Source: Microlunatus sagamiharensis (lineage in GTDB: Bacteria; Actinomycetota; Actinomycetes; Propionibacteriales; Propionibacteriaceae). Taken from it: a DNA stretch of 64,000 bases. The DNA lies in contig NZ_LT629799.1 of NCBI RefSeq assembly GCF_900105785.1, forward strand, positions 1,550,001-1,614,000, given 5' to 3'. Numbering within the stretch: position 1 is the stretch's first letter; each line of letters begins with the position of its first letter. The notes under the pieces were generated by a model, which saw nothing but the letters and a program-made list of their open reading frames with translations, did not search any database and was not told where the DNA came from. Of the stretch, positions 1 to 64,000 are shown piece after piece. The translations under genes and the position numbers were made by a program.

Positions 1-1
1 G

Positions 2-1582
2 GGCCTGGCGCTCGGCACGACCCAGCTCGCGGGCTGCGGCACGCCGCCCTCCCCGCAGGACCTCGGCCCGCCCGTGGCACCGCCCACCTACCGACCCCGG
101 ACGGGGCTGCCGAAACCGGACATCGCGGGGACCAGCGACGGGGTGATCCCGAGCTCGTACTTCAGCTATCCCGCCGACCCGGTGCGGACCGTCTCCGCCA
201 CCCCCGGCGACGGACGTCCGGTCACGATCCTGACCGAGACCTTCTCCTCGATCCCGCCCGCCGTCGACCGGAACTCGGTCTGGTCGAACCTCAACGCACG
301 GCTGGGCAGCCCGCTGCAGATCCAGATCGTCCCGCAGAGCGACTTCGGGGTGAAGTACGCGACGACCGTGGCCGGCGACGCGCTGCCCGACATGTTCTTC
401 GCCAGCCCCACGCCGGACTTCCCACGGACGCCCGAGCTGATGGCGGCGAAGGCGCTCGACCTGTCCGAGCACCTCGCCGGCGACGCGATCCTCGCCTACC
501 CCAACCTCGCGAACATCCCGACGTCCTGCTGGGACGTCGGCCGCTTCGACGGCCGGATCTACGGGCTGCCGTCCCCGCGCGGGGCGGTGTCGTCGGGCAT
601 CGTCTACCGCCGCGACGACCTGCTGAGGGCCAAGGGCATCACCGAGGAACCGCAGAGCTTCGCCGACTTCCGCGCCCTGTGCGTGGAGGTGAACGACCCG
701 CGAAGCAGCACCTGGGCGCTGACCTCCCCCGCGCTGCAGTTCCTCCGCAACATGCTGGACATCCCCAACTTCTGGCGTTGGAAGGACGGCGCCATGCAGA
801 GCTGGTGGACCGACCCCGGGCAGGAGCAGGCCCTCGACGCGGCCCGCGGCCTCTTCGCCGACGGCTTCGTGAACCCGGACGCCTTCACCGCCTCGGCCAG
901 CCCCAAGACCTGGTTCGGCACCGGCAAGGCGTACTTCACCGCCGACGCCTTCACCGCCTGGCCGTCCTACTACGCCTCGTACGGCGACACCGAGGGCTTC
1001 GCGGTCGACGGCTACGAGATCCCGGCCTTCGACGGCGGCGGGAAGGGCACGCTCTGGCTGAGCTTCCCGTCGTTCGGGTTCTCGGCGATCTCCAAGGACG
1101 CGGCCGACCGCGTCGAGGCCCTGCTGCGGATCGCCGACTACCTGGCCGCGCCGTTCGGCAGCGTCGAGTACCTGGCCGCCAAGTACGGCGTCGAGGGCCC
1201 CGACTTCGCGCTCGAGGACGGGAACATCGTGCCGACCAAGAGCGGCACGGCCGCGGCCCAGCTCGGGCTGAAGTACCTCGTCGACGCGCCGCAGGTGAAC
1301 TTCGTCCCGGGCAACGCCGACGCCGCCCGGGCGTGCGACCGGCTGCTGCGTGAGCTCGTCCCCCGCGCCACCGCCAACGACGCCGTCTACCTCTACTCCC
1401 GCACCGCGGCCGACCGCTTCGCGCAGTCGCAGACCCGCTTCACCGCGCTGGAGACCGACATCATGCAGGGCCGCAAGCCGGTCAGCGCCTGGCGGGAGGA
1501 ATCCGACGCCTGGTGGAAGCGCTACGGCCGCCAGATGAGCGAGGAGCTCGGTCAGGCGTACGTCGACGCCGGTCGCGGCTGA
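2..1582 (+). CDS. Extracellular solute-binding lipoprotein (ABC transporter, family 1 type), 5' end outside window
   Basis: The open frame already runs at the first base, so the start codon lies upstream of the window. Codons at 26-37 read L-A-G-C, a lipobox inside a hydrophobic signal-peptide tail, so the Cys encoded at 35-37 is the likely lipid-anchored first residue of the mature protein. An internal GTG at 74 would remove this signal and is therefore rejected as start. The mature part (about 515 aa) has the layout of a periplasmic-binding-fold sugar receptor: a VTILTETFSS opening strand, a DMFFA segment and Trp-rich middle and C-terminal parts (FWRWKDG, AWWKRYG). The family delivers sugars or oligosaccharides to an ABC permease; permease genes would be expected upstream, outside the window. 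Substrate unknown. The pectinesterase gene a few kilobases away makes plant-derived oligosaccharides an idea only. Confidence 0.8.
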   Translation, partial: GLALGTTQLAGCGTPPSPQDLGPPVAPPTYRPRTGLPKPDIAGTSDGVIPSSYFSYPADPVRTVSATPGDGRPVTILTETFSSIPPAVDRNSVWSNLNARLGSPLQIQIVPQSDFGVKYATTVAGDALPDMFFASPTPDFPRTPELMAAKALDLSEHLAGDAILAYPNLANIPTSCWDVGRFDGRIYGLPSPRGAVSSGIVYRRDDLLRAKGITEEPQSFADFRALCVEVNDPRSSTWALTSPALQFLRNMLDIPNFWRWKDGAMQSWWTDPGQEQALDAARGLFADGFVNPDAFTASASPKTWFGTGKAYFTADAFTAWPSYYASYGDTEGFAVDGYEIPAFDGGGKGTLWLSFPSFGFSAISKDAADRVEALLRIADYLAAPFGSVEYLAAKYGVEGPDFALEDGNIVPTKSGTAAAQLGLKYLVDAPQVNFVPGNADAARACDRLLRELVPRATANDAVYLYSRTAADRFAQSQTRFTALETDIMQGRKPVSAWREESDAWWKRYGRQMSEELGQAYVDAGRG

Positions 1583-1613
1583 GGGTCGGCGACGAGGGTC
1601 GGCGGAAGGAGGG

Positions 1614-3269
1614 TCAGCCCCGGCCGAGCACCGTCGACCCGTCGATCTTCAGGACCCCGTCGTCACGGACGAGGCGGAACGAGGTCCGTTCCACCGCCGT
1701 CCCGCTGGAGCGGCGGTAGGTGACCGTGGCCTCGACACCCGAGGGCGGCGTGGCGTCGACCTTGCTGACGGAGACGCTGTCGACCTGGCCCCAGAAGCGG
1801 TCGTACGACGCGCGGCCGCCGGAGGTCGTGCGCTGGTAGCTCGCCGTCAGGAGCGGCCAGGCCTCGTCGGTGTCGTCGGGGACCAGCGCGTAGTAGCGGG
1901 TGACCGCGTCCTCGAGCTCCGCGGCGGTCGGCCGGCCAGAGCTCGGCGTCGCGGTGAGCGAGGCGGTGGACGAGGCGGACGTCGCCGACGCGGACGGCGA
2001 CGGCGAGCGCCCCGGGGTGCTCGCGGCGGACGAGGTGGTGCTCCCGGAGCCGGGCCCCGCCGAGCCGGACGCGTCCGACGACGCCGACCGCTGCGGTGGG
2101 CGGGAGGTCGCAGGATCGGCGGCCACCCCGGAGCCACGGCCGCCGAGCTGCCCCGCGACGACGACGGCGCCGACCACGACCAGCCCGACGACGAGCAGGG
2201 CCAGCGCCACGACCGGCCCCCGGCGCCGGCGGTCCGCTCCGGCCGGCGCCGCCGACGCCGCGTCCGGCAGCTGGTCGTCCGGCTGCTCGTTCAGCTGCTC
2301 CGTCACGGGCACCACGGACGGCCCCTGGCGACGTCGCCGGGAGCGGACCTGGGTCGTCCAGACCTCCTCGGGGGCCACCGGGGTCTCCTGGTCCGGCAGC
2401 GCGAGCGTGGCCTCGGCTCCCGGCTCCGACGCTGACCCCGACTCCGGTGCCTCCGCCCCGACCGCCGAGAGCCGCGCGGACACGTCGGCCATGGTCGGTC
2501 GGGACCCGGGGTCGGCGCGGAGCATCTCCATCAGCACGGGCTCGAGCGGGCCGGCGTGCTCCGGCACGGCGAACTCGCCCGACGCCACCCGGTGGAGCAG
2601 CGCGATCGCGTTGCTGTCCGTGCCGAAGGGCGGGCCGCCCTCGAGGGCGGCGTACAGCGTCGCGCCGAGGGAGAAGACGTCGGAGGCCGAGCTCGAGCTC
2701 GCGCCGCGGGCGACCTCGGGCGCCAGGTAGGCGAGGGTGCCGTGCACCAGCCCGGTCGAGGTGAGGGTGGCGTCGCCGAGCGCGTGGGAGATCCCGAAGT
2801 CGCTGATCATCGCGGTGCCGTCGTCGGCCAGGAGGACGTTGCCCGGCTTGACGTCGCGGTGGACGATGCCGAGCTGGTGCGCCGCGGCCAGGGCGGAGGC
2901 GACCTGGGCACCGACGGCCGCCGTCTCCGGCACGTCCAGCGGACCGCCCTCGCGCAACCGGCTCGAGAGCGGCACCGAGGGCACGAACTGCATGACCAGG
3001 CACGGCTGCCCCTCGTGCTCGACCACGTCGAAGACGGGCACCGCGTTGCGGTGGTGGAGGCGCGCGGTGATGCGCGCCTCACGCATGGCCCGGCGCTTGG
3101 CGAGGTCGGCCTCCTCCGGCGCGAGCCCGACCTGCGGACGGAGCTGCTTGACCGCGACCGGGCGCTCGAGCCGCTCGTCCCTGGCCTCCCAGACGACGCC
3201 CATCCCGCCGCGACCGACCTGGCGGACGAGCCGGTAGCGGTCGGCCAGGAGCGTCTGCGGCTCGGCCAC
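1614..3269 (-). CDS. Membrane Ser/Thr protein kinase, PknB-like
   Basis: Single-pass eukaryotic-type kinase of about 551 aa. Kinase domain at residues 13-271: glycine loop VGRGGMGVVW, VAVK lysine (about 41), catalytic loop HRDVKPGN (Asp about 140), DFG (about 157-159), a Thr/Ser-rich activation loop and LAPE. A low-complexity juxtamembrane linker follows, then a Val/Leu/Ala transmembrane helix at about 352-374, a Ser/Thr/Pro-rich outer linker and a C-terminal NTF2-like segment instead of PASTA repeats. Start: the frame extends to a TTG at 3296, but the GTG at 3267-3269 has an AGGGGG Shine-Dalgarno just upstream and is preferred. It converges with the binding-protein gene (gap about 31 bases). 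Substrate unknown; the extracellular tail suggests a surface-sensing role, which is inference. Confidence 0.9.
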   Translation of the reverse strand: MAEPQTLLADRYRLVRQVGRGGMGVVWEARDERLERPVAVKQLRPQVGLAPEEADLAKRRAMREARITARLHHRNAVPVFDVVEHEGQPCLVMQFVPSVPLSSRLREGGPLDVPETAAVGAQVASALAAAHQLGIVHRDVKPGNVLLADDGTAMISDFGISHALGDATLTSTGLVHGTLAYLAPEVARGASSSSASDVFSLGATLYAALEGGPPFGTDSNAIALLHRVASGEFAVPEHAGPLEPVLMEMLRADPGSRPTMADVSARLSAVGAEAPESGSASEPGAEATLALPDQETPVAPEEVWTTQVRSRRRRQGPSVVPVTEQLNEQPDDQLPDAASAAPAGADRRRRGPVVALALLVVGLVVVGAVVVAGQLGGRGSGVAADPATSRPPQRSASSDASGSAGPGSGSTTSSAASTPGRSPSPSASATSASSTASLTATPSSGRPTAAELEDAVTRYYALVPDDTDEAWPLLTASYQRTTSGGRASYDRFWGQVDSVSVSKVDATPPSGVEATVTYRRSSGTAVERTSFRLVRDDGVLKIDGSTVLGRG

Positions 3270-3346
3270 CCCGCTCCCCCTCCACCGGCCCACCAACGAA
3301 CCGGGCGAGCCTACGGCACCGGCCGCGGGTGCCCGGCGAGCCGCGG

Positions 3347-4198
3347 TCAGCGCTCGGGTGAGCGGTGCACCCCGATGTCGCCGAACTGGGTCCTGACGCG
3401 GACGGCGACGGCCTGGTCGCCCGCGGCGGGGGCGCGGTCGGCGTCGAGCTCGTTGCGGACGCGCCCGATCTTCGACGCCAGGTCGAGCCAGGCCGGCACG
3501 CCGTCGCGCACGCCGACGACGATCTCGCCGTAGCCGCTGTCGGCCTCGACCGAGCCGCTCGACACCTCGTGCAGCGCGATGCTGCCGTACGCCGTCCTGG
3601 CGGTCACCGAGCCGAGGGCGCGGGTGACCTCGAGGTCGCCGTAGGAGAGCCTGGCCTCGAGGTCGCCCGTCGACTCCCCCACGGTGACGCTGCCGTGCGA
3701 GGCCTTGAGCAGCGCGTCGCCGCCCAGGCGGCCGACCGTGATCGCGCCGTGGTCGGCGGTGATCTCGACCGTGCCCTCGGCGGCTTCGACCGTGGCGGAC
3801 CCGTGGCCGGCGCGGAGCCAGAGGTCGCCGGTGGTGCCGAGCTGCGCGCGTCCCGACGCGGCCTTGACCCGGGTCGCCCCCAGCCGGCCGGACGAGCGCA
3901 CGGCGCCGAGGGCGACCTCGGCGGTCAGGCGAGAGCCGCTCGGCAGCTCGACGCGGACGTCGACCGACTCGCTCGGGCCGACGAGGCTGAAGCGCGGCTT
4001 CGGGGTGACCACCGTGAGGCGGTCGCCGACCAGCTCGACCCGGGTGCCCTCGGCGCCGCGGCGGTCGGCCTCCTTGTCCGGGTTGGTCGGGAGGACCGTG
4101 ACGACGGTGTCCTCGCGGTCGCCGGCGACGACCTCGAGGGCTCCTACCTGGAGGTCGACGGCGAGGTCGATCGGGTGCGGGGTGGGATAGGTGGGCAT
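3347..4198 (-). CDS. DUF4097-family beta-repeat protein
   Basis: 283 aa, ATG start with an AGGGGGAG Shine-Dalgarno about 7 bases upstream. From about residue 60 onward the protein is a run of short beta-strand repeats with alternating Val/Gly/Ser/Ala (LEVTRALGSV, SGDLRL-like, SVTVGESTGD), the pattern of DUF4097/DUF4098 putative adhesin-like beta-solenoids. No signal peptide or transmembrane helix is visible, so it is probably cytoplasmic or membrane-associated through a partner. The gene follows the RHH gene in the same direction with a hairpin in between, and precedes the kinase gene by about 77 bases. Biochemical function of the family is not established. Confidence 0.75.
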   Translation of the reverse strand: MPTYPTPHPIDLAVDLQVGALEVVAGDREDTVVTVLPTNPDKEADRRGAEGTRVELVGDRLTVVTPKPRFSLVGPSESVDVRVELPSGSRLTAEVALGAVRSSGRLGATRVKAASGRAQLGTTGDLWLRAGHGSATVEAAEGTVEITADHGAITVGRLGGDALLKASHGSVTVGESTGDLEARLSYGDLEVTRALGSVTARTAYGSIALHEVSSGSVEADSGYGEIVVGVRDGVPAWLDLASKIGRVRNELDADRAPAAGDQAVAVRVRTQFGDIGVHRSPER

Positions 4199-4230
4199 GC
4201 TCGGGCTCCCCCTTCAGGGTGTGCGTGTCC

Positions 4231-4251
4231 AGCCCCGGGCGGTCCGGGGCT
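4231..4251 (-). terminator. GC-rich hairpin between RHH gene and DUF4097 gene
   Basis: Perfect 8-bp stem AGCCCCGG / CCGGGGCT around a 5-base loop, about 57 bases downstream of the RHH gene stop and upstream of the DUF4097 start. No U-tract follows on the minus strand, as is common in high-GC genomes, so it may be a terminator or attenuator. Confidence 0.4.
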
Positions 4252-4307
4252 GTTGGTGGTGCGGTGTGTGGTGGTCCCGAGGGTGGTCCAGGACGGGCGG
4301 GGCGGCG

Positions 4308-4796
4308 CTAGCGCGCCCACCCCGCGAAGCTGTCGCCGCCGGAGCGGTTCCGGTGGGCGGCGCGACGCTGCCTGGGCTGCAGCGCCGACGCCACCGCCCG
4401 GACGAGCCAGGCGTTGACGGAGACGCCGTCCGCGGCTGCCGCCTCGTCGACCTGCGCCTTGAGGGCGTCGGGCAGCCGGAGCGTGGTGCGCGACGTGCTG
4501 GTGTCGTCGAGGTCGGCCGCCGCGGCGGGCCGGTCCTCGGCGCCGGGGTCGGCGCTCGGCGCACTCACCACGAGGTCCACCTCGCGGCCGCGCAGGCGGA
4601 GGTCCACCGAGCCGGGAGCGAGGTCGCGGGTGATCTCCCCGGCGGCCGCGGACAGCGCGTCGAGGAGCACCACGCGCACGGCGGCGTCGAGCTGGGTCAC
4701 CAGGCGCTCGGCGGCCACCCGCGTCTCCTCCGTACCGCCATTGGCGGCCGCGGCGAGCTGGCGCTGGAGGTCACCGACGTACGTCCCGAGATCCAT
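4308..4796 (-). CDS. Ribbon-helix-helix (Arc/HicB-type) DNA-binding protein
   Basis: 162 aa. The N-terminal half is predicted mostly helical (LQRQLAAAANGG, ERLVTQLDAAVRVVLLDAL) and of unknown function. The C-terminal half holds an RHH signature: the strand TTLRLPDALKAQVDEAA followed by a helix and GVSVNAWLVRAVASAL, typical of Arc/MetJ and HicB antitoxin DNA-binding domains. No toxin gene adjoins it, so a stand-alone repressor is more likely than an antitoxin. The ATG (4794-4796) directly abuts a cluster of TGACACCAT-type motifs and has no Shine-Dalgarno, which suggests a leaderless mRNA and autoregulation. Function beyond DNA binding is unknown. Confidence 0.7.
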   Translation of the reverse strand: MDLGTYVGDLQRQLAAAANGGTEETRVAAERLVTQLDAAVRVVLLDALSAAAGEITRDLAPGSVDLRLRGREVDLVVSAPSADPGAEDRPAAAADLDDTSTSRTTLRLPDALKAQVDEAAAADGVSVNAWLVRAVASALQPRQRRAAHRNRSGGDSFAGWAR

Positions 4797-4847
4797 GACA
4801 CCATGGTGACACCACTATGGTGTCAAGTCAAGCGCCCGATGGTGTCG
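4796..4847. promoter_or_regulatory. Four-copy TGACACCAT operator-like cluster
   Basis: The 9-mer TGACACCAT occurs at 4796-4804, as TGACACCAC at 4807-4815, and in reverse as ATGGTGTCA at 4817-4825 and ATGGTGTCG at 4839-4847. Copies 1 and 2 are 11 bases apart, about one helical turn, and copies 2 and 3 form an inverted pair. This arrangement fits cooperative binding of RHH dimers. The cluster covers the start of the RHH gene and lies about 40 bases upstream of the predicted -35 of the pectinesterase gene, so it could control one or both. Binding by the neighbouring RHH protein is inference. Confidence 0.6.
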
Positions 4848-4885
4848 CAGGGCGTTCGACGAGGCGCTCGTCACACGTGGTTCGG

Positions 4886-4914
4886 TTGTCAACTACCTAT
4901 ACGCTCGCCATACT
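4886..4914 (+). promoter_or_regulatory. Predicted sigma-70-type promoter of the pectinesterase gene
   Basis: TTGTCA (4886-4891), a 17-base spacer and CATACT (4909-4914) lie in an unusually AT-rich patch for this genome. This would give a leader of about 80 bases before the ATG at 5003, which has a GGGGGGAA Shine-Dalgarno. Prediction only. Confidence 0.45.
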
Positions 4915-5002
4915 TCTCTCAGGAATCCGCAAGTTTCGCGGGACCTTTCGTGCAGCTCGGGGGCGAGCTCACGCTTCGTACTGTTTCGGGGGGAACATCC
5001 GC

Positions 5003-8000
5003 ATGCGCTCTCGCGCGTCTTCTCACGTCGTCAAGCCTGCCCGCGGTCTCGTGCGCGGCCTGGTGGTGACGGCCACCGCCGCCGGTCTCGTGGTCGGCAT
5101 CGCTCCGTCGGCCACCGCCGCCGACACCACGCCGCCGCCCGTGCCCAGCAGCGTCAAGACCGTCTACTACGGCGGCGTCGGCACCCAGGTCAGCTGGGGC
5201 AAGGTCTCGGCGTCCGACCTCGACACCTACGTCGTCTACCGCTCCACCAGCAAGACGCTGGTCCCGGCGACCGACGCCGTCGGGACGACGACGTCGCTGA
5301 CGCTCACCGACGCGAAGGCCGTTGCCGGCACGACCTACTACTACGGCGTCGCCGCACGCGACAAGAGCGGCAACGTCTCCAAGCCGTCGAGCGTGCAGAC
5401 GGTCAAGGCCACCGACACCAGCGCGCCGAGCACCCCGAGCAGCCTGAAGGCGACCGCCACCAGCGGCGGCATCGCCCTCGACTGGGCCGACGTGGCGGTG
5501 CCCGACCTCGCGGGCTACAAGGTCGCCCGTGCCGCCAGCTCGAGCGGCACGTACACGACGCTCACCTCGTCGCCGCTCTCCACCTCCGCCTTCACCGACG
5601 CCAGCGCGCCCGCCGGCGCCACCGCCTACTACCGCGTCACCGCCGTCGACAGGACGGGCAACGCGTCCTCGGCGGCCAGCGTCTCGGCCAAGGCCGCCAC
5701 CGCGCCGGCCCCGAGCACCGCCCCGGCTGCCCCGACCGGGCTGAAGGCGACCGTCAGCAGCGCCAACGTCGTCACGCTGGCCTGGACCGCGCCCAGCGGC
5801 AGCATCACCGGCTACACGCTGTCCCGCTCGACCTCGAGCACGGGCACGTTCGCCACGGTCGCCTCTCCTGCCTCGACCGCGACGAGCGTCACCGACAGCT
5901 CGGCGCCGGCCGGTACGACCGTCTACTACCGCCTCGTCGCGACGAACGCGGTCGGGTCCTCCCCCGCCGCGACCGTCTCGGCGGCCACCTCGAAGGACAC
6001 GACCGCACCGGCGACCCCGTCGTCGCCGAAGGCCGTCGTCGTCGCCGGCGGCGGCGGCATGACCGTCTCCTGGACGGCCAACAAGGAGGCCGACCTCGCG
6101 GGCTACCTCGTGCTCAAGCGCAACGGCGCCGGGGACTACGTCACGCTGCTCGGGGCGGACAGGCCCTTCGTGCCGACCACCTTCACCGACCCGTCGGTGA
6201 CCGAGGGCAAGGTCGCCTACTTCCGGATCCGCGCCGTGGACACCAGCGGCAACGTGTCGTCCTACGTCTCGCTCACGGCCAACAACCCGAACGTCGCGCC
6301 CAAGGCGCCGGCCTCGCTCAAGGCCACCGTCAGCACCAAGGCGGGCATCGACCTCACCTGGGCGGCGCCGACGGACACCGACGTCGCGGGCTACAACGTC
6401 TACCGCTCGGTCGACGCCGGCAAGACCTACCCGCTGCTCGCGACGGCCACCGCCGCCGCGGTGACGGCCACCCCGCGCTTCGCCGACACCAGCGCCCCGC
6501 AGGGCGTGAAGTCGATGTACAAGATCACCGCGCAGGATGTCGTCGGCAACCTCTCCTCGGCCTCCACGGTCGTCTCGGCCACCTCGACGACGGCACCCGT
6601 CGCCCTGCCGGTCGTCACGAAGACGATCACCGTCGGCCCGGCCGGTCAGTTCCCGACCATCGGCGCGGCGCTCGCGACGATCCCGGCCACGAACCTCGAG
6701 AGCTACACCCTCGAGATCGCGCCGGGCACCTACCGCGAGAAGCTCCGCCTCTCGAGCCCGAACGTCACGCTGCACGGGACCGGCGCCGGCCCGGGCGACA
6801 CGGTGATCACCTACGACGCCGCCTCCGGGACCATCGACCCGACCGACGGCGAGCCGTACGGCACCGCGAACAGCTACACCGTCTTCGCCGAGGCGAAGAA
6901 CCTCAAGCTGGCCAACCTCTCGGTCGTCAACGCCTTCGACGAGGCCGCGCACCCCGAGATCACCAGCCAGCAGGCCGTCGCGCTGCGCGTCGAGGGCGAC
7001 CGCTTCGTCGCCGACGGCGTCCGGCTGATCGGCAACCAGGACACCCTGCTCGCCGACACCCCCAAGCCGACCACCCGGATCCGCCAGTACTACGTCAACA
7101 GCTACATCGAGGGTGACGTCGACTACCTGTTCGGTGCGGCGGACGCCGTCTTCGACCGGGTGACCCTCCGCTCCCTCGACCGCGGCAAGAGCGACAACGG
7201 CGCCATCACGGCCGCCAGCACCGACACCGGCAGCAAGTACGGCTTCCTGGTCGTCGACAGCAAGGTCGTCTCCTCGGCCGCGGCGGGCACCGTGCACCTC
7301 GGTCGCCCGTGGCACCCGAGCGCCGACCCCGACGCCATCGGCTCGGTCGTCTACAAGAACACCTGGCTGCCGGCCGCCATCGCGACCGACCAGCCCTGGG
7401 AGGACATGGCCACGGCGAACTCGTCGGGGACCAAGGTCAACTTCCGCTGGCAGGACGCGCGCTTCAGCGAGTACAGGAACATCGGCCCGGGCGCTCTGCC
7501 GACCGGAGCCGTGAACGCCAACCGGCCGCAGCTGACCGACTCCAACGCCGCCAACGCGACCCCGGCCAAGTACCTCGCGGGCAGCGACGGCTGGAACCCG
7601 GTGCTCCCGGCCGCGACCACGACCCCGGCGGCGCCCGCCGGCCTGGCCGTCACCACCGACAACCGCGTCGCCCACCTCGCCTGGGCCGACGACAGCTCCG
7701 CCGCCGTCGTCGGCTGGAAGGTCTACCGCTCCGAGAAGGGCGTCGAGACGGTCCTCGGCACCGTCGACCGGCCGGCCTTCAGCGACAGCAGCGCGGTCAA
7801 CGGCGCGATCTACAGCTACTCGGTGGCGGCCATCAGCCGGAGCGGTGCCGAGTCGGCCCGCAGCGCCGCGGTGACGGTCACGATCGCCGCGGCTCCCCTG
7901 GTCGTCGACCTGGTCGTCGACCCGGCCCACGCGGACGGGGTGAAGACCTTCGCCACCCTCGGCGCGGCCCTGGCCGCCGCTCCCGCCGGCACCGCTGCCG

Positions 8001-11000
8001 ACCCGACGGTCATCTCCGTCGTGCCCGGTCGCTACGCCGAGTACCTCACGATCGCGAAGCCCTACGTCACCGTCGTCGGCTCGACCGGCACGGCCTCCGA
8101 CGTCGTCATCACCGGCAACCGGGCGGCGGGCACGCCGACCGGCGGCAAGAACGACGACGGCACGCCCGCCACGTACGGGACCTCGGGCAGCGCCACGCTG
8201 CTGGTCACCGGGACCGGTGACTCGCTGCGCGACCTGACGGTCGAGAACGCGTACAAGGAGGGGACGTACGCCAACGGCCAGGCCGTGGCCATGCGGTCCA
8301 CCGGCGACAAGCTCGTCTTCGACAACATCCGCCTGCTCGGCAACCAGGACACCCTGTACGCCAACAGCGCGGGCACCACCGTCGCCTCGCGGCAGTACTT
8401 CCACGACTGCTACGTCGAGGGCGACGTCGACTACCTCTTCGGCCGCGCGACCGCCGTCTTCGACGGCTGCGTGCTGAGGTCGCTCGACCACGGCTCCTCG
8501 CCGAACGGGGCGGTCACCGCAGCCAGCACCGACACGAGCCAGAAGTACGGCTTCCTGATCACGCGGAGCCGCTTCACCGGCACCGCGCCGGACGGTTCGC
8601 AGAACCTGGGCCGCCCGTGGCAGCCCGGCCAGGCCCAGGCCGACGGCACGTCGGTCGCCGACAAGAACGCGGTCGCGCAGGTCGTCGTCCGCGACAGCTG
8701 GCTCGGTCCGGTCGTCAGCACCACGCAGACCTGGACCGACATGGTCAACAGCGGCACGACCACGCACTGGCAGGACGCCCGCTTCGCCGAGTGGGCCAAC
8801 TCCGGGCCGGGCGCCCTGCCCGCCGGCACCACGAGCGCCGGCCGTCCGCAGCTCAGCGCGGCCGACGCCGCGGCGTACACGCCGGAGACCTACCTCGCCG
8901 GTGCCGACGGCTGGAACCCGGTCGTCGACGCCGCTCCCGACGTCGCGCCCGCCGGGGTCACCGGCCTCACCGCCGGCGCCGACGACGGCCTCGTGACGCT
9001 GGCCTGGGACGACAGCACCGAGCCCGACGTCACCGGGTACCGGGTCTACCGGGCCGAGGGCGGCACGGTCACCCCGACCGACGCGACCCTGGTCGCCACG
9101 GTGGTCAAGCCGACGTTCGCCGACAAGGGCGTCGTCAACGGCACGGCGTACGCCTACACCGTCGTCGCCGTCGACGCGGCCGGGCACCCCTCGGCTGCGG
9201 CCGCCCCGGTGACCGTCACGCCGAACCCGCAGCCCCTCGTGGCCGACCTGACCGTGGCCAAGGACGGCAGCGGCGACTACACCTCGCTGCAGGCCGCCCT
9301 GACCGCGGCGAACGCGGGCACCGCCGCGAAGCCGACGGTGATCCTGGTCAAGCCGGGCACCTACCACGAGGTCGTCGCCTCGACGAAGGCCAACCTGGTG
9401 GTCGCCGGGACCACCGGCGACCCGCGGGACGTCCGCATCGAGTTCGACAACGCCAACGGCACGGCGGTCTCGGCGAGCACCTGCCCGCAGGTCACCAACG
9501 CCGCGACCTGCGGCACCTCGGGCAGCTACACCGTGTTCCTGTCCGGGTCGAACGTGAAGGTCTCCGACCTCACGATCGCGAACACCTTCGACAGGGACGC
9601 GCACCCCGAGATCGGGAACTTCAACACCCAGGCCGTCGCGCTGCGCATGACCGGCGACCGGCAGGTCTACCGGAACGTGCGGCTGCTCGGCGTGCAGGAC
9701 ACCGTGCTCGCCGACGCCCAGGGCAACATCAGCTCCACCGGCACGGGCTACCCGCGCCAGTACGTCGTGGGCTCCTACGTGGAGGGCAACGTCGACTTCG
9801 TCTTCGGCCGCGCCACCACGGTCTTCGACCGGACGACGATCCACGCGACGAGCCACAACGGCGGCACGGTCTTCGCGCCGAGCACGGCCAGCAAGAACCC
9901 GTACGGCTACCTGGTCGTCAACAGCCGCATCGTCAGCGACAACGACCCGGGCACCTTCGCCCTCGGCCGTCCCTGGCGCGGCTGGGGCGACGGCACCCAG
10001 CCGGACAGCTCGCGCGGCCAGACGACGATCCGCAACACCTGGATCGGCGAGGGCATCAGCACCGCCCAGCCCTGGGTCGACTTCGCGCCGAACGTCTGGA
10101 CCGACGGACGCTTCAGCGAGTACGCGAACAGCGGCCCGGGCGCCCTGGCGGCCGGGGCGCAGAACGGGAACCGTCCGCAGCTGAGCGACGCGCAGGCCGC
10201 TGACGCCACCGCGCAGAAGTACCTGGCCGGCACCGACGGCTGGAACCCGGTCGCCGCAGCGGCCCCGGACACGGCACCCGCCGCGCCACGCGGGCTGTCG
10301 GCGAAGGCCGGGGACGCCAAGGTCTCCCTCACCTGGGACGAGTCGGGCGAGCCCGACGTCGTCGGCTACCGCGTGCTGCGCGACGGCACGCAGGTGGGCG
10401 GCACCCTGACGCGGGCCTCCTACACCGACGCCGGTCTGACCAACGGCACCGCCGTCGGCTACACCGTGGTCGCGGTCGATGCGGCCGGGCACGTCTCCGC
10501 CGCCTCGGCGACGGCCAGCGCCACGCCGCAGCTCAAGGTCGACGCGGTGGTGGCGACCGACGGGTCCGGCGACTACCGCACCGTGCAGGCGGCGGTGGAC
10601 GCGGGCCCGGCCAACGGCCCGTGGCTGGTCAAGGTCATGCCCGGCACGTACGCCGGCACGACCACGATCGCCAAGAGCGGGATCACCGTCGTCGGCTCGA
10701 CCGGTGACCCCGCCGACGTCGTGCTGACCAACGCGACGGCGACGCCGACGCTGACGGTCTCCGGCTCCTCGGTGACCGTGCGCGCCCTGTCGGTCACCAA
10801 CAGCGCCGGGGTCAGCAACTCCCCGGCCGTGTCGATGACGGGTGACAAGGTGCTGCTCGACCGCACCACGCTGACCAGCACGGACCGCACGGTCTGGGCC
10901 GACGTCCCGACGGCCGGCGCGACCTCGCGCCAGCTCATCGAGGGCTCCACGGTCTCGGGCGCGAACAACGTCGTCCTGGGCCGCGCCACCCTCGTGGTCC

Positions 11001-13171
11001 ACGCCACGACGCTCGTCGCGACCAAGACCTCGGGCACGCTGCTGGTCCCCAGCACCACGGGCACCAACGGGCACGGGTTCCTGGTGATCGGCTCGACCGT
11101 GGCCCCGGCCGCGGGGGTCAGCGACGTCCGGCTCGGGGCGGGCTACGCCCAGGGCACGACGACGGCGGCCAACGCTCCCGAGGCGGTCGTGCGCGACACG
11201 GTCCTGAACGCCGGCATCAAGGCGCAGGTGTGGCAGGACTTCAACGGTTACAAGTGGGTCGACGGCCGGTTCGCGGAGTACGCGAACTCGGGTGCCGGCT
11301 CGGGCGTCACCGACCTGCGTCCGCAGCTCAGCCCCGCGGCGTCGGTCGGCTACACCGTCGCCGCATGGCTCGGGGCCCCGACCTGGTACGCCCCGGTCGC
11401 CGACCCGGCCACCCCGGCCGACGTCACCGCGCCGGCCACGCCGGCCGGCCTCGTCGCGGCCGGCGCCGACACCAGGGTCGACCTGACCTGGACGGCCGAC
11501 CCCGACGCCGCCTCCTACCGGCTCTACCGCGCGGTCGGCACCTCGGTGGTGGTCGGGCCGGGCACGCTGGTCCGCTCCGGGATCACCGGGGGTGCGTTCA
11601 GCAGCACCGGGCTGGCCAACGGCACGACCTACACCTGGGCGCTCGTCGCCGTCGACGCGGCGGGCAACACCTCGGTCGCGGCGACGGTCGCCGCCACTCC
11701 GGCCGACAGCCTCCCGCCGGCCGCGCCGGTCGGGGTCAAGGCCGGGGCCGGGGACAGCCGGGTCGTGCTGACCTGGACCGCGAACGGCGAGCCCGACCTC
11801 GCCGGCTACCGGGTCTACGCCGCGGGCGCGACCACGCACCTGAACGACGCGCTGCTCAAGGGCGCGACGTTCACGCAGACCGGGCTCGTCAACGGCACCG
11901 CGTACGCCTACGAGGTCACCGCGGTCGACGCCCAGGGCAACGAGTCGGCGCGCTCCGCGGTCGCCACCGGGACGCCGGCGGCCGGGGACACCACGCCTCC
12001 GGCCGTGCCCACCGGCGTCACCACGGTGCTCGGCAAGGGTTCGGTGGCCGTCGCCTGGAGCAAGGTCGACGACGCCGACCTCGCGTCGTACGACGTGCTC
12101 CGCTCCTCCGGCGGCGACCCGGCCACGGTGGTCGGGGCGGGGGTCACCGCGACGCGCTGGAGCGACACGACGGCCGTCGTCGGCACGACGTACACCTACA
12201 CGGTGCGGGCGACCGACACCGCGGGGAACGCCTCCGACGCCTCGACGGGCGCGAAGGCCACGCCGGTCAAGGCCGACGTCGTCGTCGCCGCCGACGGCTC
12301 GGGCGACGCGACCACGGTCGCGGGCGGCATCGCGCTGCTGGCCGACAACGCCGACTACACCGCCCAGGGCTACCGGACCGTGCTCGTGCAGCCCGGCACC
12401 TACGCCGGTGCGGTCAGCAGCGGCAACCGCTACGGCGTCCGGCTCGTCGGCGCCACGACGAACGCGGCCGACACGGTGCTGACCGCGCCGGGCGGTGCGG
12501 TGGCCACGCTGACGATCAGCGGCAAGGGCTGGACCGTCTCGAACCTGACGCTCGCCAGCGTCGCCACCGCGGCGGGGGCGCAGGCGACGGCCCTGCAGAT
12601 CAAGGCCGGCGACCAGCAGGTCGTCGACAACGTGCGGATGCTCGGCGACAAGCAGACCCTGCTCGTCTCCACGGCCAACGCCACGACCTTCTCCCGGGTC
12701 TACGTGCGCAACAGCCACCTCGAGGGCGGGGCCGACCTGGTCCTCGGTCGCGCGGTGACCGTGATCGAGCGCAGCACGATCCACGTGCTGAACCGGCCGG
12801 GCGCGAGCCTGACGGACAGCTCGGTCGACGCGGCCTCGCCGTACGGGTTCCTGGTCACGGGCAGCACGATCGTCACCGACGGCAACCCGGGCTCGGTGTT
12901 CCTCGGGCGGCCGTACTCGACGCAGGGCAAGGCGCAGGTCGTGGTGCGCGAGACCGAGCTCGGCTCGGCGCTCGCCACCGCCGGTCCGTGGAAGGACTGG
13001 GACGCGGCGACGCCGTGGACCGCCGGACGCTTCTTCGAGTACAAGAACACCGGCCCCGGCGCGGAGGTCGTCAACCCGGCCACGCGGCCGCAGCTCTCCG
13101 ACGCGGACGCGGCGGCCTTCACCGCGAAGGCCTACCTCGCGGGGACCGACGGCTGGAACCCCACCGCCTGA
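5003..13171 (+). CDS. Giant secreted multi-domain pectinesterase with fibronectin type III domains
   Basis: 2,722 aa. The ATG at 5003 is chosen for its strong GGGGGGAA Shine-Dalgarno and because a signal peptide follows at once (basic n-region, hydrophobic core, cut near SATAA/DTTPP, residues about 33-35). Five FnIII domains (about 37-530) precede pectinesterase domain PE1 (about 537-862). Then come FnIII-6, PE2 (about 967-1310), FnIII-7, PE3 (about 1411-1750), FnIII-8, PE4 (about 1846-2130), FnIII 9-11 and PE5 (about 2423-2722). PE1-3 keep the family residues: QDT (Gln679/Asp680, Gln1115/Asp1116, Gln1565/Asp1566), the second Asp in VDYLFG or VDFVFG (707, 1143, 1598) and Arg in LGRPW (768, 1204, 1656). 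In PE4 these read TDRT, ANNVVLG and LGAGY; in PE5 KQTL, ADLVLG and LGRPY, so both look non-catalytic. Pectinesterases remove methyl esters from pectin. No sortase motif or transmembrane anchor is visible, so it is probably released. Confidence 0.93.
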   Translation: MRSRASSHVVKPARGLVRGLVVTATAAGLVVGIAPSATAADTTPPPVPSSVKTVYYGGVGTQVSWGKVSASDLDTYVVYRSTSKTLVPATDAVGTTTSLTLTDAKAVAGTTYYYGVAARDKSGNVSKPSSVQTVKATDTSAPSTPSSLKATATSGGIALDWADVAVPDLAGYKVARAASSSGTYTTLTSSPLSTSAFTDASAPAGATAYYRVTAVDRTGNASSAASVSAKAATAPAPSTAPAAPTGLKATVSSANVVTLAWTAPSGSITGYTLSRSTSSTGTFATVASPASTATSVTDSSAPAGTTVYYRLVATNAVGSSPAATVSAATSKDTTAPATPSSPKAVVVAGGGGMTVSWTANKEADLAGYLVLKRNGAGDYVTLLGADRPFVPTTFTDPSVTEGKVAYFRIRAVDTSGNVSSYVSLTANNPNVAPKAPASLKATVSTKAGIDLTWAAPTDTDVAGYNVYRSVDAGKTYPLLATATAAAVTATPRFADTSAPQGVKSMYKITAQDVVGNLSSASTVVSATSTTAPVALPVVTKTITVGPAGQFPTIGAALATIPATNLESYTLEIAPGTYREKLRLSSPNVTLHGTGAGPGDTVITYDAASGTIDPTDGEPYGTANSYTVFAEAKNLKLANLSVVNAFDEAAHPEITSQQAVALRVEGDRFVADGVRLIGNQDTLLADTPKPTTRIRQYYVNSYIEGDVDYLFGAADAVFDRVTLRSLDRGKSDNGAITAASTDTGSKYGFLVVDSKVVSSAAAGTVHLGRPWHPSADPDAIGSVVYKNTWLPAAIATDQPWEDMATANSSGTKVNFRWQDARFSEYRNIGPGALPTGAVNANRPQLTDSNAANATPAKYLAGSDGWNPVLPAATTTPAAPAGLAVTTDNRVAHLAWADDSSAAVVGWKVYRSEKGVETVLGTVDRPAFSDSSAVNGAIYSYSVAAISRSGAESARSAAVTVTIAAAPLVVDLVVDPAHADGVKTFATLGAALAAAPAGTAADPTVISVVPGRYAEYLTIAKPYVTVVGSTGTASDVVITGNRAAGTPTGGKNDDGTPATYGTSGSATLLVTGTGDSLRDLTVENAYKEGTYANGQAVAMRSTGDKLVFDNIRLLGNQDTLYANSAGTTVASRQYFHDCYVEGDVDYLFGRATAVFDGCVLRSLDHGSSPNGAVTAASTDTSQKYGFLITRSRFTGTAPDGSQNLGRPWQPGQAQADGTSVADKNAVAQVVVRDSWLGPVVSTTQTWTDMVNSGTTTHWQDARFAEWANSGPGALPAGTTSAGRPQLSAADAAAYTPETYLAGADGWNPVVDAAPDVAPAGVTGLTAGADDGLVTLAWDDSTEPDVTGYRVYRAEGGTVTPTDATLVATVVKPTFADKGVVNGTAYAYTVVAVDAAGHPSAAAAPVTVTPNPQPLVADLTVAKDGSGDYTSLQAALTAANAGTAAKPTVILVKPGTYHEVVASTKANLVVAGTTGDPRDVRIEFDNANGTAVSASTCPQVTNAATCGTSGSYTVFLSGSNVKVSDLTIANTFDRDAHPEIGNFNTQAVALRMTGDRQVYRNVRLLGVQDTVLADAQGNISSTGTGYPRQYVVGSYVEGNVDFVFGRATTVFDRTTIHATSHNGGTVFAPSTASKNPYGYLVVNSRIVSDNDPGTFALGRPWRGWGDGTQPDSSRGQTTIRNTWIGEGISTAQPWVDFAPNVWTDGRFSEYANSGPGALAAGAQNGNRPQLSDAQAADATAQKYLAGTDGWNPVAAAAPDTAPAAPRGLSAKAGDAKVSLTWDESGEPDVVGYRVLRDGTQVGGTLTRASYTDAGLTNGTAVGYTVVAVDAAGHVSAASATASATPQLKVDAVVATDGSGDYRTVQAAVDAGPANGPWLVKVMPGTYAGTTTIAKSGITVVGSTGDPADVVLTNATATPTLTVSGSSVTVRALSVTNSAGVSNSPAVSMTGDKVLLDRTTLTSTDRTVWADVPTAGATSRQLIEGSTVSGANNVVLGRATLVVHATTLVATKTSGTLLVPSTTGTNGHGFLVIGSTVAPAAGVSDVRLGAGYAQGTTTAANAPEAVVRDTVLNAGIKAQVWQDFNGYKWVDGRFAEYANSGAGSGVTDLRPQLSPAASVGYTVAAWLGAPTWYAPVADPATPADVTAPATPAGLVAAGADTRVDLTWTADPDAASYRLYRAVGTSVVVGPGTLVRSGITGGAFSSTGLANGTTYTWALVAVDAAGNTSVAATVAATPADSLPPAAPVGVKAGAGDSRVVLTWTANGEPDLAGYRVYAAGATTHLNDALLKGATFTQTGLVNGTAYAYEVTAVDAQGNESARSAVATGTPAAGDTTPPAVPTGVTTVLGKGSVAVAWSKVDDADLASYDVLRSSGGDPATVVGAGVTATRWSDTTAVVGTTYTYTVRATDTAGNASDASTGAKATPVKADVVVAADGSGDATTVAGGIALLADNADYTAQGYRTVLVQPGTYAGAVSSGNRYGVRLVGATTNAADTVLTAPGGAVATLTISGKGWTVSNLTLASVATAAGAQATALQIKAGDQQVVDNVRMLGDKQTLLVSTANATTFSRVYVRNSHLEGGADLVLGRAVTVIERSTIHVLNRPGASLTDSSVDAASPYGFLVTGSTIVTDGNPGSVFLGRPYSTQGKAQVVVRETELGSALATAGPWKDWDAATPWTAGRFFEYKNTGPGAEVVNPATRPQLSDADAAAFTAKAYLAGTDGWNPTA

Positions 13172-13185
13172 GCACGACCATCGCC

Positions 13186-13221
13186 GACAGCTCCCCGGAC
13201 CGGCGGGTCCGGGGAGCTGTC
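13186..13221 (+). terminator. Strong hairpin terminator after pectinesterase gene
   Basis: Perfect 15-bp stem, GACAGCTCCCCGGAC at 13186-13200 pairing with 13207-13221 around a 6-base loop, starting 15 bases after the stop. No clear T-run follows, which is usual for actinobacterial terminators. Confidence 0.8.
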
Positions 13222-13297
13222 GTCCTCCGCCGGTCTGAGGAGACCCGCTCCCGTCGTCTAGCGTGACACGGAACCGGCACGAGGCGGGGGCTCGGGG

Positions 13298-14554
13298 ATG
13301 GTGGCACGGGTGGGGCGCTGGCTGCGTTCGCGCCTGCGCGCGCTGCTGTGGTGGCTGTGGCCGACCTCGCCCACCTCGTGGTCGCAGGTGCCCGCACGCC
13401 TCGCACCGACCGCGATCCAGGTCGGTCGGCTGACGACCGCGGCCGTCGTCGCGTACGTGGTCGCCGGTCGGCTGATCCCGGCAGGCGGGGTCGACCTGAC
13501 CGCGCCGCTGACGGCCCTGCTCGTCGTGCAGGCCTCCGCGGTCGGCACGCTGCGGATGGGGCTCGTCCGCGTCGGCGCCGTGCTGACCGGCGTCCTGGTC
13601 GCCGTCGCCGTGGGCGCGACCGTGGGGCTCACGTGGTGGAGCCTCGCCCTGGTCATCGCCGCGTCCCTCGTGCTCGCGAAGGTGCTGCGGCTCGCCGAGC
13701 AGTCGCTCGAGGCGCCGATCAGCGCGATGCTCATCCTGGCGGTGACGGCCCCGTCGCTCGCCGCCGAGGCGCGCGTCGGCCTGACCCTGGTCGGGACGGT
13801 CGTCGGGATCGGGTTCAGCCTCGTCGCGCCGGTGGCCATCCCCAACGCGCGGGCCGCCGAGGCCGTGCGCCGCGTCGCCCGATCCCAGGCCGCGCTGCTC
13901 AACGAGGTGGCGCTGGCCCTGGGCGGGCGCGCCCCCGAGCCCGACGAGGTGGCGGCCTGGTCCGACTGGGTGCGCGACGTCGACCGCGAGATCGCCGCCG
14001 CGTACGCCGCAGTGCGCGCGACCGAGGAGAGCCGCACGCTGAACGCGCGCGCCCTCACGACCGCCCGGGTCCACGACCGGCTCCGGGGTGCCGTCGAGCG
14101 GCTGGACCGCTGCCTGGCCGCCGAGCAGACCCTCCTCGGCGCGATCGCCGCCGCCTCGCGGTCCGAGGACGCGGGCGGCTCGACGGGGTCGGACCTGCGG
14201 CGGGCGTTCGCCGTCGTCCTCGACGACCTCGCCGACGGGCTCCGTGCGCTCGGCGACCTGCTGGGCGCGCCGCCGCGGGAGGACGGCCGGCGTCTGGCGC
14301 CGCTCGGCGCCCTCGACGACCGCCTCGCCGAGATCGTGCGGGAGTCGCGGGCGGTGCTCACCGAGCTCGTGCTGCTGGACGTCGACGCTCGTCGTCACCC
14401 CGACCGGTGGCTGGTCCAGGGGTCGATGCTGACCGCCGTGGACCAGGTCCTCACGCAGCTCGACCTCGACCTCGAGCCGCCGGCCGTGCGGCCACGCCTG
14501 CGCTGGACCCCCATGCCCGACGTCCCCCGACGACGCCTGTCCCGGCGTCGGTGA
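13298..14554 (+). CDS. FUSC/aromatic acid exporter-like membrane protein
   Basis: 418 aa. The N-terminal half (about 40-190) holds about six hydrophobic segments in closely spaced pairs (TAPLTALLVVQASAVG, VGAVLTGVLVAVAVGATVGL, LVGTVVGIGFSLVAPVAI), the pattern of the FUSC/ArAE (DUF939-like) exporters. The C-terminal half is soluble and helical with many Arg/Glu/Leu heptads. The family is linked to efflux of aromatic carboxylic acids or polyamine-like compounds; the substrate here is unknown. The gene is separated from the pectinesterase gene by a strong terminator and converges with the PAP2 gene, so it is probably transcribed alone. Confidence 0.7.
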   Translation: MVARVGRWLRSRLRALLWWLWPTSPTSWSQVPARLAPTAIQVGRLTTAAVVAYVVAGRLIPAGGVDLTAPLTALLVVQASAVGTLRMGLVRVGAVLTGVLVAVAVGATVGLTWWSLALVIAASLVLAKVLRLAEQSLEAPISAMLILAVTAPSLAAEARVGLTLVGTVVGIGFSLVAPVAIPNARAAEAVRRVARSQAALLNEVALALGGRAPEPDEVAAWSDWVRDVDREIAAAYAAVRATEESRTLNARALTTARVHDRLRGAVERLDRCLAAEQTLLGAIAAASRSEDAGGSTGSDLRRAFAVVLDDLADGLRALGDLLGAPPREDGRRLAPLGALDDRLAEIVRESRAVLTELVLLDVDARRHPDRWLVQGSMLTAVDQVLTQLDLDLEPPAVRPRLRWTPMPDVPRRRLSRRR

Positions 14555-14603
14555 GGTCGGACCGGCTCGCGCCGTCCGGCCCGGACGACGCCAGGACCTC
14601 CGG

Positions 14604-15470
14604 TCAGGTCCGGTGCGACCCGTGGCTCTGCGTCGAGGCACGCGGCTGCGGGGCCTCCGGCGCCCCGCGCTCGCGGGCGGTCAGGTAGAGACGGTGCGCG
14701 GTGACGACGACGGCGAGCCAGCCGGCGCCGAGGAGCCACGCGGCGAGGACGTCGGTGAACCAGTGGGCGCCGAGCAGCACGCGGGTCAGCCCGACGACGA
14801 CGGCGAGGACGACCGGGACGACGACGCAGGCGATCTTGGCCAGGACCGCGTGCCGGTGCAGCCAGAGCAGGTAGCCGACGACGCCGGCGACCACGGTCGC
14901 GTTGAGGGAGTGCCCGCTCGGGAAGGACGGCGAGTGCTCGAACGGCGGGACCGCGTCCACCAGCGGCGGGCGGCTCCGGCCGATGATGTCCTTGCCGGCG
15001 ATCGTCATCAGCAGCGAGCCCACCCCCGCCCCGGCGACGAGGATCACCGGTGTCCAGGACCTCCTGGTGAGCGCGAGCAGCAGGATCGCGGCGACCGCGA
15101 TGAGCGGCATCCCGACCGGGCCGAAGACGTACGCGACGCCGGCGGAGAACTCGTCGAGCCAGGGCCGCCGCAGCTGCATCGCCTCCTGCAGCATCGGCCG
15201 GTCGAGCATGGCGACGCCGTCGTTCTCGACCACGGCGTCGTAGACGCGGCTGACGAGGAACGACGCCGTGAAGGCGATGATTCCCCCGACGAGCAGGACG
15301 ATGGCCAGCGCCGGCTGCGCGCCGACCCGGTGCCCGACGCCGGTGGCCACGTGGGCCAGCCGGGTGCCCACGGGCCCGTACCAGTGCGTGACGACCGGAC
15401 GGCCCTCGAGGGCGGTGCTCCCCCGCCGCTCGACGCCGCGTGGCTGCGTCGGTCGCTCAGATCCCTGCAT
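14604..15470 (-). CDS. PAP2-family membrane phosphatase
   Basis: 288 aa, ATG with GGAGG 7 bases upstream. It shows the three PAP2 motifs in order: KDIIGRSRPP (K-x6-RP), PSGH, and TRVLLGAHWFTDV (R-x5-H-x3-D), spread between about six transmembrane helices. The N-terminal 30 residues and the C-terminal tail (rich in His, Ser, Gln) are probably cytoplasmic. Such enzymes remove phosphate from lipid substrates such as phosphatidic acid, undecaprenyl pyrophosphate or phosphatidylglycerol phosphate at the membrane; the exact substrate cannot be told. It lies downstream of der in the same direction, with a gap of about 88 bases. Confidence 0.88.
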   Translation of the reverse strand: MQGSERPTQPRGVERRGSTALEGRPVVTHWYGPVGTRLAHVATGVGHRVGAQPALAIVLLVGGIIAFTASFLVSRVYDAVVENDGVAMLDRPMLQEAMQLRRPWLDEFSAGVAYVFGPVGMPLIAVAAILLLALTRRSWTPVILVAGAGVGSLLMTIAGKDIIGRSRPPLVDAVPPFEHSPSFPSGHSLNATVVAGVVGYLLWLHRHAVLAKIACVVVPVVLAVVVGLTRVLLGAHWFTDVLAAWLLGAGWLAVVVTAHRLYLTARERGAPEAPQPRASTQSHGSHRT

Positions 15471-15557
15471 GTCCTGCCTCCGTCGGTGAGCCGGGAACCT
15501 ACCGCCGACGGCTGAGCCCGGGCTGAGCGCCGCGCCGGCCGGGCCGGCGCGGCCGGG

Positions 15558-16916
15558 TCAGCGCTTGCCGCGCTTCTCCCGTGCCCGGACCTCGACGTGC
15601 ACCGGCGTGCCGACGAAGCCGAACTCCTCGCGGAGCCGGCGCTCGACGAAGCGCTGGTAGCCGGGCTCGAGCTGCCCGCTGGTGAACAGCACGAAGGTGG
15701 GCGGGCTGGCCTGGGCCTGCGTGCCGAAGAGGATCCGCGGCTGCTTGCCGCTGCGGACCGGGTGCGGGTGGGCGGCGACGATGCGCCCGAGGAAGGCGTT
15801 GAGCTTGCCCGTCGAGATCCGGGTCTCCCACGAGGTCAGCGCCTCCTGCAGCGCCGGGCCGAGCCGGTCGACGTGACGGCCGGTCTGCGCGGAGATGTTG
15901 ACGTGCGAGGCCCAGGCGAAGGGCGCGATGTCCTGCTCGACCTCGCGGCCGAGGTAGTGGCGGCGCTCCTCGTCGGTCAGGTCCCACTTGTTGTAGGCGA
16001 TGACGAGCGCCCGCCCGGCCTCCTCCACGGAGGTGAGGATGCGGACGTCCTGCTCGGTCAGCGGCACGCTGGCGTCCAGCACGGCGACGCAGACCTCGGC
16101 CCGCTCGATCGCGCCCTGCGTGCGCAGGCTCGCGTAGTACTCGTGCCCCGACGCCTCCTTGACCCGGCGCCGGATCCCGGCGGTGTCGATGAAGACGTAG
16201 GTCTCGCCGTCGACCTCGACGAGCTCGTCGACCGGGTCGACGGTCGTGCCCGCCATGTCGTGCACGACGACGCGCTGCTGGCGGGCCAGCTTGTTGAGCA
16301 GGCTCGACTTGCCCACGTTCGGCTTGCCGACGATGGCCACCCGGCGGGGCCCGCGCTCGGGGTCGAGGTCGAGCGGCGGCGTGGGTGGCAGCGCGTCGAG
16401 GATGGCGTCGAGCAGGTCGCCGCTGCCCCGGCCGTGCAGCGCGGAGACCGCGTACGGCTCGCCCAGCCCGAGGTTCCACATGCTCGCGGCCTCGGCCTCG
16501 GCGCGCTGGTCGTCGACCTTGTTGACCGCGAGGACGACCGGCTTCTTGCTGCGCCGCAGCACCTTCACGACCGCCTGGTCGCTGTCGAGGGTGCCGACGG
16601 TCCCGTCGACCACGAGCACGACGGCGTCGGCGGTGGTGATGGCGAGCTCGGCCTGCTCGGCGATCTGCGCGGCGAGGCCCTGGGCGTCCGGGGCCCAGCC
16701 ACCGGTGTCGACGAGGACGAAGGAGCGGCCGTTCCAGTCGGCGTCGTACGAGACGCGGTCCCGGGTCACCCCGGGCACGTCCTGGACGACGGCCTCGCGG
16801 CGGCCGAGGATGCGGTTGACCAGCGTCGACTTGCCGACGTTGGGCCGGCCGACCACCGCCACGACGGGCAGGGTGCGGGCGGGCGTGGGCAGGGGTGAGC
16901 TGATGGGCTCGGTCAT
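15558..16916 (-). CDS. der: Ribosome biogenesis GTPase Der (EngA)
   Basis: 452 aa with two tandem GTPase domains and a C-terminal KH-like domain. G domain 1 has GRPNVGKS (about 23-30), DTGG and NKVD; G domain 2 has [15 protein letters not shown] and NKWD. The C-terminus ends in a basic EKRGKR tail. Der binds the 50S subunit and is needed for its late assembly. The frame stays open to 16961, but the ATG at 16914-16916 has a GGAG just upstream and fits the family N-terminus; the upstream extension has no such signal. It is the last gene of the dop-pup-prcBA-tyrA-cmk-der run, about 85 bases after cmk. Confidence 0.96.
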
Positions 16917-17001
16917 GGTGCTCCGAAGGGTGTGTTCCGCGCCCCGGATCGGGACACGCACGGCCCTCCAGCGTAGCGGGGAGCCGGGAGGCTCCCCGAC
17001 G

Positions 17002-17733
17002 TCAGCGAGCGACGGCCGGGTCGAACGCCGGTGGCACCAGCGCGCAGATGGCGTCGACGACCTGCTCGAGGTTGAGGTCGGTGGAGTCGAGCACGGTCAC
17101 TCCGGGGGCGGCGTCGTGGAACGCGGCGACGGTGGAGTCGTCGCGGTCGCGCCGGACCACCTGGTCGTGCACGGCCGCCGCGTCCACGTCGCCGCCGAGC
17201 TCGGCGTGGCGCCGGGCGATGCGCGCCGCCGCGTCGGCCACGAGCAGGACCCGGACGGGGGCCTCCGGCGCGACGACGGTGGTGATGTCGCGCCCCTCGG
17301 CGACGATGCCGGACCGGGCCTCGGAGATGATCCGGCGCTGCCGGGCGATGAGGTCGGCGCGGACGTCGAGGTTCGTCGAGACGGCGCTGACCGCGGCCGA
17401 GACCTCGGGCTCGCGGATCGCCTGCGTGACGTCGTGGCCGTTCACCGTGACGCTCTGGTGCGCGGGGTCGAGCTCGAGGTCGAGGTCGGCCTCGCGGACC
17501 AGCCGCGCGACCGCCGGGCCGTCGGCGAGGTCGAGCCCCTCGTGCATCGCGAGCCAGGCCGCGGCACGATACATCGCGCCGGTGTCGAGGTTGGCCAGCC
17601 CGAGGCGGACGGCGACGCCGCGGGCGGTGCTGGACTTGCCGGAGCCGCTGGGGCCGTCGATCGCCACCACGAGCGGGGTGTCGCTGAGCACGGCCTCGCC
17701 GGCGGTCTCGGGGGTCTGGGAGGCGTCAGGCAT
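17002..17733 (-). CDS. cmk: Cytidylate kinase
   Basis: 243 aa. Walker [10 protein letters not shown] at 27-35, followed by LDTGAMYRA, the CMP-binding stretch, and a later [14 protein letters not shown] segment; all are typical of bacterial CMP kinase. It phosphorylates CMP and dCMP with ATP in pyrimidine salvage and supply. An N-terminal extension of about 20 residues before the first strand is slightly longer than usual. It stands between tyrA (gap 108 bases) and der, a gene order seen in many Gram-positive bacteria. Confidence 0.96.
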
Positions 17734-17841
17734 CCCGACACCCTATCGATCCCGCGACCCTGCTCCGACCTGTCGCCCGGAGGGGTGACAGGGCCTGGGC
17801 GTGGTGGTCACCGCCGACGGGCGCTGCCGGAACCGGGTGCC

Positions 17842-18918
17842 CTAGACGACCGTCCAGCCGCCGTCGCGCATGACGAGCGCCAGCCCCTCGGCCCGCTCGG
17901 GCTGGACCGAGAGGGTGAGGTAGCCGACCTGGCGGCTCGCGTCGTGCTCGATGGCGATGTCCTCGACGTTGACCCCGGCGGCCTCGACGTCGCCGAACAG
18001 CCGCGCCAGCGCACCGGGCTCGTCGGGGATGGCCACGACCACCTGCTCGTACGGCACCGGCGCGGCCCCGTGCTTGCCGGGGATGCGGCGCGTGCCGTCG
18101 ACCCCGCGCTCGAGCTCGCGGACCAGCGCCGGGTCGGCCGGGCCGGTCTCGACCGCGCTGATCAGGCGGTCCAGCGACACCGCGACCTGGCGCAGCTCCC
18201 GCAGGACGGCCGTGGAGTTGGCGCCGACGATCTGCTGCCAGAGGCCGGGGTCGCTGCCCGCGATCCGGGTGACGTCGCGCAGGCCCTGCCCGGCGAGGAC
18301 GAGGTCCTCCTCGGGGACGTTCGTGAGGTGACCGGCCATGAGCACCGAGACCAGGTGCGGCAGGTGGGAGACCCGGGCGACGGCCGCGTCGTGGTCGTCG
18401 ACGTCGAGGGTCACCAGGCGCGCCCGGCACGCGCGGACCAGCTCGACCACCCGCTCGACGGAGGACTCGGCGCTCTTGCGGTGGGGTGTCACGACCCAGG
18501 TCCGGTCGACGAACAGCTCGCCGTCGGCGGTGACGGGCCCCGAGTGGTGCGAGCCGGCCATCGGGTGCGACCCGACGTAGCGCGTGAGGTCGACCGGGCG
18601 CTCCCACAGCGCGTCGAGCACGCCGGCCTTGACCGAGCCGACGTCGGTGACAGTCGCGTGCGGGTAGGTGTCGAGGCTCTCCCCGACGACGTCGGCGATG
18701 ACGCGGGGCGGCACCGCGACGACGACGAGACCGACCTGGTCGGGATCGGCCGGCTCCGCCGTGCCGGCGCCCAGCCCCGCCGCGACCGCCGCGTGGCTCG
18801 GGACGGCGTCGACGAGGTGCACCGGCCACCCGGCCGCGGTGAGCGCGTGCCCGATCGACGCCCCGACCAGCCCGGCGCCGACGACGACGGTGACCGGCGC
18901 GGCGGGTCCTGCGGTCAC
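17842..18918 (-). CDS. tyrA: Prephenate dehydrogenase with ACT domain
   Basis: 358 aa. N-terminal Rossmann fold with [10 protein letters not shown] (about 14-23), the prephenate-dehydrogenase motif [12 protein letters not shown] (about 114-125), a helical dimerisation domain containing SHLPHLVS, and a C-terminal ACT domain (about 283-358; [16 protein letters not shown]), the usual site for tyrosine feedback. It converts prephenate to 4-hydroxyphenylpyruvate for tyrosine synthesis. The GTG start (18916-18918) overlaps the prcA TGA by 4 bases (GTGA), so it is probably translationally coupled to the proteasome alpha subunit. Such overlap usually means co-transcription, not a shared function. Confidence 0.94.
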
Positions 18919-19733
18919 GACCCGGCGGGCGGTGCGCCCGGCTGGTCGGGCAGCCCGACCTCGGGCGCGGCCGGCGAGGTCGTCGACGCGCTGGCCCGCG
19001 CCTGGTCCGCACCCGCGGCGGCGGCGTCACGCCCGTCCAGCAGCGCGGCCAGTCGGTCACCGGCCACCCGGCGGAACTTGCGCGGCAGCGCCCGGGTGCG
19101 GTCGAGCACCGCGACCTCGAGGGCGTCGACACCCAGCTCGCGCGGTGGCGTGCCGGGGCCGCCGTCGGAGCCGAGGGCCCGGACGGCGAGGCGGACGGCG
19201 GCGCCCAGGTCGAGGCCGGCGGCGTACCCGGTGCGCAGCACCTCCGCGCTCGGCTCGGCCGAACCGCCCATCACGGCGAAGTGCTCCTCGTCGCCGATCG
19301 AGCCGTCGTAGGTCAGCCGGTAGATCTGGTCGGCCGCCGCGTCGGGACCGAGCTCGGCCACGATGATCTCGACCTCGTACGGCTTCTCCCCGCCCGAGGA
19401 GAAGATGCCGCCGAGCAGCTGCGCGTACGCGTTCGCCAGCCCGCGGGCCGTGACGTCGGTGCGGTCGTAGCTGTAGCCGCGCAGGTCGGCGTAGCGGATG
19501 CCGGCCTGGCGCAGGTTCTCGAACTCGTTGTAGCGACCGACCGCGGCGAAGCCGATGCGGTCGTAGATCTCGCCGACCTTGTGCAGGGCCTGCGAGCGGT
19601 TCTCGGCGACGAAGACGATGCCGTCGGCGTAGTGCAGGACCACGACCGAGCGCCCGCGGCCGATGCCCTTGCGCGCGAAGTCGGCCCGGTCCTTCATCTG
19701 CTGCTCGGGCGCGACGTAGAACGGGCTAGACAA
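18915..19733 (-). CDS. prcA: 20S proteasome alpha subunit
   Basis: 272 aa. It begins [19 protein letters not shown], the actinobacterial PrcA N-terminus that forms the gate of the outer ring, followed by [10 protein letters not shown] and the Ntn-fold body. It lacks the catalytic Thr, as expected for alpha subunits. The C-terminal tail (about 230-272, rich in Ala, Asp, Pro) is low complexity and probably disordered. The start is TTG at 19731-19733, overlapping the prcB stop by 8 bases; it is chosen because the protein start then matches the family exactly. The PrcA ring docks the ATPase ARC and controls entry of pupylated substrates. Confidence 0.97.
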
Positions 19734-20586
19734 CGGGAGCCTCCGGTCCGTCGGGTCGGGTGCGGCGGCCGCCGACCAGGGTGTCGACCATCTGGCCGAC
19801 CTGCTCGTCGCTGACCCGCTCGACGCCGGCGGGCCCCGCGACCATGACGACGGGGAAGATCCGCCGCGCGAGGTCGGGACCGCCGGTGGCGGAGTCGTCG
19901 TCGGCCGCGTCGTAGAGCGCCTGCAGGACCGCCATCGTCGTGTCGCCGACGCTGAGGTCGGGCGAGTAGAGCTTCTTCAGCGAGCCGCGGGCGAAGATCG
20001 AGCCGGAGCCGACGGAGAAGAAGGAGTGCTCCTCGTAGCGGCCGCCGGTGGCGTCGTAGGAGAAGATCCGGCCCATCCGAGCCGCCTCGTCCCAGCCGGC
20101 GAAGAGCGGCACGACGGCCAGGCCCTGCATGGCCAGCGGGAGGTTGCCGCGGATCATCGTCGCGAGGCGGTTGGCCTTGCCGACGAGCGACAGCGGCGCG
20201 CCCTCGATCTTCTCGTAGTGCTCGAGCTCGACCTGGAAGAGCCCGACCATCTCGACGGCCAGACCGGCGGCCCCGGCGATGCCGACCACGGAGAACTCGT
20301 CGGCCGGGAAGACCTTCTCGATGTCGCGCTGGGCGATCATGTTGCCCATCGTCGCGCGCCGGTCGCCGGCCACGACGACGCCGCCGGGGAAGGTCGCGGC
20401 GACGATGGTCGTGCCGTGCGGCGCCAGGTCGCCCAGGCTCGCGGTGCCGGGCAGCCCGGCGAGCCGGGAGCCGGGCAGCACGTCGGGCGCGACCGCCGTG
20501 GCGAGCTCGGTGAACGACGACGTGCCGGCGCGCAGGAACGCCGCCGGCAACCCGCCGCGGGACACGTCAGGTGAGCTGGGGCTCAC
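19726..20586 (-). CDS. prcB: 20S proteasome beta subunit
   Basis: 286 aa precursor. A propeptide of 58 residues ends at HG, and self-cleavage would expose Thr59 (TTIVAATF) as the N-terminal nucleophile. The Lys/Asp partners are carried in the conserved GDRRATMGN region and in the downstream Ntn fold ([21 protein letters not shown]). It forms the inner rings and does the peptide hydrolysis. The GTG start overlaps the pup TGA by 4 bases and its stop overlaps prcA, so pup, prcB and prcA are coupled in one message. Confidence 0.97.
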
Positions 20587-20783
20587 TGGCCACCCTTCTG
20601 CACGAACGACCGGACGAACTCCTCGGCGTTGACCTCGAGGACGTCGTCGATCTCGTCCAGCAGGGAGTCGACGTCGGAGTCGAGCTCGGCCTTGTGCGCG
20701 GTGTCGGCGGCCGGGATCTCCTCGACCGTCTCCTCGTCCTCAGACCTCCGCGTCCGGCGGTGGGCCTGCTCTGACTCGGGCAT
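20583..20783 (-). CDS. pup: Prokaryotic ubiquitin-like protein Pup
   Basis: 66 aa from the ATG at 20781-20783, chosen over the GTG two codons earlier because GAGGAG lies 5 bases before the ATG. The first half is charged and disordered; the C-terminal half ([30 protein letters not shown]) forms the coiled region that binds ARC. It ends in GGQ, so the terminal Gln must be deamidated by Dop before ligation to substrate lysines by PafA. pafA is not in this window. It is coupled to prcB by a GTGA overlap. Confidence 0.98.
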
Positions 20784-20872
20784 GAGCACTCCTCTGGTGG
20801 ACTGGTACCACCCTAGTCAGCGGGACCGACAGTTCTCGGTCGTCCCGCACCGCGCCCGGGGCTCGTACGCGC

Positions 20873-22420
20873 TCAGCGCCCCAGCGCGGCGAAGAGGTCG
20901 GAGACGTCGCTGCAGGCGTCGAGCATGGCGCCCACCTGCTCGGCGGTGCCGCGCAGCGGGTCGAGCAGCGGCACCCGCTGCAGCGCCTGCCGGTCGGGGA
21001 GGTCGAAGATCACCGAGTCCCACGACGCGGCGACGACCGAGGAGCCGAAGAGCTCCATGACCCGGCCGCGGAAGTAGGCGCGGGTGTCGCGCGGCGGGCT
21101 CAGCCGCGCCCGCTCGACCTCCTCGTCGGTCACGAGCCGCCGGATCCGGCCCCGCGCCACCAGCGCGGCGTAGAGGCTGCGCGACGGGTCGACGTCGGCG
21201 TACTGCAGGTCGATCGCCGCGAGCTTGGGGGCGTCCCAGCCGAGGCCGTCGCGGGAGCGGTAGGACTCCATCAGCGCCAGCTTGGCCGCCCAGTCGAGAC
21301 GGTCGGCGAGCAGCGTCACGTCGGTGGCGAGCGCGTCGAGCGTCTCCTGCCAGGCGGCGAACAGGGCTTCCGCCTCGGCGCGCACCGGCGCGGGCAGGTC
21401 GTCGGCCGCGACGGAGGCGAGCAGCGCCCGGCTGCGCTCGAGGTAGACGCGCTGCACCTCCACGGCGCTCATCCGCCGGCCGTCGGCCAGCTCGAGCGGT
21501 CGGCGGCAGGTCAGGTCGTGGCTGACCGCCCGCATCGCCGCGACCGGCTGGGCCAGGCGCAGGTCGGTCCCCAGCGCGCCGGCCTCGATCACGCGCAGCA
21601 CCCAGGCGGCCGTGCCGACCTTGAGCCAGGTCGAGGTCTCCGACAGGTTCGCGTCGCCGGTGATCACGTGCAGCCGGCGGTGCCGCGCGGCGTCGGCGTG
21701 CGGCTCGTCGCGGGTGTTGATGATCGGTCGGTTGAGCGTCGTCTCCAGACCGACCTCGGCCTCGAAGAAGTCGGCGCGCTGGCTGATCTGGAAGCCCGGC
21801 TGCTGGCTGGCCTGGCCGATGCCGACCCGGCCGGCGCCGGTGAACACCTGCCGGGTGACGAGGAAGGCCGTGAACTGCTGGACCACCCGGTCGAAGGGCG
21901 TGCTGCGCTGCAGCAGGTAGTTCTCGTGGGTGCCGTACGAGGCGCCCTTGCCGTCGGTGTTGTTCTTGTAGAGCCGGATCTGGCGCCCCGCCGACGCCGA
22001 CGCCCGCTGCGCCGCGATGGCCATGACCGCGTCGCCGGCCTTGTCGAAGCGCACGACGTCGAGGGCGCTCGTCACCTCCGGGCCCGAGTACTCCGGGTGC
22101 GCGTGGTCGACGTAGAGCCGGGCGCCGTTGGTCAGGATGACGTTGGCCATCCCGAGGTCGGTGTCGGTGAGCTGGTCGGGGTGCGCGTTGGAGCGCGCGA
22201 CCTCGTAGCCGCGGATGTCGCGCAGCGGCGACTCGGTCTCGTAGTCCCAGCCCGCCGGGCGACCGTCGTGCACCGGGCCGCCGGACCCGTACGCCTTGAC
22301 CACGTGGTTCGACAGCTGCATCGGGTGGAGGTCGTCGTCGCCCCGCCCCGCCGGGACGGCGCTGATCCCGTACTCGGTCTCCACGCCCATCACGACCTGT
22401 CGGCGTACGGGCTCGGGCAT
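20873..22420 (-). CDS. dop: Pup deamidase/depupylase Dop
   Basis: 515 aa. It begins with MGVETEYGIS after a short lead, the glutamine-synthetase-like fold shared by Dop and PafA. The HDGRPAGWDYETESPLRD segment, the ARLYVDHAHPEYSGPE stretch, YKNNTDGKG and the length assign it to Dop rather than PafA, as does its place directly before pup. Dop deamidates the C-terminal Gln of Pup and removes Pup from substrates. The ATG is 23 bases from the divergent DUF3054 start. Gap to pup about 90 bases. Confidence 0.95.
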   Translation of the reverse strand: MPEPVRRQVVMGVETEYGISAVPAGRGDDDLHPMQLSNHVVKAYGSGGPVHDGRPAGWDYETESPLRDIRGYEVARSNAHPDQLTDTDLGMANVILTNGARLYVDHAHPEYSGPEVTSALDVVRFDKAGDAVMAIAAQRASASAGRQIRLYKNNTDGKGASYGTHENYLLQRSTPFDRVVQQFTAFLVTRQVFTGAGRVGIGQASQQPGFQISQRADFFEAEVGLETTLNRPIINTRDEPHADAARHRRLHVITGDANLSETSTWLKVGTAAWVLRVIEAGALGTDLRLAQPVAAMRAVSHDLTCRRPLELADGRRMSAVEVQRVYLERSRALLASVAADDLPAPVRAEAEALFAAWQETLDALATDVTLLADRLDWAAKLALMESYRSRDGLGWDAPKLAAIDLQYADVDPSRSLYAALVARGRIRRLVTDEEVERARLSPPRDTRAYFRGRVMELFGSSVVAASWDSVIFDLPDRQALQRVPLLDPLRGTAEQVGAMLDACSDVSDLFAALGR

Positions 22421-22430
22421 GGCGCCAGCG

Positions 22431-22436
22431 TAATCT
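22431..22436 (+). promoter_or_regulatory. Predicted -10 box for a leaderless DUF3054 transcript
   Basis: TAATCT at 22431-22436 ends 7 bases before the ATG at 22444, the spacing expected if transcription starts at the start codon. The whole divergent gap with dop is 23 bases, so both promoters must overlap each other and the coding ends. Confidence 0.45.
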
Positions 22437-22443
22437 CGCGGCC

Positions 22444-22869
22444 ATGACCGACCGTCCCGCCGCCAGCCCCGTCGGACGCGCAGCCACGGTCGCGCTGGTC
22501 GACCTCGTGCTCGTGGTGGTCTTCGCCGCCATCGGCCGGGCGAGCCACGACGAGGGACTCGGGGTCGCCGGCGTCGCGCAGACCGCAGGACCCTTCGTCG
22601 TCGGCTGGCTGGTCGGCTGGGTGCTCGTCGCCCTCGTCCCCGCGAGCCGCGCGCGGCCCCGGGGCCTGCCGGCCGGCGCGCTGGTCTGGGTCACGACCGT
22701 CGTCGTGGGCATGCTCGTCCGGCACGCGACCGGCGGCGGCGTGCAGACGTCCTTCGTCGTCGTGACGACGGTCGTGCTCGCGGTCTTCCTGCTCGGCTGG
22801 CGCGGGGTGGCCCGGCTCGTCACCCGTGCCCGCGGCCGCCGCGGCGACCGGGTCGCGGCCGGCGCCTGA
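22444..22869 (+). CDS. DUF3054-family membrane protein
   Basis: 141 aa with four hydrophobic helices (ALVDLVLVVVFAAIG, FVVGWLVGWVLVALV, GALVWVTTVVVGMLV, TTVVLAVFLLGWRG) and a basic C-terminal tail. The conserved Asp in the first helix (ALVDLVL) and the GRASHDEG motif match DUF3054, an actinobacterial membrane family of unknown function. It is divergent from dop with only 23 bases between start codons and no Shine-Dalgarno, so a leaderless message is likely. Confidence 0.8.
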   Translation: MTDRPAASPVGRAATVALVDLVLVVVFAAIGRASHDEGLGVAGVAQTAGPFVVGWLVGWVLVALVPASRARPRGLPAGALVWVTTVVVGMLVRHATGGGVQTSFVVVTTVVLAVFLLGWRGVARLVTRARGRRGDRVAAGA

Positions 22870-22944
22870 GCCCGGTCGCCGCGTGGCGCAGGTCACAGCA
22901 GCGGTTCTGTAACAGCGGGACCGTCGAGCACGATGTCCCCGTCG

Positions 22945-22990
22945 AGAGTCAGCGACTACCTGAACCCCCGAGCAGGCAGTCGCTGACTCT
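22945..22990. repeat. 13-bp perfect inverted repeat in intergenic gap
   Basis: AGAGTCAGCGACT at 22945-22957 is perfectly repeated in reverse at 22978-22990, with a 20-base spacer. It sits between the DUF3054 stop and the FAD oxidase start, both on the plus strand, and could be a terminator or a regulator site. Confidence 0.6.
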
Positions 22991-23038
22991 TCCCATGCCC
23001 GGACCCGACCACCTCCGGGCGGTGGGCAGGATGGGTCG

Positions 23039-24451
23039 GTGACCCTCACCAGCAGCCCGCCCGCCGCCGCGAACCACACCGACCGCGTCCACCGCGCGCT
23101 CGACGCAGCGCTGCCGACGGGTGCCCTCGTCACCGGCGCGGCGTCGGTGGAGCGCTACAGCCACGACGAGGCCGAGTGGGCGCCGTACGCGCTGCCCCTC
23201 GCCGTCGTGCGGCCGCAGACCGCCGAGCAGGTGCAGGCGGTCGTGCGGGTCTGCCTCGAGCACGGCGTGCCCGTCGTCCCCCGCGGCGCCGGGACCGGGC
23301 TCTCGGGCGGGGCCAACGCGCTCGCCGGATCCGTCGTGGTCAGCCTCGAGGCGATGGACGCCGTCCTCGAGATCTACCCGCTGGAGCGCTACGCCGTGGT
23401 CCAGCCCGGCGTGGTCAACGCCCACCTGCGCGCGGTCGCGGCCGAGCAGGGCCTCTGGTACCCGCCGGACCCGGCCAGCGCGCCCTGGTCGACCATCGGC
23501 GGCAACGTCGCCACCAACGCCGGCGGGGTCTGCTGCGTCAAGTACGGCGTGACCGGGGACTACGTCCTCGGGCTGCAGGTGGTCACGGGCACCGGTGAGC
23601 TGGTCCGGGTCGGGCGCCGCACGGCCAAGGGCGTGACGGGCTACGACCTGACGGCCCTGCTGGTGGGTTCGGAGGGCACGCTCGGCGTCGTCACCGAGGT
23701 CACCGTCCGGCTGCGCCCGGCCCGGCCGGCCGAGCAGACCGTCGTCGGGTACTTCGACTCGCTGGTCGCCGCGGGCGAGGCCGTCGCCGCCGTCACCCGC
23801 AGCGGGGTCACACCGTCCGCCCTGGAGCTGCTCGACCAGCAGTGCCTGCGCGCGGTCGACGACTGGAAGAACCTGGGGCTGAGCACGGACGCCGCCGTCA
23901 TCCTGCTGGCCCGCGTCGACGCACCGGGCGCGGCGGGCGACGCCGAGGCCGAGGCCGTGCGCGCCTGCTTCGCCGCGGCCGGGGCCACCTGGGCCGCCCG
24001 GTCGGAGGACGAGGAGGAGGCCGAGGCCCTGTTCTCCGCCCGCCGGCTGGCCTACCCGGCGCTCGAGCGGCTCGGACCGGTGCTCACCGAGGACGTCTGC
24101 GTCCCGCTCCGCGCGGTGCCCACGATGCTGGCCCGGGTCGAGGAGGTCGCGGCGCGCCACGACGTCCGCATCGCCAACCTGGCCCACGCCGGCGACGGGA
24201 ACCTGCACCCGCTGCTCGTCACGCCCCCCGGCGACGAGGCGGCCCGGCTGCGCGCGCAGGCGGCCTTCGAGGAGATCCACGCGGCCGCCATCGCGCTCGG
24301 CGGGACGGTGACCGGAGAGCACGGCGTCGGCCTGCTCAAGCGGGGCGGGCTGGAGGCCGAGACCGAACCGGCCGTGGTCGAGATGTACCGCGCCGTGCGC
24401 CGGGCCCTCGACCCGCACGGGATCCTCAACCCCGGCAAGGTCGTGGTGTGA
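23039..24451 (+). CDS. FAD-linked 2-hydroxyacid oxidase/dehydrogenase (GlcD-like)
   Basis: 470 aa, GTG start. N-terminal FAD-binding (PCMH) domain with VVPRGAGTGLSGGANAL (about 80-96) and GGNVATNAGG; C-terminal FAD-oxidase domain with HAGDGNLHP and the closing GEHGVGLLKRG and LNPGK motifs. These are the hallmarks of the GlcD/D-lactate dehydrogenase group, which oxidise a 2-hydroxyacid to the 2-oxoacid with FAD. Partner subunits GlcE and GlcF are not nearby, so it is probably a one-protein flavoenzyme; the substrate (glycolate, D-lactate, D-2-hydroxyglutarate) cannot be told. Its stop overlaps the GTG of the next gene by 3 bases. Confidence 0.88.
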   Translation: MTLTSSPPAAANHTDRVHRALDAALPTGALVTGAASVERYSHDEAEWAPYALPLAVVRPQTAEQVQAVVRVCLEHGVPVVPRGAGTGLSGGANALAGSVVVSLEAMDAVLEIYPLERYAVVQPGVVNAHLRAVAAEQGLWYPPDPASAPWSTIGGNVATNAGGVCCVKYGVTGDYVLGLQVVTGTGELVRVGRRTAKGVTGYDLTALLVGSEGTLGVVTEVTVRLRPARPAEQTVVGYFDSLVAAGEAVAAVTRSGVTPSALELLDQQCLRAVDDWKNLGLSTDAAVILLARVDAPGAAGDAEAEAVRACFAAAGATWAARSEDEEEAEALFSARRLAYPALERLGPVLTEDVCVPLRAVPTMLARVEEVAARHDVRIANLAHAGDGNLHPLLVTPPGDEAARLRAQAAFEEIHAAAIALGGTVTGEHGVGLLKRGGLEAETEPAVVEMYRAVRRALDPHGILNPGKVVV

Positions 24452-25220
24452 CGTCCTGGGGCGACCCGCAGGCGTACGCGGTGTCGTTCGGCCCGCTGTG
24501 CGCCCAGACCGTCGACGAGGTCGTCGAGGCCTGCGGCCCGGCGGACCGCGGCCGCTTCCTGGACGTGGGGTGCGGCACCGGCGCGCTCGGCCGGGCCGCG
24601 GCGGGTGCGGGCTGGCGGACCGTGGGCGTGGACGCCGACGCGGCGATGGTGGCAGCGGCCCGCGCGTCGGGCTCCGGACCCGTCGTGGTCGGCGGGCTGC
24701 CGCGGCTGCCGTTCGCCGACGGTGCCTTCACCGCCGTGGGGGCGAACTTCGTCGTCAACCACACCGACGACCCGCGCGCCGCGGTGCGCGAGCTGGCCCG
24801 GGTCGCCGTCCCCGGCGGCCGCGTCGCCCTGACGATCTGGCCCGAGCGGCTGATCGCGGTCAACCAGCTCTGGAACGACGTCATGACCGCAGCCGGCGTG
24901 GAGCCGCCGCCGCGCCAGGCGCTGCCGCCCGCGCTCGACTTCCAGCGCACGCGCCCGGGCTCGAGGCACTGGTCGTCGAGGCGGGCCTGAGGGGCGTCTT
25001 GGTGCGCGAGGTGGAGGTCGTCCTCCGCGTCGCGCCCGGCGACCTGTGGCGCGCGGCGGACGGCGGGATCGCGACCATCGGCGCCGTCTACCGCACTCAG
25101 CCGCCCGAGGCGCAGGAGCGGATGCGGCAGGCGTACGCCGACGTCACCGCCCCGCAGCAGGTCGAGGGCCGGCTCGTGCTGCCCGGCACCGCCCTGCTCG
25201 CCAGCGGGAGTACCCGGTAG
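24448..25220 (+). pseudogene. SAM-dependent methyltransferase, split by a -1 frameshift
   Basis: The GTG at 24448 overlaps the oxidase stop. The first frame gives a class I methyltransferase N-terminus: FLDVGCGTGALGRAA (SAM motif I), VGVDAD and LPRLPFADGAFTAV. It runs into a premature stop at 24990. The family-like continuation (PGLEALVVEAGL, then VLRVAPGDLWRAADGG to the stop at 25220) is in the frame one base back. Adding one base to the CCCGGG run near 24954-24959 would restore one frame of about 257 aa. The loss may be a sequencing error, since two other genes in the window show the same defect, or a true pseudogene. Substrate unknown. Confidence 0.75.
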
Positions 25221-25264
25221 GTGCACCCGGGAATAGCCGCGGTCCACGACTGGTTGCCGCCAGC

Positions 25265-25756
25265 GTGCGCGAACTGCTGAGCTTTCCCAACCCGGTGAAC
25301 GAGCTCGCTGCCCGGACCGTGGCGGCCGGCGTGGCGGTCCTCGCCGCGCTGTCCCTGGTGACGGGCTGGCGCTGGCTCCTGGTGCTGCTCGCGGTCGGGT
25401 TCCTGGCCCGCACGCTCGCCGGGCCGCGGTTCAGCGCGCTGGGCCGGCTGGCCACGCACGTCGTCGCCCCGCGGCTGGGCATGCCGCGCTTCGTGCCCGG
25501 GCCGCCCAAGCGCTTCGCGCAGAGCATCGGCCTCGTGCTGACCACGGTCGCCGCCGTGACCGCGTACGCCGGCGTCGCCGTCCTGCCGTCCGTCCTCGTC
25601 GCCGTGCTGCTCGTCTTCGCCCTGCTCGAGTCGGTGCTCGGCTTCTGCGCCGGCTGCTGGGTCTTCGGCCGCCTGATGCGCCTGGGCGTCATCCCCAGCA
25701 CCGTCTGCGAGGAGTGCGCGAACGTGCAGAAGCGGTACGCCGCGAGCGCTGCCTGA
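25265..25756 (+). CDS. DUF4395-family membrane protein
   Basis: 163 aa from the GTG at 25265, which gives the family start MRELLSFPNPVNELAAR. Four transmembrane helices in two pairs (VAVLAALSLVTGWRWLLVLLA, TVAAVTAYAGVAVL, VLLVFALLESVLG). A FCAGCWVF motif at the end of the last helix and CEEC near the C-terminus give four Cys that could bind a metal or take part in thiol chemistry. DUF4395 proteins often stand beside rhodanese or thioredoxin genes; none is present here. Function unknown. Confidence 0.8.
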   Translation: MRELLSFPNPVNELAARTVAAGVAVLAALSLVTGWRWLLVLLAVGFLARTLAGPRFSALGRLATHVVAPRLGMPRFVPGPPKRFAQSIGLVLTTVAAVTAYAGVAVLPSVLVAVLLVFALLESVLGFCAGCWVFGRLMRLGVIPSTVCEECANVQKRYAASAA

Positions 25757-25761
25757 CAAGA

Positions 25762-25860
25762 CGCTCCCTGAGCCTGTCGAACGGCCCCGAACGGGTTGGC
25801 GTCTCCTCGACATGGGCGAGGACGCCGACCTCTACGCCCTTCGACGAGCTCAGGGAGCGC
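25762..25860. repeat. Dispersed-type inverted repeat (CGCTCCCTGAGC...)
   Basis: CGCTCCCTGAGCCTGTCGAA at 25762-25781 faces CTTCGACGAGCTCAGGGAGCG at 25839-25859; the arms match at most positions. Arms of this type (TTCGACnnGCTCAGGGAGCG) are a widespread intergenic repeat in bacterial genomes. It lies between the convergent stops of the DUF4395 gene and arc, where it may act as a two-way terminator. Confidence 0.65.
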
Positions 25861-25874
25861 TCTCGAGCTAGCGC

Positions 25875-27638
25875 CTAGAGGTACTGCCCGGTGTTGGTGA
25901 CCGTATCGATCGAGCGGCCGGCCTGGGTGCCCTTCTTCGAGCTGATCAGCGTCCGGATGAAGACGATGCGCTCGCCCTTCTTGCCGCTGATCTTGGCCCA
26001 GTCGTCCGGGTTGGTCGTGTTGGGCAGGTCCTCGTTCTCGGCGAACTCGTCGACGCACGCCTGGAGCAGGTGGCCGATCCGGATGCCCTTCACGCCGGTG
26101 TCGAGCAGGTCCTTGATCGCCATCTTCTTGGCGCGGTCGACGATGTTCTGCACCATGGCGCCGGAGTTGAAGTCCCGGAAGTACAGGATCTCCTTGTCCC
26201 CACCGGCGTAGGTGACCTCGAGGAACTGGTTCTCCTCGGTGTCGGTGTACATCCGCTCGACCGTGCGCTCGATCATCCCGCGCACGGTGCGCTCGGCGTC
26301 GCCGGCGAACTCGTCGAGGTCCTCGGTGTGCAGCGGCAGCGACGGCAGCAGGTACTTGCTGAAGATGTCGCGCGCGGCCTCGGCGTCGGGACGCTCGATC
26401 TTGATCTTCACGTCCAGGCGGCCCGGTCGCAAGATCGCCGGGTCGATCATGTCCTCGCGGTTGGACGCGCCGATGATGATCACGTTCTCGAGGCCCTCGA
26501 CGCCGTCGATCTCGCTCAGCAGCTGCGGGACGATCGTGTTCTCCACGTCGGAGGAGACGCCGGTGCCGCGGGTGCGGAAGAGCGAGTCCATCTCGTCGAA
26601 GAAGACGATCACCGGCATGCCGTCGGAGGCCTTCTCACGGGCGCGCTGGAAGACCAGCCGGATGTGGCGCTCGGTCTCGCCGACGTACTTGTTGAGCAGC
26701 TCGGGGCCCTTGATGTTGAGGAAGAAGCTGCGCCCCTCGACGCCGGTCTTCTCCGTCACGCGCTTGGCCAGCGAGTTGGCCACCGCCTTGGCGATCAGCG
26801 TCTTGCCGCACCCGGGCGGGCCGTAGAGCAGGATCCCCTTGGGCGCCTTGAGCTGGTGCTCGGCGAAGAGGTCCTTGTGCAGGAAGGGCAGCTCGACCGC
26901 GTCGCGGATCGCCTCGATCTGACCGCCGAGCCCCCCGATCACCGAGTAGTCGATGTCGGGCACCTCCTCGAGGACGAGCTCCTCGACCTCGAGCTTGGGC
27001 ACGCGCTCGTACGCGAAGTGCACGCGCCGGTCGATGAGCAGCGAGTCACCGGCCCGGATCGGGCCCTCCTGCAGCCGGGTGGCGAGGCGGACGACGCTCT
27101 CCTCGTCCCCGTGGCCGACCACGAGCGCGCGCTCGCCGCCCTCCAGGACCTCCTTGAGGGTGGCGATCTCGCCGACCTCGTCGAAGTCCAGGGCCCGCAC
27201 GACGTTCATGGCCTCGTTGACCATGACCTCGCGGCCGGGCTCGAGGGCCTCCAGGTCGACGTCGGGACTGACGCTCACGCGCATCTTGCGGCCCGAGGTG
27301 AAGATGTCGGCCGTCCGGTCCTCCGCGGCGGCGATGAACACCCCGAAGCTCGCCGGCGGCTGCGCCAGCCGGTCGACCTCGCCCTTGAGCGTGACGATCT
27401 GGTCGCGGGCCTCGCGCAGCGTGGCCGCGAGTCGCTCGTTGTTGGCCGTCGTCGTGCGCGCCTCGGCGCGCGCGTCGGTCAGCCGCCGTTCGAGGACCGC
27501 CAGGTCGTGCGGGTGGGCCGAGACCCTCTCGCGGAGCCGGGCGAGCTCCTCGCGGAGCGCACCGATCTGGACGAGCAGGGACTCGCGGTCCTCGTAGGAC
27601 GAACCACCGAGGCCAGAGCCGTAGCTGGAACCGGACAT
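25875..27638 (-). CDS. arc: Proteasomal AAA+ ATPase ARC/Mpa
   Basis: 587 aa. The ATG at 27636-27638 is chosen because AGGAGG lies 7 bases upstream; the open frame continues far upstream without meaning. Order: N-terminal coiled coil (about 20-75; [13 protein letters not shown]), which catches Pup; two OB-fold segments (about 80-230); AAA+ domain with Walker A GPPGCGKT (about 271-278), Walker [13 protein letters not shown] (about 340-350) and the arginine-finger region [11 protein letters not shown]. The C-terminus ends TGQYL, the penultimate-Tyr motif that opens the PrcA gate. It unfolds pupylated proteins and feeds them to the 20S core. It follows trmI by 23 bases, but is cut off from dop by plus-strand genes. 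Confidence 0.97.
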
Positions 27639-27661
27639 GCCGCCACCTCCTTGCGGCGAGG

Positions 27662-30199
<2,538 letters not shown>

Positions 30200-30213
<14 letters not shown>

Positions 30214-30913
30214 CGGCCTCGTCCAGGAGCGAAGCCAGGCCGGCGAGGTCGACGTCGGCGAGCGACGCGCGCTCGACCCGGCGCGGGGCCGCGGGGATGG
30301 CGACGTGGTTGGGGACGGCGACGACCAGGGCCCCGGCGGCGTTGGCCGAGCGGGCGCCGGTCTCGCTGTCCTCGAAGGCGACGCAGTCGCGCGCGTCCAC
30401 GCCGAGCTCGGCGCACGCGCGCTCGTACGGCTCGGGGTGCGGCTTGCCGCTCGTGACCTCGTCGCCTGCCACCGATGCGGTGAAGCTGCCCGGCGGAAGC
30501 GCGGCGAGCGCGGCGTCGAGGATCACCCGGTACGACGCCGAGACCAGCGCGCAGGGCACGCCCGCGACCCGGCTGGCCTCGAGCAGCGCGAGCGCCCCCG
30601 GCCGCCAGGGCACCTCGCCGGTCCGGAGGGTGGCGACGACCTGCTCCACGAGCTGGTCCATCACCCAGGCCGGGTCGAGGTCGGGCCGGTCGATGGCGTT
30701 GACGATGTAGATGCCGGAGTCGATCAGCGAGTTGCCCACGAGCTGGAGGGCGTGCTCGTCGGACCAGCGGCCGCCGAGGCGACCGATCAGGTCGTACTCC
30801 GCCCGGATCCAGATGGGCTCGGTGTCGGCGAGCGTCCCGTCGAAGTCCCAGAGCAGGGCGGCCGGCCGGGAGGCGGGGTCGGGCGCGGCGGGGATCGGTG
30901 AGGAGGGCGTCAT
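30200..30913 (-). CDS. HAD-superfamily hydrolase (phosphatase, beta-phosphoglucomutase-like)
   Basis: 237 aa from the ATG at 30911-30913; the open frame upstream is antisense to the FAD gene and is rejected. Motif I DFDGTLADTEPIW (Asp nucleophile and general acid), motif II SAS, motif III Lys in SGKPHPEPY, motif IV FEDSETG. A helical cap lies between motifs I and II, so it is a subfamily I phosphatase of sugar- or phospho-metabolites; the substrate is not clear. First gene of the HAD-SBP-trmI-arc run and divergent from the FAD oxidoreductase (97 bases between starts). Confidence 0.88.
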
Positions 30914-31010
30914 GTCCCCGCCATTGTTCCCGGTGGCGGGCGCACCACACGAATCCACGCCCGGGCCACGCCCGTGGGAGGGGGTCGCCGCGCTCGGGGA
31001 CACTGGACCC

Positions 31011-32600
31011 ATGCCGCTCCCCCGTGAGGTCGACGCCGTCGTCATCGGCGCCGGGCCCAACGGCCTCGTCGCCGCGAACCGCCTGGCCGACGCAGGCTGG
31101 GAGGTGCTGCTGCTGGAGGCCCAGCCCGACGTCGGCGGGGCCGTGCGGAGCGACCGCGAGGTCCACCCGGACTTCGTCAGCGACACGTTCAGCGCCTTCT
31201 ACCCGATGGCGGCGGTCTCGCCCGCGCTGACCTCGCTCGGGCTCGAGGACTTCGGGCTGGAGTGGTCGCATGCCCCCGCCGTGCTCGGCCACCCGCGGCG
31301 GGACGGCTCGTGGGCGCTGCTGCACCGCGACGAGGACGTCACCGCCGGGCTGCTCGAGCAGGCGCACGCCGGCGACGGCGAGGCCTGGCACGCGCTGGTC
31401 GCCCGCTGGCGCACGGTGCAGCCCGGGCTCGTGGAGTCGCTGCTGACCCCGATCCCGCCCGTGCGCGGCGGGCTCAAGCTGCTGCCGGCGCTCGCCCGCG
31501 TGGGCCCGTACGGCTTCGTCCGCGAGATGCTCGCGCCGGCGACGCACCTGCTCGACGGGCGCTTCGGCGGCGACGGGCCCGAGCTGCTGCTCGCCGGCAA
31601 CGCCTCGCACGCCGACGTGGGCCTGGACGCGCCCGTGTCGGGGTTCGTCGGGCTGCTGCTCACCATGCTCGGGCAGACGGTCGGCTTCCCCGCGCCGACC
31701 GGGGGTGCGGGCGCGTTGACGCAGGCGCTGCGGCGCCGGTTCGAGGCGGCCGGCGGCACCGTGGCCTGCTCCACCCCGGCCACCGGGATCCAGGTGCGCG
31801 ACCGCCGCGCGGTGGCCGTGCGCACGCCGGAGGGCGAGGTCCGCGTACGCCGCTCCGTGCTCGCCGACGTGGGCGCCGAGCAGCTGTTCGGCGGGCTCGT
31901 CCCCGCCGAGGACCTGCCGGCCCGGACGACGCGGAAGATGGAGGGCTTCCGTCGCGACCCGGCGACGTTCAAGATCGACTACGCGCTGGGCGGCCCGGTC
32001 CCGTGGGCCGGGACGCCCGCGTACGCGCCAGGGACCGTCCACGTCGCCGACTCGGTGGCCGAGATGAGCGTGTCGAGCGCCCAGATCGACGCCGGGGTCG
32101 TGCCCCGCGACCCGTTCCTGCTGGTCGGTCAGATGTCGACCACCGACCCGACCCGCTCACCCGCCGGCACCGAGTCGCTGTGGGTCTACACCCACGTCCC
32201 GCAGCACGTGCGCGGCGATGCCGGCGACGACGGGCTCACCGGCCGGTGGGACGCGGCCGAGGTGGAGCGGTTCGCCGACCGCGTGCAGGCGCGCCTGGAG
32301 GCGTACGCGCCGGGGTTCGGCTCCGTGGTGCGGGCGCGGCGGGTGCTCACGCCGACCGACTTCGAGGCCCGGAACGCCAACCTCGTCGGGGGCTCGATCA
32401 ACGGCGGGACGATGAGCCTGGAGCAGCAGCTGGTGTTCCGTCCCTTTGCCGGTACGGGCCGCAGCGAGACCCCGGTGCGCGGGCTGTACCTGGCCTCGGC
32501 CTCGGCGCACCCGGGTGGCAGCGTGCACGGCGCCTGCGGGATGAACGCGGCCCGGGCCGCGCTGTTCTGGTCGAGGTTCCGTCGCGCGACCCCGCGCTGA
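31011..32600 (+). CDS. Phytoene-desaturase-like FAD-dependent oxidoreductase
   Basis: 529 aa. ATG at 31011. Dinucleotide-binding motif VVIGAGPNGLVAANRLADAG (about 10-29) followed by a glutamate at the end of the second strand (LLLEAQP); C-terminal FAD signature GLYLASASAHPGGSVHGACG. This is the NAD(P)/FAD-dependent oxidoreductase group related to CrtI and the COG1233 enzymes. No carotenoid genes (crtB, crtE) are near, so a role in carotenoid synthesis is not supported. It is alone on its strand, ending in a hairpin shared with the small gene. Confidence 0.85.
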   Translation: MPLPREVDAVVIGAGPNGLVAANRLADAGWEVLLLEAQPDVGGAVRSDREVHPDFVSDTFSAFYPMAAVSPALTSLGLEDFGLEWSHAPAVLGHPRRDGSWALLHRDEDVTAGLLEQAHAGDGEAWHALVARWRTVQPGLVESLLTPIPPVRGGLKLLPALARVGPYGFVREMLAPATHLLDGRFGGDGPELLLAGNASHADVGLDAPVSGFVGLLLTMLGQTVGFPAPTGGAGALTQALRRRFEAAGGTVACSTPATGIQVRDRRAVAVRTPEGEVRVRRSVLADVGAEQLFGGLVPAEDLPARTTRKMEGFRRDPATFKIDYALGGPVPWAGTPAYAPGTVHVADSVAEMSVSSAQIDAGVVPRDPFLLVGQMSTTDPTRSPAGTESLWVYTHVPQHVRGDAGDDGLTGRWDAAEVERFADRVQARLEAYAPGFGSVVRARRVLTPTDFEARNANLVGGSINGGTMSLEQQLVFRPFAGTGRSETPVRGLYLASASAHPGGSVHGACGMNAARAALFWSRFRRATPR

Positions 32601-32607
32601 GGACGAG

Positions 32608-32641
32608 GGAGCGGGCCCGACCCGAGGGCCGGACCCGCTCC
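32608..32641. terminator. Bidirectional hairpin between convergent genes
   Basis: GGAGCGGG (32608-32615) pairs with CCCGCTCC (32634-32641) around an 18-base loop that can itself pair. It lies between the FAD enzyme stop and the stop of the small minus-strand gene. Confidence 0.6.
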
Positions 32642-32662
32642 TGCTCCGTGCTCGAGCCGACC

Positions 32663-32866
32663 TCAGCGGTGCAGGCCGGTCCCGTCGTGCAGAACCGCGT
32701 CGGCGTCGTCGTAGCCCGCGCGGATGTCGGCGTCGTGCGAGCTGGTGGTGAGTCCCTCGCCCGAGGGGTCGACGACCCAGCGGAAGCCCGCCGCCACGTC
32801 GGCCGCGTGCGAGGACGCCCCGCCCAGGCCGAAGGTGCTCTCGTCGGAGTTCGTGAACGCGTTCAT
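32663..32866 (-). CDS. Small protein with an internal SSHxADxxAG repeat, unknown function
   Basis: 67 aa from the ATG at 32864-32866, with GGAG 7 bases upstream. The frame extends further to 32923, but that part has no ribosome site. The body carries a repeated segment: SSHAADVAAGFRW and SSHDADIRAGYDD, spaced 24 residues apart, separated by a PSGEGL linker. Acidic, no signal peptide, no transmembrane helix. I do not recognise the family. It may be a leader or a secreted-peptide-like product; only the ribosome site and the repeat support it as a gene. Confidence 0.5.
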   Translation of the reverse strand: MNAFTNSDESTFGLGGASSHAADVAAGFRWVVDPSGEGLTTSSHDADIRAGYDDADAVLHDGTGLHR

Positions 32867-33026
32867 GGTGAGGCTCCTCGCCGTCGGTGGTGCTGGATCG
32901 GCGTCGTTGCCTACGAGGACCATTCTTAATCGATTTACCGGGCAACCAAGGGGGCCGGGACACCCTTCAGCAGGTTCATAGGCAGGCTGTGCGCCGGCTC
33001 ACCCGGGCGGGTGGGCCCGCGACCCC

Positions 33027-33087
33027 GACCAGTGGTCGGTAGTGGTCGGAAGACCGGGGCAGGAACGCCCACTGCTGACCAGTGGTC
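33027..33087. promoter_or_regulatory. Pair of GACCAGTGGTC palindromes
   Basis: The 11-bp palindrome GACCAGTGGTC occurs at 33027-33037 and 33077-33087, exactly 50 bases apart, with a third half-site AGTGGTCGG at 33041-33049. They lie between oleD and the small minus-strand gene, 160-220 bases upstream of the latter. The 32867-33124 gap also contains an AT-rich stretch at 32924-32938. It may be an operator for an unknown regulator. Confidence 0.45.
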
Positions 33088-33124
33088 GTCTCCGGAAGGG
33101 GCAGGGCTGCCCCGCCGGGCTCGG

Positions 33125-34108
33125 TCAGCGGCGGCCGAAGGAGGCCGCGAGGCGCTCGAGCCCCTCGGCGATGCTCACCGACGGCGTCCAGCGCAGGGCC
33201 TCGCGGGTGCGCCGCTGGTCGAACCAGTGGGCCGTCGACAGCTGCTCGGCCAGGAAGCGGGTCATCGGCGGCTGCCCGGTGCCGTCCCGGTGCCGCAGGG
33301 ACCACAGCCTCTCGACCACGTCGCCCGCCGCGACGGCGAGCCGGGCGGGCACGTGACGGGTCGGACGGTCGACGCCGGCCGCGGCGCAGAAGTCGCCGAA
33401 GATCTCGCCCACGGGTCGCGGTTCGCCGTTGCTGACGACGAAGGCCTCGCCGTGGACCTCCGGCGCCCGGTCCAGGGCAGCCACGAGCGCGTCCGCGGCG
33501 TTGTCGACGTAGGTGGTGTCGATGAGCGGCGCGCCGGTGCCGAGCAGCGGCAGCCGACCGGCCCGGCCGCGCTCCACGATCCGCTCGACGAGCTGGGTGT
33601 CTCCCGGTCCCCAGACGATGTGCGGCCGGACGGCGACGACCGCCAGCGGCACCTCGCCCGTGCCGTCGGCGGCCAGCGCCTCGAGCTCGGACTGCGCCTT
33701 GGTGCGCGCGTACGGGCCGCGCGCGGTCGCCGGGTCGGCCGGCCCGGCCGGTGCCCCGACCAGCGACGAGCCGGCGTGCGCCACCGACGGCGACGACACC
33801 TGCACGAGCCGTCCGACCCCGGAGGCCGTGCAGGCCTCGAGGACGTTGCGCGTGCCCACGACGTTGGTCCGCACGTAGTCGGCCTCGAGCCCGACGACGT
33901 TGACCTTGGCCGCCAGGTGCACGACGCCCTCCTGGCCGGCGACGGCCTCGCGCACCGCCGTCGCGTCGGCGACGTCGCCGAGCACCTCGCGGAACCCCAG
34001 CCCGGACGGGCGACGCTGGAGCACGGTCACCTCGTCGCCGCGCTCGGCGAGCGCCCGGGCGACCGCGCCGCCGAGCATCCCGCTCGCGCCGGTGACGAGC
34101 ACCCTCAC
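33125..34108 (-). CDS. oleD: NADP-dependent reductase OleD of olefin synthesis
   Basis: 327 aa. Short-chain/extended SDR fold: VTGASGMLGGAVA (about 4-16), HLAAKV, and the catalytic YARTK (Tyr-x3-Lys). In the Ole pathway it reduces the 2-alkyl-3-ketoacid to the 2-alkyl-3-hydroxyacid. The GTG start (34106-34108) overlaps the oleBC stop by 4 bases. Family resemblance alone (3-beta-hydroxysteroid-dehydrogenase-like) would be ambiguous; the assignment rests on the adjoining oleBC and oleA. Confidence 0.87.
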   Translation of the reverse strand: MRVLVTGASGMLGGAVARALAERGDEVTVLQRRPSGLGFREVLGDVADATAVREAVAGQEGVVHLAAKVNVVGLEADYVRTNVVGTRNVLEACTASGVGRLVQVSSPSVAHAGSSLVGAPAGPADPATARGPYARTKAQSELEALAADGTGEVPLAVVAVRPHIVWGPGDTQLVERIVERGRAGRLPLLGTGAPLIDTTYVDNAADALVAALDRAPEVHGEAFVVSNGEPRPVGEIFGDFCAAAGVDRPTRHVPARLAVAAGDVVERLWSLRHRDGTGQPPMTRFLAEQLSTAHWFDQRRTREALRWTPSVSIAEGLERLAASFGRR

Positions 34109-36711
34109 GCCAGGCGTCCCGCCCGCTCGCCGGTCAGCACCCGCGAGGCCCAGGCACGCACCGCGGCGCGGTCGATCTTGGAGTTGTGGCGGATGTCGGT
34201 CGGCAGCGCCGGCACGGCCAGCACCGCGGCGACGTCGACCCCGGCGACCTCCCGCACGGCGGCGGCCAGGGCCCCCGCGGCGAGCGGACGGCGCGCCGAC
34301 GCCCCCGCGACGGGGACGACGACCACGACGACCTGCTGGGTGCCGGCCGGTCCCACGCCGACCACGGCCGCCGAGGCGACCTCGGGGAGCGTCTCGACCC
34401 GCTGCTCGACGCCGACCGGCGTCAGCGGCCCGTCCGGGGTCGAGAGCACGTGCACCAGCCGGCCCTCCACCCACAGCCGACCCTCGTCGTCGAGGTGCCC
34501 GACGTCGCCGGTGCGGTGGTGGCCCGGGTCGCGGCTGCTCGCCCGCTCGGTCGCCCAGAGGCGGTCGTAGCGCTGCTTGCGGTGGTCGGCGTCGACGAGG
34601 ATCTCCCCCGTCACGCCCGCCTGCGTGGTGAGCTCGCCGGTCGCCCGGCCGGTCGCGTCGAGCGGGGCCAGCCGGACCGTCACGCCGGGCACGGGGAGGC
34701 CGACGCAGACGCCGTCGCCCGCTCCCGCCGCCTCGATGCCCGGCAGGGTGATGTCGGCGACCGGCAGCACCTCGGTCATGCCGTACGGCGTGTGCAGGTC
34801 GGCGTTGGGGACCAGCGCCTGGACGCGACGCAGCAGGCCGACCGGCACCGGCGCGCCCGCCGACATCAGCACCCGGACCCTCGTGAGCGCCTCGCGCTGG
34901 GCGTCGGTCAATGCGCCGGCGGTGGCCACCACGTTGCGCAGCGCGGCCGGCGAGGCGAAGACCACCCGGCCGTCGACCGCGGCGGCGGCGTCGGCCAGCG
35001 CGGAGGCGGTGAGCGTCCCGGCCCTGGTCGGGTCCATGTCGGGCACCGCGGCGGCGGTGCCCATGGCCGGGCCGTAGAGCGAGAACAGCGGGAAGGCCGC
35101 GACCCAGGCGTCGTCGCGGTCGCCGGCGTACAGCCCGGCGAGCCGGGCGACCTGGCCCTGGAGCTGGGCGGCGCGGTAGACGACGCCCTTGGCCGGTCCC
35201 GTGGCCCCGGAGGTGAAGAAGACGGCCACGTCCTCGTCGGTGCCGCCGAGGTCGGGCAGCACGGCGCCCTGCGTGCGCAGCACGCCGCCGCGGACGGTGA
35301 GGGAGGTGACGCTGGCCGGGTGGCGCAGCACCGCCCCGACGGGAGCCGAGACGTCGCCGGCGACGATGCGCCGGCCGGGGACGCGGAGGGCGTCGAGCGC
35401 GGCGACGGCCTTGGGGATGCCGATGACGTGATCGGGGCGGGCGCCGCGCAGCGCGTGCGCCATGCCGCGGACCCCGAGCCCGGCGTCGGCGACCACGACG
35501 ACGGCACCGACGCGCCAGCAGGCGAAGACCGCCGTCGTCAGGCCGAGGCCCGGGGTGACGAGGACCGCGACACGGTCGCCGCGCCGGACCCCGAGGTCGA
35601 CCAGCCCGTGGGCCAGGTCGACGATGCCCTGCTCGAGCTCGCCGAAGCTGGTCCGGCTCACGACGCCGTCGTGCAGCTCCACCACCGCCGGGGCGTCGGG
35701 CGACGAGGTAGCCCGCTCGGAGATGGGGGCCCACAGCGCGGAGCGGTCCACCTGCGCGGGCGGGCGCTCCGACGGCGCCGCCCCGGCGGTCGCGACCCGG
35801 CTGTCGACCCAGCGCCAGGCGATCTCGGCGGTCTCGGGGACGTCCTCGGTGACGAGGTGGGACGCGCGCCCGAAGCGGTGGACGTCGGCGTGCGGGAGCC
35901 GGTCGACGAGGTCGGCCAGGTGCAGGTCGGTGAAGACGGGGTCGCGACCGCCCCACAGCAGCAGGGCGGGGACGTCGAGGTCCCGGATGCCCTCCGCGAC
36001 CTGCTCCATCCGCAGGCGGCTGGGGTGGTGCCGCTCGAGGGGGACGTCGGCCACGAAGTCGCCGATCGCCGCCCGCTCGGAGGCGTCGGCGTACGGGCCG
36101 GCCAGCGCCCGCCGCACGTCCCGGTCGAGGGACGGGCGCGACAGCGCCGCCGCCCCCTGCACGAAGGTGGGCGTCGTCACGCAGACCAGCTGGCGCAGCG
36201 CCGGCGTCCGGGCCAGGCGGATGAGCGCCGAGAACGGCTGGTCCAGCGGCTGGAAGACCGCGGTGTTGGTCAGCACGACCCCGGCGAGCTGCTCGCGGTG
36301 CTCGAGGGCCCAGCCGAGGCCGACGAGGCCGCCCCAGTCGTGGGCGGCCAGCACCACCGGGCCCTGCAGGTCGAGGGCGTCGGTGAGGCGGCCGAGGTCG
36401 TCGATCCGGTCGCCGAGCCGGCGCGCGGGTGCGCGGCGCGTGGACCAGCCCATGCCGAGCTGGTCGACCGCGACGACCCGCCAGCCGGCCGGGGCCTCAG
36501 ACAGGAACCGGCGCCAGAGGTAGGACCAGGTCGGGTTGCCGTGGACGCAGAGCATCGTGCCCTCGACGGGGCCGCCGTCGGCGCCCACCCCGTTGTCGAG
36601 GACGTGCCAGCGTCGCGGCTGGCCGGACGCGTCGGCCACCGTGAGGAAGCGCGACCACCGCGGGTCCAGGCCGGGCAGCCCGTCGACCGGCTGCTCGACG
36701 GGGGACGTCAC
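34105..36711 (-). CDS. oleBC: OleBC fusion: beta-lactone decarboxylase plus beta-lactone synthetase
   Basis: 868 aa, GTG start at 36709-36711. N-terminal part (about 1-300) is an alpha/beta-hydrolase of the haloalkane-dehalogenase type: HGNPTWSYLWR, DQLGMGWS and HDWGG with the Asp nucleophile (AHDWGGLVG). C-terminal part (about 330-868) is an AMP-forming ligase: FFTSGATGPAKGVVY, TPYGMTE and NSKIDR near the end. OleC closes the 2-alkyl-3-hydroxyacid to a beta-lactone with ATP; OleB removes CO2 to give the cis-olefin. Fused OleBC is known in actinobacteria such as Micrococcus. It overlaps oleA and oleD by 4 bases at both ends. Confidence 0.92.
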   Translation of the reverse strand: MTSPVEQPVDGLPGLDPRWSRFLTVADASGQPRRWHVLDNGVGADGGPVEGTMLCVHGNPTWSYLWRRFLSEAPAGWRVVAVDQLGMGWSTRRAPARRLGDRIDDLGRLTDALDLQGPVVLAAHDWGGLVGLGWALEHREQLAGVVLTNTAVFQPLDQPFSALIRLARTPALRQLVCVTTPTFVQGAAALSRPSLDRDVRRALAGPYADASERAAIGDFVADVPLERHHPSRLRMEQVAEGIRDLDVPALLLWGGRDPVFTDLHLADLVDRLPHADVHRFGRASHLVTEDVPETAEIAWRWVDSRVATAGAAPSERPPAQVDRSALWAPISERATSSPDAPAVVELHDGVVSRTSFGELEQGIVDLAHGLVDLGVRRGDRVAVLVTPGLGLTTAVFACWRVGAVVVVADAGLGVRGMAHALRGARPDHVIGIPKAVAALDALRVPGRRIVAGDVSAPVGAVLRHPASVTSLTVRGGVLRTQGAVLPDLGGTDEDVAVFFTSGATGPAKGVVYRAAQLQGQVARLAGLYAGDRDDAWVAAFPLFSLYGPAMGTAAAVPDMDPTRAGTLTASALADAAAAVDGRVVFASPAALRNVVATAGALTDAQREALTRVRVLMSAGAPVPVGLLRRVQALVPNADLHTPYGMTEVLPVADITLPGIEAAGAGDGVCVGLPVPGVTVRLAPLDATGRATGELTTQAGVTGEILVDADHRKQRYDRLWATERASSRDPGHHRTGDVGHLDDEGRLWVEGRLVHVLSTPDGPLTPVGVEQRVETLPEVASAAVVGVGPAGTQQVVVVVVPVAGASARRPLAAGALAAAVREVAGVDVAAVLAVPALPTDIRHNSKIDRAAVRAWASRVLTGERAGRLA

Positions 36712-37733
36712 CAGATGATCTCGGCGAAGGAGGTGTTCAGCCCCGAGCCGATGCCGAGCAGGATGACCCGCTCGCCCGGCTTGATCATGGGGACCTGCTT
36801 GGCCAGCGTGAACGGGACGGCGGCGGAGGCCAGGTTGCCGAAGGTCGGCACCGTCTTGGGGAACTTCTCGTCGGGCACGCCGACCACCCTGGCCATGGCC
36901 TGCAGGTGGACGACGGAGGTTTGGTGGGCGATGAACCACTCGGCGTCGGCCCAGTCGCGACCGGAGGCGAGGGCGTCGTGCCAGGTCTGCCCGGCGAGCT
37001 CGATGCCGGCCTCGAAGAGCGCGCGCGAGTCGGTGCGCATCCGCGTCATGTCGGCCCAGCAGAGGTCCTTGTGCTGCGTTCCCGAGCGGCTCACGCCGCC
37101 CGTCACGCGGTGCCCCTCGGGGTGCTCGCTCGCCCGGCCCAGCACCATGGCGGCCGAGCCTGAGCCGAGGGTCAGGGTCGCGAACTGGAGCTTGAGGTCC
37201 TCGGCCGTCGCGTCGTCCTGGGCGAGGCGGTCCAGCGTGCTCTCCTGCAGGCCGCGCAGGCCCTCGGCGTCGACGAGGAGCGCGTACTCGACCTGCCCGG
37301 AGTCGATCAGCGAGCCGGCGAGCTGGATGCCGTTGAGGAAGCCGAGGCAGGCGTTCGTCACGTCGAAGTTCAGGCAGCTGGTCGACAGCCCCATCAGGTC
37401 GTGCACGCCGGCGGCGTTGGCCGGCTCGATGCCGTCGCGGCAGACGGAGGTGTTGATCAGGAGACCGACCTGCGAGGGGTCGACGCCGGCCTCGGCGAGC
37501 GCCTTGGCCCCGGCCATCGCCGCGGCGTCGGCGAACGTCACGTCCTCGGGCCACCAGCGCCGCTCGCGGACGCCGGCGAGCTTCTCGACCATCCCGGGCT
37601 GGAGCCCGGTCCGCTCGTAGGAGCGCATCAGCCGCTCGTCGAAGGCCTCAGAGGTCACCACCACGGGCGCCTCGACCGCACACACCGACAGGACCGCCGT
37701 GTCCTTGAGCTCGTAGGTCGCGTTTCCTGTCAT
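36708..37733 (-). CDS. oleA: Thiolase-superfamily condensing enzyme OleA
   Basis: 341 aa. KASIII-like fold with the catalytic Cys in VTNACLGFLNG (about 121-131), His in FIAHQTS and Asn in TFGNLASAA. OleA joins two acyl-CoA chains head to head without decarboxylation, giving a 2-alkyl-3-ketoacid. ATG with GAAGG 6 bases upstream. First gene of oleA-oleBC-oleD. Its length and motifs also fit FabH, but the neighbours settle it. Confidence 0.92.
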   Translation of the reverse strand: MTGNATYELKDTAVLSVCAVEAPVVVTSEAFDERLMRSYERTGLQPGMVEKLAGVRERRWWPEDVTFADAAAMAGAKALAEAGVDPSQVGLLINTSVCRDGIEPANAAGVHDLMGLSTSCLNFDVTNACLGFLNGIQLAGSLIDSGQVEYALLVDAEGLRGLQESTLDRLAQDDATAEDLKLQFATLTLGSGSAAMVLGRASEHPEGHRVTGGVSRSGTQHKDLCWADMTRMRTDSRALFEAGIELAGQTWHDALASGRDWADAEWFIAHQTSVVHLQAMARVVGVPDEKFPKTVPTFGNLASAAVPFTLAKQVPMIKPGERVILLGIGSGLNTSFAEIIW

Positions 37734-38048
37734 ACCCAGCCTTCACCCTCGTCCGCGCGGGCCCCTGACCGGCCCGCGAACAGCATCCGACCAGCGCCTG
37801 AACGCCGAACGGGTCCGGACCACTATTCCACACCGCCCGCGGGCGGCCGTGGCCCGCGAACCCTGGCCCGGCCCCGACTCCCGTACACCACTCCTGTGTT
37901 TCGGGCGGGGAGGCCGGGGTACCCCGACCACGTGAGACGAGCACCATCACCAGGCGCCGGGCAGCTGGACGAGCCCTGCGCCTCCTTGCGTCCGAAGTCC
38001 CCTCCGACCACCGTCACGGCGCCGGCCGATGCGCCCCGACGGTCCCAG
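37734..38048. other. Divergent oleA / whiB-like intergenic region
   Basis: This stretch of about 315 bases holds the promoters of oleA (minus) and the WhiB-like gene (plus). The only AT-rich patch is CACTATTCCACAC near 37820-37832, beside the 10-bp palindrome GGTCCGGACC at 37812-37821. An alternative GTG start of the WhiB-like gene lies at 37931. I see no further gene here. Confidence 0.5.
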
Positions 38049-38351
38049 ATGCCCGCCGGCGGCGGCGAGAGCTGGCGCGCCGACTGGCGCGCCGACGCCG
38101 CCTGCGTGGGCGAGAACCTCGAGGTCTTCTTCCCGCTCGGCGACCAGGCGACCCACCACGCGCTGAGCAACCAGGCCAAGGAGATCTGCGCCCGCTGCCC
38201 GGTCATGGCGACCTGCCGTGCCTGGGCCCTGCGCACCAGCCCCGAGTTCGGCATCTTCGGCGGCCTCACCGCCCACGAGCGCCGCCTCGTCCGCGAGGGC
38301 CGCTGGAGCGGCCAGGGCCCCCGCCGCGCCAGCCGCACCGACGCCGCCTGA
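38049..38351 (+). CDS. WhiB-family iron-sulfur transcription regulator
   Basis: 100 aa from the ATG at 38049. It has the four Wbl cysteines: one in ADAACVGE, C-x2-C in ICARCPV, and one in MATCRAWAL, which ligate a 4Fe-4S cluster, followed by the turn GIFGGL (usually G[VI]WGG) and a basic tail RRLVREGRWSG. Wbl proteins bind the principal sigma factor and steer development, redox or resistance genes. The frame stays open to a GTG at 37931, so a longer N-terminus is possible; neither start has a strong ribosome site. It is divergent from oleA. Which Wbl class it belongs to is not clear. Confidence 0.9.
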   Translation: MPAGGGESWRADWRADAACVGENLEVFFPLGDQATHHALSNQAKEICARCPVMATCRAWALRTSPEFGIFGGLTAHERRLVREGRWSGQGPRRASRTDAA

Positions 38352-38375
38352 CGGCGCCACCCGTACGAGGACCGA

Positions 38376-38411
38376 GGCCCGGTCGTCCTGCACCAGCAGG
38401 GCGACCGGGCC
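38376..38411 (+). terminator. Terminator hairpin after whiB-like gene
   Basis: A 16-bp stem (38376-38391 with 38396-38411, one G·U pair) around the loop ACCA, followed by TTGTCCGTT. It begins 24 bases after the stop. Confidence 0.8.
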
Positions 38412-38466
38412 TTGTCCGTTCCCCCACCACCACGGTCGTTGCGCCGGGCGAGGACCGCACCCCGAA

Positions 38467-38592
38467 GGCCGGTTCGAGCACGAGGGCGCTACGCGTGGAT
38501 GGGTCTGGCGGGAGCCCGGGACGCAAGAGCCCGGGACAGCGTGAGCCGTCCCGGGCGGATGGTTGCGTAGCGCCCTCGTGCTCGGGCCGGCC
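38467..38592. repeat. Long inverted repeat, 28-bp arms
   Basis: CGAGCACGAGGGCGCTACGC (38475-38494) is perfectly complementary to 38565-38584, and GGCCGG/CCGGCC extend the stem to 28 pairs if two G·U pairs are allowed. The 70-base loop holds a second hairpin (AGCCCGGGAC against GTCCCGGGC). It lies between the convergent ends of the whiB-like and DUF4235 genes. Confidence 0.85.
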
Positions 38593-38633
38593 GGAGGCAG
38601 ACCCGAGCACGGCAAGGAAGGCGCAGAGACCGG

Positions 38634-38906
38634 CTAGTCCCCCGGCCACTCACCCGTCAGCTTCTGGAACCCCTGGGCGCCGAGGCGGTCGACGGTCGCC
38701 TTGACGGCCGCGAAGATGGCGCCCTGGATGGTCGCCGCGACGATCACCCGGGCCAGCGTGTACTCGGACTGCAGCGCGTCGGGCGCGTCGTCCTGGCGCG
38801 CGACGCGCTTCCACACCTGCTTGAAGATCGCCCCGGCGACGGCGCCGGCGGCGATGCCGGTGAGGATGCCGACGGGCCGGTAGGCGAGCTGGGCTGCGTT
38901 CACCAT
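38634..38906 (-). CDS. DUF4235-family membrane protein
   Basis: 90 aa with two hydrophobic segments (GILTGIAAGAVAGAIF and VIVAATIQGAIFAAVKA) around a charged loop VWKRVARQDDAPD. This is the DUF4235 pattern, a small actinobacterial inner-membrane protein of unknown function. It belongs to a cluster in the order YihY-holin, DUF3618, DUF4235, common in actinobacteria; the gap to DUF3618 is 28 bases. Confidence 0.85.
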   Translation of the reverse strand: MVNAAQLAYRPVGILTGIAAGAVAGAIFKQVWKRVARQDDAPDALQSEYTLARVIVAATIQGAIFAAVKATVDRLGAQGFQKLTGEWPGD

Positions 38907-38934
38907 GTCTGTTGCTCCTGCTTCTGCGACGGGA

Positions 38935-39288
38935 TCAGTCGCGGGCGCTGCGGACGACGAGGGCGACCACCAGGGCGACCGCCCCGGCGCCGATCGCGGC
39001 CTGGGTGGCCGACGGCAGCGCCCGGAACCTCGAGACGAGCGTACGGGACTCCTCCGCCACCGAGCCGGCGGCCGAGCCGACCGACTCCTTCGCGCCGGAG
39101 ACGGCGTCCGACACGGCTCCGGACACCTTCGCGCCCGCGTCGTGGACGGCCTCCTGGGCGTGCGCCTTGACGTCGAGCTTGTCGCTCAGCGCGTCGACGT
39201 TGGCGGCGAGGCGCTCACGACGCGCCTCGATGTCGGCCTGGATCTGCTCGGGGGTCTGCTTCTCGTCGCTGGGGGTGCTGTCGCTCAC
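38935..39288 (-). CDS. DUF3618-family membrane-tethered protein
   Basis: 117 aa. The N-terminal DUF3618 motif TPEQIQADIEARRERLAANVD is amphipathic and predicted coiled coil; a Ala/Ser/Gly-rich middle follows and one C-terminal transmembrane helix (IGAGAVALVVALVV). The GTG start overlaps the stop of the upstream gene by 4 bases, so it is coupled to it. Unknown function, possibly envelope-related through its neighbours. Confidence 0.87.
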   Translation of the reverse strand: MSDSTPSDEKQTPEQIQADIEARRERLAANVDALSDKLDVKAHAQEAVHDAGAKVSGAVSDAVSGAKESVGSAAGSVAEESRTLVSRFRALPSATQAAIGAGAVALVVALVVRSARD

Positions 39289-40775
39289 TTGCGGATCGAT
39301 CCCTTGATCTCGGCCACGTCGGTCTTGACGCTGGCGATGGTGTCGGTGGGCACCGGCGGTGCCGCCTGGCTGAGCTGCTTCTTGCCCACGAGCGCCGCGA
39401 CGCCGGCCACGACGAACAGGATCACACCGACGATCAGCGCCGCGAGCCAGGGCGAGACCACGTTGGCGAACCCCAGGACCGCGGCCGCGATCAGCACGCC
39501 CAGTCCGTAGAGCGCCACGACGCCGGCGCCGCCGAAGGCCCCGATGCCGATGCCGGCCTTCTTGGCCTTCTGGCCGACCTCGGCCTGGGCCAGGCGGATC
39601 TCGTCGCGGACGAGGGCGCTCAGGTCCTCCGACATGGAGCGGAAGAGCTCGCCGACGGACTTGTCGGACGGGTCGTCGACGGTGCTGCGCACCGCGGCGG
39701 CCTGGGAGGAGGCGCCGGAGGCGTTGTCGCTGGTCATGCTGGCTGTCCCTTCACGGGTTCGGTCGTCGGAGGTCCCGGCGCTCGCGCCGGTCGTGCCCGC
39801 GGTGCCGGAGTCCCCACCCTCGGGGATCGAGTCGGCCTTGACGGCGTCCCGGTCCCCGAGCGGCTGGGGCGCGCCGCGCGTCGTGTCCTTGATGGTCTGC
39901 TGCTCCGACTCGGCGTTGATCTCGGCGCCGAGCAGGATCGCGTAGGAGGTGATGAAGAGCCAGAGCAGCAGGATCACGATGCTGCCGATGGCGCCGTACG
40001 TCTTCGCGTAGTTGGCGAACTGCGAGACGTAGATCGAGAAGCCGACCGACGCGATGATCCAGAGCACCGTGGCGACGAGCGCACCCACCGAGACCCAGCG
40101 GACCTTCGGGGCGTCGCGGTCGGGGGCGACGCGGTAGAGCACGGCGAGCGCCACCGAGATCACCGCGACGACGAGCACCCACCGCACGACCTGCACGACG
40201 ACCGTCGCCACGAGGCTCGTGCCGAGCACCTGCAGGACGATCGGCAGCACCGCGACCAGGGCGACGACCACGAGCAGGAAGAGGATCGCGCCCACGGTCA
40301 GCACCAGGGCGGTGAGCCGCTTCTTGACCAGCCCGCGGGTCTCCTCCTCGTCGTAGCAGAGGTTGACGGCGGTCATCAGGTTGCCCATGCCACCCGAGGC
40401 GCTGAACAGCGCCACCAGGATCGCGATGATCGCGCCGAACCCGACCGCACCGTTGCCGGAGGCGAGCGCGACCTGGTCGGTGATCGTCTTGCGGATGTCG
40501 GCGGGGATCGCCGTGCCCAGCGCGTCGATCTGGCTGCTGATCTGCCCCGGGTCGGCGAAGAAGCCGTAGATCAGGACCGCGGCGATCAGCGCGGGGAAGA
40601 TCGCGAGGAAGGCGTAGTACGCCATCCCGGCCGCCAGCAGCGGGACGTTGTCCGCCTGGGCCTCGGCCCAGCCGCGCTTGGCGATCTGGACCCAGCCCTG
40701 CTTGGGGATGTCCTGGGGCTTGTCGGCCCCTTCTCCCGGCACCCGTTCGGTGCGCGTGACCTCTGCGGTCGGCAT
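39285..40775 (-). CDS. YihY/BrkB-family membrane protein fused in frame to a holin-X (DUF1469-like) domain
   Basis: 496 aa. Residues about 30-290 are a YihY (BrkB-like) domain with six transmembrane helices (AGMAYYAFLAIFPALIAAVL, YGAIGSIVILLLWLF, AEINAESEQQ). A linker rich in Gly, Ser and Thr follows, then an Actinobacterial holin-X domain (about 347-496; DLSALVRDEIRLAQAEVGQKA and two helices). The second part has its own ATG (39735-39737) with AAGGGA about 10 bases before it, so it may also be made alone (150 aa). In another frame a TGA lies just before that site, as though the two genes were once separate. YihY domains were once called RNase BN but are not; function unknown. Confidence 0.8.
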   Translation of the reverse strand: MPTAEVTRTERVPGEGADKPQDIPKQGWVQIAKRGWAEAQADNVPLLAAGMAYYAFLAIFPALIAAVLIYGFFADPGQISSQIDALGTAIPADIRKTITDQVALASGNGAVGFGAIIAILVALFSASGGMGNLMTAVNLCYDEEETRGLVKKRLTALVLTVGAILFLLVVVALVAVLPIVLQVLGTSLVATVVVQVVRWVLVVAVISVALAVLYRVAPDRDAPKVRWVSVGALVATVLWIIASVGFSIYVSQFANYAKTYGAIGSIVILLLWLFITSYAILLGAEINAESEQQTIKDTTRGAPQPLGDRDAVKADSIPEGGDSGTAGTTGASAGTSDDRTREGTASMTSDNASGASSQAAAVRSTVDDPSDKSVGELFRSMSEDLSALVRDEIRLAQAEVGQKAKKAGIGIGAFGGAGVVALYGLGVLIAAAVLGFANVVSPWLAALIVGVILFVVAGVAALVGKKQLSQAAPPVPTDTIASVKTDVAEIKGSIRK

Positions 40776-40944
40776 GGCTCGTCCTCGTGGTCGTGGTCGT
40801 GGTGCTCATCGACGTGGTCGGCGGACGTCTGCGCACGACGTCCCGCCTTACGCCGTTAACCCTCTCACGCAGCCGTGAAACCACCGGGTCTCGTGGGGCC
40901 GCGGCGCGCCGGTCGGGAACGGTGCCTTCGTTACAGTGACCGAC

Positions 40945-41811
40945 GTGGCAGAGCAGTCGGGTCGGACGCCCGGGTCGGGCCGGGACCTGAGGAGCCTGGT
41001 CGACCCCGTCGTCGTCGTCGCCTTCGGCGGGTGGAACGACGCGGGCAACGCCGCGACCGGGGTGGTCGACCACCTCCAGGAGGCGTACGGCGCCGAGCTC
41101 GCCTTCGCCCTCGACCCGGACGACTTCTACGACTTCCAGGTCAACCGGCCGCTGGTGAGCCTGACCGACGACGACGAGCGCGAGCTGACCTGGCCGACCA
41201 CCGAGGTCCGCGTGGGCCGCCTCGCCGACGGCCGCGACCTCGTCCTGGTCCAGGGCCTGGAGCCCAACCTGCGCTGGCGGCAGTTCTCCACGACCATCGC
41301 CTCGGCGCTGCAGTCGGCGAACGCCCGGCGCGTGCACGTCCTCGGGGCCCTGCTGGCCGACACCCCGCACACCCGGCCGATCCCGGTGTCGACGTCGACC
41401 TACGACCGCGAGCTGATGACGTCGCTGGGGCTGGTCCCCTCGACGTACGAGGGCCCGACCGGCATCGTCGGCGTCATCGGCGACACGCTCGCCCGGGCCG
41501 GGCTCGAGGTCCTGTCGCTGTGGGCCGCCGTGCCGCACTACGTCTCGCACCCGCCGTGCCCCAAGGCGACGCTGGCGCTGCTCTCCTCGCTCGAGCAGCT
41601 GCTCGACACCTCGCTCGACCAGGGTGAGCTGCCCGAGCTGGCACGCGCCTGGGAGCGCGGCGTCGACGAGCTGGCCGCGGACGACACCGAGGTCGCGGAG
41701 TACGTCTCGACGCTCGAGGAGCAGCAGGACGCGACCGAGCTGCCCGAGGCCAGCGGCGAGGCCATCGCCGCCGAGTTCGAGCGCTACCTGCGCCGTCGCA
41801 GGGGCAACTGA
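40945..41811 (+). CDS. PAC2-family protein
   Basis: About 288 aa. PAC2 fold: VVVAFGGWNDAGNAATGVVDHL at the start, HVLGALLADTPHTRPIPV in the middle, and a C-terminal helical segment (LEEQQDATELPEASGEAIAAEFERYL). The family is named for eukaryotic proteasome assembly chaperone 2; its bacterial role is unknown, though it is nearly universal in proteasome-bearing actinobacteria. I prefer the GTG at 40945 because TACAGT (40932-40937) ends 7 bases upstream, as in leaderless genes; a GTG at 40936 is possible. Divergent from YihY. Confidence 0.87.
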   Translation: MAEQSGRTPGSGRDLRSLVDPVVVVAFGGWNDAGNAATGVVDHLQEAYGAELAFALDPDDFYDFQVNRPLVSLTDDDERELTWPTTEVRVGRLADGRDLVLVQGLEPNLRWRQFSTTIASALQSANARRVHVLGALLADTPHTRPIPVSTSTYDRELMTSLGLVPSTYEGPTGIVGVIGDTLARAGLEVLSLWAAVPHYVSHPPCPKATLALLSSLEQLLDTSLDQGELPELARAWERGVDELAADDTEVAEYVSTLEEQQDATELPEASGEAIAAEFERYLRRRRGN

Positions 41812-41855
41812 CCCAACCCGCCGGACACGCCCCGTCCGCCACCAGGAGGAGCACC

Positions 41856-43019
41856 ATGCCCGGACAGAACAGCAAGCCCCGCAGCCCGTCGGTGCAGGCG
41901 CCCCCGGACACGCCGCCGGTCGCCGGCCAGCCGCAGGCCCCGGTCTTCTTCGGCATCCTGCTGCTCGCCGGGCTGGTGATCATCGGCGTCGGGCTCAAGA
42001 GCACCGCGAGCATCGTCGCGCCGGTCTTCCTCGTCCTCACGCTGGTGATCACGGTCGCCCCGCTGCGGCGCTTCCTGGTCAGGCACCGCTGGCCGTCGCC
42101 GCTGGCCAGCCTGGTCAGCCTGCTGGCGATCTACGCCCTCGTGATCGTGATCCTCGGCTCCGTGGTGTGGTCGGTGTTCAAGCTCGTGGAGAAGCTCCCC
42201 GACTACGCCACCGCCTTCAACCGCATCTTCCAGTCGCTGCTCGGCGTGGCCGACCGCCTGGGCTACGGCCAGGAGCAGATCCAGAAGCTGGCGGGCTCCT
42301 TCCAGCTGACCAGCCTGGCCGGCCCTGCGCAGACCCTGCTCAGCGGCGTCACCAGCTTCGGCTCGCTGCTGGTGCTGATCGTCGCGGTCGTGATCTTCAT
42401 GGCCTTCGACCAGGCCGACATCGGCGAGCGCCTCGCGCTCATCCGCCGCACCCGCCCGCACATCGCCGACGGGCTGCAGAACTTCGCCGACCGCGTCCGG
42501 AAGTACTGGGTCGTGACCACGATCTTCGGCCTGATCGTCGCGGTGCTCGACACCGTGGCGCTGCTCATCATCGGCGTGCCGCTGGCGTTGACGTGGGGCG
42601 TGCTCGCCTTCGTGACCAACTACATCCCCAACATCGGCTTCGTGCTCGGCGTCATCCCGCCCGCCCTCATCGCCCTGCTCGACGGCGGTCCGGGCAGCGC
42701 CCTGGCCGTGGTGATCGTCTACACCGCGCTCAACGTCATCATCCAGACGATCATCCAGCCGCGCTTCACCGGGGACGCGGTCGGCATCTCCGGCACGGTC
42801 GCCTTCATCTCGCTGATCTTCTGGGCGTACCTGCTCGGCGGCCTGGGCGCGCTGCTCGCCATCCCGGCGACACTCTTCCTCAAGTCGACGCTGCTCGACA
42901 ATTCGGTGCCCGCGAGCTGGCTGAGCGCGCTGATCAGCAGCTCGCCCAAGAAGGACCAGCCCCAGACACCGCGCAAGCTCGCCGGCGCGAGCGCGCAGGA
43001 GCGGCCGGCGAAGACCTAG
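41856..43019 (+). CDS. AI-2E (PerM) family membrane transporter
   Basis: 387 aa, ATG with AGGAGG upstream. Seven or eight transmembrane helices, with an N-terminal pair, a cytoplasmic helical loop (about 110-155), and the C-terminal conserved block [22 protein letters not shown] and [18 protein letters not shown]. The family includes TqsA-like AI-2 exporters and Na+/H+ antiporters, so the substrate is open. Its stop TAG shares the four bases CTAG with the stop of convergent rpe. Confidence 0.9.
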
Positions 43020-43690
43020 GCCCAACGGGCCGCGGCGTCACCGAGCTCGCGCAGCCGGGTGACCATGGCGTCGGGGTCGTCGGCGGCGAACACCGCCGAC
43101 CCCGCCACCAGCGCGTCCGCCCCGGCCTCGACGCAGCGCTCGACCGTCTCCACGGAGACGCCGCCGTCGACCTGCAGCCACACGTCACCGCCCGACTCGC
43201 TGATCAGCTGGCGGGCCCGGCGGATCTTGGGCAGGCAGAGGTCGAGGAAGGACTGCCCGCCGAAGCCGGGCTCGACCGTCATGACCAGGACCATGTCGAG
43301 CTCGCCGAGCAGGTCGGCGTACGGCTCGACCGGCGTCGCCGGCTTGAGGGCCATGCCGGCCCGGGCGCCGCGCTCCCGCAGCTCGCGGGCCAGGCGCACG
43401 GGCGCGGCGGCGGCCTCGACGTGGAAGGTCACCGACTCCGCGCCGGCCTCGGCGTACTGCGGTGCCCACCGGTCCGGGTCGGAGATCATCAGGTGGATGT
43501 CGAGCATCTGGGCGGTCACCGAGCGGATGGCCTTGACCACCGGCAGGCCGAGGGTCAGGTTCGGCACGAAGTGAAGGTCCATGACGTCCACGTGCAGGGC
43601 GTCGGCGCTCGGGATGCGCTCGATCTCCCGCTGGAGGTTGGCGAAGTCCGCCGACAGGATGCTGGGCATGACACGCGTCGGTCTGGGCAC
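43016..43690 (-). CDS. rpe: Ribulose-phosphate 3-epimerase
   Basis: 224 aa TIM-barrel enzyme. [49 protein letters not shown] and [10 protein letters not shown] match the family. It interconverts ribulose 5-phosphate and xylulose 5-phosphate in the pentose phosphate pathway. In the metal-binding motif the usual Gly of MDGHFVP is Leu, encoded by the rare codon CTT; Asn is common at this place in actinobacteria. GTG start at 43688-43690; an ATG seven codons later is also possible. Last gene of priA-fmt-rsmB-rpe. Confidence 0.95.
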
Positions 43691-43722
43691 GAGGAGACCC
43701 TAGCGAGATCCCGCCCCGGGCT

Positions 43723-45075
43723 TCAGCGGCGGCGCAGGTAGGCCGCGAACATCGCGTCCGTGCCGTGCCGGTGCGGCCAGAGCTGGAGGAACTCCCCCTC
43801 GGGCCCCGTGGTCGCGTCGAGGATGCCCGGGAGCACGGTCCCGACGGGCAGCACCTCGACGTCGTCACGCCCGGCGAGGGTCTCCTCGACGACGTCGACG
43901 GTCTCGCGCCGGTGCGGCGAGCAGGTGACGTACGCGACCACGCCGCCGGGCGCCGCGGCGTCCAGGGCGGTGGTGAGCAGCGCGCGCTGCAGCGGGTGCA
44001 GGGCCTCCACGTCGGCGGGGTCGCGGCGCCAGCGCGCCTCGGGCCGGCGGCGCAGCGCACCCACCCCCGTGCAGGGGACGTCGGCGAGCACGCGGGTGAA
44101 GGTCCCGGGGCGCCAGGCCGGCCGCGTCGCGTCGGCCACGACGACCTGCGGGCGCCGCTCGAGCGGGTAGGCCCGGGCACCGCTCACGACGAGGCCGGCG
44201 CGGTGCGGCGCCAGCTCCCCGGCCAGGACCCGGCTGCCGTCGGCCGCGGCCAGCCCGGCGAGCAGCGCGGTCTTGCCGCCCGGTCCGGCCGAGAGGTCGA
44301 GCCAGGGACCCCGGCCGGCCTCGGGCCTCGTGACGCCCCAGGCCACCAGCTGCGAGCCCTCGTCCTGCACGCCGGCGCGACCGGTGCGGACCAGCGGCAC
44401 GTCGCCGGGGTTGCCCGAGGTGCGCACGCCGAAGGGGGAGAGCCGGCTGCGCTCCCCCGTCCCGTCGAGCTCGTCGAGCAGCTCGTCCACGTCCGCGAGC
44501 CCCGGGCGGACCACGAGGGAGACCCGCGGGCTGACGTTGTCGGCCTCGAGCGCCGCCACCAGCTCGTCGTCCGGCAGCAGGTCGGCGTACGCGTCGACGA
44601 CCCAGCGGGGGTGCGCGTGCGCCAGCCCGAGCCGGTCGTGCCCGTCCCCGGTCGCGAGCGCGGTGACCCAGTCGTCGAGGTCGCGGGCGGCGACCTTGCG
44701 CAGGACCGCGTTGACGAGGCCGGTCACCCGACGGCCGACCGTCGCCGCGGCCAGGTCGACCGTCGCGCTGACCGCCGCGTGGCTGCCCACCCGCATGCCC
44801 AGCAGCTGGTGGGTGCCCAGGCGGAGCAGGTCGACGACCGCGGGCTGGAGGGAGGAGAGCGGCCGTCCGGCGGCGGCGGCGAGCACCGCGTCGTAGGTGC
44901 CGAGCCAGCGGCAGGTGCCATTCAGGAGCTCGGTCGCGAAGGCGGCGTCGCGCCCGGTGATGCCGCGCTCGGTCAGCAGGCCGGGCAGGACGAGGTTGGC
45001 GTACGCCTCCTCGCCGGTGACGCGGCGCAGCGCGTCGAAGGCAACCCGGCGGGCGCGGTCGACCCGCGCAGGCAC
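43723..45075 (-). CDS. rsmB: 16S rRNA cytosine-967 C5-methyltransferase
   Basis: 450 aa, GTG at 45073-45075, one base after the fmt stop. N-terminal NusB-like helical domain (about 1-140; RVAFDALRRV, TGLVNAVLRKV), then the methyltransferase: DLSAGPGGKTALLAG (SAM motif), DVPCTGVGALRRRPEARW and YVTCSPHRRET, which hold the two Cys of the m5C mechanism. It methylates C967 of 16S rRNA. The frame is open further upstream, but that part overlaps fmt. Confidence 0.95.
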   Translation of the reverse strand: MPARVDRARRVAFDALRRVTGEEAYANLVLPGLLTERGITGRDAAFATELLNGTCRWLGTYDAVLAAAAGRPLSSLQPAVVDLLRLGTHQLLGMRVGSHAAVSATVDLAAATVGRRVTGLVNAVLRKVAARDLDDWVTALATGDGHDRLGLAHAHPRWVVDAYADLLPDDELVAALEADNVSPRVSLVVRPGLADVDELLDELDGTGERSRLSPFGVRTSGNPGDVPLVRTGRAGVQDEGSQLVAWGVTRPEAGRGPWLDLSAGPGGKTALLAGLAAADGSRVLAGELAPHRAGLVVSGARAYPLERRPQVVVADATRPAWRPGTFTRVLADVPCTGVGALRRRPEARWRRDPADVEALHPLQRALLTTALDAAAPGGVVAYVTCSPHRRETVDVVEETLAGRDDVEVLPVGTVLPGILDATTGPEGEFLQLWPHRHGTDAMFAAYLRRR

Positions 45076-45076
45076 G

Positions 45077-46009
45077 TCAGTCCCCCAGCCGGAGGTCCTG
45101 GGTGGCGCCGAGGCCACGGGCCCAGTCAGCCGCGGCCATCGGCTTCTTGCCCTGCGCCTGCACCTGCCCCAGCTCGAGCACGCCCGCACCCGTCCCGACC
45201 AGCACGGAACGGCGACCGACCAGCAGCTCCCCGGCGGCGAGCGCCGTGCCGTCGTCGCCGCCGCCGGGGCTTGCCGAGGACACCTTGAAGCGCTCGCCGC
45301 GGAAGGTCGTCCACGCGCCGGGGTTCGGGTGGCAGCCGCGGACGAGCCGGTCGACCTCGACGGCCTGGCGGGTCCAGTCGACCCGGGCGTCCTCGACGGT
45401 GATCTTGGGCGCCATGGTCACGCCCTCGCCCGGCTGCTCGACGGGCTGGACCCCCGCCTCGACGGCGTCGAGCGTCTCGACCAGGAGCGCGCTGCCGGAG
45501 TAGGCGAGCCGCGTCAGCAGGTCGCCAGACGTGTCGGTGGCACCGATGGGCTCGGTGACGACGCCGTACGTGGGCCCGGCGTCCATCTCGAGGACCAGGC
45601 GGAACGTCGTGGCGCCCGTCTCGGCGTCGCCGGCGAGCACGGCGTGCTGCACGGGGGCGGCGCCGCGCCAGCGCGGCAGGACCGAGAAGTGCAGGTTCAC
45701 GAAGCCGTGGCGCGGGATGTCCAGGACACGCTGCGGGAGCAGGGCGCCGTACGCGACCACCGGGCAGCAGTCGGGTGCGAGCTCGGTCAGCCGGGCCACG
45801 AAGTCCTCGTCGCGCGGGCGCTGCGGCTTGAGCACCTCGAGCTCGAGCTCCTCGGCCCGCAGGGCCACCGGGCTCGCGGTCAGACGCTTCCCGCGCCCGC
45901 TCGGCGCGTCCGGCCGGGTGACGACGGCGACCACCTCGTGGTCGGACGCCACGATCGCGTCGAGGGCCGGCACGGCCACCTCAGGGGTCCCGCAGAAGAC
46001 GACTCGCAC
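45077..46009 (-). CDS. fmt: Methionyl-tRNA formyltransferase
   Basis: 310 aa, GTG start. [17 protein letters not shown] at the start, then the formyl-folate catalytic loop [18 protein letters not shown] (the Asn and His are retained; Phe at the third place is usual in actinobacteria), and an OB-like C-terminal domain that grips the tRNA. It formylates the initiator Met-tRNA with 10-formyltetrahydrofolate. Lies 48 bases after priA and one base before rsmB. Confidence 0.96.
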
Positions 46010-46057
46010 CCGCTGACTCTACGGGTTCTGCGTCCTCGCTCCGCTCGGACGCTGCGC

Positions 46058-48100
46058 TCAGCCGAGCACGACGGGGTCGACCCGCACGCGGACCGCGCCA
46101 TCGCTCTTGCGGGCGCTGCGCACGCCGGCGACCTCCTTGGCCGCGCGCACCAGCGCGCCGCCGGAGCGGACCGGGGCCCGCAGCGTGAGCCGCAGCAACG
46201 GCTCGCCGTCGCTGCCGGGCAGCTGCTCGCGCTGCGGCAGCGGGACGGGCCCGAGCGTCTCGGTGCCCGGCGGCTCGTGGACGAGGCCCACGTACTCCTG
46301 CAGCACCGGCGCCGCGCCGTCGACGGTCACGACCTTCGCGGCCGGCGGGAAGTGCGCCTCGGCACGGTCGGCGAGCTCGCGGACCGCGAACCCCGCCGGG
46401 TCGACACGCACGAGCGCCTGCAGGGCGCGACCGCTGCTGTCCCCCACGGCGAGCACCGACCCGCCGTCCGCACCGCCGCGGACCAGCGCCACGACCGCGA
46501 ACCAGCGCCGCAGCGCCTCCTCCGACGCCCGCAGGTCCGGGCGCAGCAGCAGCAGGGTGGTGTCCAGGAGCACGGCGGCGGCGTAGCCGCCCTCGGCCGG
46601 TGGCTCGGCACCCGGCGTGGCGACGACGATCGCGCCGGTCGGCCCGACGCCCTCGAGCCGGCCCTCGCCGCTCGACTGGAGCACGGGGACGCCGGGGAAG
46701 GCACGCCCGAGCTCGGCCGCCGTCCGCGTCGCTCCGACGACGGGCGAGCGGACGTGGTGGCCGCCGCAGACCGGGCACTCCCAGTCGACCTGCGGCCGCC
46801 CGCACCAGCGGCAGGTCATGGTCGCGCCGGACCCCTCGCCCAGCGCGGTCGGGCCGGAGCAGAAGGCGCAGCGGACCGGCTCGCGGCAGTCCTGGCAGAC
46901 GAGGGCGAGACGGCCGCCGGCCCGCGGGACCTGCACCAGGACCGGACCCGTCGGCAGAGCCGCGCGCACCAGGGTGAAGACGTCGTGCGGCACCCGGGCC
47001 GCCCGCGCCGCCGGGTCGCGGGCCAGCGCGCGGTCGTCGTCGCCGCCCACCCGGACGCGCGGGGCCGCGTGGCGCACGTCCGCGCGCGCCTGCGCGACCG
47101 GGCGCAGCCAGCCGCTCTCGACGTAGGCCTGCAGCTCGGCGGTGCGCCCGTACGAGGCGAAGAGCGCGGCGGCGCCGCTCTGCCGGGCCCGCAGCGCCAG
47201 CACCTCGCGGGTGTGGGGGTAGGGCGCGCGCGGCTCGGCCCAGAGGTCGTCGCCGTCGTCCCACAGCGCGACCAGGCCGAGGTCACGGACCGGCGCGTAC
47301 GCGGCCGCCCGGTTGCCGACGACGACCTGCGCCCGGCCGTGGGCCGCGGCCAGGAAGGCGCGGTAGCGCGCGGCCGGTCCGGTCTCGGCGACCAGCGCGA
47401 CGACGCGGGACCGGCCCAGCGCCGCGACGCAGGCGGCCTCCAGCCGAGCGACGTCGCGCTGGTCGGGGGCCAGCAGGACCGCGCCCCGCCCGCCCTCGAC
47501 GCAGGCGCGGGCGGCCGCGGCGAACCCGGCCGCCCAGTCCGACACCGGCGCCGCGCTCGGTGTCACCTGCCACAGGGCCCGCGGCGAGCGGCCAGCCCGC
47601 AGGGCGGACGCGTACGCGGCCCCGTCCGGGTAGGCGGCGAAGGGGTCCGCGCGCGGCGCCGGCCAGGGCGTCTCGGGCTCGCCGTCGGTCCGGGCCGCCT
47701 CCCGCGCCGCGGCCGCCTTCTCCGTGGCGGCGTGCCGGGGCGGGACCGCGAGCCGCACGACGTCGACGAACGTCCCCGCGTAGTGGTCGGCCACGGCCCG
47801 CACCAGGGCGCTGGTCTCCGGGGTCAGGACGGGCTCGGCCGAGACGACCTTGTGCAGCGGCGCCAGCACGCGGTCGGTGTCGGTCGTGGCGGCGCGCTCG
47901 AGCACGAAGCCGTCCCGCAGCCGGCCGGCGAAGCGGACCCGCACCCGGGCGCCGGGGACGGCCTCGGCGTCCTGCTCGGGCGTGACGCGGTAGTCGAAGG
48001 GCCGGTCGAGGTGTGCGAGCGGCACGTCCACCGCGACCCGGGCCACCGGCTGCGACGGCTGGGCCGGCTCCGCGGGCGCGGGGGCGGGGTCGGCGGGCAC
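46058..48100 (-). CDS. priA: PriA-like primosomal protein N', apparently helicase-inactive
   Basis: 680 aa, GTG start. It has the N-terminal DNA-binding domain (VAVDVPLAHLDRPFDYRV), the eight zinc-binding Cys in four CxxC pairs (CQDC, CAFC, CRWC, CPVC) and the C-terminal domain. The helicase core is degraded: no Walker A GxGKT is visible and the DEEH-type motif reads WDDGDD (about 270). This loss is known in actinobacterial PriA (including mycobacteria), where the protein is thought to act in primosome loading without unwinding. First gene of priA-fmt-rsmB-rpe, divergent from thrE (84 bases between starts). Confidence 0.88.
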   Translation of the reverse strand: MPADPAPAPAEPAQPSQPVARVAVDVPLAHLDRPFDYRVTPEQDAEAVPGARVRVRFAGRLRDGFVLERAATTDTDRVLAPLHKVVSAEPVLTPETSALVRAVADHYAGTFVDVVRLAVPPRHAATEKAAAAREAARTDGEPETPWPAPRADPFAAYPDGAAYASALRAGRSPRALWQVTPSAAPVSDWAAGFAAAARACVEGGRGAVLLAPDQRDVARLEAACVAALGRSRVVALVAETGPAARYRAFLAAAHGRAQVVVGNRAAAYAPVRDLGLVALWDDGDDLWAEPRAPYPHTREVLALRARQSGAAALFASYGRTAELQAYVESGWLRPVAQARADVRHAAPRVRVGGDDDRALARDPAARAARVPHDVFTLVRAALPTGPVLVQVPRAGGRLALVCQDCREPVRCAFCSGPTALGEGSGATMTCRWCGRPQVDWECPVCGGHHVRSPVVGATRTAAELGRAFPGVPVLQSSGEGRLEGVGPTGAIVVATPGAEPPAEGGYAAAVLLDTTLLLLRPDLRASEEALRRWFAVVALVRGGADGGSVLAVGDSSGRALQALVRVDPAGFAVRELADRAEAHFPPAAKVVTVDGAAPVLQEYVGLVHEPPGTETLGPVPLPQREQLPGSDGEPLLRLTLRAPVRSGGALVRAAKEVAGVRSARKSDGAVRVRVDPVVLG

Positions 48101-48184
48101 ACGCGGATCCTAGGCAGAGCCACCGACAGGACCGCCGGTCGACGGGTGCCCGACGGACGGGGCGGGCGGTGAGAGGGTGGGCCG

Positions 48185-49510
48185 GTGACGGCGACGAGCG
48201 GGCGGACGACGTCCGAGCAGGACGCGCGGACGCTGCTCGTGCACCTCGGCACGGCGATGGTCGCGACCGGCCAGCCGATCAACGAGGTCGAGGACGAGCT
48301 CGCCGAGGTGGGCCGGGCGCTCGGCCACCCCGGCACCCAGATCGCGGCCGGCCCGACCGGCGTCATGCTCTCACTGTCGAGCGGGGCCCCGTCGGCGTAC
48401 GAGGCGGTCACCGGCGCGCTGCGGCTCGACCAGGCGGCCCAGGTCCGCGAGATCCGCCGCGACCTCCTGCTCGGCCGCGTCGACGCCGCGACCGCCGACC
48501 AGCGGCTGCTGGACCTGCGCCACCAGCCCCCGCGCTACCCCGTGTGGCTGGCGAACCTCGGCTGGGTCGCCGTGGCCACCGGCATCGCCCTGATCCTGCA
48601 GCCGGGCTGGCGCAACGTCGTGCTGGCCGCGCTCGGCGCGCTGGTCGTGGTCGCGCTGTTCCGGCTGGCGCAGCGCGTCACGCTGCTCGCGACGCTGCTG
48701 CCCGTGGTGGCGGCCTTCCTCGTCGCCTGCCTGGTGTTCACCGCCACCGACCTCGGGCTGGTGGAGGGACCGCTGCGGACGCTGCTCCCGCCGCTGGCCG
48801 TGCTGCTGCCCGGGGCGCTGCTGGTGACGGCGATGTCGGAGCTCGCGACCGGCGACATGGTGGCCGGGTCGTCGCGGCTGATCTTCGGCCTCGTGCAGGT
48901 CCTGCTCTTCACCCTCGGCGTCGTCGCCGCCACCCGGCTCTTCGACCTGCCCCGCGAGGCCCTGCGCAACGTCCGCGTCGACGACCTGGGCTGGTGGACC
49001 GCGCCGCTCGGGCTGGTGCTGATCTGCGCCGGCATCGGGCTGCTGGAGTCGCCGCCGGTGCGGCTGCTGCCCTGGATCCTCGTGGTCCTGGTGCTCGCCT
49101 TCGCCGCGCAGGGGCTCGGGCAGCACTACTCGGGCCCGGTGCTCGGCAGCTTCCTCGGCGCGGTCGCGGCCAGCCTGGGCTCCTACGTCGTCGAGGCGGT
49201 GGTGCCCGACCTGCCGCGGCTCGTGGTCTTCCTGCCGTCCTTCTGGCTGCTCGTGCCCGGCAGCCTCGGCGTGCTGTCGGCGACCGAGCTCGCGCTCGAC
49301 CCGGGCGGCGCGACGGCCACCGTCCTCGGCGTGGTGACCCTGGTGAGCGCGCTCGCGCTCGGCCTGCTCGTCGGCACGGCCGCCGCCCAGTCGCTGCGCT
49401 CCGTGCTTCGCCGGGCCCGCCGGATCCGCGTCCGCACGCACCTGCCGCTCGACCACCGGCCCGACGACCCTGCGACCGGAGCACCCCTCGCCCAGGAGAC
49501 CGACCGATGA
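48185..49510 (+). CDS. thrE: Threonine/serine exporter (ThrE family)
   Basis: 441 aa, GTG start. N-terminal DUF1212 domain (about 15-250): a soluble segment GQPINEVEDELAEVGRALG, then five helices; a C-terminal DUF3815 domain (about 285-410) has further helices (LGLVLICAGIGLLES, YVVEAVVPDLPRLVVFLPS). The charged tail follows. ThrE exports L-threonine and L-serine in corynebacteria. Its TGA overlaps the ATG of the next gene by 4 bases (ATGA). Confidence 0.88.
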   Translation: MTATSGRTTSEQDARTLLVHLGTAMVATGQPINEVEDELAEVGRALGHPGTQIAAGPTGVMLSLSSGAPSAYEAVTGALRLDQAAQVREIRRDLLLGRVDAATADQRLLDLRHQPPRYPVWLANLGWVAVATGIALILQPGWRNVVLAALGALVVVALFRLAQRVTLLATLLPVVAAFLVACLVFTATDLGLVEGPLRTLLPPLAVLLPGALLVTAMSELATGDMVAGSSRLIFGLVQVLLFTLGVVAATRLFDLPREALRNVRVDDLGWWTAPLGLVLICAGIGLLESPPVRLLPWILVVLVLAFAAQGLGQHYSGPVLGSFLGAVAASLGSYVVEAVVPDLPRLVVFLPSFWLLVPGSLGVLSATELALDPGGATATVLGVVTLVSALALGLLVGTAAAQSLRSVLRRARRIRVRTHLPLDHRPDDPATGAPLAQETDR

Positions 49511-49935
49511 CCACGTGGCGCGACCGGGCGTCCTCCCCGGCGCAGGACGACCTGGACGGGCTGCTGGACCACGCGCTCCGCTACGCCGAGGACCGGTTGA
49601 GCGAGGGCGGCTTCGCCCCCGTGGCCTTCACCCTGGACGTCGACGGCACGGTCTCGCTGACGGCGGCCGGCTGGGACGAGGGCAGCGGACCGCCCCCGGC
49701 GGCGGAGGTGCTGGAGGGGCTCCGGGTCGCGCTCCGCTCGGCGCGCGACCACTTCCGCGCCGTCGCCGTGGTGCTCGACGCCGCGATGCCGGACGGCTCC
49801 GACGTCGTCCAGGTCGACCTCGAGCACGCCGAGGGGCAGGCGCTGACCGTGCTCATGCCCTACGTGCGAACGGCCGACGGCGTCGAGACCGCCGACCTCC
49901 GGGCCGTCACAGGCCAGCCCCGTATCTGGGTGTGA
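49507..49935 (+). CDS. Conserved-type hypothetical protein
   Basis: 142 aa, ATG overlapping thrE by 4 bases. No transmembrane helix or signal. Mixed alpha/beta: a helical start (DDLDGLLDHALRYAEDRL), strands in FAPVAFTLDVDGTVSLTAA, AVAVVLDAAMPDGSDVVQVDLEHAEGQ (two parts) and a closing PRIWV. It looks like a small single-domain cytoplasmic protein. I do not recognise the family. Co-transcribed with thrE. Confidence 0.7.
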   Translation: MTTWRDRASSPAQDDLDGLLDHALRYAEDRLSEGGFAPVAFTLDVDGTVSLTAAGWDEGSGPPPAAEVLEGLRVALRSARDHFRAVAVVLDAAMPDGSDVVQVDLEHAEGQALTVLMPYVRTADGVETADLRAVTGQPRIWV

Positions 49936-49964
49936 ACCGGTGCCGGGACGAGCCCGGCGAGTGG

Positions 49965-50291
49965 TCAGGCCCGCTCGGCGTCGTCCTCGAGGACGCCGTC
50001 GAGCTCGAGGCCGTCCTCGAAGTCGCGCAACCATGCAGCGAAGTCGTCCGGACCGAACAGCAGCTCGTCGGGGGCGACGAGCAGCCCGGCTCCGGACAAG
50101 GTCGTCAGCGCCCGCCAGCGCGCCCTGTCCATCTCGGGCGGGTCCCAGGCCGCGACCCAGGGCATCGCCCAGTCCTCCGCCTCGAAGGGCGTCGTCGTGC
50201 CCGTGACCAGCCCGCGGAGCACGGCGCGCACCGCGTCGACCGGCGGAGCCTCGCCGGGTGACGGAGGCTGATCGCGCCCTCGCGGGCTCAC
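49965..50291 (-). CDS. Hypothetical acidic protein
   Basis: 108 aa from the GTG at 50289-50291, which overlaps the stop of the upstream HAD-like gene by 4 bases (GTGA). A Trp-rich middle (FEAEDWAMPWVAAW) is followed by RARWRALTTLSGAGLL and an acidic tail FEDGLELDGVLEDDAE. No known domain seen. It is probably translated together with the HAD-like gene. The frame continues further upstream only as antisense-like Arg/Pro-rich sequence, which is rejected. Confidence 0.65.
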   Translation of the reverse strand: MSPRGRDQPPSPGEAPPVDAVRAVLRGLVTGTTTPFEAEDWAMPWVAAWDPPEMDRARWRALTTLSGAGLLVAPDELLFGPDDFAAWLRDFEDGLELDGVLEDDAERA

Positions 50292-50659
50292 GTCCGCTCG
50301 GCCGCCTGGTCGTCGGCGCTGCCGCCGCGGGGCACCCGGAACGCGAGGATGCCGTTCTCCGACAGCATCCGGCAGACGTCCTCGCGGTCGTCGTAGAAGA
50401 GCTCGATCCCCAGCTCGCGGCACTTGGCCAGCTTGAGCTCGGGCGACTCGCGCGTGTGGTCGAAGACGACCTCGTGCACCGTCGGCACGTCGGTGACGGC
50501 CCGCACCTCGGCCTCCACGGTCCCGATCCGGCCGTGCCCGATGGCCGAGACCACGTGCACCTCGTCGCCCGCCGCGGCGTGCAGCGCGATCAGGTGACCG
50601 ATCTGAGTCGGGTAGTGGCTGAGCACGTGCCAGTAGTCGAAGCCGACGATCACCCGCAC
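50288..50659 (-). CDS. HAD-like protein with altered motif I
   Basis: 123 aa. It starts VIVGFDYWHVLSHYP, in the place of a HAD motif I but with D-Y-W instead of DxD, and later has KLAKCRELGIELFYDDREDVCRML, resembling motif III Lys and motif IV DDR. The region between is a small Rossmann-like fold (EVHVVSAIGHGRIG). If the fold call is right, loss of the second Asp argues against ordinary phosphatase action. ATG start, followed by the 108-aa gene in an overlapping unit. Confidence 0.5.
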   Translation of the reverse strand: MRVIVGFDYWHVLSHYPTQIGHLIALHAAAGDEVHVVSAIGHGRIGTVEAEVRAVTDVPTVHEVVFDHTRESPELKLAKCRELGIELFYDDREDVCRMLSENGILAFRVPRGGSADDQAAERT

Positions 50660-50698
50660 AACCTAGGCGGCCGCTCCGCAGGCCGAGGACGGCGGCGC

Positions 50699-50833
50699 GA
50701 CCCAGGGCTCCGCGAGCGCCAGCGAGTGGACCTTCGCCAGGGGGCGAGGGGGATCGTCCCCCTCCATGACCCAGGGCTCCGCGAGCGCCAGCGAGTGGAC
50801 CCTCGGCAGGGGGCGAGGGGGATCGTCCCCCTC
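50699..50833. repeat. 66-bp tandem direct repeat with hairpin ends (downstream of metK)
   Basis: Two copies, 50699-50764 and 50768-50833, differ at two positions. Each contains GAGCGCCAGCGAGTGGACC and ends in GAGGGGGATCGTCCCCCTC, an 8-bp stem with a 3-base loop. They lie directly after the metK stop on the minus strand and may terminate or protect its mRNA. Related copies occur inside carA and carB. Confidence 0.95.
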
Positions 50834-50838
50834 AAGAT

Positions 50839-52032
50839 TCAGCCGCGGACGGCGGCAGCGAGCGCGTCGGCGCGGTCGGTGCGCTCCCAGGTCGAGCCGG
50901 GGAGCTCGCGCCCGAAGTGGCCGTAGCGCGCGGTGGGCGCGTAGACGGGCCGCAGCAGGTCGAGGTCGCGGATGATGGCGGCGGGACGCAGGTCGAAGAC
51001 CGCCAGCACGGCCTCCTGGATGCGGCTCACGGGGACCTGCTCGGTGCCGAAGGTCTCGACGTAGAAGCCGACCGGGTGCGCGCGCCCGATCGCGTACGCG
51101 ACCTGGACCTCGCAACGGTGCGCGAGGCCGGCGGCGACGACGTTCTTGGCGACCCAGCGCATCGCGTACGCGGCGGAGCGGTCGACCTTGGACGGGTCCT
51201 TGCCGGAGAAGGCGCCCCCGCCGTGGCGGGCCATGCCGCCGTAGGTGTCCACGATGATCTTGCGGCCGGTGAGCCCGGCGTCGCCCATCGGGCCGCCGAC
51301 CTCGAAGCGGCCGGTCGGGTTGACCAGCAGCCGGTAGCCCCGGGTGTCGATCTCGAAGCGCTCGAGCACCGGCTCGACGACGTGCTTGCGCACGTCCGGG
51401 GTGAGCAGCGCGTCGAGGTCGATGTCGGCGGCATGCTGGCTGGAGAGGACGACCGTGTCGAGGCGCACGGGCCGGTCGCCGTCGTACTCGATGGTCACCT
51501 GGGTCTTGCCGTCGGGGCGCAGGTAGGGCACGCGCCCGTCCTTGCGGACCTCGGACAGCTGCTCGGCCAGGCGGTGCGCCAGGTCGATCGGCAGCGGCAT
51601 CAGGTTGGCCGTCTCGTCGGAGGCGTAGCCGAACATCAGGCCCTGGTCGCCCGCGCCCTGCGCATCGAGGTCGTCGACCGACTCCCCCGTGCGCCGCTCG
51701 TACGCGGTGTCGACGCCCTGCGCGATGTCGGGCGACTGCTGGCCGATGGCCACCTGGACGCCGCAGGAGGCGCCGTCGAAGCCCTTGGTCGAGGAGTCGT
51801 AGCCGATCTCGAGGATGCGCGAGCGCACGATCGAGGGGATCTCGACGTAGGCGTCGGTGGTGACCTCGCCGGCGACGACGACCAGCCCGGTCGTGACGAG
51901 CGTCTCGACCGCGACCCGGCTGTGCGGGTCCTCGGCGAGGAGGGCGTCGAGCACGGAGTCGCTGATCTGGTCGGCGATCTTGTCGGGGTGGCCCTCGGTC
52001 ACCGACTCGGAGGTGAAGAGGCGTCCGGTCAC
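50839..52032 (-). CDS. metK: S-adenosylmethionine synthase
   Basis: 397 aa. [20 protein letters not shown] at the start, [12 protein letters not shown] (the GAGDQG methionine-binding motif) and [16 protein letters not shown] (the P-loop-like ATP motif). It makes SAM from methionine and ATP. The GTG start (52030-52032) overlaps the coaBC stop by 4 bases. Last gene of the carA-to-metK block; followed by the 66-bp repeat pair. Confidence 0.98.
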
Positions 52033-53287
52033 CGCTGCAACCTATCCCGCGGGCGAAGGGCGAGCGCCGCGTCCAGGATCCGGTGGGCGAGCACGTCCTT
52101 GCTGCCGGCGTGCGGCCCGTCGACGACCGCTTCTCCCCCGGCGTCGCCCGCGGTGCGGGCGAGCAGCGTGACCTCGTTGTCCTCGGAGCCGAAGACCAGG
52201 CCGTGGCCCACGGCGTTGAGCACGAGCAGGTCGCAGCCCTTGCGCGCCAGCTTGTCGCGCCCGAGCGCGACGAGCCGTGCGTGGTCGGGCGCGGTCTCGG
52301 CCGCGAAGCCGACGATCACCTGGGCGGCGTCCTCGCGGGCCTCGACCAGGCCGCGCAGCACGTCCGGGGTCTGCACCAGGTCCACGGCGAGCCCGCCGTC
52401 GCCGCTCTTCTTGATCTTGGTCTCGCTCGCCCCGCGGGGGGTGAAGTCGGCCGGCGCGGCGGCCATCACGACCACGTCGGCCGTCTTCGCGGCCCGCGTC
52501 ATCGCCGCGGCCAGCTCGGCGGTGCTGCCCACGCGCTCGACCTCGACGGCCGGCGGGCCGGCGACGTCGGTGTGCGCGACGACGGCGTGCACGCTGGCCC
52601 CCGGAGCCGGGCGGCGCGGGCGAGCGCCCAGCCCATCCGGCCGGAGGAGGAGTTGCCGATGAACCGCACCGGGTCGAGGTGCTCGCGCGTCCCGCCGACG
52701 CTGACCGCGACGTCGAGACCGGCGAGGTCCTGGGCGGCGGCGAGCGGCGCGACGCCCGGCGCGGCGAGCACCGTCCGCGCGACCGCGAGGATCTCGGCGG
52801 GCTCGGGGAGGCGCCCGGCCCCGGAGTCTGCGCCGGTCAGCCGACCCACCGCGGGGTCGACGACCACCGCTCCGCGCGAGCGCAGCGTCGCGACGTTCGC
52901 CCGGGTCGCCGGGTGCTGCCACATCTCGGTGTGCATCGCCGGGGCGAGCACCAGCGGGCAGGTCGCGGTGAGCAGGACGTTCGTCAGCAGGTCGTCGGCC
53001 CGGCCGGTGGCGGCGCGGGCCAGGAGGTCGGCGGTGGCCGGGGCGACGACGACGAGGTCGGCCTCGCGCCCGAGCCGGACGTGGGGAACCTCGTACGCGT
53101 CGTTCCAGACGTCGGTGCTGACCGGGCGTCCGGACAGCGCCTCCCACGTGGCCCGCCCGACGAAGGTCAGGGCGGACTCCGTGGGGACGACGGTCACCTC
53201 GTGGCCGTCGTCGCGCAGCCGCCGGAGCAGCTCGCAGGCCTTGTACGCCGCGATGCCTCCCGCGACGCCGAGGAGGACGCGGCTCAC
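52029..53287 (-). pseudogene. coaBC: Phosphopantothenoylcysteine decarboxylase/synthase CoaBC, frameshifted
   Basis: The GTG at 53285-53287 opens a CoaC flavodoxin-like domain (VLLGVAGGIAAYKACELLRRL, APAMHTEMW) and the beginning of CoaB (VSVGGTREHLDPVRFIGNSSSGRMG). The frame then leaves the family at about 52600 and the rest of CoaB (GASVHAVVAHTDV, APADFTPRG, KIKKS) lies one base off. Adding a G to the five-base run at 52598-52602 gives one frame of about 419 aa. CoaBC makes 4'-phosphopantetheine for CoA and is normally needed for growth, so an indel error in the sequence is more likely than a dead gene. Its stop overlaps metK. Confidence 0.88.
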
Positions 53288-53291
53288 GGGG

Positions 53292-53612
53292 CTACGCGGA
53301 GGCGAAGGGGTCGGGCTCGGCGGTCGTCTCGGCCTCGGCGTCCGGGTCGATGTCGATCGCGGTGAGCTTGCCCTCGTTGAGCTCGCGCAGCGCGATGGAG
53401 AGCGGCTTCTCCTGCACGGCGGTCTCGACCAGCGGGCCGACGTGGTCCAGGAGGCCCTCGCCGAGCTGGGAGTAGTACGCGTTGATCTGGCGGGCGCGCT
53501 TGGCCGCGAACAGCACGAGGCGGTACTTGCTGTCGGACTGCGTCAGCAGCTCGTCGATCGGCGGGTTCGTGATGCCTTCGGCGGCAGCGGTCTGGGAAGC
53601 GTTCTGAGCCAC
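53292..53612 (-). CDS. rpoZ: RNA polymerase omega subunit
   Basis: 106 aa from the GTG at 53610-53612, which has AAGAGGA 6 bases upstream; an ATG five codons earlier has no such site. [41 protein letters not shown] and the closing [12 protein letters not shown] match actinobacterial omega. It helps assemble the beta' subunit. Lies 4 bases before coaBC and about 95 bases after gmk. Confidence 0.93.
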
Positions 53613-53706
53613 AGGGTTCCTCTTCATCGGGTGGGCAGGGGCTGTGCCGGACCCGGTCCGGTCCTCGGGGGGACCCGGTCGGCAGCCTGCCGGTCTGTCT
53701 GCTCGA

Positions 53707-54258
53707 TCACAGACCCATCAAGGCTACCAAGTCCGCGACCGCCTGCTCGACACTGACGTTGACCACCACCGCGTCGAACTCGGACGCCGCCTCCAGCTCG
53801 GCGTGCGCGGTCTGCAGCCGGCGCTCGCGCTGGGCCGGGGTCTCGGTCCCCCGGCCGACGAGCCGGCGCTGCAGCTCGTCGAAGCTCGGCGGGGCCAGGA
53901 AGACGAAGCGCGCCTCGGGCCAGGACGTCCGCACCTGCCGGGCGCCCTGCAGGTCGATCTCCAGCAGCGCGGGGCGTCCGGACTCGGTCGCGGCGACGAC
54001 GGGGGCGCGGGGCGTGCCGTAGCGGTGCACGCCGTGCACCACCGCCCACTCCAGCAGCAGCCCCGAGGAGACGAGCTCGTCGAACTCCGCCTCGGAGACG
54101 AAGAGGTAGTGCTGGCCGTCGACCTCCCCGGGCCGCGGTGGGCGCGTGGTGGCCGAGACGGAGACGAAGACGTCCGGGTGCGTCGCCGCGAGGGCGGTGG
54201 TGACCGTCCCCTTGCCGACGGCGGTCGGCCCCGACAGGACGGTGAGGCGGCTCGTCAC
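53707..54258 (-). CDS. gmk: Guanylate kinase
   Basis: 183 aa, GTG start. P-loop GPTAVGKGT (about 10-18), then [19 protein letters not shown] (GMP-binding), [13 protein letters not shown] and LVGRGTE. It phosphorylates GMP to GDP. Three bases after mihF; the mihF-gmk-rpoZ order is standard in actinobacteria. Confidence 0.97.
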
Positions 54259-54261
54259 CGC

Positions 54262-54591
54262 TCAGGTCTCGTCGACGGACCGGGCGAACTCGGCCACCAG
54301 CGCCGCCGTCTGGTGCTTGCCCAGGCCGCGCAGGCGGCGGTTCGGCGCGATCTCGAGGCGCTCCATGACCTTGCCGGCGCGCACAGCGCCGACGCGCGGC
54401 AGGGACTTCAGCACGTCGACGACCTTGGTGTGGGCCACGACGTCGTCGTGCTCCGCGGCCTCGAGCACCTCGGCGAGGCTCCGCTCACCCGTCCGCAGAG
54501 CCTGCTTGACCTCGGCGCGTCGGCGGCGGGCCTCGGTGGCCGCGTGCCGCGCCTGCTGGCGCTGCTCGTCGCTCAACGGGGGGATGCTCAC
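54262..54591 (-). CDS. mihF: Actinobacterial integration host factor mIHF
   Basis: 109 aa, ATG start. A long N-terminal helix (RQQARHAATEARRRRAEVKQ) and the helix-two-turn-helix region LPRVGAVRAGKVMERLEIAP, GLGKHQTAALVAEF. It binds and bends DNA without close sequence preference and organises the nucleoid; it is unrelated to enterobacterial IHF. Begins 86 bases after pyrF, so it may have its own promoter within the gap. Confidence 0.95.
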   Translation of the reverse strand: MSIPPLSDEQRQQARHAATEARRRRAEVKQALRTGERSLAEVLEAAEHDDVVAHTKVVDVLKSLPRVGAVRAGKVMERLEIAPNRRLRGLGKHQTAALVAEFARSVDET

Positions 54592-54677
54592 CGGGTCCTC
54601 CTCTCACGTCTTCGCAGGGCTCGGGCAGGTCGTGGACGTGCACCGACGACGTCGCTCCGGCCCGGGGGCTTCCGAAC

Positions 54678-55519
54678 CTATCTCAGCCCGGCGACCGACT
54701 CCACGACCGCCCGTGCGGCCCGCCTGAGCCGTACGGGGTCGGGCCCGGCCCGCATGACGTCGCGGCTCGTCGTCGGCAGGACCAGCGGCAGCGCCGCGCC
54801 GAACACCTCGGCCAGGTCGGCCGCCGTCCCGCCCTGGGCACCGAGGCCGGGCGCGAGCACCGAGCCGTTCAGGTGCTCGAAGCGCGTCCCGGTGCGCCCG
54901 ATCGTCGCGCCGACGACGACGCCGACGTCGCCGAGCGGCTCGGCCCCGGCGTTGCGCCGGGCGGCCTCGTCGACGACCGTCTGGCCGACCGTGCTCCCCG
55001 CGCCGTCACCGCCCGCGGTGAGGGCGTGCTGCACCTGCGGCCCCTCCGGGTTGCTGGTGAGGGCGAGCACGTAGACGCCGCGCCCGTGGCGCCGGGCCAG
55101 CTCGACCGCGCCGTCCAGCGACCCGAACCCCAGGTAGGGGCTCAGCGTGACCGCGTCGGCGGCCAGCGGCGAGCCCTCGCCCAGGTAGGCGGCGGCGTAC
55201 GCGTCCATGGTCGAGCCGATGTCGCCGCGCTTGACGTCGAGCAGCGAGAGCGCACCGGCGGCGGCGCAGTCGGCGAGGACCCGCTCCAGGACGGCGACCC
55301 CGGCCGAGCCGTACGCCTCGAAGAAGGCCGACTGCGGCTTGAGCACGGCCACCTGGTCGCCGAGCGCCTCGACCATGCCGCGCGCGCAGCGCTCGAGGCC
55401 CTGCACGGTCGGCTCCAGGCCCCACGCCTCGAGGACCCCGGGTGCGGGTCGACGCCGACGCACAGCGGCCCGCGCTCCGCGACCGCCGCGGCCAGCCGGA
55501 CCCCGTACGGCTCCCTCAT
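54678..55519 (-). pseudogene. pyrF: Orotidine 5'-phosphate decarboxylase, frameshifted
   Basis: ATG at 55517-55519 overlaps pyrD by 4 bases. The first codons give [20 protein letters not shown] and CVGVDPHPG; the frame then breaks. The rest (VLEAWGLEPTVQGLERC, VAVLKPQSAFFEAYG, LLDVKRGDIGST with the catalytic Asp-Lys) is one base off. One extra G in the run near 55436-55442 restores about 280 aa of the long (PyrF group 2) type. The enzyme makes UMP. The loss is probably an indel error; if real, the strain would need uracil. Confidence 0.88.
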
Positions 55520-56646
55520 GCTGCCCGCTCCCCTCGTGACGTCGCGACGGACCGCCTCGGCGCCGCCGCACGGGCGTCGACCGCCCGCAGCAGGGCCGGA
55601 CCGCCGTAGACGAAGCCGGTGTAGACCTGCAGCAGCCGGGCGCCCGCGTCGAGCAGGGCCTGGCCGTCGTCGGCGCTGGTGATGCCCCCGACCCCGATGA
55701 CCGGCAGGTCGGTGCGCGCGGCGAGGAACGCGACGACCTCGCGGGCGCGCACGGCGAGCGGCGCGCCGGACAGGCCGCCGGCCTCCCCCGCCCGCCACGC
55801 GTCGGTCTCGGCGAGCCCGTCGCGGGCCAGCGTCGTGTTGGTGGCGACGAGCCCCGCCGCCCCGGCACCCGTGCAGACGTCGAGGACGTCCTCGAGCGCC
55901 TCGGGCGTGAGGTCGGGCGCGACCTTGACCAGCACCGGCACCGGGCGGGCCGGGTCCTGCGCCCGCGCCGCGGCCACGAGCGCCGCGACGAGCGCGCGCA
56001 GCGTCGCGCCGTCCTGCAGGCTCCGCAGCCCGGGGGTGTTGGGGCTGGAGACGTTCACGGCGACGTAGTCGGCGTGCGGAGCGACCGCCGCGAAGGACGC
56101 CAGGTAGTCGCCGGCCGCCTCCTCCAGCGGCGTCGTCTTCGTCTTGCCCAGGGAGATGCCGACGGGGACGCCCGGGGCGGGCGAGCCACGCCGGACGCCC
56201 GCCGCGTCGAGCCGGGCGGCGAGCGCCGCGGCCCCGGCGTTGTTGAAGCCCATCCGGTTGACCAGCCCGCCGCTGGCGGGCAGCCGGAAGAGCCGCGGGC
56301 GCGGGTTGCCCGGCTGCGCGGTGGCCGTCACGGTGCCCAGCTCGACGTGGCCGAAGCCCATCGCCGCCCAGGCGTGCGGAGCGAGGCCGTCCTTGTCCAT
56401 CCCCGCGGCCAAGCCCACCACCCCGGGGAACGTCAGCCCGAGGGCCTCCACCGGGCGACGCGGGCCGCGGGTCAGCAGCCGCAGCGCCGCGAGCGCTGCC
56501 GGCTGCGCGTCGAGCGCCGCCAGCGCCCGCAGCGTGGCCGAGTGCACCCGCTCCGGGTCGCCGCCGTAGGAGCGGAACAGCAGCGGGCGCAGCAGCCGCG
56601 CGTACGCGGCGTCCGGGCGCAGGTCGAGCCGCAGGTCGGGCGCCAC
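55516..56646 (-). CDS. pyrD: Dihydroorotate dehydrogenase (quinone), class 2
   Basis: 376 aa from the GTG at 56644-56646, two bases after carB. N-terminal membrane-association helices ([12 protein letters not shown]), typical of class 2, then [34 protein letters not shown] (Ser catalytic base) and [11 protein letters not shown]. It oxidises dihydroorotate with FMN and passes electrons to quinone at the membrane. Coupled to pyrF through an ATGA overlap. Confidence 0.96.
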
Positions 56647-56648
56647 GC

Positions 56649-60118
<3,470 letters not shown>

Positions 60119-60119
<1 letters not shown>

Positions 60120-61387
60120 CAGGCAGGAGCTCCCTTCGTGCTGCGGGACTCCATGAGGTCCACGAACCGGTCGAACAGGTAGCTGGCGTCGTGCGGCCCC
60201 GCGGCCGCCTCGGGGTGGTACTGCACGGAGAAGGAGCGCAGCGTCCCGTCCTCGTCCTCCAGCGCGAGGCCCTCGACCACGTCGTCGTTGAGCCCGACGT
60301 GGCTGACCCGCGCCCAGCCGTACGGGGTCTCCGTACGCCCCTCGCGCGGCGCGTCGACGGCGAAGCCGTGGTTGTGCGCGGTGACCTCGACCTTGCGGGT
60401 GCTGAGGTCCATCACCGGCTGGTTGATGCCGCGGTGGCCGTAGCGCAGCTTGTAGGTGCCGAAGCCGAGCGCGCGGCCGAAGATCTGGTTGCCGAAGCAG
60501 ATGCCGAAGTACGGCACCCCGGCCTCGAGCACCGAGCGCAGCAGCGTGACCGCGTCCTCGGTCGCGCCGGGGTCGCCGGGGCCGTTGGAGAAGAAGACGC
60601 CGTCGGGGTGCAGCGCCTCGACCTGGGCCCAGCTGGTGGTGGCCGGCAGCACGTGGGTCTCGATGCCGCGCTCCGCGAGCCGGTAGGGCGTCATCGACTT
60701 GATGCCGAGGTCGACCGCGGCGACGGTGAACCGCTTCTCGCGGTGTCCTGAGGGGGGACGACCCCCCTCACCCCCCGCTGAGCTCCCGTCGCTGGCGCTC
60801 CTGGAGCTCCACGCCGGGACGACGTACGCCTCGGGCGTGGTGACCTCGTCGGCGAGGTGGGCGCCGCTCATCTGCGGCGCCTCCTGCACGCGGGCCAGCA
60901 GCGACGCGCGGTCGGTGTCGACGCTGGAGATGCCGACGCGCATCGCGCCGCGCTCGCGCAGGTGGCGGGTGAGGGCGCGGGTGTCGACGTCGCACATCCC
61001 CACCACGCCCTGGGCGGCGAGCTCGGCGTCCACGCTGCGGCGCGAGCGCCAGCTGGAGGCGACGCGGGCGGCGTCGCGCACGACGTAGCCGGCGACCCAG
61101 ATGCGGGAGGACTCGTCGTCCTCGTCGTTCCAGCCGGTGTTGCCGATGTGCGGCGCGGTGGCCACGACGACCTGGCGGTGATAGCTCGGGTCGGTCAGCG
61201 TCTCCTGGTAGCCGGACATCCCGGTGGAGAACACCGCCTCTCCGAAGGTCTCACCCACGGCGCCGAAGGAGGAGCCGGTGAAGGTGGTCCCGTCCTCCAG
61301 GACCAGGAGAGCGGGGACCCTCGGTACGCGTCCCGAGCGTGACGTGGAGCTCGGGGCCGAGGGTGCGGGGGCGGTGCTGGCAGGCAT
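60119..61387 (-). CDS. carA: Carbamoyl-phosphate synthase small subunit
   Basis: 422 aa from the ATG at 61385-61387 (AAAGGA about 8 bases upstream). N-terminal CarA domain ([26 protein letters not shown]), then a class I glutaminase domain with [11 protein letters not shown] (Cys nucleophile) and the [10 protein letters not shown] end (His-Glu). Hydrolyses glutamine and passes ammonia to CarB. A linker of about 23 residues ([19 protein letters not shown]) between AYVVPA and [11 protein letters not shown] is absent from typical CarA and matches the repeat at 60749-60800. First gene of the carA-to-metK block. Confidence 0.96.
60749..60800. repeat. Repeat copy inserted in frame in carA
   Basis: On the minus strand: GAGCGCCAGCGACGGGAGCT, then TGAGGGGGGTCGTCCCCCCT. 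This is the same order as the tandem repeat after metK (GAGCGCCAGCGA, then GAGGGGGATCGTCCCCCTC). It encodes the extra CarA linker. Confidence 0.7.
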
Positions 61388-61545
61388 CAACCGTCCTTTC
61401 CTGCCTCACGGGACAGGTCTTAAAGGGTGGTGTCACGTCAAGGTATCAGCGCGGCTCCCCCACCTCCCCCTCGTCCACAGCCCGACGGGCGCCCCCGGGT
61501 GTCCCGGCTCACAGCACCGACGCACGGAATAACCGATAGCACCCC

Positions 61546-61579
61546 TAAGTTGTCTCGTATGCTTGCGTGCAGCAACTAA
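61546..61579. promoter_or_regulatory. Possible MarR operator upstream of marR-MFS
   Basis: TAAGTTG (61546-61552) faces CAACTAA (61573-61579) as an imperfect inverted repeat spanning TATGCT (61558-61563), a possible -10 box. It lies 15-48 bases before the MarR start, in the 207-base divergent gap with carA. Autoregulation is inferred from the usual behaviour of MarR-exporter pairs. Confidence 0.35.
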
Positions 61580-61593
61580 AGGAAGTGTGAAGG

Positions 61594-62112
61594 TTGGCTC
61601 TCTCAGAACGACGCGCCGCAGCCCTCGTCGGCGCGCTCCACTCGGTCATCAGGACGACGCGCTACGTCGCCGCCAAGGACCACGGCCACACGATGACCGG
61701 CACCCTCGCCGGGATCCTCAAGGCCGTCGAGACCGACGACCTGCGCCTCGGCGACCTCGCCGGCCAGCTCATGGTCGCGCCGTCGGTCGCCTCGCGCGCG
61801 GTCGCCGCCCTCGAGGCCGACGGGCTGGTGCTGCGCCGGCCTGACCCCGAGGACGCCCGGGCCTGCCGCATCGGCATCACCGATCTCGGCCGCGCACGCC
61901 TCGGCGAGCACAAGCGCTACCTGCTGCAGCGCGTCGTCGCCGCCCTCCCCGACTGGGACGACGACGAGGCCGCCCTCGCCGTGCAGGTCCTCAGCCGCCT
62001 CGAGCTGAGCCTCGCCTCGTCCCCCCTGACCCACCCCGTGCCCACCGCCAAGGTGCTGGCCGGGGCCACCGCCCTCACCCTGCTCGACCAGACGGAGCCC
62101 GCCACCGCATGA
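61594..62112 (+). CDS. MarR-family transcription regulator
   Basis: 172 aa, TTG start with AAAGGAAG about 8 bases upstream. Winged-helix core: LRLGDLAGQLMVAPSVASRAVAALEADGLVLRRPDPEDARACRIGITDLG (read as recognition helix then wing), with the Asp-Arg tip of the MarR wing (DPEDARAC). The last 40 residues form a dimerisation helix. Its TGA overlaps the ATG of the exporter gene (ATGA). It most likely represses the pair until a substrate binds. Confidence 0.92.
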   Translation: MALSERRAAALVGALHSVIRTTRYVAAKDHGHTMTGTLAGILKAVETDDLRLGDLAGQLMVAPSVASRAVAALEADGLVLRRPDPEDARACRIGITDLGRARLGEHKRYLLQRVVAALPDWDDDEAALAVQVLSRLELSLASSPLTHPVPTAKVLAGATALTLLDQTEPATA

Positions 62113-64000
62113 GTACCGCCACGCGCAGCGCCACCGCGCCTGCCTCCACCCCGGCCGCCACGGCGGCCCCGAGCGCTGCCCGGACCAGCACCAGCGTCCC
62201 GCCGCCCGCGGGCGGTGCGAAGGTCTACAGCCACCGCGAGATCCTCGAGGTGATGACCGGCCTGCTGGCCGCCCTGTTCACCGCGATGCTCAGCACGACG
62301 ATCGTGTCGACGGCCCTGCCGACCATCATGTCCGACCTGCACGGGACCCAGCGCCAGTACACCTGGGTCATCACCGCGTCCCTGCTGGCGCTGACCATCA
62401 CCACCCCGATCTGGGGCAAGCTCTCCGACCTGTTCAGCAAGAAGCTGCTGGTCCAGATGGCCATCGTGGTCTTCGTCGCCGGGTCCGTCGGCGCGGGCCT
62501 CTCGCAGACCGTCCCCCCGATGATGGCCTTCCGCGCGCTGCAGGGCGTCGGCATGGGCGGCCTCATCGCCGTGACGCAGGCGATCATGGGCTCGATGATC
62601 TCCCCGCGCGAGCGGGGCCGCTACTCCGGCTACATGGGCGCGGTCATGGCCGTGAGCACCGTGTCCGGGCCGCTGCTCGGCGGGGTGCTCACCGACTCGG
62701 TCGGCTGGCGCTGGTGCTTCTTCGTCTGCGTGCCGCTCGCGATGATCTCGCTCGTCGTCCTCCAGCGCACCCTCAAGCTGGTCACGATCAAGCGCCACGT
62801 CACGATCGACTACGCCGGTGCCGCGCTCGTCGCCGTCGTCGCCGCGCTGCCGATGCTCTGGGTGACCTTCGCCGGCAGCGACTACGCCTGGATCTCCTGG
62901 CAGTCCGGGGCCTTCCTGCTCGGCTTCCTCGCCGCCGTGGCCCTGCTGGTCGTCGTCGAGCTCCGCGCGTCCGAGCCGATGGTGCCGCTGCGCGTCCTCA
63001 ACAACCGCACCACCCTGCTGATGATCCTGGCCAGCCTCGGCGTCGGCATGGCGATGTTCGGCAGCAGCACCTTCCTCACGCAGTTCTTCCAGCTCGGCGG
63101 CGGTCACACCCCGACCCGCGCCGGCCTGATGACGATCCCGCTGATCGTCAGCCAGCTGCTCGTCTCGACCCTCGGCGGCCAGCTGGTCAGCCGCACCGGT
63201 CGCTGGAAGCCCCTCATGCTCGTCGGTGGCGTCGCCCTCGTCGCCGGTCTCGGCCTGATGGGGACCATCGACCACACCACGCCGTACTGGCAGGTCGCGC
63301 TCTACATGGTCGTCATGGGTGTCGGCATCGGTGCGCTGGTGCAGAACATCGTGCTGGCCGTGCAGAACACCGTCGACGTCAGCCAGATCGGCGCCACCTC
63401 CGCCGCGATCGCCTTCTTCCGCTCGCTCGCCGGCGCGGTCGGCGTGGCCGTGCTCGGCGCGATCCTGGCCAACCAGGTGACCGACAAGGTCGCCGCGGGG
63501 CTGCGCACCCTGGGCGTCAGCGGCGCCGGTGCGGGTGACGGTTCGCTGGACCTCGACGACCTGCCGGCCCCGGTCCAGGCCGTCGTCCGGGCCGCGTACG
63601 GCGACTCGTTCGGCGAGCTGTTCCTCATCGCCGCGGCCGCCGCCGTCCTCACCCTCGTCACCGTGCTGATCGTCAAGGAGGTCCCGCTCCGCACCACCGT
63701 CGAGATGCGGCCCGAGGCCGCGGGCGACGTCAGCGCCGCCCTGGCCGAGGACACCGGTCGCGAGGACCGCGGGCTCGAGGGCCCCAAGACCGCGCAGATC
63801 GCGAGCGACCGCGTGGCCGCCGAGCGTCTCGTCGAGACCGGGTCCGACGACGAGCAGGGCACCTGGGACGACCCCGACGCCCGTCGCGTCGTCGCCGCCC
63901 TCGACGTGCTCACCGCCGCCCAGGACCAGGCGCGCTCGCACCAGGCCACCTCGACGCGGACGCAGGCCGAGCTGGTCGGGCTGGTCGACGCGCTCGAGCA
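62109..64000 (+). CDS. DHA2-type MFS drug exporter, 3' end outside window
   Basis: At least 630 aa, open to the window edge. After a disordered Ala/Thr/Ser-rich leader of about 40 residues come 14 transmembrane helices: MLSTTIVSTALPTIMSDL (DHA2 motif D1-like), WGKLSDLFSKK (motif A), ALQGVGMGGLIAVTQA, then YSGYMGAVMAVSTVSGPLLG (motif C). A hydrophilic tail follows (about 530 onward, Glu/Asp-rich and Gln/Ala-rich). It exports drugs or other small molecules by proton antiport. Coupled to the MarR gene by an ATGA overlap. The long cytoplasmic tail is unusual for the family. Confidence 0.92.
   Translation, partial: MSTATRSATAPASTPAATAAPSAARTSTSVPPPAGGAKVYSHREILEVMTGLLAALFTAMLSTTIVSTALPTIMSDLHGTQRQYTWVITASLLALTITTPIWGKLSDLFSKKLLVQMAIVVFVAGSVGAGLSQTVPPMMAFRALQGVGMGGLIAVTQAIMGSMISPRERGRYSGYMGAVMAVSTVSGPLLGGVLTDSVGWRWCFFVCVPLAMISLVVLQRTLKLVTIKRHVTIDYAGAALVAVVAALPMLWVTFAGSDYAWISWQSGAFLLGFLAAVALLVVVELRASEPMVPLRVLNNRTTLLMILASLGVGMAMFGSSTFLTQFFQLGGGHTPTRAGLMTIPLIVSQLLVSTLGGQLVSRTGRWKPLMLVGGVALVAGLGLMGTIDHTTPYWQVALYMVVMGVGIGALVQNIVLAVQNTVDVSQIGATSAAIAFFRSLAGAVGVAVLGAILANQVTDKVAAGLRTLGVSGAGAGDGSLDLDDLPAPVQAVVRAAYGDSFGELFLIAAAAAVLTLVTVLIVKEVPLRTTVEMRPEAAGDVSAALAEDTGREDRGLEGPKTAQIASDRVAAERLVETGSDDEQGTWDDPDARRVVAALDVLTAAQDQARSHQATSTRTQAELVGLVDALE

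Follow-up and report, generated by a model that had tools for sequence, protein, structure and literature searches.

Three complete pectin methylesterase active sites and two altered ones on a single, probably secreted chain of Microlunatus sagamiharensis

The DNA analyzed here is a stretch of 64,000 nucleotides from Microlunatus sagamiharensis (contig NZ_LT629799.1, positions 1,550,001 to 1,614,000; hereafter the window). Its plus strand encodes a protein with five pectin methylesterase domains (PME; CE8, PF01095), which we call PE1 to PE5 and list with the other features of the gene in Table 1. The reading frame is open from 4817 to 13171 (+) across 2784 codons, with its first ATG at 4817. 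The ATG at 5003 is the likelier start, because a G-rich, ribosome-site-like stretch, recognized by eye, precedes it and a signal-peptide-like leader follows it. An antisense ORF of 3240 aa (4919-14641, minus) spans the entire PME gene; because the homology sits in the plus frame, we set it aside as a real gene and regard it as probably a by-product of high G+C content. Between the PME gene and a divergent ORF with a HicB-type match (4308-4796, minus), we noted by eye a perfect 9-base inverted repeat (window 4796-4825; arms 4796-4804 and 4817-4825, spacing 12 bases), which looks like a candidate operator.

Pfam places PF01095 on the protein five times (total E 2.5e-124) and fn3 five times, and an HMM built on the linkers of this same protein brings the FN3 count to 11. 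The resulting order is five FN3, PE1, FN3, PE2, FN3, PE3, FN3, PE4, three FN3 and PE5, which forms the end of the chain. A PF01095 search of the whole 4.4-Mb genome returned these five matches only (E 2.2e-33 to 1.6e-13). Since each exceeds the curated cut-off, an origin by chance or artefact is rejected, and the five tandem PME domains proposed by an earlier, sequence-only reading of this stretch are confirmed. Against the cut-off of 27 bits, PE1, PE2 and PE3 score 115.8, 104.1 and 93.2 bits, PE4 scores 50.7 and PE5 scores 83.5. The protein also passes the cut-off of the NCBIfam model NF007822, 'putative acyl-CoA thioester hydrolase' (593.9 vs 436 bits). We do not accept this name, because the score is the sum of seven stretches on a five-domain protein; summing of this kind may lead automatic naming to mislabel such proteins.

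Table 1. Features of the five-PME gene in the window (positions counted from the first nucleotide of the window).
Feature	Position	Strand	Basis
Five-PME protein, likely start 5003 (frame open from ATG 4817)	5003..13171	+	ORF, Pfam; start by eye
Signal-peptide-like leader, about 40 residues	5003..5122	+	By eye on translation
FN3 domains 1-5	5129..6589	+	Home-made HMM; fn3 by Pfam
PE1, complete PME active site	6620..7606	+	PF01095, residue placement
FN3 domain 6	7619..7888	+	Home-made HMM
PE2, complete PME active site	7907..8926	+	Pfam, PF01095, residue placement
FN3 domain 7	8942..9226	+	Home-made HMM
PE3, complete PME catalytic set (Met306 = Phe)	9245..10255	+	PF01095, residue placement
FN3 domain 8	10271..10531	+	Home-made HMM
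PE4, putatively non-catalytic PME-fold domain, type B (D177, R178, N199, A267, Y269, F306)	10541..11398	+	PF01095, AF2, Foldseek, residues
PE4 segment carrying 10 of the protein's 11 fixed differences between types A and B	10814..11242	+	Sequence comparison
FN3 domains 9-11	11426..12268	+	Home-made HMM
PE5, putatively non-catalytic PME-fold domain, C-terminal end (K177, Q178, D199, R267, Y269, W306)	12275..13168	+	PF01095, AF2, Foldseek, residues

The closest named relative, 89.9% identical across the protein, belongs to Microlunatus flavus (L014, counted once with G005, which has identical hit scores), and full-length relatives of about 65% occur in Paractinoplanes toevensis and P. tereljensis (L015, L016). 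In the window's family, 9 of the 198 genomes searched had PF01095 matches. With at most the best five candidates scored per genome, so that further copies may exist, they were also found in 51 of 393 genomes of a class-wide sample and in 16 of 398 genomes of a second family of the same class, that of genome G380. Among the matches listed for the class-wide sample, five PF01095 domains in one long frame appear only in the window's genome and in G380. Matches occur in 1 of 60 genomes of G380's genus, and another genus (15 genomes) has frames of 326-564 aa only. Nine intact five-domain proteins come from G380's family (G380, G656, G746, G793, G811, G845, G875, G900 and G937). Together with those of the window, M. 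flavus and the two Paractinoplanes they make up the set of 13 intact proteins used below, from which G782 (four PMEs) and G774 (one PME) were kept apart. Weak or partial matches (L008/L027, L029-L031) were left out of trees and counts, and a long multi-PME frame with one in-frame TGA (G686:C1, about 229016-235249) was left out of the counts. The order PE1-PE5 is identical in all 13 proteins and PE5 is always the C-terminal end, with FN3 domains varying from 10 to 13. The patchy distribution of these genes among genomes suggests gene transfer or frequent loss. A long-frame search of plasmids matched 66 records, none of which covered 80% of the protein in one place. In Nonomuraea sp. PA05 (L017, 9866-12166), a single PME is followed by a stretch that resembles, by eye, a PL1 pectate lyase.

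The PME gene appears to stand alone, because its neighbors vary between lineages. Forty neighboring proteins were scanned, ten from each of four sets (the window; L015/L016; L044, L025 and L014; L052, L053, L055 and L057-L060, with L054 and L056 excluded). Nine of the 40 matched no family at all, and no CE8, polysaccharide lyase or GH28 family was found among the others, so we rejected a pectin gene cluster for the loci scanned. At the G793 locus (L055), one neighbor is a weak fn3 match (1341-3005) and another is a sortase (11237-12142). Searches of the 4.4-Mb genome itself gave no match to PF00544 or PF00295, for which 2 and 4 of 14 control genomes, respectively, were positive; PF03211 had zero matches here and likewise in the control genomes, so its absence carries no weight.

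To compare active sites, all domains were aligned onto PemA numbering, with substrate contacts as given in PMC10530356. On translation and alignment, every motif named by the earlier reading was borne out: QDT, VDYLFG/VDFVFG and LGRPW in PE1-PE3; TDRT, ANNVVLG and LGAGY in PE4; KQTL, ADLVLG and LGRPY in PE5. The set Q153, Q177, D178, D199, F202, R267 and W269 is complete in all 39 PE1-PE3 copies of the 13 proteins, and all 25 further actinobacterial PME domains included for the trees have it too. PE1-PE3 thus belong to CE8 by profile and by the catalytic residues Q177, D178, D199, R267 and W269. Judged by these residues, they are probably active PMEs that would release methanol from pectin, and because the chain holds three complete active sites, we infer that its action on pectin is multivalent.

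PE4 and PE5 belong with CE8 by profile and predicted fold but lack the catalytic pair of Gln177 and Asp178. Asp178 is absent from all 26 copies and Gln177 is present in one; Lys or Arg occupies position 177 or 178 in every copy, as DR, NR, GR, KQ or QK pairs, and Trp269 is Tyr throughout. In PE4, the changes D178 to Arg, F202 to Leu and W269 to Tyr are found in 13 of 13 copies; D199 is kept in 7 and is Asn in 6, and R267 is kept in 7. PE5 keeps D199 and R267 in 13 of 13 copies, its 177/178 pair is KQ in 11, QK in one and GR in one, and M306 is Trp in 12. The PE5 of the window retains Q153, D199 and R267 and has lost Q177, D178, F202, W269 and M306, whereas its PE4 has lost D199 and R267 as well and is without every catalytic residue. 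The earlier division into three active-looking and two decayed domains holds up for the active sites but not for the decay: the replacements are fixed or nearly fixed in 13 orthologs, so the pocket of PE4 and PE5 looks rebuilt rather than decayed.

Structure prediction supports this assignment of fold. AF2 models built from 22-row alignments that included active PMEs reached pLDDT 93.0 and pTM 0.92 for PE4, and pLDDT 91.2 and pTM 0.92 for PE5. In Foldseek the first 15 PDB hits of each were PMEs or YbhC, with TMq of 0.67-0.86 (PE4) and 0.65-0.84 (PE5). Solved PMEs were the best matches and pectate lyases ranked far below. PE4 and PE5 are therefore predicted to fold as PMEs. The entry 2nsp, titled PemA D178A in complex with hexasaccharide I, was ranked first for PE4 and third for PE5, a precedent indicating that a PME fold without D178 can hold pectin.

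Both altered domains are under purifying selection, beside the catalytic modules. Nei-Gojobori dN/dS for PE1 to PE5 is 0.165, 0.153, 0.144, 0.138 and 0.197 between the window and M. flavus, and 0.110, 0.217, 0.339, 0.197 and 0.285 between the two Paractinoplanes, with dS rough because third positions are 94-99.7% G+C. Upper bounds for PE4 and PE5 are at most 0.46 in both species pairs. Between lineages PE4 nevertheless varies more than any of the other four domains, and the lowest between-protein identities are 47% for PE4 and 55% for PE5. We also compared the conservation of nine pocket columns with background. The pocket is more conserved in PE1 (P 0.0005), PE2 (0.0008) and PE3 (0.011). For PE4 the test gave 0.62 over all 13 copies, 0.092 for the type A and 0.012 for the type B copies defined below. 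For PE5 it gave a borderline 0.054 over all 13 copies, and 0.002 when the rows of G380 and G746 were dropped after inspection of the data. Net charge over 17 substrate-contact columns is 0 or -1 in 39 of 39 PE1-PE3 copies, +1 in 13 of 13 PE4 copies, and +2 in 12 of 13 PE5 copies with 0 in the remaining one. Among draws of 17 random columns, 12% reached the PE4 charge shift relative to PE1-PE3 and 2% reached that of PE5. The charge has a consistent sign but its magnitude is weak evidence, most of all in PE4, and the control weakens charge reversal as a proof of binding.

PE4 occurs with two kinds of pocket. Type A (R178, D199, R267, G306) is found in both Paractinoplanes, G380, G746, G793, G811 and G900, and type B (D177, R178, N199, G or A at 267, F306) in the window, M. 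flavus, G656, G845, G875 and G937. Trees of PE1, PE2 and PE3 join the window and M. flavus with Paractinoplanes (100/100, 99/98 and 97/96), whereas the PE4 tree groups the type B copies (100/100). In tests whose groups were named after the trees were seen, the type B set as one group was rejected for PE1 (AU p 2.8e-10) and PE2 (0.0016) and not for PE3 (0.11). PE4 rejected a Microlunatus-Paractinoplanes clade (AU p 0.00024), and PE5 rejected neither grouping (AU p 0.20, 0.14). Along the entire protein 11 fixed differences distinguish type A from type B, and residues 2000-2142, within PE4, contain 10 of them; 21 fixed differences separate Microlunatus plus Paractinoplanes from the rest, and one of them is in PE4. 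A sliding-window comparison puts the first third of PE4 nearer to Paractinoplanes and the remainder nearer to G875. These patterns suggest that the pocket-bearing segment of PE4 has a history unlike that of PE1-PE3, and exchange of a piece is the simplest reading; the same picture would arise from an ancient duplication followed by unequal loss, or from shared selection.

Each of the five positions forms a clade in a 50-row tree (support 100, SH-aLRT at least 97), so they predate the split of the five proteins included in it. PE4 and PE5 are sisters in this unrooted tree (94/97). A quick, unrooted 62-row tree, which took nine of the 13 intact proteins and part of the outgroup rows, sets PE4 and PE5, along with domain 1 of the four-PME relative G782, apart by a branch without firm support (87) and joins the G782 domain to PE5 (96). 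Keeping PE4 and PE5 as a pair without the G782 domain lowers the likelihood by 11.8 log units (AU p 0.12); a single dead ancestor of the two is a possibility that these trees do not establish. The earlier view that PE4 and PE5 evolved from catalytic copies agrees with their predicted PME fold; descent from PE1-PE3 themselves was seen in neither unrooted tree. G782 (L054, 3234-11711) has a PE5-like first domain with a KQ pair, two domains with the full catalytic set and a last domain with QN at 177/178, so a PE5-like domain without the catalytic pair occurs in another, four-PME protein. In two-PME proteins from the window's own family, G016 (L025, 3441-8132) and G126 (L045, L046), the C-terminal copy adjoins PE3 in trees, which suggests that the five-PME chain grew from a two-domain ancestor, possibly like these proteins. 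They too carry tandem PMEs in one frame, but both of their copies have a complete active site, and PE4 and PE5 are absent.

Set against known systems, PE1-PE3 share their fold and the set Q153, Q177, D178, D199, F202, R267 and W269 with CE8 PMEs such as PemA of Erwinia/Dickeya and the carrot and tomato enzymes. Those enzymes are single catalytic domains, whereas here five stand on one chain with FN3 domains, two of them without the catalytic Asp. A CE8 fold that likewise departs from the catalytic set is E. coli YbhC (PDB 3grh), annotated as an acyl-CoA thioester hydrolase and a top-five fold match. In our alignment it has QN at 177/178, keeps D199 and R267 and is changed at W269. PE4 and PE5 differ in carrying R, Q or K at 178, within a five-PME, probably secreted chain; the Asn178 of YbhC is found in neither, and the QN pair recurs in domain 4 of G782. 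PmeC5-type proteins of Butyrivibrio fibrisolvens are similarly large (about 2000-2200 aa), secreted and PME-bearing, but join the PME to a PL9 lyase and binding domains, and the available part of that source mentions no case of several PMEs (PMC12109409). CBM77 binds homogalacturonan of low esterification (PMC5943554), the ligand we propose below for PE4 and PE5; we claim no kinship. Our literature search, which most subscription journals lay outside, found no bacterial protein with several or dead PME domains.

We propose, with a probability of about 0.5, that this protein is a multivalent PME with two built-in, PME-derived, non-hydrolytic modules that probably bind de-esterified homogalacturonan. 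It would be a secreted bead-on-string enzyme without a recognized cell-wall anchor, in which PE1-PE3 demethylate homogalacturonan by the standard CE8 mechanism. The active site of PemA has an acidic patch made up of D178 and D199, and un-methylated sugars are favored at subsites -1 to -3 (PMC3913658). With a basic residue at the Gln-Asp pair and the catalytic Asp gone, PE4 and PE5 are not expected to hydrolyze methyl esters: this exchange of an acid for a base should abolish hydrolysis and make the pocket favor the carboxylate product. They would most likely hold homogalacturonan and prefer the anionic, de-esterified form that PE1-PE3 would produce. Such binding may keep the enzyme on freshly demethylated pectin while the catalytic copies treat neighboring stretches. 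One point against this proposal is that the genome has no PF00544 or PF00295 match to explain what becomes of the pectin product.

A possible though clearly less likely explanation is that PE4 and PE5 have pockets without a ligand and serve as structural spacers or stiff rods for the display of PE1-PE3. The lack of extra conservation in the PE4 pocket columns over 13 copies (P 0.62) fits this idea, as does the altered methyl pocket (F202, W269, M306); we also count in its favor that the chain already has FN3 spacers, variable in number. A spacer has no need for R178 in 13 of 13 PE4 copies, nor for D199 and R267 in 13 of 13 PE5 copies, and the replaced pocket residues are conserved within each PE4 type and in most PE5 copies.

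We consider it improbable that PE4, PE5 or both have acquired a new catalytic activity on pectin, perhaps that of a lyase or of a different esterase, in which the conserved Arg or Lys takes part in catalysis. In several beta-helix pectate lyases the base is an Arg or a Lys, which we count for such an activity, together with the fixed R178 of PE4, the retained D199 and R267 of PE5 and the absence of PF00544 and PF00295 matches from the genome. Foldseek nonetheless places both domains with PMEs and far from pectate lyases, and type B PE4 has neither D199 nor R267. The more specific notion that the Arg (PE4) or Lys (PE5) groove acts on the de-esterified product, for instance as a lyase base, has just as slim a chance; one chain would then demethylate and cut, and the two PE4 types, exchanged between lineages, would be two specificities of this activity. 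We disfavor most strongly the view that PE4 and PE5 are dead relics on their way out, since, for all the missing catalytic residues of the window's PE4 and the low conservation of PE4 between lineages, dN/dS is far below 1 and both domains are kept in 13 of 13 intact proteins despite identities down to 47% and 55%.

Modules of this kind, sitting beside their parent enzyme, offer a direct test of how an esterase groove becomes a binding groove. The 13 orthologs display the substitutions and how well these are conserved, and a built-in control is provided by the probably active copies of the same chain. The PE4 segment with its own history is a candidate specificity cassette traded between lineages. 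Should PE4 and PE5 prove to bind de-esterified pectin, they would be a pectin-binding module that arose from a PME, and the chain would be a natural blueprint for tethering an enzyme to what it makes.
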